A stretch of 64,000 bases of DNA, taken from contig NC_017770.1 of NCBI RefSeq assembly GCF_000242635.2, positions 1,748,669 through 1,812,668 of the forward strand. The letters run 5' to 3'. Origin of the DNA: Solitalea canadensis DSM 3403 (GTDB lineage Bacteria > Bacteroidota > Bacteroidia > Sphingobacteriales > Sphingobacteriaceae). Numbering within the stretch: position 1 is the first letter of the stretch; each line of letters opens with the position of its first letter. Positions 1-64,000 of the stretch are shown piece after piece. The notes below the pieces were generated by a model. The model saw nothing but the letters and a program-made list of their open reading frames with translations. It had not been told where the DNA came from and did no database searches. A program made the position numbers and the translations under genes.

Positions 1-1959
1 CACTCAGATTTGGTTTCGCCTTTCAATTTTGCCATTGAGAAAACACCTAAAGAAATAACTGCTGATAAAAAGGACGCAATAGATGCTGTTTTGCCTGTTT
101 ATAAGTTTGCCGACAGGATAACTGCCATTGAGCAGGAGGCTTTTAAGATTGATTTTGACACCAAATGGAAAGCTAAGTTTCAGGGAAATAACAGTCGTTC
201 GAAAAATTTTAAAGCAGGTATTGATTTAATTGATGAATTCTATAAAAAAGGGATCATCGAACTGAATAATCATTATCAAAAGAAGAAAAATGCAGATTAT
301 TACCTCACCATTGTACAGAATAATGTAGCAACCAATGTTAATTCATCTGCATTATATACTCCTTCACGCGCATTGGATTATGCGAAGGCCAAGTTAAACA
401 AAGCGAATGATGATATTGAACAGGGCTTCCTGTTGGATATTATACAGGATCATGTGCAACCTAATGTGATCTTCGACGAAAATCTTACCCAAAAATTGGA
501 GCGTGAATCAGAGGAAAGTGTGTCTTTGTATAAAGGGATGGTACAAAAAGGGGAGCTTATTGTTGCGAAAAACGATGTGGTAACGGATGATGTTTATAAG
601 AAGATCGAATCGCTGCGAAAAGAATATGAACAAACCGGTTTGTTTTCCGGAAAAAGAGAGATCGTTGCCTTGGGACAAGTAATTGTAGTAGGTATTTCAC
701 TTTCCCTGTTGATCATTTTCCTTTATTTATTCCGTAAAGATATTTACAACGATTACCGTCAGCTTTCGCTGATACTGATCATTGTTACAGGAATGCTTGT
801 AGCTTTATCATGGGCCATAAAAATTGAATTACCAAGCATCTATTATATACCTTATTGTATTGTACCGATTATTATCAGGTTGTTGTTTGATGCGCGCCTT
901 GCATTAAATATTCACATTTTGGTGGTATTAATAGCAGGCTTCTTCGTCCCGAATGGATTTGAGTTTACTTTTTTCCAAATCACTGCAGGTATGACGGCCA
1001 TTTACAGTATTCAAAACCTGTTACGGAGATCACAATATCTTGTATCAGCTTTCTTAATCTTGTTAACCTACCTGGTTTGTTTTGCTGGGGTTTCATTTAT
1101 TCATGAGGGGAATTTTTCTAAAGTTGAATGGATACATGTGGCGCCATTTGTGTTGAGCGTACTGCTTTCATTGCTGGCCTATCCAATGATCTATTTGTTT
1201 GAAAAGCTATTCGGTGTTACCTCAGATATTACGTTGATGGAGCTTTCGAATACGAACAATCCTTTATTACGCGAATTAGCATTTAAAGCACCTGGAACCT
1301 TCCAGCACTCGATGCAGGTGGCTAATCTGGCAGAAGCGGCTATTTATAAGATAGGAGGCAACGCATTGTTAGTGAGGACAGGTGCATTGTATCACGATAT
1401 TGGTAAAATGCGTGCACCTAACTATTTTATAGAGAACCAGAAAAAAACTGGAAATCCACATGATGAGCTTACTTATGAAGAAAGTGCCCGTATCATTATC
1501 CGACATGTTACCGATGGGGTAGAGATAGCCCAAAAGAACCGCATACCCGACGCTGTGATTGATTTTATTCGTACTCACCATGGTAATACAAGAGTCGATT
1601 ATTTTTATCAGTCGTTTCTTAAGAATTTCCCTGACCGCATTTTTGATGAGCAGGTATTCCGTTATCCCGGTCCGATTCCATTTTCAAAGGAAACCGGAGT
1701 GTTGATGCTGGCTGATTCGGTGGAGGCCGCCTCAAGAACACTTAAAGATCCGGATGCCCGCAGTATTGATATATTGGTAGAGAAAATTATTAACTACAAA
1801 CTGGAGCAACAACAGCTAATAAATACTGATATTACCCTAAAAGATATTGAAACAATTAAGCAAATCTTCAAACAAATGCTCATGAGTATCTATCACGTGA
1901 GGGTAGAATACCAGTCGGCAGGCATAAAATTGCCCGAAAAAGAGGCATTAGAATCATAA
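1..1959 (+). CDS. 7TM-HD family (PgpH-like) HD phosphohydrolase, 5' end outside window
   Basis: The frame is open through the left edge, so the N-terminus (first membrane helix) is missing. What remains is about 650 aa. In order it has an extracytoplasmic 7TMR-HDED-type region (first ~210 residues), a block of hydrophobic helices (about 220-400) and a cytoplasmic HD domain with the motif YHDIGK near residue 465, followed by conserved THHG and DSVEAASR motifs. Family members such as Listeria PgpH hydrolyse cyclic di-AMP at the membrane, so turnover of that second messenger is the inferred role. Nothing looks damaged. The nearest downstream genes are tRNAs, so it is probably the last gene of its operon. 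Confidence 0.88.
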   Translation, partial: HSDLVSPFNFAIEKTPKEITADKKDAIDAVLPVYKFADRITAIEQEAFKIDFDTKWKAKFQGNNSRSKNFKAGIDLIDEFYKKGIIELNNHYQKKKNADYYLTIVQNNVATNVNSSALYTPSRALDYAKAKLNKANDDIEQGFLLDIIQDHVQPNVIFDENLTQKLERESEESVSLYKGMVQKGELIVAKNDVVTDDVYKKIESLRKEYEQTGLFSGKREIVALGQVIVVGISLSLLIIFLYLFRKDIYNDYRQLSLILIIVTGMLVALSWAIKIELPSIYYIPYCIVPIIIRLLFDARLALNIHILVVLIAGFFVPNGFEFTFFQITAGMTAIYSIQNLLRRSQYLVSAFLILLTYLVCFAGVSFIHEGNFSKVEWIHVAPFVLSVLLSLLAYPMIYLFEKLFGVTSDITLMELSNTNNPLLRELAFKAPGTFQHSMQVANLAEAAIYKIGGNALLVRTGALYHDIGKMRAPNYFIENQKKTGNPHDELTYEESARIIIRHVTDGVEIAQKNRIPDAVIDFIRTHHGNTRVDYFYQSFLKNFPDRIFDEQVFRYPGPIPFSKETGVLMLADSVEAASRTLKDPDARSIDILVEKIINYKLEQQQLINTDITLKDIETIKQIFKQMLMSIYHVRVEYQSAGIKLPEKEALES

Positions 1960-2034
1960 ATTGAAAAATAATGAAAAAATAATTGGCTGAAAGTGAGGCT
2001 GTGAGCTCTATAGGCCGAAAATAATTGGAAAAAG

Positions 2035-2066
2035 TTTTTGCATCGAAGTTCTTATTTCTATATTTG
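2035..2066 (+). promoter_or_regulatory. Bacteroidota-type promoter of the tRNA cluster
   Basis: TTTTTG at 2035-2040 and TATATTTG at 2059-2066 are separated by 18 nt. They match the Bacteroidota sigma-A consensus (TTTG/TTG at -33 and TAnnTTTG at -7). The predicted start lies about 40 nt before tRNA-Ser. Confidence 0.7.
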
Positions 2067-2111
2067 CATTCCCGTTACGAAACGGAGTTCTTAAATAAGT
2101 TTTCAAAAGCA

Positions 2112-2199
2112 GGTGAGGTGCCTGAGAGGCCGAAAGGAACGGTTTGCTAAACCGTCGTACGCCAAAAGTGTACCGAGGGTTCGAATCCCTCCCTCACCG
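2112..2199 (+). tRNA. tRNA-Ser (anticodon GCU)
   Basis: 88-nt cloverleaf with a 7-bp acceptor stem (GGTGAGG pairing with CCTCACC), anticodon loop TTGCTAA reading GCU, a long variable arm typical of tRNA-Ser, and a GGTTCGAATCC T arm. The 3' CCA is not encoded. Confidence 0.95.
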
Positions 2200-2210
2200 C
2201 TTAAAATTTT

Positions 2211-2284
2211 CGGGGTGTAGCGTAGCCCGGTATCGCGCCACATTTGGGATGTGGAGGTCGTAGGTTCGAATCCTGCCACCCCGA
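2211..2284 (+). tRNA. tRNA-Pro (anticodon UGG), copy 1
   Basis: 74-nt cloverleaf with acceptor CGGGGTG pairing with CACCCCG, anticodon loop TTTGGGA (UGG), and T arm GGTTCGAATCC. It is identical over its full length to the copy 32 nt downstream. The CCA end is not encoded. Confidence 0.95.
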
Positions 2285-2316
2285 CGAAAATTTAAGAACA
2301 AAAGTTAGTAACGCCT

Positions 2317-2390
2317 CGGGGTGTAGCGTAGCCCGGTATCGCGCCACATTTGGGATGTGGAGGTCGTAGGTTCGAATCCTGCCACCCCGA
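2317..2390 (+). tRNA. tRNA-Pro (anticodon UGG), copy 2
   Basis: Identical to the preceding tRNA-Pro. Its last 15 nt (2376-2390) are the start of a 107-bp direct repeat that recurs at 12697, which makes this gene the likely integration or duplication site of the adjacent RHS island. Confidence 0.95.
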
Positions 2391-2482
2391 CCACAAGCTT
2401 AACAAGCAAAGTCAAAACCCTCTAAATTATATGATTTAGAGGGTTTTTTCTTTTTCTCCTATCATCTAAAATCAAAACAAAT
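2376..2482 (+). repeat. 107-bp direct repeat, left copy (putative attL)
   Basis: Perfectly identical to 12697-12803 in the same orientation. The repeat begins in the 3' 15 nt of tRNA-Pro and runs through the tRNA operon terminator and about 30 nt beyond. Flanking bases differ immediately on both sides. It encloses about 10.3 kb of accessory DNA (RHS proteins and an IS). No integrase gene lies between the copies. Confidence 0.85.
2414..2449 (+). terminator. Rho-independent terminator of the tRNA operon
   Basis: A 13-bp perfect stem (2415-2427 with 2434-2446), a 6-nt loop and a T-rich tail. An exact copy sits inside the right repeat (about 12735-12770), and a diverged copy lies near 48602. Confidence 0.9.
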
Positions 2483-2661
2483 CAAATTTCTGGTGAGCTA
2501 TTGGTGAGTTGATTTATGTTTAATAAATTGATTAAATAATGTACTTAAATTGTTGAAAATCAATTTATTAGCATACGAAAATCAGTGAGTTAAATCGGAA
2601 CAGGAACAAAAGTTGTGGAGTTTAGGCTAAAAGCTGATTTTTGTGGATCAAAAAAAGAATA

Positions 2662-3027
2662 ATGCACGATTCCTTTCAAGCCCTTCTTCACTTGGTTATT
2701 CCCGAAGGTGTTTCAGATTATTTCAAACTGGTTGACCATAAAACGCAGGCCAACTCCATTCATATTTACCTGGAAGAACTCAATAGTATTCCCCTGGAGT
2801 ACCAGTCCAACCGGCTGCAATCCAAAGGTTTTTTCGATGAAGTGATTTTACAGGATTTTCCCCTCCGTGGCCGGGAGGTGTTCTTGCACGTGAAGCGTCG
2901 CCGATGGCTGAATTTAGATAGCAACAAAGTGGTTTTCCGTAACTGGGAGGTGGTGGCCAAGGGAACGCGAATCACCCAGGATTTTGCCGCTTTTTTAAAA
3001 GCTATCAGCCGATACCAAGGCACATAG
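2662..3027 (+). CDS. ISAon1-type transposase N-terminal protein (orfA)
   Basis: About 121 aa from the ATG at 2662. An upstream TTG in the same frame is a weaker start. The sequence resembles the separate N-terminal ORF that accompanies ISL3-like transposases in Bacteroidota (LVIPEGVSDYF near the start, RRRW and ITQDFAAFLKAISR near the end). It lies inside the IS and overlaps the open frame of orfB by about 29 nt, so the two may be joined by a +1 shift near the T6A4 run at 2991-3000. That shift is inference; family pairs are regularly split in this way. Confidence 0.75.
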   Translation: MHDSFQALLHLVIPEGVSDYFKLVDHKTQANSIHIYLEELNSIPLEYQSNRLQSKGFFDEVILQDFPLRGREVFLHVKRRRWLNLDSNKVVFRNWEVVAKGTRITQDFAAFLKAISRYQGT

Positions 3028-3992
3028 CCTGCAAACGATCGGTTCATTTTACGGCATTAGCGGTAAAAAACTGCAACGCTATTATCGGGATAAGCTTAGT
3101 GACTACTCCCTTTGGGAACATAAAGTTAATGCTCGCAAGGGACTTGTTTTTGAACAGAATATGGGACCTTTTCTATCGATTGATGAAACCTCGCTCTCTC
3201 ACGGAGAGCTCTATACGGTGGTGACCAACAAACAGGCAAAAGGGAAGGCAGGAACTTTAGTGGCCATTATGGAAGGCACTAAATCGGAAACGATCATCCC
3301 TTTGTTGCAAAAGCTATCGCCGAAACAACGCAATAAGGTACAGGAAATAACCCTAGACCTGGCGGGCAACATGAGCCTGATTGCCAAGAAGTGTTTTCCC
3401 AATGCCACCCGGGTGATCGATCGGTTTCATGTGCAGCAGTTGGCCACAGAAGCCTTGCAGGAGATAAGAATTAAATACCGCTGGCAAGCAATCGATGCAG
3501 AAAATCAAGCAATAGAAGATGCTAAAACAGCCCAAGTAACCTACTGCCCTCCGGTTCTCTCCAATGGAGAAACGCTCAAGCAACTGTTGGCCAGAAGCAG
3601 GTACCTCTTGTATAAAAAAGAGGATAACTGGACTGTCGAACAGGCCCAGAGGGCCGACCTGTTATTTGAACGATACCCCGATCTAAGAAAAGCCTATGAA
3701 CTCACTCAAAAACTATCTTGGATCTTTAGTACTACCACAGATAAATTATATGCTTTTGTAAGATTGGCCAAATGGAACGAACTGGTGGAACAATCGGGAT
3801 TCAAGTCGTTCAATACCCTCTCCAGAACAATTATTAATCACCACCAACACATACTCAACTACTTCGGACAACAAAAGTACCAATGCTTCGGCCGAATCGT
3901 TCAATGCCAAGATCAAAGCGTTCAGAGCTCAATACAGAGGGGTGGGAAATGTGAATTTTTTCCTTTTCAGGCTGGCTAAATTATATGCTTAG
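2999..3992 (+). pseudogene. ISL3 family DDE transposase (orfB), frameshifted
   Basis: The frame is open from 2999, and the ATG at 3161 gives the main 272-aa ORF. DDE_Tnp_ISL3 features are visible: SIDETSLSHGELYTVVTNK, LDLAGNMSLIAKKCFPNA and VIDRFHVQQL. After 'NYF' near 3866 one extra G shifts the frame and the ORF ends aberrantly at 3979. Reading one base later restores the expected C-terminus (NASAESFNAKIKAFRAQ... RLAKLYA, stop at 3990-3992). The third catalytic acid of the DDE triad, in the NASAESFNAK segment, is therefore lost from the translated product. Confidence 0.85.
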
Positions 3993-4023
3993 TCCACAGA
4001 TTTTGGACCTGATCCGTTAAATC

Positions 4024-4440
4024 GCCTTTTAAAGCGAATTGTTTCATTTTAATGTGATTTGTTACATTATCCTCTTTAAATAGCAAGCCTCATCCTTTCA
4101 ATAAGTATTCTCTGCCCAAGCTATCTTCAGATCAGACGTTTCAGTTTACATCGGATTAATTAATACGAACGGAATGTTCTGTTCCTCAAGAATTAATCGC
4201 ACTGCAATAGGAGAGTAGAACAGCTGATTGATAATATAAATATGGTAACATGATCAAAAACATGTTTCATCAGCAATACTAATAACACCTTTGTTTTCAA
4301 GCAATCAAAATCATTATGAAGGTTAAATATCTTAAAAAAATAAAGATCTAATCTTCAAAGGTGCTTAAACAGAAAACATCTGGAAATTAGCTCTGAATAC
4401 CTATGAAACTATTGTAAGCTCTTATTTTAATTAATAATAC
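4024..4440. other. Intergenic region between the IS and the RHS operon
   Basis: About 417 nt, very AT-rich. I see no ORF with family resemblance, no RNA gene and no clear TAnnTTTG promoter. It presumably contains the promoter for the RHS operon. Confidence 0.5.
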
Positions 4441-4644
4441 ATGAAATACTCTACTCTACTTTTGATTATACTGCTATGCGCAGTTTTTTCACAAAACCTA
4501 TCAGCATCTGTAAAAGAATACAGTACCAGTGTCACGACTGATACCATCAAAGAAAGGACTTTGTTAAGTACGAGGTTATATTCCCTCGAGAAGGTGATCA
4601 GTCTGCAACAGGAGAATAAAGAATTAAGCAGAAAAGTAAGCTGA
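4441..4644 (+). CDS. Small secreted protein preceding the RHS genes
   Basis: 67 aa. A clear signal peptide covers residues 1-22 (hydrophobic LLLIILLCAVF, cleavage near NLSA), followed by a short charged helix (LEKVISLQQENKELSRK). I do not recognise a family. It ends 11 nt before the ATG of the large RHS protein and is surely co-transcribed with it. A small exported accessory or chaperone role is possible but unsupported. Confidence 0.6.
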   Translation: MKYSTLLLIILLCAVFSQNLSASVKEYSTSVTTDTIKERTLLSTRLYSLEKVISLQQENKELSRKVS

Positions 4645-4655
4645 AAGTGATTCTT

Positions 4656-7600
4656 ATGAAAAGGTTAATTATTCTTTTAATGGTTGCGGGAGCAACTATA
4701 AGGACTGTTTACGGCCAAAAATCTCCAGGAGTATTGCCCCCTTCTCCAGTAACAGCTGAATTTACCAAATACATTACTCATCCGGTGAATATGTATAATG
4801 GTCTTGCCGATGTTTCCATCCCATTGTACACGATTCAGCTTAAAGGAGGTCTTAGCATTCCTATAAGTCTTTCTTATCACGGCTCAGGCATTAAAGTGGG
4901 CCAGGAACGGGGACAGGTGGGACAGGGTTGGGTGGTAAATCCCGGTTACCGTATCTCCCGCACGATGTATGGTTATGCTGATGAGCGGGAAACGATGCCG
5001 GACGATTTCAGTGATGCCATTAGCCGGTTAAATGCCGGAGCCGAACTGGATAAATACGTGGCCCGTTTTATGCCACCCAATGAGAGCGACCGACCGAGTT
5101 GCAGTTACGACATGCAATTGGACGGAGAATATGATCAGTTCAGTTACTCGCTACCGGCAGAATCCGGTAGTTTTATCATCAAGGACCGCAAGAAAAAACT
5201 GGTTCAAAACCTGGATGAAAGTTCATTGCTACAAACCACCTATTCCCTAGGTACAAGCATCAATAACTTTGCCCCAGGCATCTTGGGTTTTAAACTGACA
5301 GACGATGCAGGTAACCGCTATCATTTCGGTGAGTACATGTCGTTAAAGGGTAACTATGTATGTGAAACGACTTCTTCACAATACAACCTTAGAGTAAACA
5401 CCGCTTGGGCGCTGACCGATATTGTCTCTCCTTTGCAGGAGAACGTTCACTTTGATTATTCCCAAATTAATGTAGGCGGTTGGAATCCTCGGGCCAGAAA
5501 TCTAACTATTGCAGAGGTAGTAAATGGTTGGGGGGATGATCATTTATATTCATTTTTAAATGAAAATAATGAAGGAGTTGACGGCTCCTACATATCTTTT
5601 GCCATAGACCAAATCACCAGTCCGAATGAGACCGTAAAGATTTCACATACAAATGGATCTATTGCTTCGATTTCCATTTATAACAAAAGCAATGAGCTGT
5701 ATAAAAGCATACAGTTTTATTCCAACTCAGGCCTGTTGGACTCCCTCAGCATTCACGATCAACTGAATAAGAAGGTGGAAATGTATAGATTCAACTATTA
5801 CAAAGACCAGCTTCCCCAGGGTGCTCTTTTTGTAGCCGATCAGTGGGGATATTATCTTCAGGCATCCAACTCCAACAATGTATATCACAAGCAATTCGAA
5901 GATGACCAAATGTGGTTGCTATTCCGTGACGGAGGCCCTAACGGATGGGTCACGATGAGAAGTCTTCTTACCGGAACTCAACGAGATGATTTATATACTG
6001 GTTATCCTCCAACGATGTATGCATTAAAAAGTATTACCTATCCTACAGGGGGAATGACGCAATATACCTATGAGTCCAACCGATACTGTGATGATAGGGA
6101 CAAAAATGGGGGAGGGTTACGTATTAAACAGATAAAAAGTACCGATGGTGTCACAGGTCAGTCCATCATTCGGGATTATGTATACGGTGTTGATGAAAGC
6201 GGTAGTGGGACTGCAACCTTATTATTAAGGCACCATCATTTTGCCAGTCAAGCACCTTTGATTCAATTGTTTTGCACATTATGGAGTGCTCAACAGGTGG
6301 TAAGCTACACCAGCAACGTACAAGGAGATATCGACCCAGGAGGCTTTATTTCCAGCCCGGTTGTTTATCCCCAAGTTGCTGAATATATCAGTTCCACAAC
6401 TGAAGGAAATACAGCTGGTAAGACTATTTACAACTATGACCTAGGGTACCAGTTCAGTACCAATAGTTATGCAGTGGCTGACCGTGGGATGTCAGGCAAA
6501 TACTTTGATTACCCGCACTATACCAGCCGTTACCGGTATTGGGATAAGCCCAAACTAAGCAGTCAGCTGGAATACCGAAGGACAGCATCAGGTGCTTATG
6601 AAAAGATAAAGGAAACAGTACTAAGTTATGAGAGTTTCTTCAATGTTTTTAGCGGCTTAAAGGTGCGCCCTTATGCCCGGTTGAAGGATGCTTATTACAT
6701 TGAGGGGCAACCTTACTACAACGATATCGCATCATTTTTTCGTTTCGGCGAATATACCCTTGAAAGCGGTGCTAAGCAGTTAAAGGAGAAGAAGGAAACT
6801 CTCTATAGTTCTGCAGGGACAACAACTACTACTACCAGCTATAGCTATAACAGCCGTGGCCAGCTATCGGTGCAAACCGAACAGACTAGCAATTATGAAC
6901 CGTTAAAAACCTACTACCGTTATCCACAAGAAGTGGTGAGTCAGGTTGATAGCCTTGCCAGTGCTGTAAGCTGTCCTATAGGCTTTATGGTTCGATCAAA
7001 TATGATCGGAAAGCCTTTGGAAACCCAGCAGACCATTACCATCTCTGGTCAGGAAAAAGTTCTCTCTGCCAGTTTTACCGGATACAAAGGCTGGCAAATT
7101 AACAGAACCGGTACACCTGAGTACACCGTCCTTCCCTACAAGGAATATACATCAGTGTTGGAGCAGCCTCTGTTAAAGAGCAGTTACGTACCACTAAAAG
7201 CAAACCTTAGTAACAACACAGAAACTCTGGTATACGATCCGTGTCTCGAAGCAAAGCTAACGTTTGATGAGTACAATTCTTATGGAAACCTCAGTCAGTA
7301 TACCGTTACTAACGGGACAACGGTTAGCTACTTATGGGATTATGCTAATCAGTTCCCGGTGGCACAGGGCATCAATGCACCGTTGCAAACAATAGCGCAT
7401 ACAAGTTTTGAAGCTGAGGGGAAAGGTAATATGAGTTTTAACCAGGGACGTATCTCCACAGACCTGAGCGCTCCTATTGGCACTAAATGTTATACATTAA
7501 GTACAACGGCATCCGATTACATTACAAGAGCTGGTTTAACGACCAGCCAGACTTACCTACTTTCTTACTGGGTCAAACAGGGGGTATCTCTTACCATTTC

Positions 7601-7907
7601 CGGAGGCACCTTAGGCACGCCGGTAAGTACCCAATCGCTAAATAACTGGACCCGTTACGAGCGTACCCTTACTAACGCTACTTCAGTTAGTTTCTACGGA
7701 TCCGGGCTGATCGATGACATTAAACTCTATCCGGCAGGAGCCCACATGAGCAGCTACAGTTACAAGCCATTAGTAGGTATGACAAGTTCTACCGACATCA
7801 AGGGTCAAACGATGTATTATGAGTATGATGATTATCACCGCTTAAAATGCACCAAGGATCAGGATGGTAATATCATTAAAGTCTTAGACTATAATTATAA
7901 ACATTAA
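4656..7907 (+). CDS. Large secreted RHS/YD-repeat protein (N-terminal partner)
   Basis: 1083 aa from the ATG at 4656, chosen over a GTG at 4647 because it gives a clean signal peptide (MKRLIILLMVAG... VYGQ). The start of the mature protein (PPSPVTAEFTKYITHPVNMYNG... VSIPLYTI, SYHGSGIKVGQERGQVGQGW) is typical of the first of paired Bacteroidota RHS proteins that precede a DUF6443 protein. YD-type repeats appear in the C-terminal part (YEYDDYHRLKCTKDQDGNIIKVLDYNY). It likely forms part of a beta-cage or surface shell with its downstream partner, separated by 51 nt. Codon composition is less AT-rich than the neighbouring core genes. Confidence 0.85.
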   Translation: MKRLIILLMVAGATIRTVYGQKSPGVLPPSPVTAEFTKYITHPVNMYNGLADVSIPLYTIQLKGGLSIPISLSYHGSGIKVGQERGQVGQGWVVNPGYRISRTMYGYADERETMPDDFSDAISRLNAGAELDKYVARFMPPNESDRPSCSYDMQLDGEYDQFSYSLPAESGSFIIKDRKKKLVQNLDESSLLQTTYSLGTSINNFAPGILGFKLTDDAGNRYHFGEYMSLKGNYVCETTSSQYNLRVNTAWALTDIVSPLQENVHFDYSQINVGGWNPRARNLTIAEVVNGWGDDHLYSFLNENNEGVDGSYISFAIDQITSPNETVKISHTNGSIASISIYNKSNELYKSIQFYSNSGLLDSLSIHDQLNKKVEMYRFNYYKDQLPQGALFVADQWGYYLQASNSNNVYHKQFEDDQMWLLFRDGGPNGWVTMRSLLTGTQRDDLYTGYPPTMYALKSITYPTGGMTQYTYESNRYCDDRDKNGGGLRIKQIKSTDGVTGQSIIRDYVYGVDESGSGTATLLLRHHHFASQAPLIQLFCTLWSAQQVVSYTSNVQGDIDPGGFISSPVVYPQVAEYISSTTEGNTAGKTIYNYDLGYQFSTNSYAVADRGMSGKYFDYPHYTSRYRYWDKPKLSSQLEYRRTASGAYEKIKETVLSYESFFNVFSGLKVRPYARLKDAYYIEGQPYYNDIASFFRFGEYTLESGAKQLKEKKETLYSSAGTTTTTTSYSYNSRGQLSVQTEQTSNYEPLKTYYRYPQEVVSQVDSLASAVSCPIGFMVRSNMIGKPLETQQTITISGQEKVLSASFTGYKGWQINRTGTPEYTVLPYKEYTSVLEQPLLKSSYVPLKANLSNNTETLVYDPCLEAKLTFDEYNSYGNLSQYTVTNGTTVSYLWDYANQFPVAQGINAPLQTIAHTSFEAEGKGNMSFNQGRISTDLSAPIGTKCYTLSTTASDYITRAGLTTSQTYLLSYWVKQGVSLTISGGTLGTPVSTQSLNNWTRYERTLTNATSVSFYGSGLIDDIKLYPAGAHMSSYSYKPLVGMTSSTDIKGQTMYYEYDDYHRLKCTKDQDGNIIKVLDYNYKH

Positions 7908-7958
7908 GACAAGTAATGAGTATTACAAAGATTGGTTGTTTTTTAAACTAATATTTCT

Positions 7959-10900
7959 ATGAAATTCAAATATTTAGTGAATCGTTTTTCATTATTACTT
8001 ATAAGTATACTGCTTTGTTTTAATGGGTTTTCAAAGACTTTAAGCGGCAATTCAAAAGGAAAGGCTATCGGTTATATTATTGGGCAGAGTGAGGTATTTG
8101 ACGGGCTTGTTTATAATTATTATGTCTCAGATGGTGCTTCGTTTTATTTTTTCAATGTAGAAAACGGTGAAATCGTTGCAAATCATAGTAGCTGGATAGA
8201 GGTAAAGTGGAACTGTGGAGCTACCTCGGGAAGAGTGACAGCATATGATGAGTATTACATCGAGTCTGCCTGTTTAGATGTGGTTATTGGTTCAGGCTTA
8301 ACAGCAGGAACAATTAGCGGGAACCAAACGATTTGTTCGGGTTCTAGTCCAACACCCTTCACTCAAACATCTCCTTCTGGAGGGGATGGCATTTATACCT
8401 ATCAGTGGCAGAGTTCGTCGAACGGTAGCACCTGGACAAATATCTCCGGAGCTACTGCGGCAACCTATTCAGCACCGACCCTGACAGCCACAACCTATTA
8501 TCGCAGAAACGTAACCAACGGTTGTTATGGGACTGTTTCCAGCAGCGCAATCATGGTAACGGTGCTGCAGCAACAAACTTCACAGGATCAGAACTACATC
8601 TTAACCCATACTATTCGTAGATCGGGAGTTACCGACCCGACTTTGGTTTCTGGATTATCTGTAGAGGATGTTAACCAACAGGTTCAATACTTTGATGGCC
8701 TTGGTCGTCCATTGCAGGTCGTTACAGTACAGGGAAGTCCGAAAAAGCGCGACTTGGTGCAACCGATGGAATATGATGCTTTTGGTAGGGAGACAAAGAC
8801 GTACCTTCCTTATGTTTCGCCAGATTGTCCCACAAGCGCTTATCGAAGCAATGCCTTAACAGCCGGACAAGGTGTGTGGGCACATTATAAGCTTACCACC
8901 CAATCCGTTGATACCACCAGTTTTCCGTTTTCGGAAACCATGCTGGAAGCTTCACCTTTAAACCGAGCGACTGAACAAGGTGCTCCGGGTAAAGCTTTCC
9001 GGGTGCTGAAAGATGCAATCGGAGGCAGCACCTTACTAGGTAATACTATAAAGACCGAATACGGCACCAATACAGCCACAGAAGCCAAACGGTGGACGGT
9101 TACCACTAATGGTGCTACCGGAACGACTAACTACGGAGTTGGTCAGCTACACAAGATAACGCTGATGGATGAAAATTGGAAAATAGCTAATGGTCAGGTT
9201 GGAAAGATGGAAGAGTTCAAGGATAAGCTAGGCAGGGTAGTATTAAAGCGTATCTATAACAAAAATCCGCAGGGAACAATTGAGACATTGTCAACTTATT
9301 ATGCATATGACGATTTCGGTAACCTTCGCTACGTACTTCCTCCGGCAGTAACGGTAAGCAGCTTTGTCGAAACTGATGCTCAGTTCAAAGATCTGATGTA
9401 TGGTTACCATTATGATGGTCGTAAGCGGGTAGTAGAGAAGAAGATTCCGGGAAAGGACTGGGAATACCTAGTGTACAACAAACTTGATCAATTGGTACTA
9501 ACCCAAGATGGCAACCAACGGGCAGCAAAAGAATGGACTTATACTAAGTACGATGCGATAGGCAGGGTTACCAATACAGGTAAGTACGTGCATGCAACCG
9601 TAGTAACCCAAAGCCAGATGGTTGCAGCAGTGAATGCCGTCGCCACTTTATGGGAAAGCCGTCCCATCGGAAATGACTATACCAATGTAGCCTTCCCAAC
9701 CAGTGGCGTAACACAACTGTATACGGTTAATTATTATGATGATTACTCGTTTCCTCAGGCGAGTATCTATCCGTATCAAACTGATACCTTAAACACCAAA
9801 AGTGATATGGTTCGCGGCCTGTTAACCGGTACGAAGGTAAATGTATTGGGTAGCGCCGATTTCCTCTGGACGGTGAATTATTACGATAAGGACGGTCGGG
9901 TGATCCAGCAACATAACCAGAATTATGTGGGTGGTAAAGATGTGATCAATACCAAGTACAGTTTTGTAGGTCAGCCGCTTGTGGTAAAACGGGTGCATAC
10001 CGGGCGCAACGGCAATGCTGTTACCCTAATCAACTGGTATGAATACGATCACATGGGCCGTAAGAAACGCACCTTGCAAAAGGTCAACAGCGAACAGCGG
10101 ATTATCCTTGCGGCCTATGACTACAATGAATTGGGCCAGCAGGTGGCTAAAAAGCTTAATTCCCGTAACAATGGCAATACGTACACGCAGACGGTTAAAT
10201 ACAATTACAACATCCGCGGCTGGCTGACTAAGATCAACGACCCGGCTGCAATGGGAACCGATAAGTTCGGCCTGACTTTAAAGTACGACAACGGAACAGA
10301 TCCGCAGTACAACGGCAATATCTCGGGGATAGACTGGAAAGGAGCTAAGGTGAACCTGCTACAAAGTTATGCCTTTAGCTATGACAAGCTGAATCGTCTG
10401 ATGAATGCCCAAAGTACAGCTGGAGGTAGTTATAATGAGCGAATCGATGGTTATGATTTAATGGGAAATATTCAAAAACTGAGCCGCAGGTCTATTGTCA
10501 ATTCTGTTAGTACAGTGATTGATTCACTGACTTACACCTATAGCGGTAATCGTTTAACAGCAGTAGAGGATAAAGGAACCTCCGCAGCTGGGTTTGTGAA
10601 CGGTAAAACCCAACCGAAAGAATATTTCTACGATGTTAACGGCAATATGACCCGGGACTATAATGCAGGACTGGATACGATCCTGTATAATTACCTGAAT
10701 CTGCCAACCCTGATTAAGAAAGGTGCCCAAACGATTCGGTATGTGTATGATGCCGGAGGACTGAAGCTGCGAAGAATATCGGGAGGAACCATTGATTCAT
10801 TGGAGTATGATAACGGTATCCAATATAGCGGCGGGTCGATTGATTTTCTGCAAACTGAAGAAGGCATGGCTTACCGGAACGGTACGAGTCCATATATCTA

Positions 10901-11840
10901 CCGGTATAATTTGACAGACCACCTGGGTAATGTACGGGTAACGGTCAATGAAGATGGTTCGGTACTTCAAGAAGACAGTTATTATGCTTTCGGTATGCGG
11001 ATGAGCCTAACAAACAATTCGATGCCATCTCCTCAAAACCGATATCTTTACAATGGGAAGGAAGAACAGGATGTAACCAATTGGCTGGATTATGGTGCTC
11101 GCTTCTATGATCCGACTTTAGGCAGGTGGAATGTGGTAGATCCACTGGCAGAATTGTCAAAAAGAAATAGTCCCTATATTTATGGCAAAAATAATCCACT
11201 TCGGTTTATAGATCCGGATGGAATGGCTGACAAGGATGTATTTGGAAGAAATAAATATGATGAAAATGGTATATACATCCCGCCTACAGATAGAGGGTCC
11301 GTTTCGGAGGGTATTAGCCAACAACAACAATCAACTGAAGGCTCATCAAATACATCTCAAACTAATAATGATAGGGAAAAGAAGAAAAATGAAAAGAATA
11401 AAGAAGATGCTCCATCTAGTAGCACAGGCGAGCAAGTAGAAGAAAAAGTAAAGGAAATTACTAATGATGTAGCGAGCTCATTTGTTCTTTTGGGAACCAC
11501 TTTGTATTCAATAGTTGGAAATCAAATAGTAGTTGTTTGGAACGAAGGGCCCCATGAAGGTTTGGCTTACAATAGAAAATATTATAGTAGAGTCCCTTAT
11601 AGACTAGTTGATTGGAAACTAGTTCCAACTAAAAATCCTGGAACTACGAGTTCAACAACTGAAAATGATATTGAATTGTTAAAATCATCTTCAAATGTAC
11701 TTTTAACATTTATACCAGTTAAATCACCTTTTGTAACTGAGATACCTTTTGTAAATAAAGCAATCAATAAAGTTGTAGATTATGGTACAAAAAAAGCAAT
11801 TAAAGTATCAAGAGATAAAGCATTAGAACAAATTAAATAA
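7959..11840 (+). CDS. DUF6443/RHS-core secreted protein with variable C-terminal tip
   Basis: 1293 aa. There is a signal peptide (residues 1-25), then an Ig/PKD-like cysteine-containing segment (about 105-205). A DUF6443-type domain follows (about 210-290, FDGLGRPLQVV, YDAFGRE), then many YD repeats, then an RHS-associated core (about 985-1085: YRYNLTDHLGNVR, YNGKEEQD, YGARFYDPTLGRWNVVDPLAE, YIYGKNNPLRFIDPDGM). Immediately after DPDGM, base composition drops to strongly AT-rich. The last ~205 residues are low-complexity (QQQQ, KKKNEKNKE) followed by a segment with a hydrophobic stretch (SSFVLLGTTLYSIVGNQIVVVW). That layout is the polymorphic-toxin pattern, with a conserved shell and a swapped tip. 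I do not recognise the tip's activity. Confidence 0.88.
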   Translation: MKFKYLVNRFSLLLISILLCFNGFSKTLSGNSKGKAIGYIIGQSEVFDGLVYNYYVSDGASFYFFNVENGEIVANHSSWIEVKWNCGATSGRVTAYDEYYIESACLDVVIGSGLTAGTISGNQTICSGSSPTPFTQTSPSGGDGIYTYQWQSSSNGSTWTNISGATAATYSAPTLTATTYYRRNVTNGCYGTVSSSAIMVTVLQQQTSQDQNYILTHTIRRSGVTDPTLVSGLSVEDVNQQVQYFDGLGRPLQVVTVQGSPKKRDLVQPMEYDAFGRETKTYLPYVSPDCPTSAYRSNALTAGQGVWAHYKLTTQSVDTTSFPFSETMLEASPLNRATEQGAPGKAFRVLKDAIGGSTLLGNTIKTEYGTNTATEAKRWTVTTNGATGTTNYGVGQLHKITLMDENWKIANGQVGKMEEFKDKLGRVVLKRIYNKNPQGTIETLSTYYAYDDFGNLRYVLPPAVTVSSFVETDAQFKDLMYGYHYDGRKRVVEKKIPGKDWEYLVYNKLDQLVLTQDGNQRAAKEWTYTKYDAIGRVTNTGKYVHATVVTQSQMVAAVNAVATLWESRPIGNDYTNVAFPTSGVTQLYTVNYYDDYSFPQASIYPYQTDTLNTKSDMVRGLLTGTKVNVLGSADFLWTVNYYDKDGRVIQQHNQNYVGGKDVINTKYSFVGQPLVVKRVHTGRNGNAVTLINWYEYDHMGRKKRTLQKVNSEQRIILAAYDYNELGQQVAKKLNSRNNGNTYTQTVKYNYNIRGWLTKINDPAAMGTDKFGLTLKYDNGTDPQYNGNISGIDWKGAKVNLLQSYAFSYDKLNRLMNAQSTAGGSYNERIDGYDLMGNIQKLSRRSIVNSVSTVIDSLTYTYSGNRLTAVEDKGTSAAGFVNGKTQPKEYFYDVNGNMTRDYNAGLDTILYNYLNLPTLIKKGAQTIRYVYDAGGLKLRRISGGTIDSLEYDNGIQYSGGSIDFLQTEEGMAYRNGTSPYIYRYNLTDHLGNVRVTVNEDGSVLQEDSYYAFGMRMSLTNNSMPSPQNRYLYNGKEEQDVTNWLDYGARFYDPTLGRWNVVDPLAELSKRNSPYIYGKNNPLRFIDPDGMADKDVFGRNKYDENGIYIPPTDRGSVSEGISQQQQSTEGSSNTSQTNNDREKKKNEKNKEDAPSSSTGEQVEEKVKEITNDVASSFVLLGTTLYSIVGNQIVVVWNEGPHEGLAYNRKYYSRVPYRLVDWKLVPTKNPGTTSSTTENDIELLKSSSNVLLTFIPVKSPFVTEIPFVNKAINKVVDYGTKKAIKVSRDKALEQIK

Positions 11841-11847
11841 GAAAACT

Positions 11848-12027
11848 ATGGATACTATCATTGAATTTTTAATCTATTATCTATTAAGTTATCCTGGTGC
11901 ATTAATAAGATCTTTCTTTGTAAAAAAAAGTTTTAAAGATTTATTAGATGAGTCAATTACTTTTAATGCCGGGGTTTCAATTTTGTTGGCAGTTATTGTT
12001 TTGCTAGCATATTATTTTTTTAATTAA
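11848..12027 (+). CDS. 59-aa membrane protein, candidate immunity partner of the RHS tip
   Basis: The ATG at 11848 is 7 nt after the RHS stop, and the ORF runs 59 codons to TAA at 12025-12027. It has two hydrophobic segments: residues 3-24 (TIIEFLIYYLLSYPGALIRSFF) and a C-terminal transmembrane helix, residues 42-58 (AGVSILLAVIVLLAYYF). Position directly behind a toxin-like C-terminal tip and matching AT-richness suggest an immunity protein. There is no recognisable family, so this is contextual inference only. Confidence 0.55.
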   Translation: MDTIIEFLIYYLLSYPGALIRSFFVKKSFKDLLDESITFNAGVSILLAVIVLLAYYFFN

Positions 12028-12216
12028 TTCCACATTCGGCTAAGGTGTGTTACGAATGCAAGTACTGCAGCTACAGAGCAATGCCACCCGCTCGCACGCG
12101 TTTGCAACGCGTGCGAAATACTGTCAAGGGTTGCCTAATCGTTGTCGTAAGTCTTAACGTGGATACTTACAACTATAACCGAGGAACTTGACCCCGATGA
12201 ATACGTGATAAAACTT

Positions 12217-12248
12217 AACAAAACCACCTGTAAAAGAGTGGTTTTGTT
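12217..12248 (+). terminator. Hairpin, possible terminator of the RHS operon
   Basis: Perfect 11-bp stem (12217-12227 with 12238-12248) with a 10-nt loop. The T tract is inside the stem rather than after it, so terminator function is uncertain. Confidence 0.4.
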
Positions 12249-12351
12249 GCAGCAGCCCGTTGTTGAAGGTGTTAACCGATAGCGTCACTTTCAACAACTA
12301 ATGAAACAGAAAACTCCGTCTGGCCAATGGCACTAACAATCCAATAAAAGA

Positions 12352-12389
12352 AAGCAACAAAACCATTCGGAAGGATGGTTTTGTTGCTT
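12352..12389 (+). terminator. Second related hairpin
   Basis: 15-bp stem (12352-12366 with 12375-12389) and an 8-nt loop. It shares its core with the hairpin at 12217, suggesting duplication when a toxin/immunity cassette was replaced. Confidence 0.4.
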
Positions 12390-12449
12390 ATTGACTTGGA
12401 ATAAATTTTTCAGTTTTGCTTCACAATATTCACTCATTTGCCGCTTTTC

Positions 12450-12568
12450 GAAAGCTATTATAAAAATGGTAAAAAAAGTTAGAAGGTAATTTTAAAAATG
12501 GAAAAATCATTGGAGTAATCAAATTGTATGATTTCGATGGAGTTATTATTACAGAAGAAAATAATTGA
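12450..12568 (+). pseudogene. Decayed MORN-repeat (YwqK-type antitoxin) fragment
   Basis: Two frames read as one MORN-like stretch: ESYYKNGKK from 12450, then after a small indel near 12476-12484 EGNFKNGKIIGVIKLYDFDG...TEEN to the TGA at 12566-12568. YxNGK... G...YDxDG is the pattern of YwqK-family antitoxin proteins that often follow RHS toxins in Bacteroidota. Only the C-terminal end survives. Confidence 0.5.
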
Positions 12569-12696
12569 TGTCAACTTTGAAATGATTTTTTAACTACTTT
12601 TGACCAAAGTTTTGATTTTACGAGTTATTAGTGAGTTGAGTTATTTTAACTTGCTATAAGTATTTGATAGATATGTAGTTGTGTTGGTGTTAGGTC

Positions 12697-12803
12697 ATCC
12701 TGCCACCCCGACCACAAGCTTAACAAGCAAAGTCAAAACCCTCTAAATTATATGATTTAGAGGGTTTTTTCTTTTTCTCCTATCATCTAAAATCAAAACA
12801 AAT
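12697..12803 (+). repeat. 107-bp direct repeat, right copy (putative attR)
   Basis: Exact copy of 2376-2482, including the last 15 nt of tRNA-Pro without the rest of the tRNA, and the tRNA terminator (12735-12770). Identity stops at 12803, just before an IS-end-like sequence at 12805. It marks the right edge of the RHS island. Confidence 0.85.
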
Positions 12804-12804
12804 T

Positions 12805-12823
12805 GTAAGCTTCCCTGAACTTT
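12805..12823. mobile_element. Short IS-end-like remnant (IS66-like)
   Basis: GTAAGCTTCCCTGAACTT is found here and, with one mismatch, at 31412-31429, where it truncates a response-regulator gene. IS66-family ends start with GTAA(G), so these could be abandoned IS66 termini. No transposase is attached at either place. Confidence 0.35.
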
Positions 12824-12888
12824 TGGGATCAACTTTTTGAACGCTGGGTTATTTTAGTAGTTGTTTTGGATCATTATTTCTATCTGAT

Positions 12889-15405
12889 TTATGCACTATG
12901 ATATTTTTTAAAAAACCATACTTTCAATAGGTCTGCTGTAATGATATATACTGCAACAATCAATAACATGGCTCCCAGATTAATCATTGGCAATGGTGTC
13001 AAACCAATGTCATTTGAAAAGGGTAAATAAGTAAGCCCGATTGTGAGTATTAAAGCTATAGTGCTAAAAATAAAAAGATACTTGCCCGGTCTGCTTTTGA
13101 AAAAGTTTTTGTGTGTCCGGATGATGAAAACAATAAAAAGCTCTGAAAGAACTGATTCAATAAACCAACCGGTTTGAAATTCAGATTCTTTAACCTTCAT
13201 TAAATAGTAAAGTATCAAAAAGGTAACAAGGTCGAATAATGAACTATGAACACCAAAAACAATCATATAATTACGAATGAGTTTCAGGTTCCATTTACCT
13301 GGTTTTTCCAATTGTTCTTTATCTACGTTGTCTGTTGTAACTGTCAAGAATGGAAAGTCAGTAAGAAAATTTGTTAAGAGTATTTGCTTGGGAAGCATGG
13401 GTAGAAATGGCAAGACCAAAGAAGCGGCAGCAACGCTGCACATATTACCAAAAGTAGAGCCCGTGCTGATGAATAAATATTTCATTGTGTTGGCAAAGGT
13501 TTTTCTTCCTTCTTTAATGCCATCGACCAATACCATCAAATCTTTTTCCATAAGCACAAAGTCGGCTGCTTCTCTGGCTACATCTACAGCATTCTCAACT
13601 GATATTCCTACATCGGTTGCGCTTATTGCTGATACGTCATTGATGCCATCGCCCATATAAGCGACTGTATAAGTTTGTTTGAGAGCCAAGATGATTCGTT
13701 CTTTTTGTTGTGGTTCTACTTCAGCGAAAATATGGGTTCTCTTTACCAGTTGTTTTAATGCTTCGGGACTGGTATTGAAAAGTTCTTTACCAGTCATGAT
13801 TACAGGATTTTTAATTCCAATATTAATGGCAATGGATTCGGCTACATTTTTATTATCGCCTGTAATTATTTTTAAACCAACTTTGAGTTTGTGCAGTTCG
13901 TTAATTGTTTCTTCAATACCTGATTTCACCGGGTCATTCATCAGAATAAAACCGGCAAAAATCATATCTGTTTCAAGGTCTTTTGATATGTTGATTGTAT
14001 CAATATTTCTGTAACAAATGCCAATGGCTCGCAAACCATTGATGCCAAATTGTTCAAACTTTTTTTCTAGCTCTTGTCTGTATGCTGAGATATCTTCAAC
14101 ACTTTCATTACTCAATTTAATTTTTGAGCAGATGTTTAGTATTTGTAAAAAAGCTCCTTTGCTGATGAGTAATTTCTCTTTTTCATTGCTTATGGCAATG
14201 CTCAGTCTTTTTCGGATGAAATCATAAGGAACTTCGCCGATTTTCTGTGAAAAAAAAATTGTATCGAGTTTCAGTTGTTTTAACGCTTTATCAATAGGGT
14301 TGGAATATCCTGTTTCTAAAGAAGCATTCCAAAAAGCCAGTTGCTTTACAAATTCGCTTTCTTGTCCTAGTCCATCTATCAAGCCTGCTATCTTGATAGC
14401 TCCTTCTGTTATCGTGCCTGTTTTGTCGGTGCATAATAAATTTACTTCTCCAAGGTTTTGGATAGAATTCAGTTTCTTTACAATCACCTTTTTCTCCAAT
14501 AATCTCTTTGCTCCGGCACTCATGGCAATAGTAGTAATGGCTGGTAATAATTCAGGAGCCATTCCCACTGCCAACGCTAATGCAAACAGTGCTGATTCGA
14601 TTATACCTTTATGATTTAATAAATTTACAACAAGAATAAATAGGGCTAATGTTAAGGTGATTTTCATCAGGAAAAAACCAAAATCTTTTATGCCTTTCTC
14701 AAATGTGGTTTCAATAGTTTTTGATGCACTTAATGCAATGCTCCCAAATATGGTGTTTCCACCAGTTTGAATGACCAATGCTTTTGCATGACCACTTACG
14801 ATATTAGTTCCCTCCCAAAGGCAGTTTGTTCTTTTAGCAAGCACTGTTAGTTCATCCAATACACATGCTTCTTTTCTTGATGGATAGGATTCACCTGTTA
14901 AGCTGGATTCGTTGGCATGGAGTTCATTCGCTTCCATAATGAGGCAGTCGGCTGGCAGCATATCACCTGCATTTAGAATAATTACATCGCCCTTCACTAT
15001 TTGAGTTGATATAATTTCCTGTGTCAGTCCATCTCGCAATACAGTCGCTTTTAAGGAAATTAAGGATTGAAGTTTTTCAACTACTTTCCCTGCATTTCTT
15101 TCTTGAAAAAAACTGAGCAATCCGGTTGATAAAACAATGAAGAAGATAATAAATACATCGGATGTATCGCCAAGGAATGCCGATATAATAACTGCTCCAA
15201 TAAGTAAGAGCATAAGTGGACTTTTAAATTGGCTTGCAAAAAGTAAAATATCTTTTTTGAAAATTGATTTACTTTTAGGATGAAGTCCTTTTTCAAGTAG
15301 GATTTTGTCGGCTGTAACTTGTGATAATCCTTGCTCTGAACTATTTAATTGCTGTAGCCAATAGTTGGTGTCGAATTGCCAAAATCTATTTTCTGTTGTT
15401 TGCAT
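12889..15405 (-). CDS. mgtA: Magnesium-translocating P-type ATPase (MgtA/MgtB type)
   Basis: 838 aa from the ATG at 15405; the reading frame continues upstream to a less likely start at 15477. Domains in order: cation-ATPase N-terminal region, helices TM1-2 (SPLMLLLIGAVIISAFLG), actuator domain with LTGES, phosphorylation motif CTDKTGTIT, nucleotide-binding motif FIRKRLSIAI, hinge MGDGINDVSAIS, and C-terminal transmembrane helices. MgtA-type pumps bring Mg2+ into the cytoplasm. It follows the stress cluster, separated from pfkB by about 360 nt, and lacks a recognisable copy of the tandem-box promoter found upstream of ppsA and ldh. The gene is intact. Confidence 0.9.
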   Translation of the reverse strand: MQTTENRFWQFDTNYWLQQLNSSEQGLSQVTADKILLEKGLHPKSKSIFKKDILLFASQFKSPLMLLLIGAVIISAFLGDTSDVFIIFFIVLSTGLLSFFQERNAGKVVEKLQSLISLKATVLRDGLTQEIISTQIVKGDVIILNAGDMLPADCLIMEANELHANESSLTGESYPSRKEACVLDELTVLAKRTNCLWEGTNIVSGHAKALVIQTGGNTIFGSIALSASKTIETTFEKGIKDFGFFLMKITLTLALFILVVNLLNHKGIIESALFALALAVGMAPELLPAITTIAMSAGAKRLLEKKVIVKKLNSIQNLGEVNLLCTDKTGTITEGAIKIAGLIDGLGQESEFVKQLAFWNASLETGYSNPIDKALKQLKLDTIFFSQKIGEVPYDFIRKRLSIAISNEKEKLLISKGAFLQILNICSKIKLSNESVEDISAYRQELEKKFEQFGINGLRAIGICYRNIDTINISKDLETDMIFAGFILMNDPVKSGIEETINELHKLKVGLKIITGDNKNVAESIAINIGIKNPVIMTGKELFNTSPEALKQLVKRTHIFAEVEPQQKERIILALKQTYTVAYMGDGINDVSAISATDVGISVENAVDVAREAADFVLMEKDLMVLVDGIKEGRKTFANTMKYLFISTGSTFGNMCSVAAASLVLPFLPMLPKQILLTNFLTDFPFLTVTTDNVDKEQLEKPGKWNLKLIRNYMIVFGVHSSLFDLVTFLILYYLMKVKESEFQTGWFIESVLSELFIVFIIRTHKNFFKSRPGKYLFIFSTIALILTIGLTYLPFSNDIGLTPLPMINLGAMLLIVAVYIITADLLKVWFFKKYHSA

Positions 15406-15761
15406 AAGGTATTTTTTTATTGTTGTTTGTGAGTCACCTTGATGCTTAAAAAATATTTGAATTGTTCTATCGGTCAATTACTGCTAACGGGTAGGTTGTT
15501 GCTATTGCAGGTTTCAGAGCGCTTCACTATCCACCATTGCAAAACCAGAAAGCGCCGCACTTGAAATGGCCACAAGCCGATGTTGAACTAAACCTTCGGT
15601 AGTTATAATTACCGCAAGATTTAAGGTTTGCGAAAGTATTAAACAGTTATTAACATGACAATAAAAGAATCCTGAAGCATTACAGGAAGACACCAAGCTT
15701 AATCGCACCCCAAGTGATGTTTCCAGAGTTGATTTAAATTTGATAGGAGTAATCATCGGCT
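15406..15761. other. Intergenic region upstream of mgtA
   Basis: 356 nt without a convincing gene. An 80-codon minus-strand frame here has no recognisable features. It should hold the mgtA promoter or Mg2+-responsive leader, but I could not identify a clear box or leader hairpin. Confidence 0.4.
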
Positions 15762-16697
15762 TCAGAAATTATTAAATTTAATTTGATGATAAAGTCTCTC
15801 TGCATCTTCAAGCCTGCATAATTCAGTTCCTGCATTTAAAGTGGCAGCAGTTCCGCAGGAAACGCCATATTGTACTGCTGACAAAAGATCCATTCCTCTT
15901 GATAAACTCAGTACGATTCCCGCAACCATACTGTCACCGGCACCTACAGTACTTTTTCGCTTAACCGCAGGAGGAATAATCGTTTTTGCTATATCTCCCG
16001 TTATCAATCTAGCTCCGGCAGCTCCCATTGACACTACAACAATTTCGCATTTTCTTTTTTTTATTAGTTGCCTAGCTGCATCATCCAGCATATCAGTATC
16101 TAACTCTTCCTTGCCCACTAAAGCACTTATTTCGCCCAGATTGGGTTTTAAAAGATAAACTCCTTCATTAACAGCGTGATTTAATGCATCGCCGGATGTA
16201 TCTACGATTAATTTCGCTTTTTTTTGTTTTGAAATTTTTGCGATTTGAGCATATACATCCAATGGAACTCCCGGAGGCAGACTTCCACTGGCCACAATAA
16301 ATTCCAGGTCTTTAAACTGATCTAGAGCCTTTAAGCAAGCGGTCCATTCATCTTCAGAAAGTGGTGAGCCAGGCATTCCAAATCGGTATTGTTGATTGGT
16401 ACTAAGATCATTGATGATGATGTTTTCTCTGGTCTCGCATTTAGCTTCAATTATAACAGATGTGATGGACTCATCTGATAGTAATTTATTAAAGTATTTG
16501 CCTGTATATCCTCCTGAAGGGAAAATTGCTGTAGCTTCTCCTTTCAGTTTTTTAATTGCTCTCGACACATTAATGCCGCCTCCACCAGGCTCTAGTTTCA
16601 AATCATTACATTGTAATTTCTTTTCAGGTACAAGGGAACTTACAGTCGCACTTTTGTCGATGCAGGGACTAAAGGTGATCGTTACAATTGATGACAT
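15762..16697 (-). CDS. PfkB-family 1-phosphofructokinase-like hexose kinase
   Basis: 311 aa, the usual length. Ribokinase-fold signatures are visible: N-terminal sugar-binding GGGGINVSRAI (residues ~37-47) and C-terminal GAGDSMVAG with the catalytic Asp (about 255). The family phosphorylates fructose-1-P, fructose-6-P or tagatose-6-P; substrate cannot be decided here. It is the distal gene of the ppsA-led series, 37 nt from the broken permease gene. PfkB kinases are also part of the mycobacterial DosR dormancy regulon, which parallels its position in this stress cluster. Confidence 0.88.
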   Translation of the reverse strand: MSSIVTITFSPCIDKSATVSSLVPEKKLQCNDLKLEPGGGGINVSRAIKKLKGEATAIFPSGGYTGKYFNKLLSDESITSVIIEAKCETRENIIINDLSTNQQYRFGMPGSPLSEDEWTACLKALDQFKDLEFIVASGSLPPGVPLDVYAQIAKISKQKKAKLIVDTSGDALNHAVNEGVYLLKPNLGEISALVGKEELDTDMLDDAARQLIKKRKCEIVVVSMGAAGARLITGDIAKTIIPPAVKRKSTVGAGDSMVAGIVLSLSRGMDLLSAVQYGVSCGTAATLNAGTELCRLEDAERLYHQIKFNNF

Positions 16698-16734
16698 GGA
16701 TTTATTGTTAGTTCTTGATACTAATTATTATGAT

Positions 16735-17662
16735 TTACCTGCTAAGGAGAATATTCAAAGCTTTCCAGTCCTTAATATGTTCACTTAGTAATTTCAGAAT
16801 TGCAAGTAGCGGAAGTGACAGAACCATTCCGGATGCTCCCCATAAAATACCGCCTATAATAATTGCAATGATTGACGCCCAGGTATTAATATTCAATTGA
16901 GCTCCAACAACCATAGGGAAGATTAGGTTGGCCTCCAGGTATTGTACAAAACCGAAAACAGCAATTACTCCTAAAGGATACCAAAGAGAATCGGTACTTA
17001 ACCATGCCACTGAAATAGGTAGTAATGAACTGACTATAATTCCAACATAGGGTATTATTGTCATAATTGCAGTTAGTATTCCAAACAGAATAGCATGCTC
17101 AATCCCCAGCAATAGCAAGCCAAGACTATTGAGTACACCTACAATAATGTAAACTACAATCATCCCTTTTACATAATTGAAATAAGTTTTGATCGTTTTT
17201 TCTAAAATAGAATGAAGGTCGGCTTTATATCTTTTCCCAACCAATTCTTCAAGAGCACCCACAAATGTTTTTACTTATATTAAAAATGAAATTTGAAAGC
17301 CAGTTGTTTTGGGTATCAATTGTTACTTTCCAATTTTCGTTGAGCCAAAGGCTAATATCAGAAAGTAAAAGTTCGACCTTCCCGATCAGTGAAGGCAGAT
17401 CATTTTGAAAAGTTCTTGCTTCCAAAATCAGTATCCAGATGAGTAAGCCTGAGGCACTGAATAAAATCAACATTGAAATGCTGATTGCAAATGTTTTAGT
17501 ACACTTTTTATTCTCTAACCATCTGCAAACAGGATAAAGAATAATGGCTATTAAGAGGCCAAAAAAAAGTGGAATAAATAAGGTCTTACCAAAATAAAGT
17601 ACAAGAGTGCTTAGTACAGTTATTTGAAGATAACGCAATATAGTAGCTGATATTACCGACAT
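16735..17662 (-). pseudogene. AI-2E family transporter, split by frameshift and internal deletion
   Basis: The N-terminal part reads 17662 to 17249 (137 aa: membrane helices VLYFGKTLFIPLFFGLLIAIILYPV and ISMLILFSASGLLIWILIL). The C-terminal part continues in another frame down to 16735 (helices MIVVYIIVGVLNSLGLLLLGI, TAIMTIIPYVGIIVSSLLPI, ending IGGILWGASGMVLSLPLLAILK). Together they give about 310 residues against 340-370 for the family. Roughly 50-60 residues of the central region are missing at the junction, so this is a deletion plus frameshift, not a simple sequencing slip. The permease is probably non-functional. Confidence 0.8.
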
Positions 17663-17705
17663 ACTTTAGTAAAGCTGTTTGTTTAAAGTATTCTGCTATA
17701 TGTAG

Positions 17706-18254
17706 TTAAATAAGTAATTGTTTACTCCATGACCTTGCCTTAAAAGCGAGAATAATTAATATGAATCCGATTGTGACAGAATAGGCGGCTATTAACCAAA
17801 TTAATGCTAAGGCTCCCGCTCCCGGATTTACAATCACCCAAAGTCCAAACAACATCGAAATGATTCCGTTTAAAGCAAGCCAGGCTTCATTTTCTATTTC
17901 CTTTCTTAATCTTATGGCTGCTATTAGCTCGAGTATTCCGTTGAACAGTGCCCTAAATCCCATAAAAATAACAAGGTATACTGCTGATAAAGCAGGGTAG
18001 ATTAATGTCAGTATTCCAACCGCCATACTGACAATTCCTATAACAAGCATAAAATTCCAATTTTCAGAAGTCTTTTTATGCTGAAGCGAGACCGCTATAG
18101 CTGAGATCCCATCGGCAATTGCATAAATCGCAAACAAAATTAGAAGTGATATTAAGGTAATGCCTGACAGGCTGAAGGCTATAATGCCAAAAATGATACT
18201 TAAAATCCCTCTGATTAACAACGACCACCAGGTTCGGTTCAGAAACGTTTTCAT
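17706..18254 (-). CDS. HdeD family (DUF308) membrane protein
   Basis: 182 aa with six predicted transmembrane helices in three pairs and the alternating small hydrophobic pattern of HdeD proteins (SLLIRGILSIIFGIIAFSLSGITL, GILTLIYPALSAVYLVIFMGF, NGIISMLFGLWVIVNPGAGALALIWLIAAYSVTIG). HdeD is an inner-membrane protein linked to acid and general stress; its biochemical activity is not established. It lies in the ppsA-led operon between the CHAD protein (56 nt) and the AI-2E remnant (43 nt). Confidence 0.85.
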   Translation of the reverse strand: MKTFLNRTWWSLLIRGILSIIFGIIAFSLSGITLISLLILFAIYAIADGISAIAVSLQHKKTSENWNFMLVIGIVSMAVGILTLIYPALSAVYLVIFMGFRALFNGILELIAAIRLRKEIENEAWLALNGIISMLFGLWVIVNPGAGALALIWLIAAYSVTIGFILIILAFKARSWSKQLLI

Positions 18255-18310
18255 AATAAGTACTTAGGGTAATTCTTATAATTTACAAGTAAATAAACTT
18301 TATTGCAAAC

Positions 18311-19150
18311 CTACTTTGCGCTATATGCGTGAGAAGGTAGGTACAGATTATTAAGTGAATTCAGGTCGTGCATTAAAAGCGGTTTAAATTGCTTCTTTTC
18401 TTTTCTTATTTTTTTGCTCACTGATTTTAAAAAATCGGCTTCAGTATCACTTAACTTTTCATAATGACGAGGCTGCAATAAATCAATGGCAGTTGTCAGA
18501 TCATCATAATATTCAAGATCAAGAGCAGCCTTTTCAATCTCTTTAAGTTTAGCTTGGGAGCAGATTTTTACAGGAAACCCATTGCCAAGCTTTTGGTTGA
18601 ATATGAAAATATTGTATAAAATGTCTCGAAGATTCTTCCTCAAAAGTATCAGGTTATCTTCTTGTTCTTTGTTTTCAAGCAATAGTTTAATTTTTGCTAC
18701 TTTATCCTGAATGAAATTTTCAATTGTTGTCTGATGAATACTCTTAGGTAAGTGCTCATGCAATTCCTCTTTTGCATCAGGCAATGGATTTTTGTGAATA
18801 GCCTGATGTAGTTTCAACTTCCAATTGTTAAGCTCTTCTGTTAGTTGATTAGGGTAGTTCTTAATTTCATTTGCTGAAAGGTTAATGTTCTTAATTTTGT
18901 GTTCAAGCCATTGCAAATCCCGAACGATTCCTAAATAACCATAAACAGTTTTCATTTCATTAGGAAGTTTTAATGTAGAATCATTGGCCGATTCAATGTT
19001 TACAATGCGTAAAAAGGCCCTTAATTGCTTAAATTCTTTCCATAAGCTATAAACATTTTCTGATTCGGGTTCATCAATCAGTTTATCAAAGAGTTTCCTG
19101 AAATCCCTGAAATAAAAATTTAATATATGTACTATTTCATCTTTGTTCAT
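18311..19150 (-). CDS. CHAD domain-containing protein
   Basis: 279 aa, mostly alpha-helical and rich in Lys/His/Arg. The conserved CHAD features are a first helix pair with KEFKQLRAFLRIV and YGYLGIVRDLQWLEHKI, and a second repeat with LRKNLRDILYNIF and YDDLTTAIDLL. CHAD domains bind inorganic polyphosphate and associate with polyP granules, so a role in phosphate storage under stress is inferred. It starts 2 nt after the stop of the universal stress protein gene, indicating tight coupling. Confidence 0.82.
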   Translation of the reverse strand: MNKDEIVHILNFYFRDFRKLFDKLIDEPESENVYSLWKEFKQLRAFLRIVNIESANDSTLKLPNEMKTVYGYLGIVRDLQWLEHKIKNINLSANEIKNYPNQLTEELNNWKLKLHQAIHKNPLPDAKEELHEHLPKSIHQTTIENFIQDKVAKIKLLLENKEQEDNLILLRKNLRDILYNIFIFNQKLGNGFPVKICSQAKLKEIEKAALDLEYYDDLTTAIDLLQPRHYEKLSDTEADFLKSVSKKIRKEKKQFKPLLMHDLNSLNNLYLPSHAYSAK

Positions 19151-19152
19151 TG

Positions 19153-19971
19153 TTATTTATGTGCTATAAAAACAGGAGTTTTATAATTCATAATAATTTC
19201 AGAGATAAAACTCCTTCTAAAGAATTCCGACAAACCCGACCTACCGAATGCACCTGCTATCAGTAAGGGATTTTTCTGACCTGCAAGCCATGACATAAAT
19301 TCATATTTCGCATTTGCTCCGAATTTGAATAGGGTAAGGTCTTTGAAATGTCTTGCTGCCAACTCCTCAATATACACCTGGTCAGGTATTGAATCATTAC
19401 CCAGATAGATAAGTGCTGTTTTTTTCTGGCGCCATTCCGGAAACAGGTACGAATATTGTTTAATTGCGTATACAGATGCTTCTGTGCCATCGTAGGTTAA
19501 AATTATACTCGAAGGAAAATGAAATTTCTCCTCAGGAACTAATATTATAGGGCATTCCGTATCCCGTAACACCGATCGCATATATTCATTTGGTTGTTCT
19601 CCTCCTACATTTTTGTAAAACAAATCACTACTAATAATAACCAGATCGGCAAACCGGCTTTCTTTATTTATTTCACTTAAGGCATAAGCTCCTAATCCGT
19701 TATGTATTCTAAAATCAATACCGTTATTTAAACAAAGCGCCTCAAAGCGTTTAATGCTTATTTTTGCTCTTTGCTCGTCGTCTTCTCCTAATCCCCAATC
19801 AGTAAAAACCAGTCCACCTCCAAAACCATATTGAAAAGCGGTTGCATAATCCCTGTTGCTCAAAAAAACACCGGTCAACAAAACAGGGTTCATGCTGTTC
19901 ATATGACAGGCAAAATCAAATGCAGCCTCTGAGAAGTTGGATCCATCAAAAATCAACACTATCTTTTTCAT
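19153..19971 (-). CDS. Universal stress protein, tandem-domain type
   Basis: 272 aa with two Usp folds. The first starts KKIVLIFDGSNFSEAAFDFA and contains ADLVIISSDL. The second starts SSIILTYDGTEASVYAIKQ and ends PLLIAGAFGRSGLSEFFRRSFISEIIMNYKTPVFIAHK, with a G-x-G-R-S pattern resembling the nucleotide-binding loop. This AGAFGR variant is common in Bacteroidota. It sits 23 nt behind ppsA and 2 nt before the CHAD gene. Role: stress or growth-arrest survival, biochemical partner unknown. Confidence 0.88.
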   Translation of the reverse strand: MKKIVLIFDGSNFSEAAFDFACHMNSMNPVLLTGVFLSNRDYATAFQYGFGGGLVFTDWGLGEDDEQRAKISIKRFEALCLNNGIDFRIHNGLGAYALSEINKESRFADLVIISSDLFYKNVGGEQPNEYMRSVLRDTECPIILVPEEKFHFPSSIILTYDGTEASVYAIKQYSYLFPEWRQKKTALIYLGNDSIPDQVYIEELAARHFKDLTLFKFGANAKYEFMSWLAGQKNPLLIAGAFGRSGLSEFFRRSFISEIIMNYKTPVFIAHK

Positions 19972-19994
19972 GATAAATTTATTTTTTGATTCAA

Positions 19995-22385
19995 TTAATT
20001 ATTATTCTGAAGCATTAATTCAGCTTCAGCATTATTAATGTTTTTAATTCCTGTTAATAGTGCATCTGGATTAAATGAAATACTACTGATACCCCGTTCA
20101 ACGAGAAATCGGGTAAACTCTGGATAATCACTTGGAGCTTGTCCGCATAGACCGATTTTTTTGCCCAAAGCATTTGCTTTGTCGATTGCCATTGTGATCA
20201 TTTGTTTTACAGCAGGATGTTGTTCATTAAAAAGTGGAGCGATCAGTGCGGTATCCCTATCGATGCCTAGAACAAGTTGAGTAAGATCATTTGACCCGAT
20301 CGAAAAACCGTCAAAAACTCTTGCAAAGTTCTCGGCATCTAATACATTGCTGGGTATTTCGGCCATAACATAGATTTTTAAGCGATTTTCATTGCGTTTT
20401 AATCCAAAGGATTGCATCAAAGCAACAACTTTTTCACCTTCTTCAGCGGTACGGCAAAACGGAATCATTATTTTCACATTTTCCAGGCCCATTTCCTCTC
20501 TAACCATTTTTAGGGCCTTACATTCCAAACGAAATCCTTCCTTATACAGATCGCTGTAATATCGTGATGCACCTCTGAAACCAATCATCGGATTTTCTTC
20601 TTTGGGCTCAAAGTCAACACCTCCAATCAAATTAGCATACTCATTAGTTTTAAAATCACTTGTTCTAACGATTACTTCTTTTGGATAAAAGGCTGCAGCA
20701 ATGGTGGCAATGCTTTCAGTAAGCTTTTCTATGAAATAGCTTTCTTTATCGGCATAATTATGAGTAAGTGTTTCAATTCTTTCTTTTACATTTTCATCCT
20801 TTAACTCATTGAATTTAACCAGTGCCATTGGATGAATTTGTATAGAATTAGCTATTATAAACTCAAGTCTCATTAATCCAACACCATCATTTGGATAAAA
20901 GGAAAGTTTAAACGCTTTTTCAGGGTCTCCTACAATCATCATCACATCTGTAGTTTTAGGCATTGTAACGGATGACAGATCGATTATTTTCGTCTCAAAT
21001 GGAATTTTTCCAGCATATACAAATCCGGTTTTACCTTCGCTGCAAGAAACTGTTATCAGGTCGCCATCTTTAATTTTATCTGTAGCGTTACCTGTTCCTA
21101 CAATAGCAGGAACACCCAGTTCTCTGGCTACAATTGAGGCATGGCTTGTGCGTCCTCCTTTATTGGTAATAATGGCCGCAGTCTTTTTTAAAACTGGATC
21201 CCAGTCGGGGCTCGTAATATCCGTTACAACTATATCCCCATCCTTTAATCGGTCACTTTCATTGGTTGATTTTAATACTCGGGCTGTTCCAGTAGCGATT
21301 TTGCTTCCAATCGCTACTCCTTCAATAACTGTCTTGCCTTTACCGTTAAGCTTAAATTCTATAATTTGTTGGTGATCAGCTTGAGAATGTACAGTTTCAG
21401 GCCTTGCCTGAGTAATGAATAACTCATTTGTCAGGCCATCTTTGGCCCATTCTATATCCATTGGCCGTTGGTAATGTTCCTCTATTTTATAGGCCCATTT
21501 AGCCAGCTTGTGAACCTCATTATCTGTTAAAACAAACTGGTCCCGTTTTGCTAAGGGGGTGTCGGTGTTGATGATTGTTGAATTTTCCGATTCATCATAA
21601 ATCATGGTTTTTGCTTTTTCTCCTAATCTTTTTTGAATAATGGCTTTCTTGCCTTTCAGTAAAGTAGGTTTAAAAACAAAATATTCATCAGGCGTTACAG
21701 TTCCTTGTACTATGTTTTCTCCAAGTCCCCAAACTCCTGATATATGGATCAGCTCACGAAAACCAGATTCAGGATCCAATGTAAACCCTATACCGGAACA
21801 TGCCATATCCGAGCGAACCATTTTTTGTACACCTACAGACAGTAGCACACTATGGTGCGCAAAGTCTTTATCTATTCTATATTTTATAGCCCTATCTGTA
21901 TACAGGGATGCAAAGCATTGCTGTACTGCATTTAAAAGCGCTTGCTCCCCTCTGATATTAAGATAGGATTCATGTTGTCCAGCAAAGCTTGCCGATGGTA
22001 AATCTTCCGCCGTGGCACTACTCCGTACAGCAACCTCAATTTGTGATGCTCCCGATAGGTGATGATATGCTTCAACTATTGCCTGAGCGATTGCAGGAGG
22101 TAGCTTTCCTTTTAAGAAGAGTTGCCGGGCTTCTGATCCGGTTTCTTTAAGATTGGAGAATGATTGTTTGTCTAGCTGTTGCATTACAGTCTGCAGTGGC
22201 AGTTGTAACTGGTTATACTCAATAAAAGTACGAAACGCGTCAGCTGTTACAGCAAAACCGTCAGGCACATTTATTCCACGTGGAGTAAGATGTATAATCA
22301 GTTCACCCAATGATGCATTTTTACCTCCAACTAACGCAATATCATTTAGTGTGATATCCTTAAATTGTTTAATGAAAGTAACCAT
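19995..22385 (-). CDS. ppsA: Phosphoenolpyruvate synthase
   Basis: 796 aa, close to the usual length. It has an N-terminal ATP-grasp pyruvate/PEP-binding domain (GGKNASLGEL, AVRSSATAEDLPSASFAGQ), a central phosphohistidine domain with GGRTSHASIVARELGVPAIVG (catalytic His near residue 415), and a C-terminal PEP-binding TIM barrel (GLCGQAPSDYPEF, Cys acid/base). It converts pyruvate + ATP to PEP + AMP + Pi for gluconeogenesis. First gene of a minus-strand operon running through usp, CHAD, HdeD, AI-2E remnant and pfkB. Its promoter carries the tandem FNR-like boxes described at 22405-22470. The start codon is 19 nt from the -7 element. Confidence 0.93.
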   Translation of the reverse strand: MVTFIKQFKDITLNDIALVGGKNASLGELIIHLTPRGINVPDGFAVTADAFRTFIEYNQLQLPLQTVMQQLDKQSFSNLKETGSEARQLFLKGKLPPAIAQAIVEAYHHLSGASQIEVAVRSSATAEDLPSASFAGQHESYLNIRGEQALLNAVQQCFASLYTDRAIKYRIDKDFAHHSVLLSVGVQKMVRSDMACSGIGFTLDPESGFRELIHISGVWGLGENIVQGTVTPDEYFVFKPTLLKGKKAIIQKRLGEKAKTMIYDESENSTIINTDTPLAKRDQFVLTDNEVHKLAKWAYKIEEHYQRPMDIEWAKDGLTNELFITQARPETVHSQADHQQIIEFKLNGKGKTVIEGVAIGSKIATGTARVLKSTNESDRLKDGDIVVTDITSPDWDPVLKKTAAIITNKGGRTSHASIVARELGVPAIVGTGNATDKIKDGDLITVSCSEGKTGFVYAGKIPFETKIIDLSSVTMPKTTDVMMIVGDPEKAFKLSFYPNDGVGLMRLEFIIANSIQIHPMALVKFNELKDENVKERIETLTHNYADKESYFIEKLTESIATIAAAFYPKEVIVRTSDFKTNEYANLIGGVDFEPKEENPMIGFRGASRYYSDLYKEGFRLECKALKMVREEMGLENVKIMIPFCRTAEEGEKVVALMQSFGLKRNENRLKIYVMAEIPSNVLDAENFARVFDGFSIGSNDLTQLVLGIDRDTALIAPLFNEQHPAVKQMITMAIDKANALGKKIGLCGQAPSDYPEFTRFLVERGISSISFNPDALLTGIKNINNAEAELMLQNNN

Positions 22386-22404
22386 AGTAATACGTTGTTT
22401 ACTA

Positions 22405-22470
22405 TAAAGTTAACCTCATTGTGGTTCTGCTTTTATGAGCAATATCAGGTAAATGGTTGATTTATATCAA
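22405..22470 (-). promoter_or_regulatory. Tandem FNR-like boxes plus -7 element, ppsA promoter
   Basis: Box 1 at 22457-22470 is a perfect palindrome TTGAT-N4-ATCAA (the textbook FNR sequence). Box 2 at 22436-22447, read on the minus strand, is TGAT-N4-CTCA. The centres are 22 bp apart. The -7 element TAACTTTA is at 22405-22412, exactly 44 nt downstream of box 1. With a start about 6 nt after the -7 element, the boxes fall near -42 and -64, the usual class II and class I activator positions. The geometry is identical at 22520-22585 and 27929-27994. Confidence 0.78.
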
Positions 22471-22519
22471 GCAGCGATAATTATGCAGAAACAAGTTTCT
22501 ATTTTGTTCAATTTATATC

Positions 22520-22585
22520 CTGATTTCTATCACAAGGATACTTGATTATTGTCATGCTAATTGATCTGGTAGGATGGTAAATTTA
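22520..22585 (+). promoter_or_regulatory. Tandem FNR-like boxes plus -7 element, flavin protein-kinase-regulator operon
   Basis: Box 1 is CTGAT-N4-ATCAC at 22520-22533. Box 2 is TGAT-N4-GTCA at 22543-22554. The -7 element TAAATTTA is at 22578-22585, again exactly 44 nt after box 1. This promoter is divergent from that of ppsA, and the two pairs of boxes do not overlap. It drives the operon that encodes the CRP/FNR-type response regulator, implying autoregulation. Confidence 0.75.
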
Positions 22586-22611
22586 GTTTATATGTGATAA
22601 AAATTAAGACT

Positions 22612-23043
22612 ATGATAGGTGAGCTAAATGATGATCAAATATTCGAGGTACTTAGAAGTCAGACCATAGGGCGTATTGGCTGCCATGTGGATGAAACAAC
22701 GTATATAGTTCCGGTAAGTTATGTTTTTGACGGAACGTATATTTATGCACATTCAAAGGAAGGCATGAAAATTAAAATGATGCGCCAAAATCCACAGGTG
22801 TGCTTTGAAGTGGAGGAGGTGGAGAGCGCAGCAAGCTGGAGATCTGTAATTGCATGGGGAGAATATGAAGAGCTCCATAACAATGAAGACCGTAATGCTG
22901 CAATGCAATTACTGATAAAGCATTTTTTGCCTTCGATTCAGAATGAATCGATATTGCTTTCTCATGGTTTGGGAACCTATAAAGTAGCGGTCGTTTACCG
23001 GATTCGCTTAGATAAGAAAGTGGGTAGGTTTGAAAAACACTAA
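22612..23043 (+). CDS. Pyridoxamine 5'-phosphate oxidase-family flavin-binding protein
   Basis: 143 aa from the ATG at 22612 (a GTG at 22594 in the same frame falls too close to the predicted promoter). The fold is a split barrel: opening helix (MIGELNDDQIFEVLRSQTIGRIGC), strands YIVPVSYVFDGTYIYAHS, GMKIKMMRQNPQVCFEVEEVE and SWRSVIAWGEYEEL. This matches the small FMN- or haem-binding PNPOx-like group related to NimA. Proteins of this type are common in hypoxia and stress regulons. It is 73 nt upstream of the histidine kinase gene, probably in the same transcript. Confidence 0.82.
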   Translation: MIGELNDDQIFEVLRSQTIGRIGCHVDETTYIVPVSYVFDGTYIYAHSKEGMKIKMMRQNPQVCFEVEEVESAASWRSVIAWGEYEELHNNEDRNAAMQLLIKHFLPSIQNESILLSHGLGTYKVAVVYRIRLDKKVGRFEKH

Positions 23044-23116
23044 ACTTACATTAATAATTATATGATGCATTTTTCTTAATTTGATAGGTGTTTACTATAT
23101 ACATTTCTAAAAATTA

Positions 23117-24391
23117 ATGAAAATTGAGAATAACTTATATAGTACAAGAAACGAGAATCGTCAATTTGAGGCTCTTTTTGATTTTGCAGCAATTGGAATT
23201 GTATTGATTAATGAAACCGGTGAAATTATAAACTTTAACAGGCAAGCTGAATTACAGTTTGGTTATAAAAAAGAAGAGGTGATAGGCTGTCCTGTTGAAT
23301 TGCTGATTCCGATAAAATTTCATCAAAACCACTCCAAATTCAGGGATGATTTTTATAAAAATCCGCAGAACAGACCAATGGGTAGCGGCCGGGATTTATA
23401 TGCACAACGGAAGGATGGAAATGAGTTTCCGGTAGAAGTAAGTCTGAGCTATTACAATACCAATGGTGATATGAATGTGGTTGCTTTTATTATTGATATA
23501 ACCGTACGGAAAGGAAACGAAGCAATTGTTTTAAAGCAAAAAGAAGAGCTGGAATCTTTTAATGATAGAATTCAGCAAATGAATTCAGAGTTAGAACAAA
23601 AGATTGAAGACCGTACAAAAATGTTAAAAGAGACACTTGCTGAACTTGAAAAATCAAAAAATGAGGTTAGTGATGCCTTGGAAAGAGAAAAGGAACTTAG
23701 CGATTTAAAATCACGGTTTGTAACCATGGCTTCTCATGAGTTCAGAACACCCTTAAGTACCATTTTATCATCTGCATCATTGATTGAGCATTATAACGAA
23801 AGTGATGAAAGTGAGAAGAGGCTAAAACATATACAACGCATTAAAAGTGGAGTTACCGCTTTAAAAAGCATTCTTGAAGATTTTTTATCACTGGGAAAGT
23901 TAGAAGAGGGTTCTGTTCAAGCCAAACCGGAGTTGGTGGATGCTGAATTCCTTATCATCGAAATGGAGTCGGTAATACAAGATATGCAGCAACTGGTAAA
24001 ATTGGGACAAACAATAGTTTATTCGTGCAACCTTACTGGAAAAGTATTTATTGATTGTTCGCTTTTTAAAAATATTGCCGTTAACCTAATCTCTAATTCG
24101 ATTAAATTCTCTTCTGAAAATTCAGTTATAGAAGTTGCCTGCTCAAATACCAGCCAATATTTTATTTTTAAGGTGAAAGATAACGGAATTGGAATTTCAG
24201 AAGAAGACCAGAAACATTTGTTCGAACGTTTTTTCAGAGCTAAAAATGCTATTAATGTGCAAGGTACTGGGTTAGGTTTACACATTATTGCTAAATACCT
24301 CGAAATGATGAACGGCAGTATTGAAATAAAAAGTGAGCTTAATAAAGGCTCAGATTTTACTGTTAAAATTCCACAGGTCAACCATGAATAA
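23117..24391 (+). CDS. PAS-domain sensor histidine kinase, possibly FixL-like
   Basis: 424 aa, soluble, with no membrane helix. A PAS domain spans residues ~16-132, a long coiled coil ~135-195. HisKA holds the phosphoacceptor His207 (MASHEFRTP), and HATPase_c the N box (NLISNSIKFS), DNGIG and GTGLGLHI. Within PAS, H72 and R92 are spaced exactly as the haem-ligating His200 and O2-contacting Arg220 of Bradyrhizobium FixL. R206 of FixL is Asp here. Many non-haem PAS domains of this subfamily keep the His, so haem binding is only a hypothesis. The stop overlaps the start of the response regulator by 8 nt. Confidence 0.88.
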   Translation: MKIENNLYSTRNENRQFEALFDFAAIGIVLINETGEIINFNRQAELQFGYKKEEVIGCPVELLIPIKFHQNHSKFRDDFYKNPQNRPMGSGRDLYAQRKDGNEFPVEVSLSYYNTNGDMNVVAFIIDITVRKGNEAIVLKQKEELESFNDRIQQMNSELEQKIEDRTKMLKETLAELEKSKNEVSDALEREKELSDLKSRFVTMASHEFRTPLSTILSSASLIEHYNESDESEKRLKHIQRIKSGVTALKSILEDFLSLGKLEEGSVQAKPELVDAEFLIIEMESVIQDMQQLVKLGQTIVYSCNLTGKVFIDCSLFKNIAVNLISNSIKFSSENSVIEVACSNTSQYFIFKVKDNGIGISEEDQKHLFERFFRAKNAINVQGTGLGLHIIAKYLEMMNGSIEIKSELNKGSDFTVKIPQVNHE

Positions 24392-25451
24392 AGAAGTCAA
24401 AATTTTGTTAATTGAAGATAACCAGGAAGTAAGAGAAAATACTGCTGAGATTCTTGAATTGTCAAATTATAGCGTGTTAACTGCCGATAACGGCAAAACC
24501 GGAGTTGAACTGGCATTAAAGGAGATTCCTGATCTTATTATTTGTGATATCATGATGCCTGTATTAGACGGATATGGTGTACTGCATCTAATTAGTAAAC
24601 ATGATGAAACGGCTGGTATTCCTTTTATCTTTTTATCGGCTAAGTCGGAGAAATTTGATTTCAGAAAAGGTATGGAGTTGGGAGCAGATGATTATTTAAC
24701 CAAACCTTTTGATGAGCATGATTTGCTTAAAGCAGTTGACATGCGTTTAAAGAAATCTCATTTGACTAAAAAGGAATATACTAACGATGAGAAAGGATTA
24801 TCCGATTTTTTTAAGACTGTAAATGGTGTGGAAGGTTTTCAGTTTACAGATCAGGATTATGAACATTTTTGGTATAAGAAAAAGCAATTATTATACATGG
24901 ATGGCCATCGACCGCTTAATATTTTTTTTCTTATTAAGGGAAAAATTAAAACATACAAAATAAGTGAGGATGGGAAAGAACTTATAACAGGAATGTACGG
25001 TCCCGGCGATTTTTTGGGATATACCGCAATCTTAGAAGAAAGCTTTTACATGGAAAATGCTGAAATAATTGAAGATTCGGAACTCATTCACATTCCTCAA
25101 AAGGATTTTCTGCAATTGATAAATACGAATAACCAGATAGCACGACAGTTTATTAAACTTTTAACTCGTAATGTATTGGAGAAGGAAGAACAACTCTTAA
25201 CGCTTGCTTATAATTCTCTTCGCAAAAGGGTTGCTAATGGGTTATTGCAGGTTGCCGAAAAATTTAAGGACTTAGAGAACGACAAGTTAAAGATCGATTT
25301 GTCAAGGGAAAACTTGGCTCATATTATTGGTACTGCAACTGAATCACTTATCAGGACATTAAGCGATTTTAAGAATGAAAAGTTAATCGATATCAATGAT
25401 GGAAGGATCATTATCCTGGAGAAGGAAAAGCTGAAAAAATTATTGTTTTGA
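24384..25451 (+). CDS. Response regulator fused to a CRP/FNR transcription factor
   Basis: 355 aa from the ATG at 24384, overlapping the kinase gene. The receiver domain (1-125) has acidic pocket E11-D12, phosphoacceptor Asp55 (CDIMMP), and the conserved Ser and Lys in LSAK and TKPF. A cyclic-nucleotide-like sensor domain follows (about 165-270, FLIKGKIKTYKISEDGKELITGMYGPGDFLGY), then a Crp-type winged helix (about 290-355). The recognition helix GTATESLIRTLSDF keeps the Glu and Arg of the FNR E-xx-SR motif, though the Ser is Ile. No CxxC or N-terminal Fe-S cysteine cluster is present, so any oxygen signal must come from the kinase. It probably binds the TGAT-N4-ATCA boxes in this cluster. 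Confidence 0.9.
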   Translation: MNKEVKILLIEDNQEVRENTAEILELSNYSVLTADNGKTGVELALKEIPDLIICDIMMPVLDGYGVLHLISKHDETAGIPFIFLSAKSEKFDFRKGMELGADDYLTKPFDEHDLLKAVDMRLKKSHLTKKEYTNDEKGLSDFFKTVNGVEGFQFTDQDYEHFWYKKKQLLYMDGHRPLNIFFLIKGKIKTYKISEDGKELITGMYGPGDFLGYTAILEESFYMENAEIIEDSELIHIPQKDFLQLINTNNQIARQFIKLLTRNVLEKEEQLLTLAYNSLRKRVANGLLQVAEKFKDLENDKLKIDLSRENLAHIIGTATESLIRTLSDFKNEKLIDINDGRIIILEKEKLKKLLF

Positions 25452-25462
25452 GCTGATTACAA

Positions 25463-26299
25463 TCAGGCTGAACCAATCACCTCACTACTTTCTTTAATTA
25501 CATTTTGAAACCTTGTTTTACTGATGCCAATTGATGAGAGAATGGTATGGTCAGCACAAATTTCTTTACACAGTATGATGCCATTTTCCAGTAATTTCAT
25601 TTTTTCAACTGCTGATAATGTCGTTAAACAAGTAATTGGGTAAAGAGATTTGCTGTCTATGCTTTCTCGGATGCTTTTTTCTGCCGGATAATCCCAGCTG
25701 ATTAGCTTTAATCCCATGCATTCCCCATATTTTATAGCATCAAGCGAGAATTTTGTATTGGTAACCACCCATCCCTGGTCAAATGTTATTGTTTTATTAT
25801 TCAACGGAATAGCTTGATTTATCAGATCATTAAATCTTGAATTGATATAAAGTGGAATTTTTACATCACACATATAACCAACCTGGTTATGGAACTTACA
25901 TTCGAGCATGTAATAATGATCGTCTTTACTCGCAATTATATCGATCTCATGGTTAATGCAATGTCCGTGCGCAATGACATTTAAAAATGTGCTGTATCCC
26001 TGATGTTTTAATATTTCTGCATAAAACTTTTCAAAAGGAAAACCGGAAGGTCCCAGCTGCATAATAGCTCTTTTTAAGTTATACTTTGCAGCAATTGCAT
26101 GCGGTTGTTTTTTTAACAGCTGAAAGGCTATTGAATAGATCTCTTTAGTACTTATTCCATCATATAGCTTGTTTTTTATATTATCAATAATAGCGCTTAT
26201 TGCTACATCTGTGGCTCCAGCCCGACTCAGCGACTGTTCAAGTTTCCATTCCGAAAACGGAGCTTTCTCTCCGGAGGCTTTTGTTATAATGATAGACAT
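25463..26299 (-). CDS. ATP-cone domain fused to a PD-(D/E)XK (Mrr-like) nuclease domain
   Basis: 278 aa. The N-terminal ATP-cone (1-90: IITKASGEKAPFSEWKLEQSLSRAGA, KEIYSIAFQLLKKQ) binds (d)ATP in ribonucleotide reductases and NrdR. It is followed by a restriction-endonuclease-like fold with the catalytic series HEIDIIASKDDHYYMLECKFH (Asp, then E-x-K). This fusion is seen near universal stress genes in Bacteroidota, but its function is not established; nucleotide-gated DNA cleavage is inference. It is convergent with the regulator gene and has a TAACTTTA element at 26325-26332 but no clear tandem boxes. Confidence 0.78.
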   Translation of the reverse strand: MSIIITKASGEKAPFSEWKLEQSLSRAGATDVAISAIIDNIKNKLYDGISTKEIYSIAFQLLKKQPHAIAAKYNLKRAIMQLGPSGFPFEKFYAEILKHQGYSTFLNVIAHGHCINHEIDIIASKDDHYYMLECKFHNQVGYMCDVKIPLYINSRFNDLINQAIPLNNKTITFDQGWVVTNTKFSLDAIKYGECMGLKLISWDYPAEKSIRESIDSKSLYPITCLTTLSAVEKMKLLENGIILCKEICADHTILSSIGISKTRFQNVIKESSEVIGSA

Positions 26300-26399
26300 A
26301 AATATATAATGGAATGTACTTAGGTAAAGTTAATGTTATTGGTTTACCAACAGTACCAGAATCAAAAACACTGTGCGGCTTATTTGATTTGCCGATTGA

Positions 26400-26831
26400 T
26401 CATTCATTGTCAATCCTGTTTTCTTCAATTCTATCATCTAATGATTTATGTTTAATGGCATCTGCACTTAACTGAAAACCCTCATAATTTTGGCGAGACA
26501 ATGTCCAATCGTCTGTTAATGATGTTTCGATCCATAGGTTACCCGATTTACGGAATATTTGAGCCGACAACCCTAGTTTTTCCCAAAAATCTTTTTCTAC
26601 CATTGCAACAGTCCGATCTTCGCTTATATCAATTGTATTTGAATTGCCATTTGCTAAATAGTTAATTAATAAATCTTTTGAATCTATCTGATCCGATTTA
26701 GGCGAGGCTTTTTTTGTTTCATGCTGATGCCGGAAGAACTCGACTTTCAAATACGAGTATTCCTTGTTAAAATTACGTTGCAGGTCCGTTACAGTTGCAT
26801 TGTTATCAATTCTTAAAGTAGTCATGGTCAT
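26400..26831 (-). CDS. Conserved-looking hypothetical protein in the ldh operon
   Basis: 143 aa starting at MTMTTLRIDNNATVTDLQ. The longer frame reaching 26927 overlaps ldh and is not preferred. The N-terminus LRIDNNATVTDLQRNFNKEYSYLKVEFFRHQH and the C-terminal segment VEKDFWEKLGLSAQIFRKSGNLWIETSLTDDWTLSRQN suggest a compact alpha/beta cytosolic protein. I do not know a named family. The gene starts 25 nt after the ldh stop, so it is almost certainly co-transcribed and under the tandem-box promoter. Confidence 0.7.
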   Translation of the reverse strand: MTMTTLRIDNNATVTDLQRNFNKEYSYLKVEFFRHQHETKKASPKSDQIDSKDLLINYLANGNSNTIDISEDRTVAMVEKDFWEKLGLSAQIFRKSGNLWIETSLTDDWTLSRQNYEGFQLSADAIKHKSLDDRIEENRIDNE

Positions 26832-26856
26832 ATAGTTCTTAAATGAAAATAGTAGT

Positions 26857-27909
26857 TTACGTAGACAGATTAAGGGATTCTTGTTCAATATTATCGTTCT
26901 CTGTACCAAGATCAGGATGAAGTTCATGAGGCCCTTTTTGCTGTAAAGCCCAGCAATTAATATTTTTGAATATAGTTACCGCAATATTATTAAGGGCTTC
27001 TTTGGTAGCAAAAGCCTGATGCGGAGTGATGAGTACATTAGAATAACTCAATAGTTTTTTAAGCAAGGGATCATTAACCTTTTTTTCTGAATGATCATAA
27101 AAGAACACGTCCTTTTCATGTTCATATACGTCAGCCCCATAATATCCAATTTTACCTTTTTCTATACCTTCAATAATATCTTGTGTATTAACTATGCCGC
27201 CACGTGCCGTATTTATAATCATTACCCCCTGGCGCATAAAGTCAATCATTTCTTTGTTGATCAGGTATTCTGTTCGTTCGTTTAATGGTAGGTGTAAAGT
27301 GATAATATCTGAGTTTTTACATAGTGTTTTTAAATCAGCATAATGCAGCTGATATTTCGATATTAGCTGTTCATTCCTGATCTTATCATAGCCAATCAGG
27401 TTGCAGTCAAAACCACTTAAAATTTGGGTTACAGCACTTCCGATTTTTCCGGTGCCAACAATTCCTACCGTTTTGTGATGTAACGTTGAACCTAACAGAT
27501 TATCAATTTTAAAGTTGTATCGCTGAGTTTGTTGATAAGCCAACGTAAGTTTCCTGATTAGTGCAAGCATCAAACCTATTGCGTGCTCAGCAATACTAAA
27601 AGGGGAGTAGTCAGGAACATTTGCAACAGTTATTCCTAATGCTGCTGCTTTTTTAAGATCGACATGGTCAAAACCTGTGGCTCTAACGGCGATGTATTTT
27701 ATATTATACTCTTTTAGTTTAACAAGAACCGGGGCAGAAGCATCATCGCCTGTAAAAATGCAAACCACACCAGCTCCCTTTGCAAGATGGACTGTATTGA
27801 GTGATAATGACTCTGTAACCATCACTAATTCTAATGAGGTAGTATTTGCGCTGATCAAATACTTCTTCTCAAATTCTCTGGTGCTGAAGACTATAACTTT
27901 CATGACCAT
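26857..27909 (-). CDS. ldhA: D-lactate dehydrogenase (D-2-hydroxyacid dehydrogenase family)
   Basis: 350 aa. NAD-binding motif GTGKIGSAVTQIL (about 150). The catalytic triad of the family is visible: Arg in NTARGGIV, Glu in GADVYEHEKD, and His in ITPHQAF. The YEHEKDVFFYDHS segment is typical of LdhA-type enzymes. It reduces pyruvate to D-lactate and regenerates NAD+ during fermentation. The ATG at 27909 is preferred because it places the start 19 nt after the -7 element, as in ppsA; MKVIV at 27903 is the alternative. Expression is likely controlled by the tandem FNR-like boxes at 27929-27994. Confidence 0.9.
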   Translation of the reverse strand: MVMKVIVFSTREFEKKYLISANTTSLELVMVTESLSLNTVHLAKGAGVVCIFTGDDASAPVLVKLKEYNIKYIAVRATGFDHVDLKKAAALGITVANVPDYSPFSIAEHAIGLMLALIRKLTLAYQQTQRYNFKIDNLLGSTLHHKTVGIVGTGKIGSAVTQILSGFDCNLIGYDKIRNEQLISKYQLHYADLKTLCKNSDIITLHLPLNERTEYLINKEMIDFMRQGVMIINTARGGIVNTQDIIEGIEKGKIGYYGADVYEHEKDVFFYDHSEKKVNDPLLKKLLSYSNVLITPHQAFATKEALNNIAVTIFKNINCWALQQKGPHELHPDLGTENDNIEQESLNLST

Positions 27910-27928
27910 AAAATTTATGTTTATAGTA

Positions 27929-27994
27929 TAAAGTTATGTTGATATACACACTGTAGTTATGAGTTTAATCAAAGGGATGAATGATTTTCATCAA
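27929..27994 (-). promoter_or_regulatory. Tandem FNR-like boxes plus -7 element, ldh promoter
   Basis: Read on the minus strand, box 1 is TTGAT-N4-ATCAT (27981-27994), box 2 is TGAT-N4-CTCA (27960-27971), and the -7 element is TAACTTTA (27929-27936). The 44-nt box-to-element gap, the 22-bp centre spacing and the 19-nt gap to ATG are the same as for ppsA. Confidence 0.77.
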
Positions 27995-28049
27995 CTTAGT
28001 AGCCATGTATACATGAAAGGGTAGGTGAGACATTCTTTAGGGTGGATCA

Positions 28050-28508
28050 TCAGAATATCATTGTGTCAATATTGAATACATACTTTAACAATTCATCGAG
28101 TGTATAAATGTCAACTGATGAAGGAATCAGCCACAAGACTAATAATAATAATAGACGGGGGAAAATGTGTTCAAGATCAACAATTGTTTGCATAACACTA
28201 AATGCCAAGGTCACCAGTAAGATGTCAATACTTAGTAAAGATAATGCAATGCCTCTGAAGAGTCCGAGTATCAATAGTATCCCACCTATACATTCAGAAA
28301 TACTTGTTGCATAAGCACTGAAGGATAGTATCCACTTAGGGTAGTTTTTACCTGCTAATTGTTCTCCAAAAAAATCAGCAACATGTTTGCTGCCTACCTT
28401 GAATAATCTGGAGTATCCCTGGCTGACAAATATAATTCCGAGAAAAAGTCTTGTTACAAGTGCTGCTATTGAAAATCCTATATGATAAGTTTCCATAATA
28501 CTAAGCAT
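28050..28508 (-). CDS. DoxX family membrane protein
   Basis: 152 aa with four transmembrane helices (SIAALVTRLFLGIIFVSQGYSRLF, SFSAYATSISECIGGILLILGLF, ALSLLSIDILLVTLAFSVM, LLLLLVLWLIPSSVDIY). The opening R-x-x-x-G-xxFxxxGxxKLF pattern is that of DoxX. The family is linked to terminal oxidase subunits and to oxidative-stress complexes; its exact function here is unknown. Its ATG directly follows the stop codon of the DUF1003 gene (TAAATG), showing translational coupling. Confidence 0.82.
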   Translation of the reverse strand: MLSIMETYHIGFSIAALVTRLFLGIIFVSQGYSRLFKVGSKHVADFFGEQLAGKNYPKWILSFSAYATSISECIGGILLILGLFRGIALSLLSIDILLVTLAFSVMQTIVDLEHIFPRLLLLLVLWLIPSSVDIYTLDELLKYVFNIDTMIF

Positions 28509-28832
28509 TTATGTTTTTACCGAAGAATTTCTATTCTTAAGAGTAGCTTTTATATCTTCCATTAGTTCTACCTGTGTCTTTTGAATGTCAAACAGTGTTT
28601 GCATTTGTTCAACAATTAAAAGGTCGAGTTTTTGATGAAGGTTTCTGATTTCTATTTCAGCTTTTAAATTAATCAGGTAATCGTTTTGTGCACGCTGCCG
28701 GTCTTTTTCTTCTTTCCGGTTCTGGCTCATCATAATAACAGGAGCTTGTAATGCTGCCAGACATGATAAAAGCAGGTTCAGTAAAATGAAGGGATACGGA
28801 GTAAATGGGCGGCTTAACGCCTCCTCATGCAT
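28509..28832 (-). CDS. DUF1003 domain protein, N-terminally short; upstream A9 tract may restore a longer form
   Basis: 107 aa from the ATG at 28832. It contains the conserved DUF1003 half PYPFILLNLLLSCLAALQAPVIMMSQNRKEEKDR and a C-terminal coiled coil. The usual first transmembrane helix (GSW...) is absent. The same frame is open upstream to about 28922 but has no start. An ATG at 28926 in another frame would join it if one base of the nine-T run (28913-28921, A9 on the coding strand) were skipped, adding a charged ~31-residue helix. Either the short form is real or expression depends on slippage. It forms an operon with DoxX and two universal stress genes. Confidence 0.65.
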   Translation of the reverse strand: MHEEALSRPFTPYPFILLNLLLSCLAALQAPVIMMSQNRKEEKDRQRAQNDYLINLKAEIEIRNLHQKLDLLIVEQMQTLFDIQKTQVELMEDIKATLKNRNSSVKT

Positions 28833-28937
28833 CGAATCCAGGACAAGTTGATTAAGTTTCTGTAAATGCTTATTTTCTGTTTCTAAAAGTTCTTCTAGTT
28901 TTTTTTCCTGTATTTTTTTTTGTCATTGACGAGTTGG

Positions 28938-29777
28938 CTATTTATTGTGTGCAATGAATAAAGGTGCCTTTATTTCACTCATTAATACATCCGCCATACT
29001 TTGATTAAAAAACATTGAGACAGGGTTTCTCCGGTAAGCGCCACATGTTACTAAAGTAATTTCTTCATCACTTTCAAGATTTAGTACAATTTCTGTTTCC
29101 GGTAAACCGGTTAAGACTGTATAATTAGCATCCGGAAAGTGTCGTTTCATAAACTCTTTAACTAATCGGCCATCCGGTATATGAAGTGATTCCTTACGTG
29201 ATTTAACAGTAATAACCTTTGTATCGAGGGACTTTAAAGATGGAAGCAGGTAGCTGAGCATCTTTATTGCATAAACCGAAGAAGGTTTTCCATCATATAG
29301 TAGTACCAATTTTTCAATCGGCTTAAATTTGTTGGGAACTAATAAAACAGGACATTGTACATCACTTAACAAGTCAGTAATAAAATGAGTAGGAAGAGGT
29401 TCTGTTTTGTTTGAAAAGGTTTCATTAAAGTTGATGATCATAATGTCGGCAAAAACACTTTCGTGCAACAGGTCTCGAATTGAAAAGTTATAATCATGAT
29501 GTACGCTATGATTAATTCCCGAATGCTGGCATGCCTTTTCCAATTTTTCAATTGAAAGCTGTTTAGTTACCTGGTCAGCTTCATCCAACTCTTTTAGTTT
29601 TTCTATAGGAGTGCCTTTCTTTACAACCGTTTCATATACATTGTATCCTCGCCTGGTAAAATCATCAAGAAATACACCTACTAGGTGAGCTGATTCTTGC
29701 TTGCTAAGGAATATAGAATATTCCAAAGTACTTTCAGAGAATCTGAGACAATCAAAAGCAGCGATGATCTTTTTCAT
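28938..29777 (-). CDS. Universal stress protein, tandem-domain type
   Basis: 279 aa, two Usp domains (KKIIAAFDCLRFSESTLEYSI at the N-terminus; EKLVLLYDGKPSSVYAIKML at about 155). It ends with VTCGAYRRNPVSMFFNQSMADVLMSEIKAPLFIAHNK, paralogous to the USP at 19153. Ligand loop GAYRRN differs from GAFGRS, so nucleotide binding may differ. It is preceded 10 nt upstream by a truncated paralogue and followed by the DUF1003 gene. Confidence 0.86.
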   Translation of the reverse strand: MKKIIAAFDCLRFSESTLEYSIFLSKQESAHLVGVFLDDFTRRGYNVYETVVKKGTPIEKLKELDEADQVTKQLSIEKLEKACQHSGINHSVHHDYNFSIRDLLHESVFADIMIINFNETFSNKTEPLPTHFITDLLSDVQCPVLLVPNKFKPIEKLVLLYDGKPSSVYAIKMLSYLLPSLKSLDTKVITVKSRKESLHIPDGRLVKEFMKRHFPDANYTVLTGLPETEIVLNLESDEEITLVTCGAYRRNPVSMFFNQSMADVLMSEIKAPLFIAHNK

Positions 29778-29787
29778 GATTTGTTAA

Positions 29788-30081
29788 TTAAAAATGAGTG
29801 ATAAAGATGGGTAAATTGACACCCCTGATAAGCAAATCGGCTTTACTTGGTTGAAACAGGTATGATAACGAATTTCGTCCATAAGCACCCATGACCACTA
29901 ATGCATTACTTTTGTCAAACAAATACCTGAAAATTTCATTTTTAGCACTTCCACTGACGTATGTAAATGTTATATTAATATAATAAGATTTTAACCAATT
30001 GGTTATCTTATCCTTTTCATCAAAGTCCCAGTCGTACTTAGGGTGTACTTTCAGTAAAGCGACGTGTAGTTCATTTGACAT
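29788..30081 (-). CDS. Truncated universal stress protein (C-terminal half only)
   Basis: 97 aa. It corresponds to the second half of a tandem Usp (ALVVMGAYGRNSLSYLFQPSKADLLIRGVNLPIFITHF), starting MSNELHVALLKVHPKYDWDFDEKDK. A TGA lies directly before the ATG in the same frame, so it cannot extend. The missing ~180 N-terminal residues point to a deletion, but the remaining single domain could still fold. It is the first gene of the usp-DUF1003-doxX group. Confidence 0.7.
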   Translation of the reverse strand: MSNELHVALLKVHPKYDWDFDEKDKITNWLKSYYINITFTYVSGSAKNEIFRYLFDKSNALVVMGAYGRNSLSYLFQPSKADLLIRGVNLPIFITHF

Positions 30082-30130
30082 TCAAATTTGTAGGGAGTAC
30101 CTCATTAATCGCTGCCTCAAAAGTGAATGT

Positions 30131-30304
30131 TCACCTCTGATAGTCCTTATAATAATGTCTTTCTTTTTTGAGTGTTCTTAAAGCGTAAAACAAAAAGTCA
30201 AGAGATATCCATACCATAAACCAACCAGTTGGCTCTAGCAGCAATTTTATAGACAGAGGGAATGAATAAGCACCTTCAAAGCTGATATAAGTGTTCACTG
30301 CCAT
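30131..30304 (-). CDS. Small membrane protein or C-terminal remnant of a larger one
   Basis: 57 aa, ATG at 30304, stop at 30131-30133. Two short hydrophobic segments separated by a Pro-Gly turn (FPLSIKLLLEPTGWFMVWISLDFLFYALRTLKKER), then a basic tail. A stop lies 14 codons upstream of the ATG. It looks like the end of a two-helix membrane protein. The family is not recognised, and the region around it is decayed. Confidence 0.4.
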   Translation of the reverse strand: MAVNTYISFEGAYSFPLSIKLLLEPTGWFMVWISLDFLFYALRTLKKERHYYKDYQR

Positions 30305-30480
30305 AATTGCTAGGCCTACATTACTCCATTGTGTAATTTTTTAGTGAAGTCATTGGTATGTTTGTATAATAGAATCAAACCCATTTTTTTGACAATCCTT
30401 TGATTGATGAATTCAGAATCAATCGAATGACCTATTAAGTCACCCACCTTTAAGTTTTCTACATGCTTTAGCTTATTTAA

Positions 30481-31053
30481 TTATCCTACAGGTTCTTTTA
30501 ATGTTGGTTGGAATGGAAAATAGTTTGGTTCAGGTGGTCTTCTAAATTTAACTTCACTTGGGCCACCATCAATAATTAGGTGTCCTTTAGGATCATTATA
30601 TCCGGAGGCAACAACAGTATTATCCTCAAAAACTAAAACAATTTCTTCTTTATATTCAATACGATGTTCGAATAACTGTTTTTTATGAGACGAATTATAT
30701 GAAATTGTATCTTTATCTAAGGTTATTCTCATTCCATCAACTATGAATGTATCATTCATAGTTTCAATATTTAATGTTTGATATCCATCAAATGCCTCTA
30801 AATAAACATAAAATTCAAATATATTATGTTGCTGTATTTCCGAAATAGATTCATCTGGGAAACGAAGACCAATATGAATTAGCTGTCCAGCACGAATATG
30901 GGAATTTCTATGTTCTGAAGTTGCCGAATAAAACTTACCATTAATCAAGTATATCACAACTGTAATTCTTAAGATGTTATTCCCTTCCCACGAATGCTTT
31001 TTTGAAGTATGTGGAATCCCGAATGTTAAGTAAGCAGCTTTTAGTTTAGTCAT
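30481..31053 (-). CDS. Hypothetical protein, AT-rich singleton
   Basis: 190 aa from the ATG at 31053; the longer frame would need a TTG at 31089. Beta-rich, with no signal peptide. Segments include NNILRITVVIYLINGKFYSATSEHRNSHIRAGQLIHIGL and EIVLVFEDNTVVASGYNDPKGHLIIDGGP. It ends with a Pro-rich tail. No family is recognised. Its base composition is even more AT-rich than the flanking genes. A 9-bp inverted repeat (31128-31155) lies upstream of its start and may be its operator. Confidence 0.6.
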   Translation of the reverse strand: MTKLKAAYLTFGIPHTSKKHSWEGNNILRITVVIYLINGKFYSATSEHRNSHIRAGQLIHIGLRFPDESISEIQQHNIFEFYVYLEAFDGYQTLNIETMNDTFIVDGMRITLDKDTISYNSSHKKQLFEHRIEYKEEIVLVFEDNTVVASGYNDPKGHLIIDGGPSEVKFRRPPEPNYFPFQPTLKEPVG

Positions 31054-31127
31054 AAAAAAATAATTAGCATTGATTTTAAATTTAATCAAATTAACTGATA
31101 TTCAGCAATTTATTAATTATATCAAAG

Positions 31128-31155
31128 GTTAATCATAAAAAAATAAATGATTAAC
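31128..31155. repeat. Inverted repeat upstream of the 30481 gene
   Basis: Perfect 9-bp arms (31128-31136 and 31147-31155) around a 10-nt A-rich spacer, 75-100 nt upstream of the minus-strand ATG at 31053. Could be an operator. Confidence 0.45.
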
Positions 31156-31237
31156 TTTTAATAAAACTACAGATGCCCTATGGAAATAATATTAGAGACT
31201 TAAATTGAAGAAGATTACCATTGGTTTCATAGATATA

Positions 31238-31270
31238 AAGGCCGATTGTTTACTTAACGATCGGCCTTTT
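31238..31270 (+). terminator. Rho-independent terminator without an obvious upstream gene
   Basis: Stem AAGGCCGAT/ATCGGCCTT closed by a 13-nt loop and followed by a T run. No intact gene ends here on the plus strand, which supports loss of an upstream gene. Confidence 0.65.
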
Positions 31271-31336
31271 TAATTTATTTGCTATTTTATTACTTCAATA
31301 GTCAACCAAAACGTCAAACTTTTTCTCATTTAGGCT

Positions 31337-31441
31337 ATGATCGAACCAATCACATGTCTATTAATTGATGATGATCCAGAAGAGTTAGGAATCATTAAGT
31401 TTGCTAGATCTGTAAGCTTTCCTGAACTTGGGCTAATTTAA
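31337..31441 (+). pseudogene. Response-regulator N-terminal stub
   Basis: ATG at 31337 begins MIEPITCLLIDDDPEELGIIKF, the beta-1 strand and acidic triad (DDD) of a receiver domain. After about 26 codons it runs into the repeated IS-end-like sequence (31412-31429) and stops at 31439-31441. The rest of the regulator is absent. Confidence 0.6.
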
Positions 31442-31842
31442 AAGTAGAATTCTCCCTCTCATTGACTTAATAACTGTTGAATGTGTTGTCATTATGCATG
31501 AACAACATGTCATTTTAACGAATGCTTATAATGAGATTAAAGATATTAGGGAATATTAAGCAATGAACTGATTTTCATTAATACTCCAACCAAAGTAGGT
31601 TAAACCTACATCATCCTAAATAAGCTTTGGCAAGATTTTCCTTAATTACTGATGGGTTACCCACTTCTTTTAAATTCTTCGAAAATACTCTTAAGGCATT
31701 CTTATTCATTACTTAGTTGAGTCGTTTGATGAGACTGTGATAGTTGGCAAAATATAGGATAAAACAGCTAACATTGGATCTGTAACGATTTTAATTGCAA
31801 TATAGGAAATACACTATTAAAAGTATTTAAGCCCTGTAATGA

Positions 31843-31870
31843 CATCGGTGATTAACACCGGTGCTTTTTT
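31843..31870 (+). terminator. Rho-independent terminator
   Basis: 8-bp GC-rich stem (31843-31850 with 31856-31863, one G-T pair), a 5-nt loop, and six Ts. Confidence 0.6.
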
Positions 31871-32067
31871 AGTAATTTGAGATTAATTATAGAAAATGAA
31901 AAAATTTAAACAACAGATTTCATTATTAATTAACAATGAATATGGCCTTCCGTATATTGAAGACTCCACTTTGCTGCTTTGCAATCGCATTATCGTGCTA
32001 GAAAAATAGAGGGAGACAAAATGAGTAAAAATACATTATCAACCTTCTGAAAATCTAAAGAAACTTT

Positions 32068-33300
32068 ATGGATGTACTACAACTTATAACCCTGCTCTTA
32101 CTTGTAAGTGCAGGGATTTCCTATATCAACCAGCGCTTTATCAAGCTTCCGGGAACCATAGGCATAGTGGCAATTTCCGTAGTGATTTCTGTAATTATTG
32201 TAATTGTCGGTAAAACAAATAACGAACTCGCGGCTAAGATCAGAGAGGCATCGGACAGCATGAATTTTTCAAGTATCCTGCTTGATGTAATGCTTGGTTT
32301 CCTACTTTTTGCCAGTGCATTGCATTTTGATTACCAAAAATTAAGGAAACAGCAATGGCCCGTTTTTGCTTTAAGCACTTTAGGAGTTCTGCTTTCAACG
32401 TTTTTGTTTGGGATATTCTTATATTACCTTGCAGGTTTGTTTGGCATCAACCTCCCACTGATCTATTGTTTTATTTTTGGAGCTCTGATCTCTCCGACTG
32501 ACCCCATAGCTGTGGGATCAATTCTAAAACGCTCTAAAATCTCGGAAAAGCTGTCAACTGTTATTGCCGGGGAATCCCTTTTTAATGATGCAGTTGGATT
32601 GCTTGTGTTTATACTCCTACTGGAACTGGTGCAGAAACCTGGTGTAGTTATTAGTTTCAATACCATAGCAGGGCTGATTATCCATGAAGTTTTGGGTGGA
32701 ATCGTTATTGGGCTTGCCATTGGATATGTTGGGTATATGCTGATTAAATCAATTAAAGATTTTCAGACCATTTTGCTTATATCCATAGCCCTAGTATTAG
32801 GCATTTCAATGCTTGCAGGTTATTTTCATGCTTCTGTACCGCTTGTAGCCGTAACAGCGGGCCTTATCATAGGCAACAACAGCTTTCATGAAGATAAAGT
32901 ATCAGATGATTTCCTCCTGAGAATCTGGAAACTTATAGATGAAGTACTCAATACCATCCTCTTTGTCATGATTGGCCTGCAGATGGTAGCCATGCCTTTT
33001 TTAAGGGAATACTGGCTGCTAAGCCTTTTTGCAATTATGATAATCCTTATTGCCAGAATTATAAGTGTATCGTTACCGGCACTCTTCCTGCTAGGGAAAG
33101 TTAATTTCAATAACTTATTTATACTTAGTTGGGCAGGCCTGCGTGGTGGTATTTCTATTGCAATGGCATTATCATTGCCAGATTCGCCTTATAAGGAAGG
33201 TATACTTTCCGGTTGTTACTTTATAGTATTATTTTCTATAATTGTACAAGGATTGTCTTTAAACAAACTAATTACCGTTTTAAAAGATCGTGAAGCTTAG
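32068..33300 (+). CDS. Na+/H+ antiporter, CPA1 (NhaP-like) family
   Basis: 410 aa with about 12 transmembrane helices. Diagnostic motifs are GALISPTDPIAVGSIL (the ion-site PTDP segment) and AGESLFNDAVGLLVFILLLEL (with the ND pair typical of electroneutral CPA1 exchangers), plus the C-terminal WAGLRGGISIAMALSLP. It exports Na+ (or K+) in exchange for H+. It stands alone, with no cytoplasmic TrkA-C domain, and a decayed region precedes it. Confidence 0.9.
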   Translation: MDVLQLITLLLLVSAGISYINQRFIKLPGTIGIVAISVVISVIIVIVGKTNNELAAKIREASDSMNFSSILLDVMLGFLLFASALHFDYQKLRKQQWPVFALSTLGVLLSTFLFGIFLYYLAGLFGINLPLIYCFIFGALISPTDPIAVGSILKRSKISEKLSTVIAGESLFNDAVGLLVFILLLELVQKPGVVISFNTIAGLIIHEVLGGIVIGLAIGYVGYMLIKSIKDFQTILLISIALVLGISMLAGYFHASVPLVAVTAGLIIGNNSFHEDKVSDDFLLRIWKLIDEVLNTILFVMIGLQMVAMPFLREYWLLSLFAIMIILIARIISVSLPALFLLGKVNFNNLFILSWAGLRGGISIAMALSLPDSPYKEGILSGCYFIVLFSIIVQGLSLNKLITVLKDREA

Positions 33301-33476
33301 GCTCATGATCCTATTATGAATTTCATCAAACTAAGGCTGTTCTTAGGGCAGTCATTACCTCATTTTCAGAACTAATATGACGATCTTAAAGCACATTTTG
33401 GATAAAAACATCTCTTAAAAAATACAAAAAACCGCTTCGCTTCTCAACTTGGCGGTCATTTTGATTAGATAATTGG

Positions 33477-34052
33477 TTATTCCTTACTTGCTTCTTGGTT
33501 AATATAACCTTCTGCAATTTTAGTTAAAGTAATGTTGGTAGCTTTTTCATTTTCAAGGGTCTCATTCAAAAGTTTCACTACTTCAGTATGTCCCATGTTT
33601 GCTGCAAACGCTTTAAGAGTTCCATAAGTGGCAATTTCATAATGTTCTACTTTTTGTGCTGCTAATATTAAACCAGCATCTCTTACCATTGTTCCACTAT
33701 CTGTGTCGCTTAAAATACTTTCTGCTTCAGAAACAAGACCTTCCATTGCATCACATTTTTTGCCACTTGCTTTTTCACCTAATAAGTCAAAAACTTGTTC
33801 TAATCTGGAAATATGATCCATGGTTTCTTGTGAATGCTTATCAAATGCTGTTGCCAATATCGATGAGGTGGATGCTTTTTTCATTTTAGGAAGGGCTTTC
33901 ACTAAATGCTTCTCGGCCCAGTAAATATCCTTTAGTTCGTCTATGAAAAATTGATGAAATTCTGACTTGCTCATATCATGAGTCATCTTGTCAACTTTAT
34001 TCATTCCCAACTTTTTTGATGAAGATTTACTTCTTTCTTGTGTCGTTGTCAT
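33477..34052 (-). CDS. YciE-like ferritin-like protein (DUF892)
   Basis: 191 aa. The N-terminal ~25 residues are a basic, Ser/Lys-rich tail. A four-helix bundle follows, with FFIDELKDIYWAEKHLVKALPKM, HSQETMDHISRLEQVFDLLG, GLILAAQKVEHYEIATYGTLKAFA and LNETLENEKATNITLTKIAE. Glu/His residues that could ligand a di-iron site (E..E..H and E..H) are in register with the YciE/YciF family. A stress-inducible protein of unknown activity. Single-gene transcript. Confidence 0.87.
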   Translation of the reverse strand: MTTTQERSKSSSKKLGMNKVDKMTHDMSKSEFHQFFIDELKDIYWAEKHLVKALPKMKKASTSSILATAFDKHSQETMDHISRLEQVFDLLGEKASGKKCDAMEGLVSEAESILSDTDSGTMVRDAGLILAAQKVEHYEIATYGTLKAFAANMGHTEVVKLLNETLENEKATNITLTKIAEGYINQEASKE

Positions 34053-34454
34053 AATTGATTGATTTTAAGTTTGTTGAATATAGTCAATCTAAAAGCATGC
34101 CTCTTTTGGAATATGCCTTCTAAGGCTATTTCCTTAATTCAACATCCTTGGAACAGGAATTAATTGCCCATGATGATCTCTTTTAGGTACTTTAATTCCA
34201 TTAATTCTTTGAAATAAAAAGCCCTGATCATCAACTAATCATTGATCAGGGCAACATCTACCTATGAAGTCCTGGGAGAACTTATTATCATTTAAACCTG
34301 TTTATTCATGATTTGGTTGCATCAATTTCAAATTTGGAATGTAAACATGAGCCGATTTATCTTAATTAATGGGCTCATGTTTTACTGATGTAATGAATAC
34401 TTTTACGTAATTTGAAAAAGTCTTTAATCGTATTTCTCTCCTTTTCTTCTTGTA
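34053..34454. other. Gene-free stretch with one hairpin
   Basis: About 400 nt. It contains the YciE promoter region and a perfect 10-bp hairpin at 34221-34252 (GCCCTGATCA/TGATCAGGGC) that lacks a clear T tail. Nothing else is recognised. Confidence 0.45.
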
Positions 34455-34682
34455 TTAAACGAACCTTAATTCATCTAAATCACCCACTGAAAATACCTTG
34501 TTTTTCTTTACTTTATTTGTGATTTCTTCTAAAATTGCATTTGAAAAATCATTAATTTGCTGAGGGATTTCCATTTGAACTATTTCATAAAAGTATTTAA
34601 TTATTAAATCAGCTAACGTTTCATCATCGTTAGCATCTTTGATTAAATAATACCAAATCTGTTTTTTGATAAATGCTCTTCT
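34455..34682 (-). pseudogene. Startless hypothetical ORF, probable gene remnant
   Basis: An open minus-strand frame of 76 codons ends at 34455 and reads KKQIWYYLIKDANDDETLADLI... EEITNKVKKNKVFSVGDLDELRFV. It has no usable start, and another frame continues upstream (EEHPKAAKEEHLSKN), implying a frameshift near 34680. No known family. Confidence 0.4.
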
Positions 34683-34919
34683 TTAGCTGCTTTCGGATGT
34701 TCCTCAATCCATATATGGCAGTAAAACAAGGAAATATGTTCATTTCAAAACTATTATTAGCTGTAGAATTTTAGTATAGCCTGTAAGACTTTTTGCTAAA
34801 GGAATTTAAATTAGACATCTCCTTTTTAAGGCTTTGCTTAAATGAAGTTAAATCATCAATCCTATTGTTTTTGTACATTTATATGAATTCATTAAAATGA
34901 AGATAAATATTAATACTCA

Positions 34920-35486
34920 GTGAAAATTCACATCAAAAATATGGTATGTATACGCTGTAAAATGATATTGAAAGCCGAATTGGAAAAGCTGGGTTTGAAT
35001 TATTCTCAATTGGAATTAGGTGAAGTTGAAATTAAGGGGAGCATTACTGAAGAACAACTAAAACAGCTCGACAAAGGGTTGCGAAAATATGAGCTGGAGT
35101 TGATGGATGATAAGAGGAGTATACTCATTGAGAAAATTAAAAGTTTAATTATCGAACTTGTTCATTACACCGATGAACAATTGAAAATAAACCTATCTGA
35201 CTACCTAAGCGAAAAACTTAATCACGATTATACCTATTTAGCTAACCTTTTCTCTGAAGTGCAAGGTATCACCATTGAAAAATTCTTTATAATCCATCGT
35301 ATTGAACGGGTAAAAGAATTATTGGTGTATGATGAACTGAGTTTGACAGAAATTTCATATAAACTGCATTTTAGTAGCGTTTCCCACCTTTCTAACCAAT
35401 TTAAAAGAATCACCGGATTAACTCCTTCCTATTTTAAACAATTAAAACATAAAAGACGGGGCATAGTAGGTCTCGATAATGTGTGA
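34920..35486 (+). CDS. AraC family regulator with N-terminal CxxC ferredoxin-like domain
   Basis: 188 aa, GTG start at 34920. Residues 1-65 resemble a heavy-metal-associated (HMA) fold: MKIHIKNMVCIRCKM with C10-x2-C13, then strands and helices ending LRKYELELMDD. The C-terminal ~100 residues are an AraC helix-turn-helix pair (YLSEKLNHDYTYLANLFSEV, LSLTEISYKLHFSSVSHLSNQFKRITGLTPSYFKQL). This domain pairing is widespread in Bacteroidota; the ligand is unproven and metal or redox sensing by the two cysteines is inference. The last codons are included in a downstream duplication. Confidence 0.85.
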   Translation: MKIHIKNMVCIRCKMILKAELEKLGLNYSQLELGEVEIKGSITEEQLKQLDKGLRKYELELMDDKRSILIEKIKSLIIELVHYTDEQLKINLSDYLSEKLNHDYTYLANLFSEVQGITIEKFFIIHRIERVKELLVYDELSLTEISYKLHFSSVSHLSNQFKRITGLTPSYFKQLKHKRRGIVGLDNV

Positions 35487-35879
35487 ATTATGTAATTATT
35501 AGATTTAGTTATGTAACGTTCCCGCTGGTTTATAGTGATACATTTATTCTGTAATTGTTAAACTACTATTAAAATAAAAATCATGGAAGAAACCAAATCA
35601 TCAGGAACGTTCGGACAAGGAAAATGGTCTGAACAAAAAACTAAGCTTATTGCAAAGTTTCCTGTTTTAACAGATGCCGATGTTCACTACGAACAGGGTA
35701 ATAGAGGAGAAATGTTGAGAAAGATTGAAACCAAATTGGGTAAAACCAAAGAGGAATTAGATTTAATTATTCAACAACTATAATTTCTATTTAATATGAT
35801 AATGAGTCGAAAATCTTTTGGCTCATTATTCTTTTGAGATTTTAAAGCTATTTCTTAAACACTACAAAGGTATATTGAG
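35475..35879 (+). repeat. Segmental duplication, copy 1 (csbD module)
   Basis: About 405 bp, nearly identical to 40882-41285. It begins inside the last four codons of the AraC gene and ends about 95 nt after csbD. Because copy 2 carries the AraC tail without the gene, this copy is the source. Confidence 0.85.
35583..35783 (+). CDS. CsbD-like general stress protein, copy 1
   Basis: 66 aa. CsbD pattern: KWSEQKTKLIAKFPVLTDADVHYEQGNRGEMLRKIETKLGKTKEEL, a small hydrophilic helical protein of unknown biochemical role induced by general stress in other bacteria. A paralogue at 40990 differs at only six positions. It stands alone, about 95 nt after the AraC gene. Confidence 0.85.
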   Translation: MEETKSSGTFGQGKWSEQKTKLIAKFPVLTDADVHYEQGNRGEMLRKIETKLGKTKEELDLIIQQL

Positions 35880-35937
35880 TTAGAGGCATAGGCAATAGCG
35901 GGTTCAATGAATGTTTTTTAACAACTTATTTAATAAG

Positions 35938-36363
35938 ATGAAAAAGTTAATTATGTCCTTAATTATAATAGGTTTTATAGCGGGATTGAGTGTTTTGGCC
36001 TTTGGCCGAGAGGGTTTATTAAAAATAATTGAGCCCCGGGACGTTCGGGTTTTAGCTAATAATGTAGATTCTTTAGACTATGCACAGTTTAAGAAAGATG
36101 CCCAGGAAAAAATTCAGAGTAATGATAAAGATATTGCCGATTTAAAAGCAAAAATGAAATCAAAAGCTAAAGAAGGCAATGCCAAGGCAAGTAGCCGATA
36201 CAGTAAAAAAATTGAAGATCTGGAAGCTAAAAACGATGATCTGCGCCAGCGAATCACCGATTACAAATATAATAACAGTGATTGGTCGTCATTTAAGCAA
36301 AAGTTCGATCATGACATGTATGAATTAAGCAAAGCATTTAAAGGACTTACTTCCAAAAAGTAA
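35938..36363 (+). CDS. Exported coiled-coil protein
   Basis: 141 aa from the ATG at 35938 (an upstream ATG at 35911 would add nine residues). Signal peptide or membrane anchor in residues 1-24 (KKLIMSLIIIGFIAGLSVLAFG). Then comes a long charged coiled coil (FKKDAQEKIQSNDKDIADLKAKMKSKAKEG...KIEDLEAKNDDLRQRI), ending WSSFKQKFDHDMYELSKAFKGL. This looks like a periplasmic helical stress protein. No named family is recognised with certainty. A terminator follows at 36372. Confidence 0.75.
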   Translation: MKKLIMSLIIIGFIAGLSVLAFGREGLLKIIEPRDVRVLANNVDSLDYAQFKKDAQEKIQSNDKDIADLKAKMKSKAKEGNAKASSRYSKKIEDLEAKNDDLRQRITDYKYNNSDWSSFKQKFDHDMYELSKAFKGLTSKK

Positions 36364-36371
36364 ACAAGCCC

Positions 36372-36406
36372 AAGGTTCACCATCATATAAAAGGGTGAAC
36401 CTTTTA
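36372..36406 (+). terminator. Rho-independent terminator
   Basis: 10-bp perfect stem AAGGTTCACC/GGTGAACCTT (36372-36381 with 36394-36403), then a T-rich tail, directly after the coiled-coil gene. Confidence 0.8.
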
Positions 36407-36435
36407 TTATTATTAATTATTAATTATTGAATTAC

Positions 36436-36548
36436 GTAAGGAGGGAAGCGAGGTTATTGAAAAATCAAAAGCACTTTATTGTTGAAATAATATAGTGGGG
36501 GTAAGCAAAATAATCGTTAAAAAGTCGATAGGCCATGTTAGTTAAACT
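36436..36548 (+). pseudogene. Decayed cupin gene (paralogue of 41342)
   Basis: Nucleotide similarity to the 5' third of the cupin gene at 41342: GAAAAATCAAAAGCACT, then TTGTTGAAATAATA and AAAAGTCGA-like segments in the same order, with internal deletions. It follows the csbD copy 1 neighbourhood as the intact cupin follows csbD copy 2, so a csbD-cupin unit existed twice. Confidence 0.65.
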
Positions 36549-36692
36549 TGCACTTGCCCAATATTACCAATGCTACAAACGGACGCTTTAAAATGATATA
36601 ATAGGCACAATCTTTGGATTACAACAATATGCAAGGTGTAGGAGCTTTATAAGTGATCTTGAAATGGACAAGCTATTTGCGTATATTTTATT

Positions 36693-38570
36693 ATGATGCA
36701 ACTTAAGAATAACAGAAGTCGGCCTATAATTTTTTTTGCTTACATATTCTTTTGCTCATTTCCTCTCGTAGTACAAGCTGTTAACGATGCTTGGGGACTC
36801 ACAAATTTTTCTTTTTACAATGACACACTTACTTCCGATTCGGGAAATAAAATGAGTTTTACCATAGATTCACTAAGATATAGCAATTCGGGAGATACAC
36901 TGATTAAAATATTGAAGAATGCAGCCTATGATGTTCTAAGTGAAAGACCATATCGGCCATATCATGGTAGGGTGATTCGTGATGTTATTATCCTTCAGGT
37001 GAACGTTTTTAACAAAGACACAAAGGAAAATCGTCAACAACATAATAGCATTCTAAAACTGCAACATCTTCTGGACTTTTTGCACGTAAACACCAAAACC
37101 AAGGTTATCAAGGAAGGATTGTTTTTCAGCAAGAACGATACAGTGAGTCCATATCTTATGGCATATAACGCGTATTACCTGCGTAATTTACCCTTCTTCC
37201 AGGCAGCAGAAATTTCTATTAAACCTCTTTCACATACTAAGGACTCTGTCGATGTAGTAATCATTACTCAGGATGCTTTTGAATTCGGAGCAAGCTTTGC
37301 CAACTCAAAGGTGACACTATACAATGTCAATTTTCTGGGAGGAGGTCAGCGAGTTGACGTGGCAATGAGTATTGACAAGCATCGTAAACCTACTGTAGGA
37401 ACGGCTGCTTCATATGCCAAATATAATGTGTTGGGGAGTTTTGTGGATGCAGCCATTGGCTATACCACATTAAACGACGCAGCTCCTATTGATACTGGGG
37501 TTTATGAAACTTCTTTATTTATGCATATGGACAGGCAACTCTATAAACCTACCGTGAGGATAGGTGGTGGCTTAACCATGTCATACAATTACTCCATAGA
37601 TGTTGACTCCCGATCGGCTGGTTCTTATCGAAACTATGCCTACAAATATTTTGATGTTTGGGGAGCCTGGGCATTTAATGTGCAGCAACTGCTTAAAATA
37701 GGTTTTGAGAATCGTACTCGCAAAGCGATATCATTAAGGTATAGCCTTATTGATTTTAGTCGCCAACCACAGCAGCAGATTTACCGTCTAGATCCCGTTT
37801 ATAACAATCGCCAATATGTAATCGGACAATACAACTTTTTCCTACAAAGCTATTTCAAAACACGTTATGTGTATGGATTTGGCCGAATAGAAGATATTCC
37901 AAGCGGCTACAATCTGGCACTAACAACAGGTGTGGAAAGATGGATTAACAGGGAACGGATTTATACAGGAGCACAATTTGAACGCTCAAAGATATTTACC
38001 AAGGGCAATTTTATGGTAACAACCATTGGCCTGGGCGGTTTTTTCAGAAATGGGTTTGAAGATGTGGTGATGGAGTTTAAAAATGATTATTACACTAAAC
38101 TTTACTCCCTTAGTCGATGGAAGCTTCGTTACATGGTCGGTTTAAACTATATGATCGGAATAAATCCCCATTTTAATAAGTCGATTAACCTGAACACTGA
38201 AAAGGGCATCATAGGCTATGATTCTGAGTTGCTACATGGGTATCAGCGTATTAAGCTTACAGGTGAAGCTAATTGCTATGCTCCATTTCAGTTATTGGGG
38301 TTTAAATTTAATTTTTTTACAGTTGCCCAGGTAGCGCAGCTTGGAGACAATGATGAACTCCTTTTCGGAAACCGGCTGTACTCCGTGCTGGGAACCGGTG
38401 TACGCATTAGAAATGAAAGTCTCGCGTTTCGTACCTTAGAAATAGGGGCTTATCTCTACCCTGGAGGCCCTTCAGATATGGAAAAAACCGGTATTCAGAT
38501 CAGAGGCATCCCGAATATACGATTCAGAACTACGCCCATTCAGCGTCCTGAATTTATACGCTTTGAATAA
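36693..38570 (+). CDS. Outer-membrane beta-barrel protein with POTRA-like N-terminus
   Basis: 625 aa. Signal peptide (about 1-30). The N-terminal periplasmic part (about 75-200) has a POTRA-like rhythm: YRPYHGRVIRDVIILQVNVFNKDTKE... LDFLHVNTKTKVIKEGLFFSKNDTVSPYLMAYNAYYLRNLPFFQAAEISIKP... DSVDVVIITQD. This matches the basal part of BamA/TamA-like proteins. The rest (about 205-625) alternates amphipathic strands ending in aromatic residues and terminates IRFE. The cargo or role is unknown; it is isolated from known partners. Confidence 0.75.
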   Translation: MMQLKNNRSRPIIFFAYIFFCSFPLVVQAVNDAWGLTNFSFYNDTLTSDSGNKMSFTIDSLRYSNSGDTLIKILKNAAYDVLSERPYRPYHGRVIRDVIILQVNVFNKDTKENRQQHNSILKLQHLLDFLHVNTKTKVIKEGLFFSKNDTVSPYLMAYNAYYLRNLPFFQAAEISIKPLSHTKDSVDVVIITQDAFEFGASFANSKVTLYNVNFLGGGQRVDVAMSIDKHRKPTVGTAASYAKYNVLGSFVDAAIGYTTLNDAAPIDTGVYETSLFMHMDRQLYKPTVRIGGGLTMSYNYSIDVDSRSAGSYRNYAYKYFDVWGAWAFNVQQLLKIGFENRTRKAISLRYSLIDFSRQPQQQIYRLDPVYNNRQYVIGQYNFFLQSYFKTRYVYGFGRIEDIPSGYNLALTTGVERWINRERIYTGAQFERSKIFTKGNFMVTTIGLGGFFRNGFEDVVMEFKNDYYTKLYSLSRWKLRYMVGLNYMIGINPHFNKSINLNTEKGIIGYDSELLHGYQRIKLTGEANCYAPFQLLGFKFNFFTVAQVAQLGDNDELLFGNRLYSVLGTGVRIRNESLAFRTLEIGAYLYPGGPSDMEKTGIQIRGIPNIRFRTTPIQRPEFIRFE

Positions 38571-38934
38571 ACCCGCAAGAATATAAATTCACGACTATGA
38601 ATGATGGATGTGGGTTCATGATGGCTCTAAAAAAAATCACATTCAAAAAATAAGATTTGTAAAAGACTAAAAGTAAAATGAAAAAGCTTGAATAAAACAA
38701 ATTTCGCCACAATCATCTATTTGAATGATACATAATTATGGCATGACCTTTAACCTGATTCCTCCTGAGATTATTCGTCATTTAATACTTGGCAAAGAGT
38801 TCAGATGGCGGATATCTTTTAGTTTAATCGGACGGATGTTATAAACTGAAAAAATAGTTATTCAAAGATGTTCTTATGCATTTGCGAGTTGCAGATTAAA
38901 TTTCCGATATTATAGAAAAGAAATACCTACGATC
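38571..38934. other. Intergenic region before cls
   Basis: 364 nt, AT-rich. No gene, RNA or clear repeat seen. Confidence 0.5.
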
Positions 38935-40398
38935 ATGTTGTCTATTACATCACTTGTTTATTTTATCATATTGACTTTATATGTATTACTAATTATTACA
39001 GTAATAATTAAAATAGTAATGGATAATAAAACTCCTGCCAAATCATTAGGGTATCTTCTTATTGTTGTGTTAATACCAGTTGCTGGGGTTATTATCTACC
39101 TATTTTTTGGGTTGAATTTCCGTAAGAAAAAACTCTATACAAAAAAAATTGAGCAGGATGAAGCGATGTTTTCAGCAACAAAGCAGCAGAAGGTTCTTGA
39201 TTCAGAAAGTTTTTTGAAAAAAAACAAAGACCTATTAAAAGGTAAAGAACCCATTGTTAAATTCTTATTAAATAAGGTTTTATCTCCACTTTATCCGGTA
39301 GAAAAGATAAAGCTGCTAATTAATGGGAATGAGAAGTTTGAAATGCTGTTAGCTGAATTAGAACAAGCCAAAAACCATATCCATTTGGAATATTACATTT
39401 ATGAGGATGATGTGATTGGAAATAGGATTAAAGATATTCTTATACGTAAAATTAAAGAAGGTGTAAGAGTTCGATTTATTTACGATGCTTTTGGTAGTCA
39501 TGCAATTAAAAAGCAATTAGAGAAAGAATTACAGGAAGCTGGCATTGAAATTTATCCATTTTATAGTATTAAATTTTTTCTTTTATCCAATCGGATCTAT
39601 TATCGTAACCACCGTAAAATCATTGTCATTGACGGAAATATAGGATTTGTTGGCGGTATAAATGTAGGGGATCGCTATCTTAATAATGGAAAGCCTAAGG
39701 AGCTTTTTTGGCGCGATACCCATTTGATGATGATGGGAGGTGCAGTAGCAGGCCTTCAATCAACATTTATTGCTGATTGGAATTTTTGCAGTGGAAGTAA
39801 ATTAAAGATAACGAAAGAATTATTTCCTCATATGAAGGACTGTCAGTATGATGCTTTGGTACAAATAGCTGTCAGCGGGCCCGATTCACCAATTGCAAAT
39901 ATTATGTTTTCTTATTTTGCAGCTATTAATTCTGCCCTCGAAAAGTTATATATTACAACTCCTTATTTTATTCCTAATGAAAGTATTTTGGACGCTATTA
40001 AGCGCTCGGCTCTTAGTGGAGTAGATGTACGTTTATTGGTTCCTGGTGAAGGGGATTCGAAATTTGTGAACGCAGCATCTTGTTCATATTATGAAGAACT
40101 ATTGAGTACAGGTGTAAGAATATTCCGATACCAAAAAGGCTTTGTTCATGCTAAAACAATAACTGTAGATGATAATTTATCTATAATTGGAACCGCAAAT
40201 ATGGATATAAGAAGCTTCCATTTGAACTTTGAAGTGAATGCCATGGTTTATGATAAAAGATTAAATCAGGAACTGAATACAGCATTTATAAATGATATTA
40301 AACAGAGTAAAGAGCTTAAGTTAGATGTTTGGAGCAAACGAAATCAACTGAAAAAGTTTGGTGATGCATCAGCGAGGTTAGTTTCATCACTTTTATAA
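38935..40398 (+). CDS. cls: Cardiolipin synthase
   Basis: 487 aa, typical length. Two N-terminal transmembrane helices (ITSLVYFIILTLYVLLIITVIIKI; LGYLLIVVLIPVAGVIIYLFFGLNF) are followed by two phospholipase-D domains. The HKD motifs are NHRKIIVIDGNIGFVGGINVGDRY (about 225) and VHAKTITVDDNLSIIGTANMDIRSF (about 405). It joins two phosphatidylglycerols to cardiolipin at the inner membrane. It is a single gene; the downstream flank carries an IS3 remnant. Confidence 0.93.
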   Translation: MLSITSLVYFIILTLYVLLIITVIIKIVMDNKTPAKSLGYLLIVVLIPVAGVIIYLFFGLNFRKKKLYTKKIEQDEAMFSATKQQKVLDSESFLKKNKDLLKGKEPIVKFLLNKVLSPLYPVEKIKLLINGNEKFEMLLAELEQAKNHIHLEYYIYEDDVIGNRIKDILIRKIKEGVRVRFIYDAFGSHAIKKQLEKELQEAGIEIYPFYSIKFFLLSNRIYYRNHRKIIVIDGNIGFVGGINVGDRYLNNGKPKELFWRDTHLMMMGGAVAGLQSTFIADWNFCSGSKLKITKELFPHMKDCQYDALVQIAVSGPDSPIANIMFSYFAAINSALEKLYITTPYFIPNESILDAIKRSALSGVDVRLLVPGEGDSKFVNAASCSYYEELLSTGVRIFRYQKGFVHAKTITVDDNLSIIGTANMDIRSFHLNFEVNAMVYDKRLNQELNTAFINDIKQSKELKLDVWSKRNQLKKFGDASARLVSSLL

Positions 40399-40484
40399 AA
40401 AAATACCAATTTCAAAAATAAATGACTGTTGAAGGTTGTTAAATAAGATTCCCAACGCAAAAATCTTTAATTTATTGGTGCCTT
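40399..40484. other. Spacer after cls
   Basis: Short AT-rich spacer between cls and the IS3 remnant. Nothing recognised. Confidence 0.4.
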
Positions 40485-40840
40485 TTAACTCATAATCTTT
40501 TAAGAATACGCATAATAACCGAGTCGTTGATTTTTATATATTGACAAATCATGTTGATATGGTTATTGGTAGTAAGATAGTAACGCCGCAAAGATTGTAT
40601 TAGCAACTGATTGACTCTGAGGATATCAAAAAAATCCGGGCCTATTTTCAAAACCTTTAATTCATCCTTCTTTAAACAATATATAGTTCCTTGTCACCAG
40701 GTCTGGGCAGGTAGATTTGCTTGCTCATTACCAGTTTTACCAGGTAGGCCGCCTTCTGTTGTTTAATTGATTTTCTTTGAGTTTGCGGTAAGCCTGTCGG
40801 TCTATCCCAAACAAATGTTCAGCCAGATCAATCGTCCTTC
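40485..40840 (-). pseudogene. IS3 family transposase (orfB) N-terminal fragment, decayed
   Basis: Read on the minus strand across at least one frameshift it gives LAEHLFGIDRQAYRKLKEN..., KAAYLVKLVMSKQIYLPRPGDKELYCLKKDELKVLKIG, FFDILRVNQLLIQSLRRYYLTTNNH. This is the start of IS3-type OrfB (LFGxxRQAYY, RxGxRKLYxLLxxEL, FDxLRxNxLLI, RSYxxTTxSxH). The catalytic core is gone. It adjoins the second csbD copy and may mark how that copy moved. Confidence 0.65.
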
Positions 40841-40881
40841 AAAAATAATCTCTTTTTAAACGCAAAGAATCGTTGTGTGTT

Positions 40882-41285
40882 GATAATGTGTGAATTATGT
40901 AACTATTATATTTAGTTATGTAACGTTCCCGTTGGTTTATAGTGGTACATTTATTCTATAATTGTTAAACTACTATTAAGATAAAAATCATGGAAGAAAC
41001 CAAATCATCAGGAACGTTCGGACAAAGAAAATGGTCTGAACAAAAAACTAAGCTTATTGCAAAGTTTCCTGTTTTAACAGATGCCGATGTTCATTACGAA
41101 CTGGGGAATAGAGAAAAAATGTTAAGAAAAATTGAAACCAAATTGGGTAAAACCAAAGAGGAATTAAATTTAATTATTCAACAACTATAATTTCTATTTA
41201 ATATGATAATGGGTCAATATCTTTTGGCTCATTATTCTTTTGAGATTTTAAAGCTATTTCTTAAATGCTAGAAAGGTATATTAAG
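40882..41285 (+). repeat. Segmental duplication, copy 2 (csbD module)
   Basis: About 404 bp matching 35475-35879, starting with the orphaned last codons of the AraC gene (GATAATGTGTGA). It is inserted next to an IS3 remnant. Confidence 0.85.
40990..41190 (+). CDS. CsbD-like general stress protein, copy 2
   Basis: 66 aa, differing from copy 1 (35583) by a few conservative changes (for example Gly13 to Arg, Gln38 to Leu). It lies inside the duplicated segment together with its upstream region. In the upstream region the putative -7 box is TATAATTG here against TGTAATTG in copy 1, so expression of the two copies may differ. Confidence 0.83.
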   Translation: MEETKSSGTFGQRKWSEQKTKLIAKFPVLTDADVHYELGNREKMLRKIETKLGKTKEELNLIIQQL

Positions 41286-41341
41286 ATGAGATTTAATTAA
41301 TAGCAAACGGCTTATGTGCAGTGAGTAAAGGAGAACAGAAA

Positions 41342-41680
41342 ATGGACAGAGGTGAAGTTGAAAAATCAAAAGCACTCATCATTGTTGAAATAATAGAGTA
41401 CTTATCGAATGCGGTTGTAAGCAAAACAATCATCAAAAAGTCGACCGGCAATATTAGTGTACTTTCATTTGATACCGGCGAAATGTTAACTGAAAAAATT
41501 TCTCCATTTGATACGTTTGCTCAAATAATAGAAGGCAATGCGGAAGTAATTATTGATGGTAAGTTGAACTTATTAACGACAGGGCAATCGATCATTATAC
41601 CTGCACACTCACCCAATAGTATAAAAGCAAATGAGCGCTTTAAAATGATAGTAACGGTTATAAAAAGCGGATATGAGTAA
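41342..41680 (+). CDS. Cupin-domain protein
   Basis: 112 aa. The ATG at 41342 is chosen because an AAAGGAG Shine-Dalgarno-like sequence sits 8 nt upstream, rare in this window; a GTG at 41321 is the alternative. The single beta-barrel cupin shows FDTGEMLTEKISPFDTFAQIIEGNAEVIIDGKLNLLTTGQSIIIPAHSPNSIKANERFKMIVTVIK. The usual metal-binding His-x-His is replaced (SPFDTFAQI), so it is probably not a metal-dependent enzyme. It follows csbD copy 2 by about 150 nt and precedes the lmo0937 family gene. Confidence 0.82.
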   Translation: MDRGEVEKSKALIIVEIIEYLSNAVVSKTIIKKSTGNISVLSFDTGEMLTEKISPFDTFAQIIEGNAEVIIDGKLNLLTTGQSIIIPAHSPNSIKANERFKMIVTVIKSGYE

Positions 41681-41735
41681 ATGAAAATAAAAATAAATGT
41701 GTTAAACAGGATTAGCAAATTTAAAAATTAAAATC

Positions 41736-41891
41736 ATGGGAAATTTATTGTATATACTGGCTGTACTATTGATAATAGGATGGCTAATTGGTTTTTTTGC
41801 TTTTCATGCAAGTGGTCTCATTCACATACTGTTAGTTATTGCTTTAGTTGCAATAATTATAAGGGTCTTGAAGGGCAGAACTGTCGTTTGA
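41736..41891 (+). CDS. lmo0937 family small membrane protein
   Basis: 51 aa, ATG at 41736, TGA at 41889-41891. Two transmembrane helices (LLYILAVLLIIGWLIGFFAF and LIHILLVIALVAIIIRVL) joined by HASGLIH, the signature GxxxFxxxxLIHxLLVxAxxxxxxRxxxGR of this family. Function unknown; it commonly neighbours CsbD and other envelope-stress genes. Confidence 0.85.
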   Translation: MGNLLYILAVLLIIGWLIGFFAFHASGLIHILLVIALVAIIIRVLKGRTVV

Positions 41892-41947
41892 TTATGAATT
41901 AATTCTGTAGAAGAATTATAATGGAAGTTCAAGGCAGAAGATGATCA

Positions 41948-42159
41948 GATGAAGAAACTGCACCCGTTAGTATTAGATTAGTAAATGGCGCCATCAAAGA
42001 AAATAAAACTCCAGCATCCTCCGGAGGAGCTCTTTTCCAAGAGGGCGAGAACTTTCTGATAAGGTAGTACAATTTGGTGGTAGCTGGAAGTTTATTATTC
42101 TATTTGGAATTGTGCTGGTTGGCTGGATTTTATATAATGTTTTTACCAGGAGGAAATAA
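41948..42159 (+). pseudogene. DUF1003 N-terminal fragment, frameshifted and truncated
   Basis: A first frame reads EETAPVSIRLVNGAIKEN... ALFQEGENF. After a one-base loss near 42052 the other frame continues LSDKVVQFGGSWKFIILFGIVLVGWILYNVFTRRK and stops at 42157-42159. FGGSWKFI and the following helix are the first transmembrane segment of DUF1003. The second half (PYPFILLN...) is absent, complementary to the short DUF1003 gene at 28509. Confidence 0.65.
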
Positions 42160-42168
42160 AAGAAAACA

Positions 42169-42405
42169 ATGAATACACTCTCTTTAAATAAAAGTTTGAT
42201 GCAAGACATAATTACTGCATTAGTTGAGATGGAAGAACTTTGTCCTGAATTGTATTTGTTTATAGATGAAACACCTCAATTAATTAGTGATAGTGATATA
42301 ACCGAAAACGGACCTAGCATTATTGCTTTGCAAGAATATTTGCAAACATTAAAGTGTCAATTAGTAAAAGCCGGCAACACTTCAAAATTAATTTATAATG
42401 CATGA
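42169..42405 (+). CDS. Small hypothetical protein
   Basis: 78 aa, starting 9 nt after the DUF1003 remnant stop. GGAGG sits 15 nt before the ATG. Acidic and helical (LNKSLMQDIITALVEMEELCPELYLFIDETPQLISDSD... IIALQEYLQTLKCQLVKAGN). No family recognised. The stretch 42406-42651 after it holds no gene. Confidence 0.5.
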   Translation: MNTLSLNKSLMQDIITALVEMEELCPELYLFIDETPQLISDSDITENGPSIIALQEYLQTLKCQLVKAGNTSKLIYNA

Positions 42406-42651
42406 ATTTGTACGGCGAAAGAAAAAGAATATAACTGTTGGCTAAGTATGAATGTTCTGTTAAACACGGAATAATACCAGTTAAACAGCTTGGTAAAACC
42501 AGACTGGATATGGACTTCCCATAAACGAATCCTACGACCCCGACAGAAAACAAAAAGCTCAATTATGCAAATGGTTGAGACATAGTCATCGTTGCCGACG
42601 ACGATTAATTGCCTCGTAAACTGTTCTTTGTAAGGTTACTTTCAGGTTTAA

Positions 42652-44067
42652 TCAGCGCATTCCTTTTACCAAATGGCCCAATTTTTCCAGTGCTTGTTTT
42701 ACGCTTTCGTTCCATATTGATCCGTAGTTTAATCGCAGACAGTTTTGAAACTGATTTTGAAGTGTAAAAATCCTGCCAGGTGCAATACTTATTCTATGAC
42801 GTAACGCTTTGTCATATAAAACAGAAGTATCTTTTTTTTTATCCATTTCAAGCCATAAAGTGAATCCTCCCTGGGGACGATTGACTTTTGTGTTTTTTGG
42901 AAAATTTTCACCTATCGTTCGTATAAAATTTAAACAGTTCCCCTGAAGTGTGCGACGCATGCTACGCAGATGGTTCTCATATCGACCATTTTCCAGGAAA
43001 TTTGCAATTACTTCCTGGGTAATCGATGTGGAAGAAATAGCGTGTGTTAGTTTTAATTGAATAACCTGTTCCTTAAATTTTCCGGGAGCTACCCAACCAA
43101 CCCTATAACCTGGTGCTAATGTTTTAGACATCGATCCACACCATAAAACTATTCCCTCTGAATCAAATGCTTTACATGGTTTTGGACGAGCTGTACCAAA
43201 ATAGAGATCTCCATAAAGATCATCTTCAATCAGGGGTATGCCTTGCTCTGTGAGCATGCGCACAACTGCAATTTTGTTTTCCTCAGGCATACAGCTGCCT
43301 AATGGATTACTGAAATTACTGACCAATACGCACGCATTTATTTTAGGTAACACTTTTTTCAAAGCATCTGGTTCTATACCTGTTATGGGGTGGGTTGGTA
43401 ACTCCATTATTTTCAACCCAAGACTTTTAGCAAGTTGCAGGATTCCGAAATATGCTGGGCTTTCTACTGCTATGGTATCACCATGTTTAGTAGTAGCCAT
43501 CAGGCAATAAAAGAGTGCATTGATAGCCCCCGAAGTACTAACAATATCTTCTGCTGTTAAACCTCCTTCCCAAGCAAATGCCCAGCGAGCAATGTTCTTG
43601 CGCAGTTTTAGGTTTCCTTGCGTGTCTTCATATGCTGTACCACTCCCTTGAAGCGAACGCATTGCATTTACAAGCTCCTTGTTCAATTTTGCAACGGGCA
43701 ACAATCGTTCATCAGGTATACCGACAGATAGATTAATCATAGAAGGGTCGACTAATGAATCATGGACTTTCTTAATTAAGGCTTCAGTGTCCAACAACCC
43801 GGCTAAAGGACTTGGTTGACTTATCGTAGGTATTGTTAATCTGTACTGACATGAATTGCTAACAAAGAAGCCCGATTTTGGTCTTGATTCAATCATACCT
43901 TTTCGTTCCAGCTCCAAGTATGCTTGTATTGATGTATTCATGCTAACCCCATACTCAGTGCAAATAGTGCGTAGTGAAGGCAATTTTTCGCCAATTTTCC
44001 ATCCACCGCTTCTTATTTGTTTTTCTAACGTAAAGGCTATTCTCACATACAATGGTTCTTTATCCAT
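42652..44067 (-). CDS. MocR/PdxR-type GntR regulator with aminotransferase domain
   Basis: 471 aa. N-terminal GntR winged helix (1-70: PLYVRIAFTLEKQIRSGGWKIGEKLPSLRTICTEYGVSMNTSIQAYLELERKGMIESRPKSGFFV), then a fold-type I aminotransferase domain (95-471) with SGAINALFYCL, SNPLGSCMPEE, IEDDLYGDLYF and the PLP-lysine motif CGSMSKTLAPGYRVGW. MocR proteins sense PLP or amino-acid derivatives and control a neighbouring gene. The divergent GNAT gene at 44179 is the likely target; phased direct repeats lie between them. Confidence 0.92.
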   Translation of the reverse strand: MDKEPLYVRIAFTLEKQIRSGGWKIGEKLPSLRTICTEYGVSMNTSIQAYLELERKGMIESRPKSGFFVSNSCQYRLTIPTISQPSPLAGLLDTEALIKKVHDSLVDPSMINLSVGIPDERLLPVAKLNKELVNAMRSLQGSGTAYEDTQGNLKLRKNIARWAFAWEGGLTAEDIVSTSGAINALFYCLMATTKHGDTIAVESPAYFGILQLAKSLGLKIMELPTHPITGIEPDALKKVLPKINACVLVSNFSNPLGSCMPEENKIAVVRMLTEQGIPLIEDDLYGDLYFGTARPKPCKAFDSEGIVLWCGSMSKTLAPGYRVGWVAPGKFKEQVIQLKLTHAISSTSITQEVIANFLENGRYENHLRSMRRTLQGNCLNFIRTIGENFPKNTKVNRPQGGFTLWLEMDKKKDTSVLYDKALRHRISIAPGRIFTLQNQFQNCLRLNYGSIWNESVKQALEKLGHLVKGMR

Positions 44068-44074
44068 AACTAAT

Positions 44075-44146
44075 TATCTGTACTCATCAAAATTAATAAA
44101 ACTGTATCTGTACTCATGTTTATGTATTAATTAATTTTGTACTAAT
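44075..44146. promoter_or_regulatory. Phased direct repeats, probable MocR operator
   Basis: TATCTGTACTCAT occurs at 44075-44087 and 44105-44117 (exactly 30 bp apart). A third, weaker copy, ATTTTGTACTAAT, is at 44134-44146. The third overlaps TAATTTTG (44132-44139), a -7 promoter match for the GNAT gene. Direct repeats about three helical turns apart are typical MocR targets. Confidence 0.7.
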
Positions 44147-44178
44147 GAAAAAATAAAAACTAATATTTATTAAACTTG

Positions 44179-45015
44179 ATGAAGATGAATATTCTAGCTA
44201 AAGAAAATTACTATAAGGCCATACCTTATCTCGCAGAGATAACCATCAATAATTTGTTTGCCCAATCTGTGATTGAACAAAAAATAGCAGGGAAAGTCTA
44301 TGTTGATGATAGCGAAAATCCCAAGACGTTTTATGTAATTCATCCTTATGGAATGACGCTTCTTTTTGGGGAAAGTGGGAATACGAGATTTAATAAAAGC
44401 TTTCGGGATTATGCCTTAAACAAGGATAACAATAGAGATATCTATGAATGGATGCAAGCCTTTCCTGATACATGGCATATTGAATTAAAGGAACTCTTCG
44501 AAGGACATCTGATTAAGTCGGATGAAATGAACGGATGCTTTGACAAGGGAATAGTGGAACTTAATACAAGGGTCAATTTTAAATTCGATAAGAGTCTATA
44601 TCTAAATAGAAAGAAAACTAGCCTTTATTCAGGTGTAAAAATTATAAGAACAGATCGGCAGATTTTAAGAGCAATGAAAGGGAGTGTTGTTCCTGAATAT
44701 TTTTGGGAAAGTGAAGATGATTTTTTGGAAAAAGGTATCGGGTTTAGTCTTTTACATCAGGGGGAATTAGCATCAACAGCTTTTTCAGCACTAATTCATC
44801 ATGACAAACTGGAATTAGGTATTGAAACAGTAGCTGAATTTAGGGGAATGGGGTTCGCTGAACAAAGTTGTTCAGCATTGATCGATTATTGTATAAAAAA
44901 TCAGTTAGAGCCAGTTTGGGCTTGTCGACTAGAAAACGTCGGTTCCTATAAGTTAGCTCAAAAACTCGGTTTTGTCCCATCTGCAATGATTCCCTATTAT
45001 AGATTGGGTAGATGA
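44179..45015 (+). CDS. GNAT family N-acetyltransferase
   Basis: 278 aa from the ATG at 44179. The N-terminal half is an extended accessory domain (residues 1-135). The C-terminal half is a GNAT core with ELGIETVAEFRGMGFAEQSCSALIDYCI, carrying the R/Q-x-x-G-x-G/A acetyl-CoA loop as FRGMGFA, and ending WACRLENVGSYKLAQKLGFV. This matches the larger GNAT type found in Firmicutes and Bacteroidota. The substrate is unknown. It is divergent from, and probably controlled by, the MocR regulator. Confidence 0.85.
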   Translation: MKMNILAKENYYKAIPYLAEITINNLFAQSVIEQKIAGKVYVDDSENPKTFYVIHPYGMTLLFGESGNTRFNKSFRDYALNKDNNRDIYEWMQAFPDTWHIELKELFEGHLIKSDEMNGCFDKGIVELNTRVNFKFDKSLYLNRKKTSLYSGVKIIRTDRQILRAMKGSVVPEYFWESEDDFLEKGIGFSLLHQGELASTAFSALIHHDKLELGIETVAEFRGMGFAEQSCSALIDYCIKNQLEPVWACRLENVGSYKLAQKLGFVPSAMIPYYRLGR

Positions 45016-45281
45016 TCAAATAGGTATAATTAACATTAATAGGGGGTAAATTAGGAGAAAATTCTCTTTATAGAAATGTATCCCCAAAAACTACAGAATG
45101 TTTTTCTGAGGAATATTTCAAAATTGAGTTAAAGGTTGGTAGCTTCTCAACATTATTTTGTAAGTTTCTTCCCCAAAAACACATTAGCTACCATAAAAAT
45201 AGTTAGTTGTGATGATCTCAAAAGATTGCATAAATAAATCAACATATGAAAAATAAGGAATGTCATAAATTAAAAACAGTA

Positions 45282-45575
45282 ATGAAAAACCTTTTTACTT
45301 TGCTTATTAGTCTTTCACTGTTAGTGTCTTGTTCTCAAACAAAGACAGACAATCTGCAATGGTACGAAGATCAGGTCATTGAACAAGTGATAGCAGATTC
45401 TGACTCCACATACATCATACAAATAGGAATGATGGCACAAGCATTTCATTTAGATAAACAAAATGAAAACTTTGAAAGCAATCTGAATCTGTTGCAGGAG
45501 AGTCTTTCAAACAAAAGAAAGATAACTATTGGAGTGGAAAAAGGCTCAGCGAAAATTATAAGCGTTAAAAAATAG
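45282..45575 (+). CDS. Small lipoprotein
   Basis: 97 aa from the ATG at 45282. The frame extends to 45246, but this start gives a proper lipoprotein signal (MKNLFTLLISLSLLVSC, lipobox LVSC, Cys17). The mature part is hydrophilic (QWYEDQVIEQVIADSDSTYIIQIGMMAQAFHLDKQNENF) with no recognised family. The 230 nt before it contain no gene I can identify. Confidence 0.65.
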   Translation: MKNLFTLLISLSLLVSCSQTKTDNLQWYEDQVIEQVIADSDSTYIIQIGMMAQAFHLDKQNENFESNLNLLQESLSNKRKITIGVEKGSAKIISVKK

Positions 45576-45648
45576 TAATGGGGCTAAACTATCTAATAAT
45601 AATAATAGTATCCTGATGTAGATTAAACTGTTTTTTAAATCAACATGT

Positions 45649-46839
45649 TCATAAAATAAAAGACTTAAGCATAATACCTACGATTGCCGCCATGGCAATA
45701 ATGTATGGTTCTTGAATTTTCTTTAAATAAATTAACAGTACTACCGTAACAGCAGCAATTAATGCAGTTGGAATATCAATTATAGATCGACTTGCAATTA
45801 CAAGAACAGCACCTACTAATGCCCCTATAACAGCGGCAGTAATTCCGTCGACAAAAGCTTTAATGCTTTTATTCTTGGCAATTCTTTTAAAGTACGGAGC
45901 TGGAATAATTGTAAATAAATAGCAGGGAAGAAATGTAGCTAAAGCTGCCACAATAGCACCAGGTAGTCCTGCTACTAAATAACCAATAAATCCAACGGTA
46001 ATTACTACAGGTCCGGGAGTGATCATTGCCACAGCAACGGCATCAACAAACTGTTGTTCAGTTAACCATTTGTATTCAGTAACCACCCCTCCGTGTAAAA
46101 AGGGAACAATTGCAAGTCCGCTACCAAATACAAATGCTCCGGCTTTGGTAAAAAACCATGCAATTTTACCTAAAATACTCCAATCAACTTTTTCAACACT
46201 GAAGACGACTAAGAAAACCGAGTTAACAACAACAGGTTTCTTTATCCATTTAGGAGGTGCTTTCACCATCATATAAATAAGTCCGGCTGTAATAAATAAC
46301 ATAACTTCTTCAGATTGAGTAATTACGGTAATAATTGCAGCAATGAGGTAGAATAGCCATAGCAGCCAATTTTCCTTAATTGCTTCAACTTTAAATTTAC
46401 CAACTGATTTAATGGTGAGTTTATAAGCACTCATGGCAATAATACCAATGACAGCCGCGCCAACTCCATAAAACACGGCCTGTATCCAAGGTATACCTCC
46501 AAACATTTTGTAAGCAATACCCAACAGTACAACCATAATAAAAGAAGGAAGAACAAAAGCAATTCCGATAAGTGTAGCTCCCCCAATACCATAATGGACA
46601 AAGCCCAGGTAAATTCCTAACTGTGCGGCCAAAGGCCCGGGAGCTAATTGGGCCAATGCCAACCCTTCTTTGTATTCCTCTTCAGAAATCCATTTCCGTT
46701 TTTCTACCAGATCACGGTGCATGTAACCCGCTAATGCAACAGGGCCGCCAAAACCTGCATAGCCCAGGTAAAGAAAATACTTAACTAATTGCCAGAGCGA
46801 ATAAGTCGGTTTCGTAGTTGTTAAAGATTCGGATTCCAT
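45649..46839 (-). CDS. chrA: Chromate transporter ChrA, long-chain type
   Basis: 396 aa made of two homologous CHR domains. Each opens with a G-rich amphipathic helix (YAGFGGPVALAGYMHRDLVEKRKWISEEEYKEGLALAQLAPGPLAAQLGIYLG; KAGAFVFGSGLAIVPFLHGGVVTEYKWLTEQQFVDAVAVAMITPGPVVITVGFIGYL). About ten membrane helices. It expels chromate from the cytoplasm. The start overlaps the end of the ChrB-like gene by 19 nt, so they are translated together. Confidence 0.93.
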   Translation of the reverse strand: MESESLTTTKPTYSLWQLVKYFLYLGYAGFGGPVALAGYMHRDLVEKRKWISEEEYKEGLALAQLAPGPLAAQLGIYLGFVHYGIGGATLIGIAFVLPSFIMVVLLGIAYKMFGGIPWIQAVFYGVGAAVIGIIAMSAYKLTIKSVGKFKVEAIKENWLLWLFYLIAAIITVITQSEEVMLFITAGLIYMMVKAPPKWIKKPVVVNSVFLVVFSVEKVDWSILGKIAWFFTKAGAFVFGSGLAIVPFLHGGVVTEYKWLTEQQFVDAVAVAMITPGPVVITVGFIGYLVAGLPGAIVAALATFLPCYLFTIIPAPYFKRIAKNKSIKAFVDGITAAVIGALVGAVLVIASRSIIDIPTALIAAVTVVLLIYLKKIQEPYIIAMAAIVGIMLKSFIL

Positions 46840-47273
46840 GTGTGTTTTTCGTTTTGAACAAATTTGGCCCAGGAATAAAGAGCGTCATAAACTTTCATTC
46901 CCAATTGTAACATGTCATAATCGTTATGAATATTGTAGGAGAGTCCCGCGGAAATAGCCCAAAGTCCAGCTGCTTGCGGTGCCAGGTCGAACCTGTCGGT
47001 ATCGGCTCCTCGAACAATTAGTGCAAGTTGTAGTAATGCTGTGTCAGTAAGATTGTATTTTTTGATGATGTAGTCAAAGGTGCACTCCTCACCATAATGA
47101 GAATATTCCGCTCCTGGTATATCGTAAGGAATTGCCTTGAATTCGGCTGCTTTATCAAACACCTCTTCCTTGGCAACATAAATGAACTCCGCATCCTTAT
47201 CCACAAAATTCTTAATGAGCCAGGGACAGGCAATCCTGTCTATCTTTGGCCGTTCACGGGTTATCCATTTCAT
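46821..47273 (-). CDS. ChrB C-terminal domain protein (chromate resistance)
   Basis: 150 aa, a stand-alone ChrB_C domain: MKWITRERPKIDRIACPWLIKNFVDKDAEFIYV... IPGAEYSHYGEECTFDYIIKKY... LIVRGADTDRFDLAPQAAGLWAISAGLSY. Conserved Cys, His and Asp residues could bind metal or oxyanion. In Proteobacteria ChrB is a chromate-sensing regulator of chrA; here the separate AraC fusion upstream probably regulates, leaving this protein as sensor or reductase. It forms an operon with chrA. Confidence 0.88.
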   Translation of the reverse strand: MKWITRERPKIDRIACPWLIKNFVDKDAEFIYVAKEEVFDKAAEFKAIPYDIPGAEYSHYGEECTFDYIIKKYNLTDTALLQLALIVRGADTDRFDLAPQAAGLWAISAGLSYNIHNDYDMLQLGMKVYDALYSWAKFVQNEKHTWNPNL

Positions 47274-47332
47274 AGCACAACATATTAGCTATCCAAAGTT
47301 CTTTAACCCTTTGCTAAAAAAATAGAATCCCT

Positions 47333-48196
47333 TTAACCTTTTGTATTTATTTTACTTTTTACAATACTTTTTTTGTAGTCAGAAGGGTTTTGACCAGTGT
47401 GTTTTTTGAAAATACGGGTAAAATGACTTTGATCAGAGAAACCTGTTAAATAGGCAATTTGGGATAAGGAATGATTACCCGACTCAAGGAGTTTAATGGC
47501 CTTTTCAATACGAAGTTTTCGGATATAATCACCAAAAGTTAGGTCATCAAAATGTTTTGAAAATTCGCGTGATAAATAGGCAGGATGTACATTTAACTCT
47601 TTTGAAACCCCCTTCAGGCTTAAACTTAAATTAATATCAATCTGATCCTGAATGATTTCTTTCAATTCAATTACCCAATCCGGTATCTTTTTTTGAGACC
47701 CCTTTTTTTGATGAAGATATTTGTTGTAAATTTCTAACAATAGATATTCAACAGGGTTTTGCGTGTGTTTTTCATTTTGATGGTATTTTGCCCAGCTGTA
47801 CAATGCATCATAAATGAGCATGCCTTTTTCAAGCAGTTCATAATCATCTTTTGTGTTATGAGCAAGGCCGGCAGAAATGGCCCATAAGCCCGAAGCCTGA
47901 CTGGCTAAATGATGGGCATCCGTATCGGCTCCACGAACAATGGGAGCCATCACTTGTAATGATGGGTCTTTGAGCTTATACTTTTCCAGGAAATAGTCAA
48001 ATGTACATTTATCATTATAATGAGTAAACTCTACATCCGGTACGTCAAATGGAATTGCATTTAGTTCTTGCGATCTTGCGATCACCTCCTTAAAAGGAAC
48101 ATATATAAATTCCGCTTCGTTGTCGATGAATCTTTTGATAAGCCATGGACAGGCAATGCGGTCAATTTTGGGTCGTTCACGGGTGATCCATTTCAT
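47333..48196 (-). CDS. ChrB_C domain fused to an AraC-type DNA-binding domain
   Basis: 287 aa. Residues 1-150 are a ChrB_C domain almost parallel to the next gene (MKWITRERPKIDRIACPWLIKRFIDNEAEFIYV... IVRGADTDAHHLASQASGLWAISAGLAHN). Residues ~170-287 are an AraC HTH pair (VSKELNVHPAYLSREFSKHF, LSQIAYLTGFSDQSHFTRIFKKHTGQNPSDYKK). The simplest reading is a one-component chromate sensor-activator of the chrB-chrA operon 59 nt downstream. The two ChrB_C domains share the first 14 residues exactly, implying duplication. Confidence 0.9.
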   Translation of the reverse strand: MKWITRERPKIDRIACPWLIKRFIDNEAEFIYVPFKEVIARSQELNAIPFDVPDVEFTHYNDKCTFDYFLEKYKLKDPSLQVMAPIVRGADTDAHHLASQASGLWAISAGLAHNTKDDYELLEKGMLIYDALYSWAKYHQNEKHTQNPVEYLLLEIYNKYLHQKKGSQKKIPDWVIELKEIIQDQIDINLSLSLKGVSKELNVHPAYLSREFSKHFDDLTFGDYIRKLRIEKAIKLLESGNHSLSQIAYLTGFSDQSHFTRIFKKHTGQNPSDYKKSIVKSKINTKG

Positions 48197-48358
48197 ATGC
48201 TATTAACTGGAAAATTACATTATAGGAACGTTAGGCTACTGAATAGTTTCTTCAACTTAAAACTAAATATTTTAATTTTTTTTTGATAAAAACCTATAAT
48301 TGTTAAAAATGCAAGATTTTAAAAAAAAACAGAAATTGGAGCAGTAGCCTATTTTCGC

Positions 48359-48581
48359 CATTTGTCGTTAATGACCTAGCTATGTGGCTTGATCAGTGGG
48401 AAATGACAGGAAATACTCCAGATGGGCATCCGATTAAAATGACAGCCCATACATCTTGCGTAATGAAAAGAAATGAGATTGGAGATTGTTGTGGATTGTT
48501 GATAATCCTTTTGGATCTGCGATACTCAATGCTGTACTTGATAAAGGTTTTTACCAAATGATTGTCCCTTCAGGGCGATAA
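48359..48581 (+). pseudogene. NTF2/SnoaL-like protein fragment, frameshifted
   Basis: The first frame reads PFVVNDLAMWLDQWEMTGNTPDGHPIKMTAHTSCVMKRNEIG. After an indel near 48485-48495 another frame continues WIVDNPFGSAILNAVLDKGFYQMIVPSGR to TAA at 48579-48581. TPDG-HPIKMTA... W-IVDNPFG is the C-terminal pattern of SnoaL/DUF4440-like (NTF2) proteins. The 5' half is missing. Confidence 0.5.
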
Positions 48582-48582
48582 T

Positions 48583-48637
48583 AAGCTTATAAGCAAAATC
48601 AAAACCCTCTGAATTATATATTTAGAGGGTTTTTTAT
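48583..48637 (+). terminator. Terminator related to the tRNA-island repeat
   Basis: Hairpin ACCCTCT/AGAGGGT with a T6 tail. The similarity to 2396-2452 extends upstream of the hairpin (AAGCTTA, AAGCAAA, TCAAAACCCTCT), so it is a diverged third copy of that block and not a chance look-alike. 48638-48889 contains no gene I can support. Confidence 0.65.
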
Positions 48638-48889
48638 TTGTTCTACCATTTTTCCCGTTTGTCTGAAAGTCAGATTGATTAAATCGACTTGTCTCATTTC
48701 TAAGTAGTAGAACGTAGTTTTTCAAGTCAGAAGTTCTACGGATAAATAGCTTTTGACTTGGAAATACCTTTGATGGCAGAAATATGCTGTAAAATTTAGC
48801 GTCTATAATTTCCACAGCTATTTATAAAAGGGCACATGCTATGAAAATAGTTAGCCTCAAAATCCCATTTATCAATACTAAAACGTGAT

Positions 48890-51800
48890 ATGAGAATATA
48901 CTTACTTTTTTTTTGCTGCCTTTTACAATTTGGAGCAGTGGCACAAAAAGTCACTAATTATGATTTTACGGCATCACAAGGAACTTTTGAGCAGATAAAC
49001 GGCACTACCATGCCTTATTCTCAAACAAATCCCTTTAATCCCGGAGATGATGATAATTTTAATAAGATACCCATAGGCTTTACCTTTCATTATTGTGGAC
49101 AGCCTTACACTGCTTTAGCAGCCAATACCAATGGCGTAATTGTTCTAACCGAAGGAACTGTGGTAACTGGATACAATTCTAATTCAAATGGATTTTCCAA
49201 TGGATATTCTTACTCATTATTAGCTCCCTTATGGGATGATTTAAGACTTAATGATCCGTCTGATTTTTCTTACCAAACAACAGGAACAGCAGGTAATCGT
49301 GTTTTAACCCTCCAATATTTAAATGTAAGATGGGGCAATGGCGCTCCTGCACCTGTTATTTCTTTCCAGGTAAAATTGTATGAGGCAGATGGACATATAG
49401 AGTTTTTGTACCGCGGAGAAACAGGTGCTATCCATAATTCGGGAGTTGGATACCTGGGGGCAACTATAGGGATTGTTCTAGCCAGCCAACCTATTGCAAA
49501 TTCGGTTGGGGGATTTCTGTCTCTATCAAATAGCTCTTCTGCTCCAACAATTAGCTCTACGGTTTCAACGAATTCGATTAACACCAAGCCGGCTGATGGT
49601 CAGGTTTACACTTTTACTCCAACTATTACAGGTGTCCCCAATGCGCCTGTTAGTTTAACCTTTCCAGGTCGTACCTTCAATACGATAACACTTAACTGGA
49701 TTGATAATTCCAGTAATGAAACATTGTTTAAAGTTCGCAGATCAACTGATGGGATTAATTTTGTGGATATTGCCTATATTCAATCAACCACAACAACTAC
49801 CACAGGCGATTCTTATAGTTATACTGCAACAGGATTAAATACATCTGCAAAATATTATTTTCAGGTTGTAGCGGCTAATGAAGGTGCTGCACCTTCAGCG
49901 GCTCTGAGTAGAAGTTATTATACAGATGGAGTTCCGCTAACACCCGAGCCATTTACCTCCGGATCTACTGATGTGTGTGCTCCTCAAGATGGATTAGTTT
50001 ACGAAGTAGGAGAATCGATTAATGCAACAGCCTATGACTGGAGTTATACCGGTTCGGGTGTTGGCCTTGTTCCAAATGGAAAAACCATTACACTTCTTTT
50101 TACAGAATTTGCTACTTCCGGTTTTTTGAGTGCGACTGGTCGAAATACTCATGGAAATTCAAGCAGCCAATCATTGTTTATTAATGTAAAAAATTTCCCT
50201 ATTACTATCAATCTTCAACCACGAGATCTGACCGTTTGTGAAAAAACTGATGCGAAATTTTCTGTAGCTGCAACTGGTAATAATTTAACCTATCAATGGC
50301 AAAAATCTGATATCAATGGACAATCATGGACAGATCTTTCTGATGCAGGTAATTATTCTGGGGTGAATACTGCTGAATTAACCAGAACTAACGCTGATTT
50401 TCAAGAAAATGGAATACAATATCGCTGTGCTATCAAATCGGGTTGCAGGACAGTAAATAGTTCAAGTGCAGTTTTAACTGTCATGGAATTACCTCATCAG
50501 CATAACTTTGTTATTAGTCAAAATGAAGTGATTCAGGGACAAACGAATGTTCTGTACAGAGTTGCAGATAGTCCGGATGACGGTATAGCTCAACCCGGAA
50601 TAGCCTATCAATGGGAGTATTCAGGAACTGGGGTTACTATTAACGGGTCGGGAGATGCGGTATCATTAGATTTTTCTAATACAGCAACAAGTGGAGTATT
50701 AACTTTAAAAACCACCAATTGGTGCATGCTAGTAGGACCTGCTACATCTCTTAATATTACAGTAAAACCTTTAAAACAACCACAATCTATTACCTTTAAT
50801 CCGTTTCCTGCTGTTACCTATGGATCTGCTCCGGTTTTAGCAGAAGCTACAGCCAGTTCGGGTTTACCTGTAACGTATGAAAGTTCCAATCTTTCAATAG
50901 CAGTAGTAGAAGGTGATAAAATTAAAATTTTAAGTGCCGGATGGGTTACAATTACAGCCAAACAAGATGGCAACGATCTATTTTCTCCAGCTCCCAATGT
51001 TCAACAGCTTTTAAAAGTAGATAAAGCCACACTTCTTGTTAAGGCTGATGATAAGCAAAGAACCTATGGGCAGAATAATCCTGGCCTAACATTTAGCTAC
51101 AGCGGTTTCGTAAATGGCGATGATCCTTCAAAATTAAGCACCTGGCCAACTGCTAGCACTACTGCAGACTTAAACAGCCCGGCAGGATCATTCCTCATTA
51201 CAGTTAATGGAGGCCAGTCATGGTTGTATGACTTCGTTTATCAGGATGGTACCTTAACCATAAACAAAGCTCAATTAACTGTAATAGCACATGATCAGCA
51301 TAAAATATACGGACAACAAAACCCGGCTTTAATAGTCGATTATACAGGTTTTGTAAATGGAGATGACCAATCTGCAGTTACAACCCTTCCGGTTATAACT
51401 ACCACAGCAACTGCTTCCAGTGCTGTAGGAACTTATCCGATTTCTGTTAACGGAGCAACCGCTTCAAACTATGATTTCAGTTATCAGCAAGGAAGCTTAG
51501 TTATAAGTAAGGCCCAATTAACCGTAAAAGCTGAAGATAAACAGAAAATTTATGGTCAGACAAATCCGGCTTTGACGATTTCTTACACCGGATTTGTAAA
51601 CGGTGATGATGCATCTACTTTTTCAACACCAGCAACCGCCACAACACTTGCAACCAAAGAAAGTGCAGTGGGTACATATACTATTACTGCTGGCGGCGCT
51701 GCATCTGCTAATTATAGTTTCATCTATCAGGATGGAGTCATAACAGTTGGCAAGGCAGCTTTAACCATTACTGCAAATAATGCGACAAAAAATGCTGGCG

Positions 51801-52834
51801 CTGCCAATCCTTCTTTTACTGCAAGTTATAATGGTTTCGTTAATGGTGAAACTAATACAGTGCTTACTGCGCAACCATTAATTAGTACAAGTGCGACAAC
51901 TGCTTCTCCTGCCGGAAATTATCCAATTATTCCAAGTGGAGCTTCAGCTGAAAATTATACGATCTCCTATGTTAATGGAACATTAACGATCAATTCATTT
52001 GTTCCGAATGCAGCGCCTACATTAGACCCGATTGCAGACCAGACAATCTGTGGTACTACTAATTTGCAATCAATTTTGTTAAGTGGAATAAGTGCAGGTC
52101 CGGAGGGTAATCAAACTATTACTTTACATGTTTCATCAGACAAAGATCTATTTGACCAGTTGAGCATTAGTGGTACAGGTCCGACAGCTACACTTAACTA
52201 TCGTGTAAAACCAGAGCAGGGCGACATTGCAACTATTACGGTAACAGTAAAAGATAATGGAGGAGTTGATAATGGAGGAGTGGATCAGTTAACCAGAACA
52301 TTTAAACTAACTGTAAATCCTTTGCCATGGCTCTCTATTACCACCAAAAATGGAGTAAAGATTTCCAAGGGAGATATTATTGAGCTTACAGCTGCTGGCA
52401 CTGCCACCCAATACAAATGGGATGATGCTGAGGATATTATTGATGGAAGAAATTCAGCTACGTTAACTGTTCGTCCAATGAAGACTACTACCTATACAGT
52501 TAAAGGATTTAATTACAGAGGTTGTTATGTGGAAGAAAAAATCACTATTGAAGTAATCGATAACCCAATGCTTGACGCCACAAATGTAATTACACCTAAT
52601 GGAGATGGTCATAATGATAAATGGTTAGTTAAAAACATTGAGAGTTACCCCAATAGTGTGGTAAAGATATTTGATAAGGCAGGTAGAATACTCTATACTA
52701 AAACCGGGTACGCCAATGATTGGGATGGAACCTTAAACGGAGCTCCTTTACATGAAGACACTTATTACTATGTGGTAGATCTGGGTAACGGAACAACGTT
52801 GCATAAAGGATACATTACTGTTATTCGTGATTAA
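48890..52834 (+). CDS. Giant secreted adhesin-like protein with MBG repeats and T9SS type B sorting domain
   Basis: 1314 aa. Signal peptide (1-18). A ~220-residue N-terminal beta domain; a fibronectin-III-like domain (about 250-345: APVSLTFPGRTFNTITLNWIDNSSNETLFKVRRS); an Ig-like/PKD region with YQWQKSD and YRCAIKSGC. Then come four MBG repeats of 80-85 aa (about 708-1040, each with KAxLTVxAxDxxKxYGQxNPxLTxxYxGFVNGDD). A cadherin-like segment follows. The C-terminal ~85 residues form the gliding-motility/CHU type B sorting domain (NVITPNGDGHNDKWLVKNIESYPNSVVKIFDKAGRILY). Exported by type IX secretion and held at the surface. PorP/SprF follows 36 nt later. Confidence 0.92.
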   Translation: MRIYLLFFCCLLQFGAVAQKVTNYDFTASQGTFEQINGTTMPYSQTNPFNPGDDDNFNKIPIGFTFHYCGQPYTALAANTNGVIVLTEGTVVTGYNSNSNGFSNGYSYSLLAPLWDDLRLNDPSDFSYQTTGTAGNRVLTLQYLNVRWGNGAPAPVISFQVKLYEADGHIEFLYRGETGAIHNSGVGYLGATIGIVLASQPIANSVGGFLSLSNSSSAPTISSTVSTNSINTKPADGQVYTFTPTITGVPNAPVSLTFPGRTFNTITLNWIDNSSNETLFKVRRSTDGINFVDIAYIQSTTTTTTGDSYSYTATGLNTSAKYYFQVVAANEGAAPSAALSRSYYTDGVPLTPEPFTSGSTDVCAPQDGLVYEVGESINATAYDWSYTGSGVGLVPNGKTITLLFTEFATSGFLSATGRNTHGNSSSQSLFINVKNFPITINLQPRDLTVCEKTDAKFSVAATGNNLTYQWQKSDINGQSWTDLSDAGNYSGVNTAELTRTNADFQENGIQYRCAIKSGCRTVNSSSAVLTVMELPHQHNFVISQNEVIQGQTNVLYRVADSPDDGIAQPGIAYQWEYSGTGVTINGSGDAVSLDFSNTATSGVLTLKTTNWCMLVGPATSLNITVKPLKQPQSITFNPFPAVTYGSAPVLAEATASSGLPVTYESSNLSIAVVEGDKIKILSAGWVTITAKQDGNDLFSPAPNVQQLLKVDKATLLVKADDKQRTYGQNNPGLTFSYSGFVNGDDPSKLSTWPTASTTADLNSPAGSFLITVNGGQSWLYDFVYQDGTLTINKAQLTVIAHDQHKIYGQQNPALIVDYTGFVNGDDQSAVTTLPVITTTATASSAVGTYPISVNGATASNYDFSYQQGSLVISKAQLTVKAEDKQKIYGQTNPALTISYTGFVNGDDASTFSTPATATTLATKESAVGTYTITAGGAASANYSFIYQDGVITVGKAALTITANNATKNAGAANPSFTASYNGFVNGETNTVLTAQPLISTSATTASPAGNYPIIPSGASAENYTISYVNGTLTINSFVPNAAPTLDPIADQTICGTTNLQSILLSGISAGPEGNQTITLHVSSDKDLFDQLSISGTGPTATLNYRVKPEQGDIATITVTVKDNGGVDNGGVDQLTRTFKLTVNPLPWLSITTKNGVKISKGDIIELTAAGTATQYKWDDAEDIIDGRNSATLTVRPMKTTTYTVKGFNYRGCYVEEKITIEVIDNPMLDATNVITPNGDGHNDKWLVKNIESYPNSVVKIFDKAGRILYTKTGYANDWDGTLNGAPLHEDTYYYVVDLGNGTTLHKGYITVIRD

Positions 52835-52870
52835 TAAGTTTTATCCATAGTAGAGTTAACAAATTTTAGA

Positions 52871-53788
52871 ATGAAATCATCGATTCAAAAATATACAAAT
52901 AAAAAGCTGTTGCTAATATTATTGCTGGTTGCAGGGACTGTTTTTCCGGTTCTTGCACAGCGAAATTTTGTGCCTGCACAATACTATTTTAATCAATATT
53001 TGGGAAATGCTGCCATGGCAGGTATTGATTCAAGTCTGAATATTACACTTACTTACAGTAAACAATATGATGATATGCCAGATGCTCCGGTAAATAAGCT
53101 GTTAAGTGCTGATTATTATCTAGGGAAACGAGTAGGTGTAGGTGTTAATATAATCAACCAAAAATCAGGTTTGTTAAATGAAACCCGGATTGCAGCATCG
53201 TTTGCCTACCATTTGCCTTTGAATGATCGTGGGCAATTATTACATTTTGGTTTATCGGCTGCCGTTGAATATAACAATTTGCTCTTTAATGAAGTTAACG
53301 GAGATCAATACGACCCCTCATTATTGAACTACAACTCACGGGGAGCCCCTATGGATGGCGATTTTGGAATTGCCTTTACAAGTGACAAACTCAATATTCA
53401 AGCAGCAGTCCCTACCATCAGGAACTTCATTGTGAAGGATATTTACAAAACCGTAGACAGAGCAACCTTTTATTCAGCAGCATCCTATAAAATTGCGTTG
53501 GGGGAAGAATTTAATAGCCTGGAGCCAAAAATTTCCTACACCATGGTAAAGGGAAATAATGACATTTGGGATGCCGGACTCGATTTTAAATGTGCTCATA
53601 ACCTGGCGAGCATACAAGCGATTTACCATTCAACAAAAAGCTTTACTGTTGGACTGGGTATTAATCTACAATCACGCATTCAAATGTTGGCAATGTATAC
53701 CACTGAAGCCAATGCCATTAGAAAATATACAGATGGAAACTTGTCTTTGAATTTGAAGATTGCTTTATTTCAAAGAAAATCTATTTAG
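52871..53788 (+). CDS. PorP/SprF family type IX secretion outer-membrane protein
   Basis: 305 aa. Signal peptide ending VLAQ (about residue 29). The start of the mature protein, RNFVPAQYYFNQYLGNAAMAGIDSSLNITLTYSKQYDDMPDAPVNKLLSADY, is the family hallmark (YxxNxxxxNPAxAG), and the body is barrel-like with LGINLQSRIQMLAMY near the end. SprF-type proteins attach type B-sorted cargo to the surface. It pairs with the adhesin gene and is probably dedicated to it. Confidence 0.92.
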   Translation: MKSSIQKYTNKKLLLILLLVAGTVFPVLAQRNFVPAQYYFNQYLGNAAMAGIDSSLNITLTYSKQYDDMPDAPVNKLLSADYYLGKRVGVGVNIINQKSGLLNETRIAASFAYHLPLNDRGQLLHFGLSAAVEYNNLLFNEVNGDQYDPSLLNYNSRGAPMDGDFGIAFTSDKLNIQAAVPTIRNFIVKDIYKTVDRATFYSAASYKIALGEEFNSLEPKISYTMVKGNNDIWDAGLDFKCAHNLASIQAIYHSTKSFTVGLGINLQSRIQMLAMYTTEANAIRKYTDGNLSLNLKIALFQRKSI

Positions 53789-53822
53789 TACAAAGTTTTA
53801 GGAATTAAAGTAGCCGGAGGAA

Positions 53823-53866
53823 ATAAAAATAGCTTATGCAACCTGCATAAGCTATTTTTATTTCCC
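53823..53866. terminator. Bidirectional Rho-independent terminator
   Basis: 16-bp A/T-flanked stem TAAAAATAGCTTATGCA/TGCATAAGCTATTTTTA with a short loop. It ends the adhesin-PorP operon and could also serve the convergent sulfatase gene. Confidence 0.85.
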
Positions 53867-54020
53867 TTTTGACAACCATTGCCGGGAAAGTTGTCCAGGT
53901 CCCTCCGTCGAAAATTAACTGAAGTTCAACTTCAATAATGTTAATAGTGCTTTACGGAAAATAGCAAAGCACAATCCGGTTTAATGAAGATGATTTATCA
54001 AACCGTCATATGGATGAACA

Positions 54021-56378
54021 TCATTTAGAATATTTTATATCTACTGTATTGATAACGCCATTAAATTTAAAGGGAGCTTTTTCATAATAAGCCAGCGACA
54101 CAGGCGAGCCCAGGTCGCACCCGATATCCAAACAATCATTTGCAGTAAACGCTAAGGTGATCAGGGTAGGAATTTCTCCTCTTGCAACTTCCTTTCCATT
54201 TGCTGTAATAATGATATCTGCTGCGTGGAGTCCCTTATTGACAGTACTGGGTTTGGGCTTAAATGCAATTTCAATAGTTGTTTTGCCTTTCGGAAGCTTT
54301 GTTTTGCTGCTTATCATTGTACGTTTTATTTCAAACAAGTTGTATTCGTAATTAAGTACTCCATTTTCCAGGTAACAGGTTAGCCCACCTGAAAACGCAC
54401 CTAACGCAAACAATACACCGGAAGCATTTTCGGAAATATCTGCATCAACGGTAATAGTATGGGGTCTCGACCCGATCTTAGGTGCAGAAAATTCAGGAAT
54501 GCGAGTCGTAGAGCCAACATAACGAAAAGAAGAGGCTGGATTCTGAATGGCATCTTCCGGATGGTATAATACCCATAATCCACCGCCAATGGGAAGATTT
54601 TTATTTTCGGCTGATTGCATGTCAAAGAGTTCTTTCAGTCCGGCTAATTTTTGAGGCATTTTTTCAGCAAGGTTGTTGGCCTGGCTAAAGTCCTCCTCCA
54701 GGTTATACAATTCCCATTTATCTTTATCCGGTGTCCAAGTGGCAAGTCCAGGGCTAACGGTAAGCCAAGGAATTCTTGGCCCGAATGTGCAGGCAAACCA
54801 GCCATCACTATAAATGCCTCTGCTGCCCATAACGTCAAAAAATTGCATTGGCTTTTGTGTTTTTGCATTTCCGTCATTAAATGAATACATCAGGCTCACA
54901 CCATCTATCGGATCTTGAGCAAATCCATTTACCGTGGCGGGTGGTGTTATATTGAGTACCTGGTAGATCGTTGGAGCGATGTCATTCACATGCGAAAACT
55001 GTGTATGCGGAGTTTTATTTGCCTTAATTTTTTGCGGCCATGAAATTGCTAATGGCTGTCGGGTACCTCCAAAGTAGGCGCCTTGCAATTTAGTGCCTTT
55101 GAAGGGTGTACTTCCGGCCCAGGCCCATCCGGCATGATACATATTATCGGCTTTAGGCGTACCAAGTACATTAAGTCCGCCTAATTCATTTGCCGCCTTT
55201 ATATGATCCTCTATCTTGGTGGGTATTTGATTTTGTGCCAGCAGTTCACTGATACTGCCCATTTGTCCTTCGGCACTTGAACCATTGTCACCCCATATAT
55301 AAAAAATTAGCGTATTTTCCCTTAATCCTAATTTTTCCAGCACATCTACAATACGTCCGGCATCATGGTCGGCCTGTTCTGCAAAACCTGCGAATACCTC
55401 CATTAAACGGCGTTGAAAAGGTTTTTCAGATTCTGGTATACTTTCCCAGGAAGCCATGGTAGAGTCCCTTGGAGTAAGTACTGTATTCGATGGAATCCAA
55501 CCCATTGCTTTTTGGCGGGCAAAAGTTCTTTCGCGATATCTATCCCATCCATCATCAAATTTCCCTTTGTATTTATCTGCCCATTTTGCAAGTGTATGAT
55601 GCGGGCCATGAGCTGCACCGGTAGCCCAATACATAAAGAACGGCTTTTGAGGCTCAAGGGCCTGGTGATTGTTTATCCATTCAATAGCATTGTCAGCAAG
55701 ATCATCAGATAGGTGATAACCTTCTTCAGGTGTTTTGGGTAATGTTACATAGGTGGTGTTTTTTACAAGAGTAGGCTCATATTGGGAAGCTTCTCCGGCA
55801 AGAAATCCATAAAAATATTCAAAGCCATATCCGGTGGGCCAATAGTCAAACGGGCCGGCTTTTGTGGTATGCGATGCAGGAGTATTATGCCATTTGCCAA
55901 ATGCAGCGGTGCTGTAACCGTAATTCTTTAGTATCTCCGCAACAGTAGCCGAAGTTTTTGGAATAGTTCCACTAAAACCATCGAAATCATTGCTTAATTC
56001 CGTGATTTGTCCATTACCAACCCGTGTATGATTTCTACCTGTTAGTAATGAGGCACGTGTTGGCGAGCACATAGAAGTAGAATGAAACCTGTTGTAGGAT
56101 ATGCCTGTACTGGCAATCTTACTAAGTGTCGGCGTATGAATTTCTCCTCCATAAGTATCAGGCAGGCCGGGCCCAACGTCATCAATTAAAATGATAACAA
56201 TATTAGGTGCATTCTTCGGCAAATGATTTGATTCAACTCTGCGCTTATGCACTGATTCTTGTAACGTTCTGCCGGCAACAGAAGCACTTGGTGTAGGAGG
56301 AAATGGTAATACATCTTGTGCAACACTAAATGATAAGTTGCATAGAAGTAGTAAGAGCAGTAAATTTAGTTTTTTCAT
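54021..56378 (-). CDS. Arylsulfatase (sulfatase family)
   Basis: 785 aa from the ATG at 56378, chosen for its signal peptide (MKKLNLLLLLLLCNLSFSVAQ); an upstream ATG at 56405 adds nine residues. The sulfatase core has metal ligands D66-D67 (IILIDDVGPG), the formylglycine motif C104-S-P-T-R followed by SLLTGRNHTRVG, and GKWHN. The C-terminal ~190 residues are a beta-rich accessory domain. Periplasmic hydrolysis of sulfate esters, which needs an anaerobic or FGE-type maturase encoded elsewhere. It is divergent from the ECF/FecR/SusCD locus and may serve sulfated glycan use. Confidence 0.92.
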   Translation of the reverse strand: MKKLNLLLLLLLCNLSFSVAQDVLPFPPTPSASVAGRTLQESVHKRRVESNHLPKNAPNIVIILIDDVGPGLPDTYGGEIHTPTLSKIASTGISYNRFHSTSMCSPTRASLLTGRNHTRVGNGQITELSNDFDGFSGTIPKTSATVAEILKNYGYSTAAFGKWHNTPASHTTKAGPFDYWPTGYGFEYFYGFLAGEASQYEPTLVKNTTYVTLPKTPEEGYHLSDDLADNAIEWINNHQALEPQKPFFMYWATGAAHGPHHTLAKWADKYKGKFDDGWDRYRERTFARQKAMGWIPSNTVLTPRDSTMASWESIPESEKPFQRRLMEVFAGFAEQADHDAGRIVDVLEKLGLRENTLIFYIWGDNGSSAEGQMGSISELLAQNQIPTKIEDHIKAANELGGLNVLGTPKADNMYHAGWAWAGSTPFKGTKLQGAYFGGTRQPLAISWPQKIKANKTPHTQFSHVNDIAPTIYQVLNITPPATVNGFAQDPIDGVSLMYSFNDGNAKTQKPMQFFDVMGSRGIYSDGWFACTFGPRIPWLTVSPGLATWTPDKDKWELYNLEEDFSQANNLAEKMPQKLAGLKELFDMQSAENKNLPIGGGLWVLYHPEDAIQNPASSFRYVGSTTRIPEFSAPKIGSRPHTITVDADISENASGVLFALGAFSGGLTCYLENGVLNYEYNLFEIKRTMISSKTKLPKGKTTIEIAFKPKPSTVNKGLHAADIIITANGKEVARGEIPTLITLAFTANDCLDIGCDLGSPVSLAYYEKAPFKFNGVINTVDIKYSK

Positions 56379-56405
56379 ATGCGGTAATTTGCTTTTTAGG
56401 AACAT

Positions 56406-56900
56406 TTTTTCGCTTTCGCTATATCGCCAGGCCCCTAACTTTTATCGAAGAACGTGACGTGATATGTTTTCATTTGCTTCAATGTATTGGGTGAATCACA
56501 GGATTGCGGCAAGGATAGATGGATAGGTTATGATGTAAAAACTGACCTGTAATGATTCTTTAATATAATAAATTAATTCTATTAAACTGATAAGATAGTT
56601 TTATTTGCGCCTATACAAGAAATTTTGTAATTGATTAGCTTTATTTAATTCAATAGAGTCTAGCCCGATAGAATCATTAAAAGCAATCACTAAGATTAGT
56701 TTTCGGATAATTCCTGCTTTTAAAAATACAGTTTGGCTAATGAATGATATTGTATACAACTCGTAAAATTGTAAGTATTTAATCAGTTGGTGATTAAATA
56801 TGTTCAGTGAGGGATTTTTGTGCTGATTAAGGTGTTCTATTTGCTTTCATTTTTTATTTCCTTAAAATTGTGACCGCATAAATCTGTTGTATTAAGTATA
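56406..56900. other. Divergent intergenic region, sulfatase/ECF sigma
   Basis: About 495 nt, strongly AT-rich. It must hold both promoters. I see no ORF, repeat or clear operator. Confidence 0.45.
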
Positions 56901-57491
56901 ATGAATAGTTGGAATGAGTTTAGGAATGGAAGTAAAGAGGCGTTTATCCTTTTATACAAGGCTCATTACAAGTATTTATGTGCCTACGGGAGCAGGTTTT
57001 CTACTGATGATGAATTAGTGGAAGAATGTGTACAACAGCTCTTTTATGAGCTATGGGACAATAGGGAAAAGCAGAAAGAAGTTCAATTTGTTAAGACCTA
57101 TCTGCAAACTTATCTACGAAGGAAAATAGTTAGAGAACTTGCAAAGCTAGAAAAATCGGAATCTTTGCATAGTGATAAGTTTACTGAATTAGAACGCGAA
57201 CGATCGTTTGAAGAAATCCTAATTAACCGACAAGAGTCTGAAAGTGTTAAGCTAAAACTTGAAAAGGCTTTCAATAAACTTTCTCCTACGCAAGTTGAGC
57301 TAATTCGTTTAAGATTTTATGAAAATTTAAGCAATGATGAAATCGCTCAGCTTACGGGGCTTTCACATAGCATTATATACAACCAAATTTCACGTGCTTT
57401 AAAAATTATCAAAAAGCAATTTATCACCGTTACCATAATTACCACCCTGGGTATACTGTTTCTAATTATTACAATAATGAAATTATTGTAA
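56901..57491 (+). CDS. ECF RNA polymerase sigma factor
   Basis: 196 aa. Region 2 (FRNGSKEAFILLYKAHYKYLCAYGSRF, ECVQQLFYELWDNREK), then region 4 (LEKAFNKLSPTQVELIRLRFYENLSNDEIAQLTGLSHSIIYNQISRALKIIKK). A hydrophobic C-terminal tail (TVTIITTLGILFLIITIMKLL) resembles a membrane anchor, which is unusual for an ECF factor. It is followed by a FecR anti-sigma gene 205 nt away. It likely drives the SusC/SusD locus. Confidence 0.9.
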   Translation: MNSWNEFRNGSKEAFILLYKAHYKYLCAYGSRFSTDDELVEECVQQLFYELWDNREKQKEVQFVKTYLQTYLRRKIVRELAKLEKSESLHSDKFTELERERSFEEILINRQESESVKLKLEKAFNKLSPTQVELIRLRFYENLSNDEIAQLTGLSHSIIYNQISRALKIIKKQFITVTIITTLGILFLIITIMKLL

Positions 57492-57696
57492 ATCAGTTAT
57501 AAATAGTTGATTTCGTCAATTTTATTGTCCTCAGTTCAGTTTAAAAAGATTTAATCGGCAAAGAACAACACAATCGGTTTATTGCTGATTGCTAAAGCTT
57601 TTTTGCGAAGCTGAATTATTTTTTAAAATAATTTGATAGAAAATGAATGTTAACTGCACTAATATCATATAGCGTTTAAAAACTAGCATTAAGAGA

Positions 57697-58962
57697 ATGA
57701 ATTATAATAGTTATAAAGCAGAAGATTTTGCTGTAGATGAGTCGTTTATAAGCTATTATCATCAATCGAGTCAAGAGCATGTGGCGTTCTGGGAGTCTTG
57801 GATTGTTGAACATCCTGAAAAGGTTAATGAAATAAAGCAGGCTTTTAAGTTAATTGAACTGTTAACCTGGCATGGATCTGAAATCAAGTTTCAGCGTAAC
57901 CTGGAGAAGCTTAAAACTCACATTGGTTTTGAAGATACTTCTCTAAGTCAGGTACAACTAACGCAGTCGATCGAAAAGAAGCTAAATTGGACAGTTAGTT
58001 GGTTCTCAATGACGGGAGTAGCGGCAACAATTATAATCTTACTGGGCATTGGATTTGGTATTTACCGATATCAACATACAAGGGAAATAAATAATACAAT
58101 TTCTGTTCAAGCAGTTGATATAGCTCCGGGAGGGAATAAGGCAACACTTACGCTAGCTGATGGAAGAAAGATCAATTTAAATGAAGCTGTAAATGGAACA
58201 CTTGCTGAGCAGGCAGGAATTAAAATTACAAAAACTGAGGATGGAATGCTTGTTTACTCAGTAAATAAGCAAGATGTAAATAACGCTCAATTAACAGTAG
58301 AGCATAATATTATTCAAACTCCGAAAGGAGGCCAATATCAGGTAAACTTATCAGATGGTACAAAAGTCTGGTTAAATGCTGCGTCTTCTATTCGTTATCC
58401 AAACCTATTTAAAGGCAAGGAAAGGAAAGTTGAGATAACTGGTGAAGCCTATTTTGAAGTAGCGAAAAATGCCAAAATGCCTTTCAAAGTATTGGTTAAT
58501 AATCAATCAGAGGTGGTGGTGTTAGGAACCCATTTTAACATTAACGGTTATTTAGATGAAGAAACAGTAAGAACAACTTTAATAGAGGGATCTGTTCGCG
58601 TTTCTTCGCTTTCTCCAACAATTAAATCACACCAAACAACAATTCTAAAACCTGGCCAACAATCCCAAATTAATAAAGTAAGCGGAGATATTAACGTAGC
58701 ACCTGCTGATATTGAAGAGGCTGTGGCTTGGAAAAATGGGGATTTTATTTTCAAGAAACAGCCTTTAACTCAAATTTTGAAAGCGATAAGCAGATGGTAT
58801 TCAGTTGAAATTGAATACGAGACAAACCAATTATCTCAACAAACATTCAGTGGGGTTATTTCGAGGTCGAAAAATCTTTCTGCAGTGCTTGAAATCCTTG
58901 AATCCACTGATCAGATTAGTTTTAAAATAGAAGGAAACAAAATTAAAGTGAAGAATAAATAA
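57697..58962 (+). CDS. FecR family anti-sigma factor
   Basis: 421 aa. N-terminal cytoplasmic part (1-105), one transmembrane helix (about 108-126, SMTGVAATIIILLGIGFGIY). The periplasmic FecR domain has the strand pattern TPKGGQYQVNLSDGTKVWLNAASSIRYP and VEITGEAYFEVAKNAKMPFKVLVNN... VVVLGTHFNI, followed by a C-terminal DUF4974-like STN-like fold (FKKQPLTQILKAISRWYSVEIEYE). It relays the occupancy of the TonB receptor to the ECF sigma factor. Confidence 0.93.
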   Translation: MNYNSYKAEDFAVDESFISYYHQSSQEHVAFWESWIVEHPEKVNEIKQAFKLIELLTWHGSEIKFQRNLEKLKTHIGFEDTSLSQVQLTQSIEKKLNWTVSWFSMTGVAATIIILLGIGFGIYRYQHTREINNTISVQAVDIAPGGNKATLTLADGRKINLNEAVNGTLAEQAGIKITKTEDGMLVYSVNKQDVNNAQLTVEHNIIQTPKGGQYQVNLSDGTKVWLNAASSIRYPNLFKGKERKVEITGEAYFEVAKNAKMPFKVLVNNQSEVVVLGTHFNINGYLDEETVRTTLIEGSVRVSSLSPTIKSHQTTILKPGQQSQINKVSGDINVAPADIEEAVAWKNGDFIFKKQPLTQILKAISRWYSVEIEYETNQLSQQTFSGVISRSKNLSAVLEILESTDQISFKIEGNKIKVKNK

Positions 58963-59276
58963 AAGTTATCCAATCCACCTAAACAAATTTAAATATGAAG
59001 AAAGTTTACACAAGAGATCCCTAAACATCATTGCCGTTCCTCGGCATTTTCTAAGGCTTTAATTACTTATTATGTATATCAGGAGTGTTTGAAAAGTACA
59101 TTCAGGTTATAATAAGGTCGAGAATGCGCCAACATTCCCGACCATAAGTTTAGGCCTATTCATTAATCAAACCCAAGTACTGTTGGGTATTGTAACACAA
59201 TTTATTAATGAACAACTGTGAGGTGCTGTTAATTGTACAACTGTGCACTTCACAAAATAAAAACCTACCCAAATTT
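58963..59276. other. Intergenic region upstream of susC-like gene
   Basis: 314 nt. A hairpin at 59116-59142 (arms GGTCG and CGACC around an inner GAATG/CATTC) could end the fecR transcript. No gene is recognised. Confidence 0.5.
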
Positions 59277-62200
59277 ATGAATTTTTACTCAAGTAGCTTA
59301 TACAAGCCACAAGCTCGTATAAACAAATTTTTATTGGTTATGAAACTAACCTTCTTGCTATTAATTACTTCAATTCTTCAAATAAGTGCAAGCAGTTACG
59401 GTCAGAATGTAACTATCCATGAAACAAATGCACCATTGGTAAAGGTCTTTAAAGAAATAAGGAAGCAAACTGGCTATGATTTCTTTTACAGTGACTTTGT
59501 TATTGAAAGGACTAAAAATGTAACAGTAAATCTAAGTCAAGTAACAATTAAAGAGGCTTTAGATGCATGTTTTGAGAATCAGGTGGTTACTTATTCAGTA
59601 ACTAATAAAGTGGTAACTATTAAGCCTAAAGAAGACAGAAGTGTTATTGAGGTTTCTACTAAAGAATCAACTTTAGTAAAGCTAAAAGGAACAGTAATGG
59701 ATGAAAAAGGATCGCCAATTCCTGGTGCAACCATAATTATTAAAGGCACAACCAAGGGAACGCAAACAGATGTTAATGGTGCGTTTTCAATTAATGCTAA
59801 CAAGGGTGATATACTGGTCTTTTCGTTTATTGGATATAAAAAGAAAGAAGTAACTGTTCAACGGGAGGAAACATTGAACATTATCCTTATTGAAGATATG
59901 GCCAACTTAGACCAAGTAGTTGTGGTAGGTTATGGTGAAACTCGCAAGAAGGATATAACCGGCTCAGTAGCTTCTATTAAAGCTGAAGCCATTCAGAATA
60001 TGAATTCACCCAACTTTGATGTCGCTATGGTTGGTCAGGCACCTGGGGTTTATGTAGTAAAAACAAATGGTGCTCCGGGAGCAGACGCTTCTATCAGAAT
60101 AAGAGGGGGGACATCAGTTTTAGGTATAAATGAACCTTTATATGTAATTGATGGACTGCCGATTCAAATTGGAGGTGGCTTAGGTGGAGAAGCATATGCA
60201 AGCAGTCGCACCATACAACTTTCTCCTTTATCTTCTATCAATCCTGATGATATTGAAAGTATCGATATTCTGAAGGATGCCTCGGCAACAGCAATTTATG
60301 GTTCACGTGCAGCAAATGGCGTTGTAATTATTACAACCAAAAGAGGAAAGAGCGGACAAACACCATCGCTTAGTTTTTCATATTCAGGCATATTTGAAGA
60401 TTTTACCAACCGCTATAAGATGCTAAATACTGAGCAGTATATAGCAGTTGTAAATAAAGCATATGCCAATAATAATGAAGCACTTCCTGAAGGTTTTAAG
60501 CCTAATCCGAAAGTTTATACAAACTGGCAAGATAAAGTAACACAAGTGAGCCGATCAGAAAGCTGGAACTTAAGTTTAAATGGGGGAACGCCAAACAGCA
60601 AAACTATTTATTCTTTTTCTGCAGGTTTGAGTGATCAAAAAGGTGTTATTATGGCTTCAGGTTTTAAGCGCTATAACTTAGGTACTAATCTTGAAACCAA
60701 CGTGTTTGACCAATTAAAAATTGGAACCAACTTAAAATATAGTCAATCATCGAGTAAAGGGAATGGAAATAGTTACTATACTGATATTGTAAATTATCGT
60801 CCGGATATTCCTATTTATGATGAAAAAGGAAATTATGCATTTCCATTTGAAAGTACGTCAAGCAACCCTTATGCTCAATTAATGCAAATTGCCGGGTCGG
60901 GAAATAAGAACTTGTTAGCTTCTTTTTATGGGGAGTATGAGATTTTAAACGGACTTAAGCTGAGATCGTCGCTATCTTATAATATTGGTGACGGATCCTA
61001 TGAACGGTACACCCCAAGTTGGGACCCTTTTGAAATAGAAAATAACAGAACTGGTTCACGTACAGATAATTTGAATTCGTTTAATTCAAGAATATTTGAT
61101 AACACGTTAACTTATAACAAGTTCTATGGTAAGCATTATTTAAATGCTGTTGCAGGTGTTTCTTTTACGCAAGATAAAAGCAGCTTTACCAAAATCAGTT
61201 CAACAGATTTTCCTAATGATGATGTTTTAAATAATATTGGGTCAGCTGAAAATATTATTCAGAATTTAAGTGGAGGAAGTATCAGTGGTTTAGAATCCTA
61301 CTTTTTGCGTGGAAATTACAATTATGGAGGAAAGTATTATGTAACATTCACAGGTAGAGCCGATAAATCGACAAAATTCGGACCTGATAATCAATGGGGT
61401 GTTTTCCCGTCTGCGGCATTGGCATGGAGGATTTCGGAAGAAAGCTTCCTGAAGAAATACAACTTCATTAACGATGTTAAATTAAGAATTTCAGCCGGTC
61501 GTACGGGATCAGCCAATTTTGGAGACTTTTTATATTCAACCTATTTTACTACCGGTGGCAGTTTTTACAATGGTGCAGGAGGGGTAATTCCTAACAACGT
61601 TCCCAATCCGGGCATTAAATGGGAAACAACTGAGCAATTAGACGCAGGGTTAGATTTCAGTTTGTTTGCCAACAAACTACGCGGTTCGGTTACCTATTAC
61701 AATAAATTAACCAAAGACTTGATTCTTAGTGTTGCTGTTCCTTATGAAACAGGGGCTGCTAATCAATTTGCAAATATTGGTGACGTGCTAAACAAGGGTA
61801 TAGAAATACAATTAGGCACAGATATCATCAGTAGCAAGAACTTTACCTGGAGTACTGATTTTAACATTAGTTTTAATCAAAACGTGTTAAAGAAACTTAA
61901 TGGAGGAACACTGCCTAACGGAATGCCTTTACGTGAAAATGAGCCTTTATCTTACTTCTATGGATATAAAACGGCAGGATTGTTCCAAACTCAAGGTGAA
62001 ATTGATGCCTTGAATGCGGCCTCTCCAACAAAGATTTACCAGGCTTCAAAAACAGGCCCTGGAGACATTAAGTTTGTTGATGTTAATAATGATGGACAGG
62101 TTACGGACGCTGACTTGGTAAAATTAGGGAATGCAGAACCTGATTTCTTTGGCGGATGGAATCATTCTCTTCGTTACAAAAGAATTAGTCTATCGGCTTT

Positions 62201-62642
62201 ATTCAATTATAGTGTAGGAAACGTATTGTACAATTCAAGTCAAGCCGGTTTATCAATCTTTAATAGCTACCGTAGCAACTATACAACAGAGATCCTAAAT
62301 GCCTGGACTCCGGAGAATCCAAATACAGATGTGCCGAGAGTTGTGGCGAAAAATCCTAATCAAAATGGAAGGATTTCTGACCGTTATGTAAGTTCAGCTT
62401 CATTTTTCAGACTGAAAAATATCCATTTAAGTTATTTATTAAATGCTCCGTGGTTAAGTAAAGCACATCTGAATAGTGTTCGTGTATTTGCCGCAGCAAC
62501 CAATTTATTTACTATTACCGGATACAATGGATTGGATCCTGAAGTAAATACCGGTCCGGCTAATCCGATTACCCAAGGATTTGATGGAGGAAGTTACCCT
62601 CAAACCCATAGCTTTTCTTTCGGTGTAAGTGCAGTTTTTTAA
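59277..62642 (+). CDS. SusC/RagA family TonB-linked outer-membrane transporter
   Basis: 1121 aa from the ATG at 59277 (the frame extends to 59208). Long N-terminal leader with signal helix KLTFLLLITSILQISASSYGQ. STN signalling domain (about 50-110: TNAPLVKVFKEIRKQTGYDFFYSD) that talks to FecR. Carboxypeptidase-regulatory-like domain (about 135-210, GSPIPGATIIIKGTTKGTQTDVNGAFSI). Plug (VVVGYGETRKKDITGSVAS, SIRIRGGTSVLGINEPLYVIDG), then the beta-barrel ending SFSFGVSAVF. It imports oligosaccharides or similar ligands together with the SusD-like lipoprotein. Confidence 0.95.
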   Translation: MNFYSSSLYKPQARINKFLLVMKLTFLLLITSILQISASSYGQNVTIHETNAPLVKVFKEIRKQTGYDFFYSDFVIERTKNVTVNLSQVTIKEALDACFENQVVTYSVTNKVVTIKPKEDRSVIEVSTKESTLVKLKGTVMDEKGSPIPGATIIIKGTTKGTQTDVNGAFSINANKGDILVFSFIGYKKKEVTVQREETLNIILIEDMANLDQVVVVGYGETRKKDITGSVASIKAEAIQNMNSPNFDVAMVGQAPGVYVVKTNGAPGADASIRIRGGTSVLGINEPLYVIDGLPIQIGGGLGGEAYASSRTIQLSPLSSINPDDIESIDILKDASATAIYGSRAANGVVIITTKRGKSGQTPSLSFSYSGIFEDFTNRYKMLNTEQYIAVVNKAYANNNEALPEGFKPNPKVYTNWQDKVTQVSRSESWNLSLNGGTPNSKTIYSFSAGLSDQKGVIMASGFKRYNLGTNLETNVFDQLKIGTNLKYSQSSSKGNGNSYYTDIVNYRPDIPIYDEKGNYAFPFESTSSNPYAQLMQIAGSGNKNLLASFYGEYEILNGLKLRSSLSYNIGDGSYERYTPSWDPFEIENNRTGSRTDNLNSFNSRIFDNTLTYNKFYGKHYLNAVAGVSFTQDKSSFTKISSTDFPNDDVLNNIGSAENIIQNLSGGSISGLESYFLRGNYNYGGKYYVTFTGRADKSTKFGPDNQWGVFPSAALAWRISEESFLKKYNFINDVKLRISAGRTGSANFGDFLYSTYFTTGGSFYNGAGGVIPNNVPNPGIKWETTEQLDAGLDFSLFANKLRGSVTYYNKLTKDLILSVAVPYETGAANQFANIGDVLNKGIEIQLGTDIISSKNFTWSTDFNISFNQNVLKKLNGGTLPNGMPLRENEPLSYFYGYKTAGLFQTQGEIDALNAASPTKIYQASKTGPGDIKFVDVNNDGQVTDADLVKLGNAEPDFFGGWNHSLRYKRISLSALFNYSVGNVLYNSSQAGLSIFNSYRSNYTTEILNAWTPENPNTDVPRVVAKNPNQNGRISDRYVSSASFFRLKNIHLSYLLNAPWLSKAHLNSVRVFAAATNLFTITGYNGLDPEVNTGPANPITQGFDGGSYPQTHSFSFGVSAVF

Positions 62643-62728
62643 CAGTTTAATCTTAAAACGAACTTTAATTAGTAATCATTTAATTGAATAATTAATGGTT
62701 GCTTTTTGGATAGTTAAAACTTTGAAAT

Positions 62729-64000
62729 ATGAATAAAATTCTTAAAAAATATATTGTAGTTGTATTTGGCTTTAGCACATTAGCTGGATGTAATTTAGTA
62801 AATGTAACAGATATTGAACCGGTTAATCAGTTGTCAGACGATCAGGCGATTACTAATATTTCTTCAGCCGAAAAAGTGCTTACTGGTGCTTATGGGCAGG
62901 TGAGGGGAGGCTTAGAGTTAATTATCTATACTCCTGGAAGTACTGGTCAACTAGGTTTAACCTTTGTAGGGGTTGGAGATAATAGTTTCGTTAACAATTC
63001 TGTATCGCCAGAGGATAAAACCCTATCGTCCATCTATATTCGTTTGTATAAAATCATCAATATAACCAATCATATTATTGAAAAAACAGAGAAGCTTGAT
63101 GTTGAAAATCCACGGAAAGCGGAAATTATTGGTGAAGCTAAGTTCCTTCGCGCATTATCACATTTCTATCTTTTGAGGTTATGGGGACAATTCTATAATA
63201 TGGATTCCGGATATGGCATTATTAAACGTGACAAACCTGTGGCCGATGCGGTCTCAGTACCTAGAAATACAGTAAAGGAATGTTATGATTTGATATTTAG
63301 TGATTTGGACTACGCCATTGAGCATGCACCTGAGTTTACAAAAGCTGTTTACGCTTCAAAAACAACGGCCATGGCCTTGAAAGCTAAGGTTTTGTTATAT
63401 GCCAAAAAATATCAGGAAATAAGTGATTTAACCCGGGCTGTTATTGCTTCAGGGAAAGTGAAGTTGGAACCTATTTTCGCTGATGTGTTTAAACTCAAAT
63501 ACAATTCAACCGAGGTATTGTTTGCCACTCCATTTGACGATAAGAAAGAACGTAACAATAAACCATTTATGTTTCGATCTTCCTATTTACTGTCAGATTA
63601 TTACAAAAATATAATGACAACTGATACTCGTAAATCAGCGGCTATTACCTCAAGCGGTCGAAATGGTAAGTTTTTAGGAGCAACAATAGATAATAAACCT
63701 TTGCCTGCGGATACAGAATACTTTTTACGATTAGCAGAGGTATACCTGATTCAGGCGGAAGCTTTAGTTCGTAGTGGGAGCAGTTTTGTTGAAGCTCGTA
63801 GTGCCATAAATGCAGTTCGTAAAAGAGCAGGAATGCCTGATATTACTGTGGATACTAAGGCTGAATTATTGGAGGCTATCCGCATGGAAAAAATTTATGA
63901 ACTAGGTGCCGAAAGTGGTGAAGAATGGTTTGATATGATCCGTTATGCAATAGAAGGCGATATTAATATTGAATTAGTAAAATCTACAATTAAAAGTGAA
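62729..64000 (+). CDS. SusD/RagB family substrate-binding lipoprotein, 3' end outside window
   Basis: The frame from the ATG at 62729 is open for 424 codons to the right edge. Lipoprotein signal with lipobox LAGC (MNKILKKYIVVVFGFSTLAGC). SusD helical (TPR-like) features: AEKVLTGAYGQVRGG, EIIGEAKFLRALSHFYLLRLWG, and late RLAEVYLIQAEALVRSG... VRKRAGMPDI and RMEKIYELGAESGEEWFDMIRY. It forms the lid over the SusC-type channel. The usual family length is 450-600 aa, so most of the protein is inside the window. Confidence 0.94.
   Translation, partial: MNKILKKYIVVVFGFSTLAGCNLVNVTDIEPVNQLSDDQAITNISSAEKVLTGAYGQVRGGLELIIYTPGSTGQLGLTFVGVGDNSFVNNSVSPEDKTLSSIYIRLYKIINITNHIIEKTEKLDVENPRKAEIIGEAKFLRALSHFYLLRLWGQFYNMDSGYGIIKRDKPVADAVSVPRNTVKECYDLIFSDLDYAIEHAPEFTKAVYASKTTAMALKAKVLLYAKKYQEISDLTRAVIASGKVKLEPIFADVFKLKYNSTEVLFATPFDDKKERNNKPFMFRSSYLLSDYYKNIMTTDTRKSAAITSSGRNGKFLGATIDNKPLPADTEYFLRLAEVYLIQAEALVRSGSSFVEARSAINAVRKRAGMPDITVDTKAELLEAIRMEKIYELGAESGEEWFDMIRYAIEGDINIELVKSTIKSE

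Follow-up and report, generated by a model that had tools for sequence, protein, structure and literature searches.

The 64-kb window (the whole stretch of DNA analysed here) probably carries a small, self-encoded regulon for low oxygen and stress, in which activator-dependent promoters would be controlled by a FixL-type PAS kinase and a response regulator that fuses a receiver to an FNR-like half. Well over 100 related genomes have promoters of this composite layout, mostly alongside a kinase-driven FNR-like regulator. A low-oxygen response with a FixL-like kinase, our best reading, gives a fuller picture than the original prediction of a regulon read by the cluster's own receiver-CRP/FNR protein.

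A pattern scan of the window revealed three composites matching TGATN4ATCA-N10-TGATN4STCA-N23-TAANTTTA with 0 mismatches each, located at ppsA, the PNPOx-kinase-regulator operon and the D-lactate dehydrogenase gene, ldh (Table 1), with PWM scores of 36.2, 33.2 and 36.3, respectively. No composite with three or fewer mismatches occurred in 100 dinucleotide shuffles. The predicted tandem-box geometry was thus present at all three promoters, with a correction of coordinates that had included one surplus 5' base, and the predicted 19 nt from the -7 box to the ATG was found for both ppsA (ATG 22385) and ldh (ATG 27909). By eye, the spacers between boxes look unrelated among the three promoters. All three -7 boxes end in A, a place occupied by G in 80% of the family logo. 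The proposed scan of the whole 5.2-Mb genome made the three window sites stand out as its only perfect composites, and it returned no other match with fewer than three mismatches; at three mismatches there were three further matches versus one in the reversed control. Two weak PWM matches in the window, at 4229 (score 12.2) and 33952 (score 9.0), were not accepted as sites.

Table 1. Composite promoters and genes of the regulon candidate in the window.
Feature	Coordinates	Strand	Details or evidence
Genes behind ppsA: USP-like, CHAD, DUF308, AI-2E transporter (split), PfkB kinase	15762..19971	-	Pfam; ORF order
ppsA, phosphoenolpyruvate synthase	19995..22385	-	NCBIfam PRK06464 and TIGR01418 above cut-off
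ppsA composite promoter	22405..22469	-	box 1 22458-22469, box 2 22436-22447, -7 element 22405-22412
PNPOx-kinase-regulator operon composite promoter	22521..22585	+	box 1 22521-22532, box 2 22543-22554, -7 element 22578-22585
PNPOx-like flavoprotein, first gene of regulator operon	22612..23043 (preferred start)	+	Pfam Pyridox_ox_2
PAS histidine kinase, FixL/DosP-like PAS	23117..24391	+	Pfam; PDB sequence search
Regulator: receiver (Asp55) + cNMP-binding fold + HTH_Crp	24384..25451	+	Pfam; alignment of 110 homologues
Conserved small protein, no named family	26400..26927	-	site target (homologues) in 14 fetched loci
D-2-hydroxyacid (probably D-lactate) dehydrogenase, ldh	26857..27909	-	Pfam
D-lactate dehydrogenase composite promoter	27929..27993	-	box 1 27982-27993, box 2 27960-27971, -7 element 27929-27936

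Some gene assignments carry qualifications. The same-strand genes behind ppsA are presumably co-transcribed with it, and the Pfam Usp match of the USP-like gene falls slightly under the cut-off. For the PNPOx-like ORF, the caller's start was a GTG at 22594; we prefer the ATG at 22612, without proof, because the resulting N-terminus (MIGELND...) aligns with that of a homologue (MLGKLNE...), whose own start was picked by script. NCBIfam D-LDH/VanH models all score under cut-off for the D-2-hydroxyacid dehydrogenase; in genome G029, an LDH 63% identical to it is preceded by a composite of identical geometry. The small protein had no match in Pfam or NCBIfam profile searches.

To evaluate the geometry in relatives, we counted box pairs near the receiver-CRP/FNR regulator at 80 named loci of Bacteroidota. 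A gap of 10 nt was found in 94 box pairs from 52 loci, versus a mean of 0.91 and a maximum of 9 pairs (gap 11) for the other gaps from 0 to 79. TAnnTTTR stood at an offset of exactly 23 nt in 48 of the 94 pairs, and the oriented count was 51, since three pairs have a -7 box at either end and are counted twice; any other offset from 0 to 59 gave at most 3 of the 94. The 151 family genomes contained 523 oriented matches versus 8 in the reversed control, and an off-by-one control with box 2 one base too short, a pattern that misses the window's own sites, gave 24. The core TGAT-N4-ATCA was kept across family sites, with half-sites of the form TGAY. Among 110 family sites, TGAT of box 1 was preceded by T in 15% and by either A or C in 79%. 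Geometry and spacing are kept in family genomes and across the phylum, as the prediction expected. Its description of the boxes as FNR sites (TTGAT-N4-ATCAA) holds for the core; the outer T is infrequent at box 1 family-wide, though it is present in four of the six window boxes.

The regulator matches Pfam PF00027, PF13545 and PF00325, which together indicate a CRP/FNR fold with cNMP-binding and HTH_Crp domains. In an alignment of 110 homologues, the window's own included, the receiver Asp (Asp55 in the window) and the recognition-helix Glu and Arg were each present in 110/110. No N-terminal cysteine cluster for a 4Fe-4S centre was found in the window regulator, whose single Cys lies within the receiver, and the CNB-HTH half contains 0–1 Cys in 99 of the 110. 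In 89/110 loci, an ORF resembling the window's kinase precedes the regulator on the same strand by no more than 150 nt, and a kinase-like ORF lies within 150 nt of the regulator in 98/110.

The kinase joins its PAS domain to HisKA/HATPase, and a PDB sequence search of the PAS gave the heme sensors FixL and DosP as best matches (13 of 16 matches). His72 aligns with the heme-ligand His of both; His occupies this column in 79 of 81 kinases, and no more than 34 of 82 retain FixL's distal Arg. As a discriminating mark of heme-PAS domains, His72 was rejected: of 16 PAS proteins that are similar but encoded over 1.5 kb away from a regulator, 15 have the His as well (8 of those with His in the regulator's own gene row, one a duplicate). 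Another regulator has a kinase some 9.7 kb away that carries Lys at the ligand column; this kinase matched no FixL heme-PAS chain at 1e-6. At locus L115, the regulator is flanked by HemA and by a kinase whose match to FixL reaches 5e-40, a gene order shared by L116 and L125.

We infer regulator binding, phosphotransfer, heme, oxygen as the signal, and activation rather than repression. The PAS kinase, with its FixL-type, probably heme-binding sensor, would phosphorylate the receiver of the regulator, and two dimers would occupy the tandem boxes through the FNR/FixK-like output half. A sigma-A -7 box was mapped at -12 to -5 in a flavobacterium, according to PMC9723704. With the -7 box so placed, box 1 would be centred at -63.5, a class I-like position, and box 2 at -41.5, a class II position; both dimers would then contact RNA polymerase from one DNA face. 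In the window, the predicted targets are ppsA with the genes behind it, D-lactate dehydrogenase and the regulator's own operon. Across the loci, likely targets are cbb3 oxidase, HemA, the small heat-shock protein Hsp20, universal stress proteins, DoxX, lactate dehydrogenase and the kinase gene itself; low-oxygen genes make up many of the targets, in tallies biased to the regulator's neighbours because they were mostly drawn from 10 kb either side.

The fused regulator could also read the boxes in answer to a signal other than oxygen (nitric oxide, redox state or general respiratory stress), with a PAS ligand other than heme. ScdA/Ric and nitroreductase, which are also among the site targets, would suit such a signal together with Hsp20 and the universal stress proteins, as would the kinase lengths and gene rows, which differ among loci. 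However, the targeting of cbb3 oxidase and HemA, of a B12-dependent ribonucleotide reductase (G029) and of a bifunctional alcohol/aldehyde dehydrogenase (G006), as well as the FixL/DosP matches of the PAS, makes this explanation unlikely.

Sites and fused regulator co-occur. Within the family, sites were present in 108/109 genomes with the regulator versus 17/42 without it (Fisher 2.5e-16), and in the phylum sample in 39/50 versus 33/295 (7.5e-22); no site at two mismatches was found in 11 of the 50 phylum-sample regulator genomes, and none was found in 1 of the 109 family ones. The 31 family genomes that lack both the fused regulator and any close stand-alone FNR yielded 13 matches in 10 genomes, above control expectation. 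Conserved geometry and co-occurrence strongly support the predicted self-encoded regulon, whereas control by the fused regulator may not be exclusive, since the genome also encodes a stand-alone Cys-cluster FNR whose recognition helix belongs to the same family. A second receiver-CRP gene of this genome (1256987-1258024) encodes Glu where Asp is expected; in the 12 kb fetched around it, no site scored, and no ORF around it resembles the window's kinase.

That stand-alone FNR (G000:C1:1667214-1667924) might be the main reader of the three promoters, with the fused protein as its target or competitor. It carries GTATE in its recognition helix and satisfies our rule for the Cys-cluster label (at least 3 Cys in the first 80 residues), and in lineages without the fused form a stand-alone FNR accompanies the sites, some of which lie directly behind its gene. 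Yet all four genomes searched in the window's genus have it, and matches occurred only in the two with a fused regulator (3 and 12 oriented matches versus 0 and 0); in G029, the fused regulator has 7 of the 12 oriented matches (6 of 10 box pairs) no farther than 20 kb away. We therefore regard a leading role for the stand-alone FNR as improbable. There is next to no chance that coincidence or recent duplication of one promoter made the arrangement: three copies lie inside 5.6 kb, but the unrelated spacers, the absence of composites from shuffles and a geometry recurring over the phylum refute both.

Returning to the low-oxygen regulon, our best reading is that two alternative oxygen inputs act on one promoter code. 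In 11 of 14 examined genomes with sites and no receiver-type regulator, we found a stand-alone Cys-cluster FNR whose recognition helix is identical (among the 12 phylum-sample genomes with at least two sites and no full-length fused regulator, the examination covered all but G337 and G422). We tentatively suggest, at somewhat less than even odds, that one rigid tandem code for oxygen limitation was kept across Bacteroidota while the sensor in front of related DNA-binding modules was exchanged (a direct Fe-S FNR in certain lineages, a FixL-type kinase with a receiver-FNR fusion elsewhere). In this view the fused form would have a single origin and could move together with its promoters as a portable regulon that is complete in itself. 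The tree suggests horizontal arrival of the cluster. A single clade of fused and Cys-cluster proteins was not rejected (p-AU 0.13); in the free tree, other CRP proteins were nearer to the fused regulators than Cys-cluster FNRs were, which weakens the sensor-exchange reading because the two forms are not made nearest kin.

If true, Bacteroidota would gain an oxygen regulon whose precise 65-nt motif allows scans of every genome, together with its regulator and probable sensor; as a way of handling oxygen limitation, such a system is little known. The regulon would also show how nature can swap sensors while the promoter code stays conserved, because the Cys-cluster version and the kinase-driven one seem to recognise identical tandem boxes. 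Among the matches listed in a full-text search of the open-access literature, there was no account of Bacteroidota control of cbb3 oxidase and low-oxygen survival genes.

Compared with known systems, the regulon resembles those of FNR/ANR in its core TGAT-N4-ATCA, CRP/FNR fold, recognition-helix Glu and Arg, low-oxygen targets and, as in class II promoters, a box 2 centre at the inferred -41.5. It differs in that the fused form has an N-terminal receiver and no N-terminal Cys cluster, in mostly having Ile (90/110) or otherwise Ser (19/110) at a position that is Ser in E. coli FNR, in favouring A or C over T before TGAT, and in boxes 22 bp apart, which would place the upstream centre at -63.5 rather than -61.5. 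Its half-sites, TGAY, differ from the TGTGA of cAMP-CRP. The DosR dormancy regulon of mycobacteria is an oxygen-responsive two-component system over stress genes; it likewise places universal stress proteins, a small heat-shock protein, a nitroreductase and a flavoprotein under two-component control, although its output domain and motif are unrelated. With FixL-FixJ-FixK of rhizobia, the window's regulon shares a FixL-like PAS kinase adjoining the regulator, a FixK-like DNA-binding half and, in relatives, a cbb3 oxidase target, whereas its promoters are of the Bacteroidota -7 type. FixJ consists of a receiver and a LuxR/NarL-type HTH; the output of the regulator described here is CNB with HTH_Crp rather than LuxR-type, and because receiver and FixK-like half reside in one protein, the cascade would be one step shorter than that of FixL-FixJ-FixK.

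The three composite elements of the window (box 1, TGAT-N4-ATCA; 10 nt; box 2, TGAT-N4-STCA; 23 nt; -7 element, TAAnTTTA) fit one pattern without mismatch when the sequence is read directly, and composites with up to 3 mismatches were absent from 100 shuffles of the window, in agreement with the original observation of tandem boxes with fixed geometry at three promoters. The proposed genome scan, run over the 5.2-Mb single contig with both boxes and the -7 element, returned these three as the only perfect matches plus three further matches at 3 mismatches (reversed control, 1). The spacers between the boxes are unrelated by eye, so the elements are unlike copies of one recent duplication, and recent duplication of one promoter was rejected. 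A T precedes TGAT in four of the six window boxes, which makes them look more FNR-like than the average site. A weak composite-like element with the -7 element CACCTTTG also precedes an ATG; from the reversed control of the weight matrix, about 0.14 such matches are expected per window.

Features of the window and related loci, with neighboring genes named by Pfam
Feature	Position	Strand	Content
Weak composite-like element	4229-4293	+	Score 12.2
AI-2E family transporter	16735-17662	-	Two overlapping ORFs inside the ppsA row
ppsA row	leftwards from 22385		PpsA, USP-like, CHAD, DUF308, split AI-2E transporter, PfkB kinase, P-type ATPase
Composite, ppsA	22405-22469	-	
Composite, regulator operon	22521-22585	+	
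Regulator row	rightwards from 22612		PNPOx flavoprotein, PAS histidine kinase, fused regulator
Kinase	23117-24391	+	PAS histidine kinase
Fused regulator	24384-25451	+	Receiver + cNMP-binding + HTH_Crp
Small protein	26400-26927		Window member unmatched in Pfam and NCBIfam
ldh row	leftwards from 27909		D-2-hydroxyacid dehydrogenase, small unnamed protein, ATP-cone/Mrr protein
Composite, ldh	27929-27993	-	
Second receiver-CRP protein	L293 4973-6031 (G000:C1:1256987-1258024)		About 40% identical to the first
129-aa family	L264:678-1097		Unnamed

PpsA scored above its NCBIfam cut-off, and the regulator fell below that of every one of the 25 NCBIfam models listed (106 matched). The split AI-2E transporter is probably a frameshift or a decayed gene. 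The genome's second receiver-CRP protein has Glu at the expected phospho-Asp position, and the 12 kb examined around its gene contained neither a scored site nor an ORF matching the window's kinase.

Conservation in relatives, also predicted, was clear in the best 80 of 572 named-genome regulator relatives (with flanks of up to 10 kb, near-copies not thinned). When the bare core TGA-N6-TCA was sought twice at gaps of 0–79, the 10-nt gap yielded 94 box pairs in 52 loci, against a mean of 0.91 and a maximum of 9 (gap 11) for the other gaps. TAnnTTTR flanked 48 of the 94 pairs at offset 23 (3 of them on both sides); offsets 22 and 24 had it in 3 pairs each, and any other offset in at most 1. Combined into a logo, 110 sites taken from 54 of these 80 loci give approximately MTGAYNNNNRTCAK, TGAYNNNNVTCAT, and TAnnTTTG in that order, with bias also in the bases adjoining the boxes, which were not used for site selection. 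The weight matrix scored 192 sites at 18 or above, against none with the DNA reversed, a count that is not independent because the matrix was trained on these loci.

Across 151 genomes of the window's family, the composite pattern with up to 2 mismatches gave 523 oriented matches, compared with 8 for its reversal and 24 for a version shortened by one base; pairs flanked by two -7 boxes were counted twice. Matches were found in 108 of the 109 genomes with a regulator homologue (E up to 1e-40; 499 matches) and in 17 of the 42 without one (24 matches; Fisher p 2.5e-16). Among 345 genomes sampled from the phylum, matches occurred in 39 of the 50 that encode a full-length regulator (200 matches) and in 33 of the 295 that do not (93; three partial hits counted as without; reversed control, 9), with a Fisher p of 7.5e-22; both p-values overstate the case because related genomes are not independent. 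Within the window's genus, the regulator-bearing G000 (the window genome) and G029 hold 3 and 12 matches, and G004 and G046, which lack the regulator, hold none. The 12 matches of G029 represent 10 box pairs, and 11 of them lie within one 46-kb stretch that includes the regulator. Its ldh (63% identical protein) and USP1 homologue (65%) each carry a matrix-scored site in an otherwise different promoter.

Matches in genomes lacking the fused regulator may reflect a second reader. Among 14 such genomes examined, 11 encode a stand-alone CRP/FNR protein with an N-terminal Cys cluster and the same recognition helix (common core G-T-A-T-E-[ST]-x-I-R), and G034, G072, and G270 have other CRPs only. 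A match lies just behind the stand-alone FNR gene in G024, G295, G416, and G460, and Fnr was the best NCBIfam match, below cut-off, of one such protein. Of the 42 regulator-less family genomes, 11 have a stand-alone FNR that matches the G004 protein at 45% or more, and 11 matches in all are spread over 7 of these genomes; G004, G046, G008, and G049 have the protein and no composite match. Judged from these sequences, Cys-cluster FNR and the fused regulator seem to be two inputs to one promoter code. The 31 family genomes with neither the fused regulator nor a close stand-alone FNR still held 13 matches, above control, 1–3 each in G019, G027, G032, G034, G035, G040, G072, G127, G133, and G148, where CRP proteins of other types may be the readers of this geometry.

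A quick tree built from 77 proteins (40 fused, 27 Cys-cluster, 10 other CRP) united the fused ones in one branch (support 100) whose nearest neighbors were eight long-branched other CRPs (support 90), not the Cys-cluster proteins; forcing fused and Cys-cluster proteins together was not rejected (p-AU 0.13). The window genome has one fused regulator and one stand-alone FNR, so crosstalk between them could occur. Its regulator stands apart from most of its own family's and groups with Chitinophagales/Cytophagales MAG sequences (L026, L027) and the same-family G091, which suggests that the cluster arrived horizontally.

In 98 of 110 loci the regulator has a kinase-like ORF no more than 150 nt away; in 89 loci this ORF is upstream and shares the regulator's strand. 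The top PDB sequence matches of the window kinase's PAS domain were FixL (1d06, E 4.5e-14) and DosP (yddU), whose chains made up 13 of the 16 matched. Its His72 aligns with the His of these chains, the heme ligand there; His occupies this column in 79 of 81 linked kinases, and the distal Arg is present in 34 of 82. Of 16 similar PAS proteins encoded over 1.5 kb from a regulator, 15 also carry His there; this control is weak, as 8 of these are encoded some 2 kb ahead of the regulator within its gene row and one entry is a duplicate. One control kinase, encoded about 9.7 kb from another regulator and carrying Lys in place of this His, hit only an engineered light-sensor/FixL fusion at 1e-6 and none of the heme-PAS chains of FixL. 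The loci L115 (Adhaeribacter), L116 (Rufibacter), and L125 (Pontibacter) share a row of a FixL-type PAS-PAS kinase (PDB match checked for L115 only, 5e-40), a receiver-like 150-aa protein, a protein with a receiver-like start, the receiver-CRP regulator, and HemA (glutamyl-tRNA reductase; directly after the regulator in two of three), apparently a multistep relay.

Target genes were tallied in the 80 named loci (best 80 of 572) and 40 fetched loci, many picked for holding sites; of 276 scored sites, 257 could be assigned a downstream gene and 19 could not. The 167 named-locus targets, with representatives named by Pfam and NCBIfam, comprised 20 USP, 16 cbb3 oxidase CcoNO, 15 kinases of the pair, 15 of the 129-aa family, 13 of the small protein also in the window, 10 DoxX, 7 metal P-ATPases (CcoI-like), 6 Hsp20, 6 HemA, 4 cytochrome c, 8 from five additional groups, and a remainder of 47 not classed. 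Further targets were a B12-dependent ribonucleotide reductase (G029), a bifunctional alcohol/aldehyde dehydrogenase (G006), and a NiFe-hydrogenase small subunit (G014). By annotation, many targets would fit low-oxygen life, in a tally that favors the regulator's neighbors by design and leaves 47 of 167 unclassed. The small-protein family was a site target in 14 fetched loci and the 129-aa family 16 times; both are candidate low-oxygen genes.

We found no account of this regulon or of a receiver-FNR fusion in Bacteroidota among the open-access papers listed by our searches, which is not proof of absence, nor in passages of PMC9239204; PMC8510549 treats Flavobacteriales and Saprospiraceae CRP/FNR homologues as MalR-like carbon regulators. 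The sigma-A box TAnnTTTG of Flavobacterium psychrophilum occupies -12 to -5 (PMC9723704), and the same placement here would center the boxes at -41.5 and -63.5. Two activator dimers on one DNA face would be the natural reading of this spacing. Most E. coli FNR sites are class II sites at -41.5 or class I sites at -61.5 (PMC4886647); the predicted center of box 2 coincides with the class II position, and that of box 1, at -63.5, differs from the class I position.
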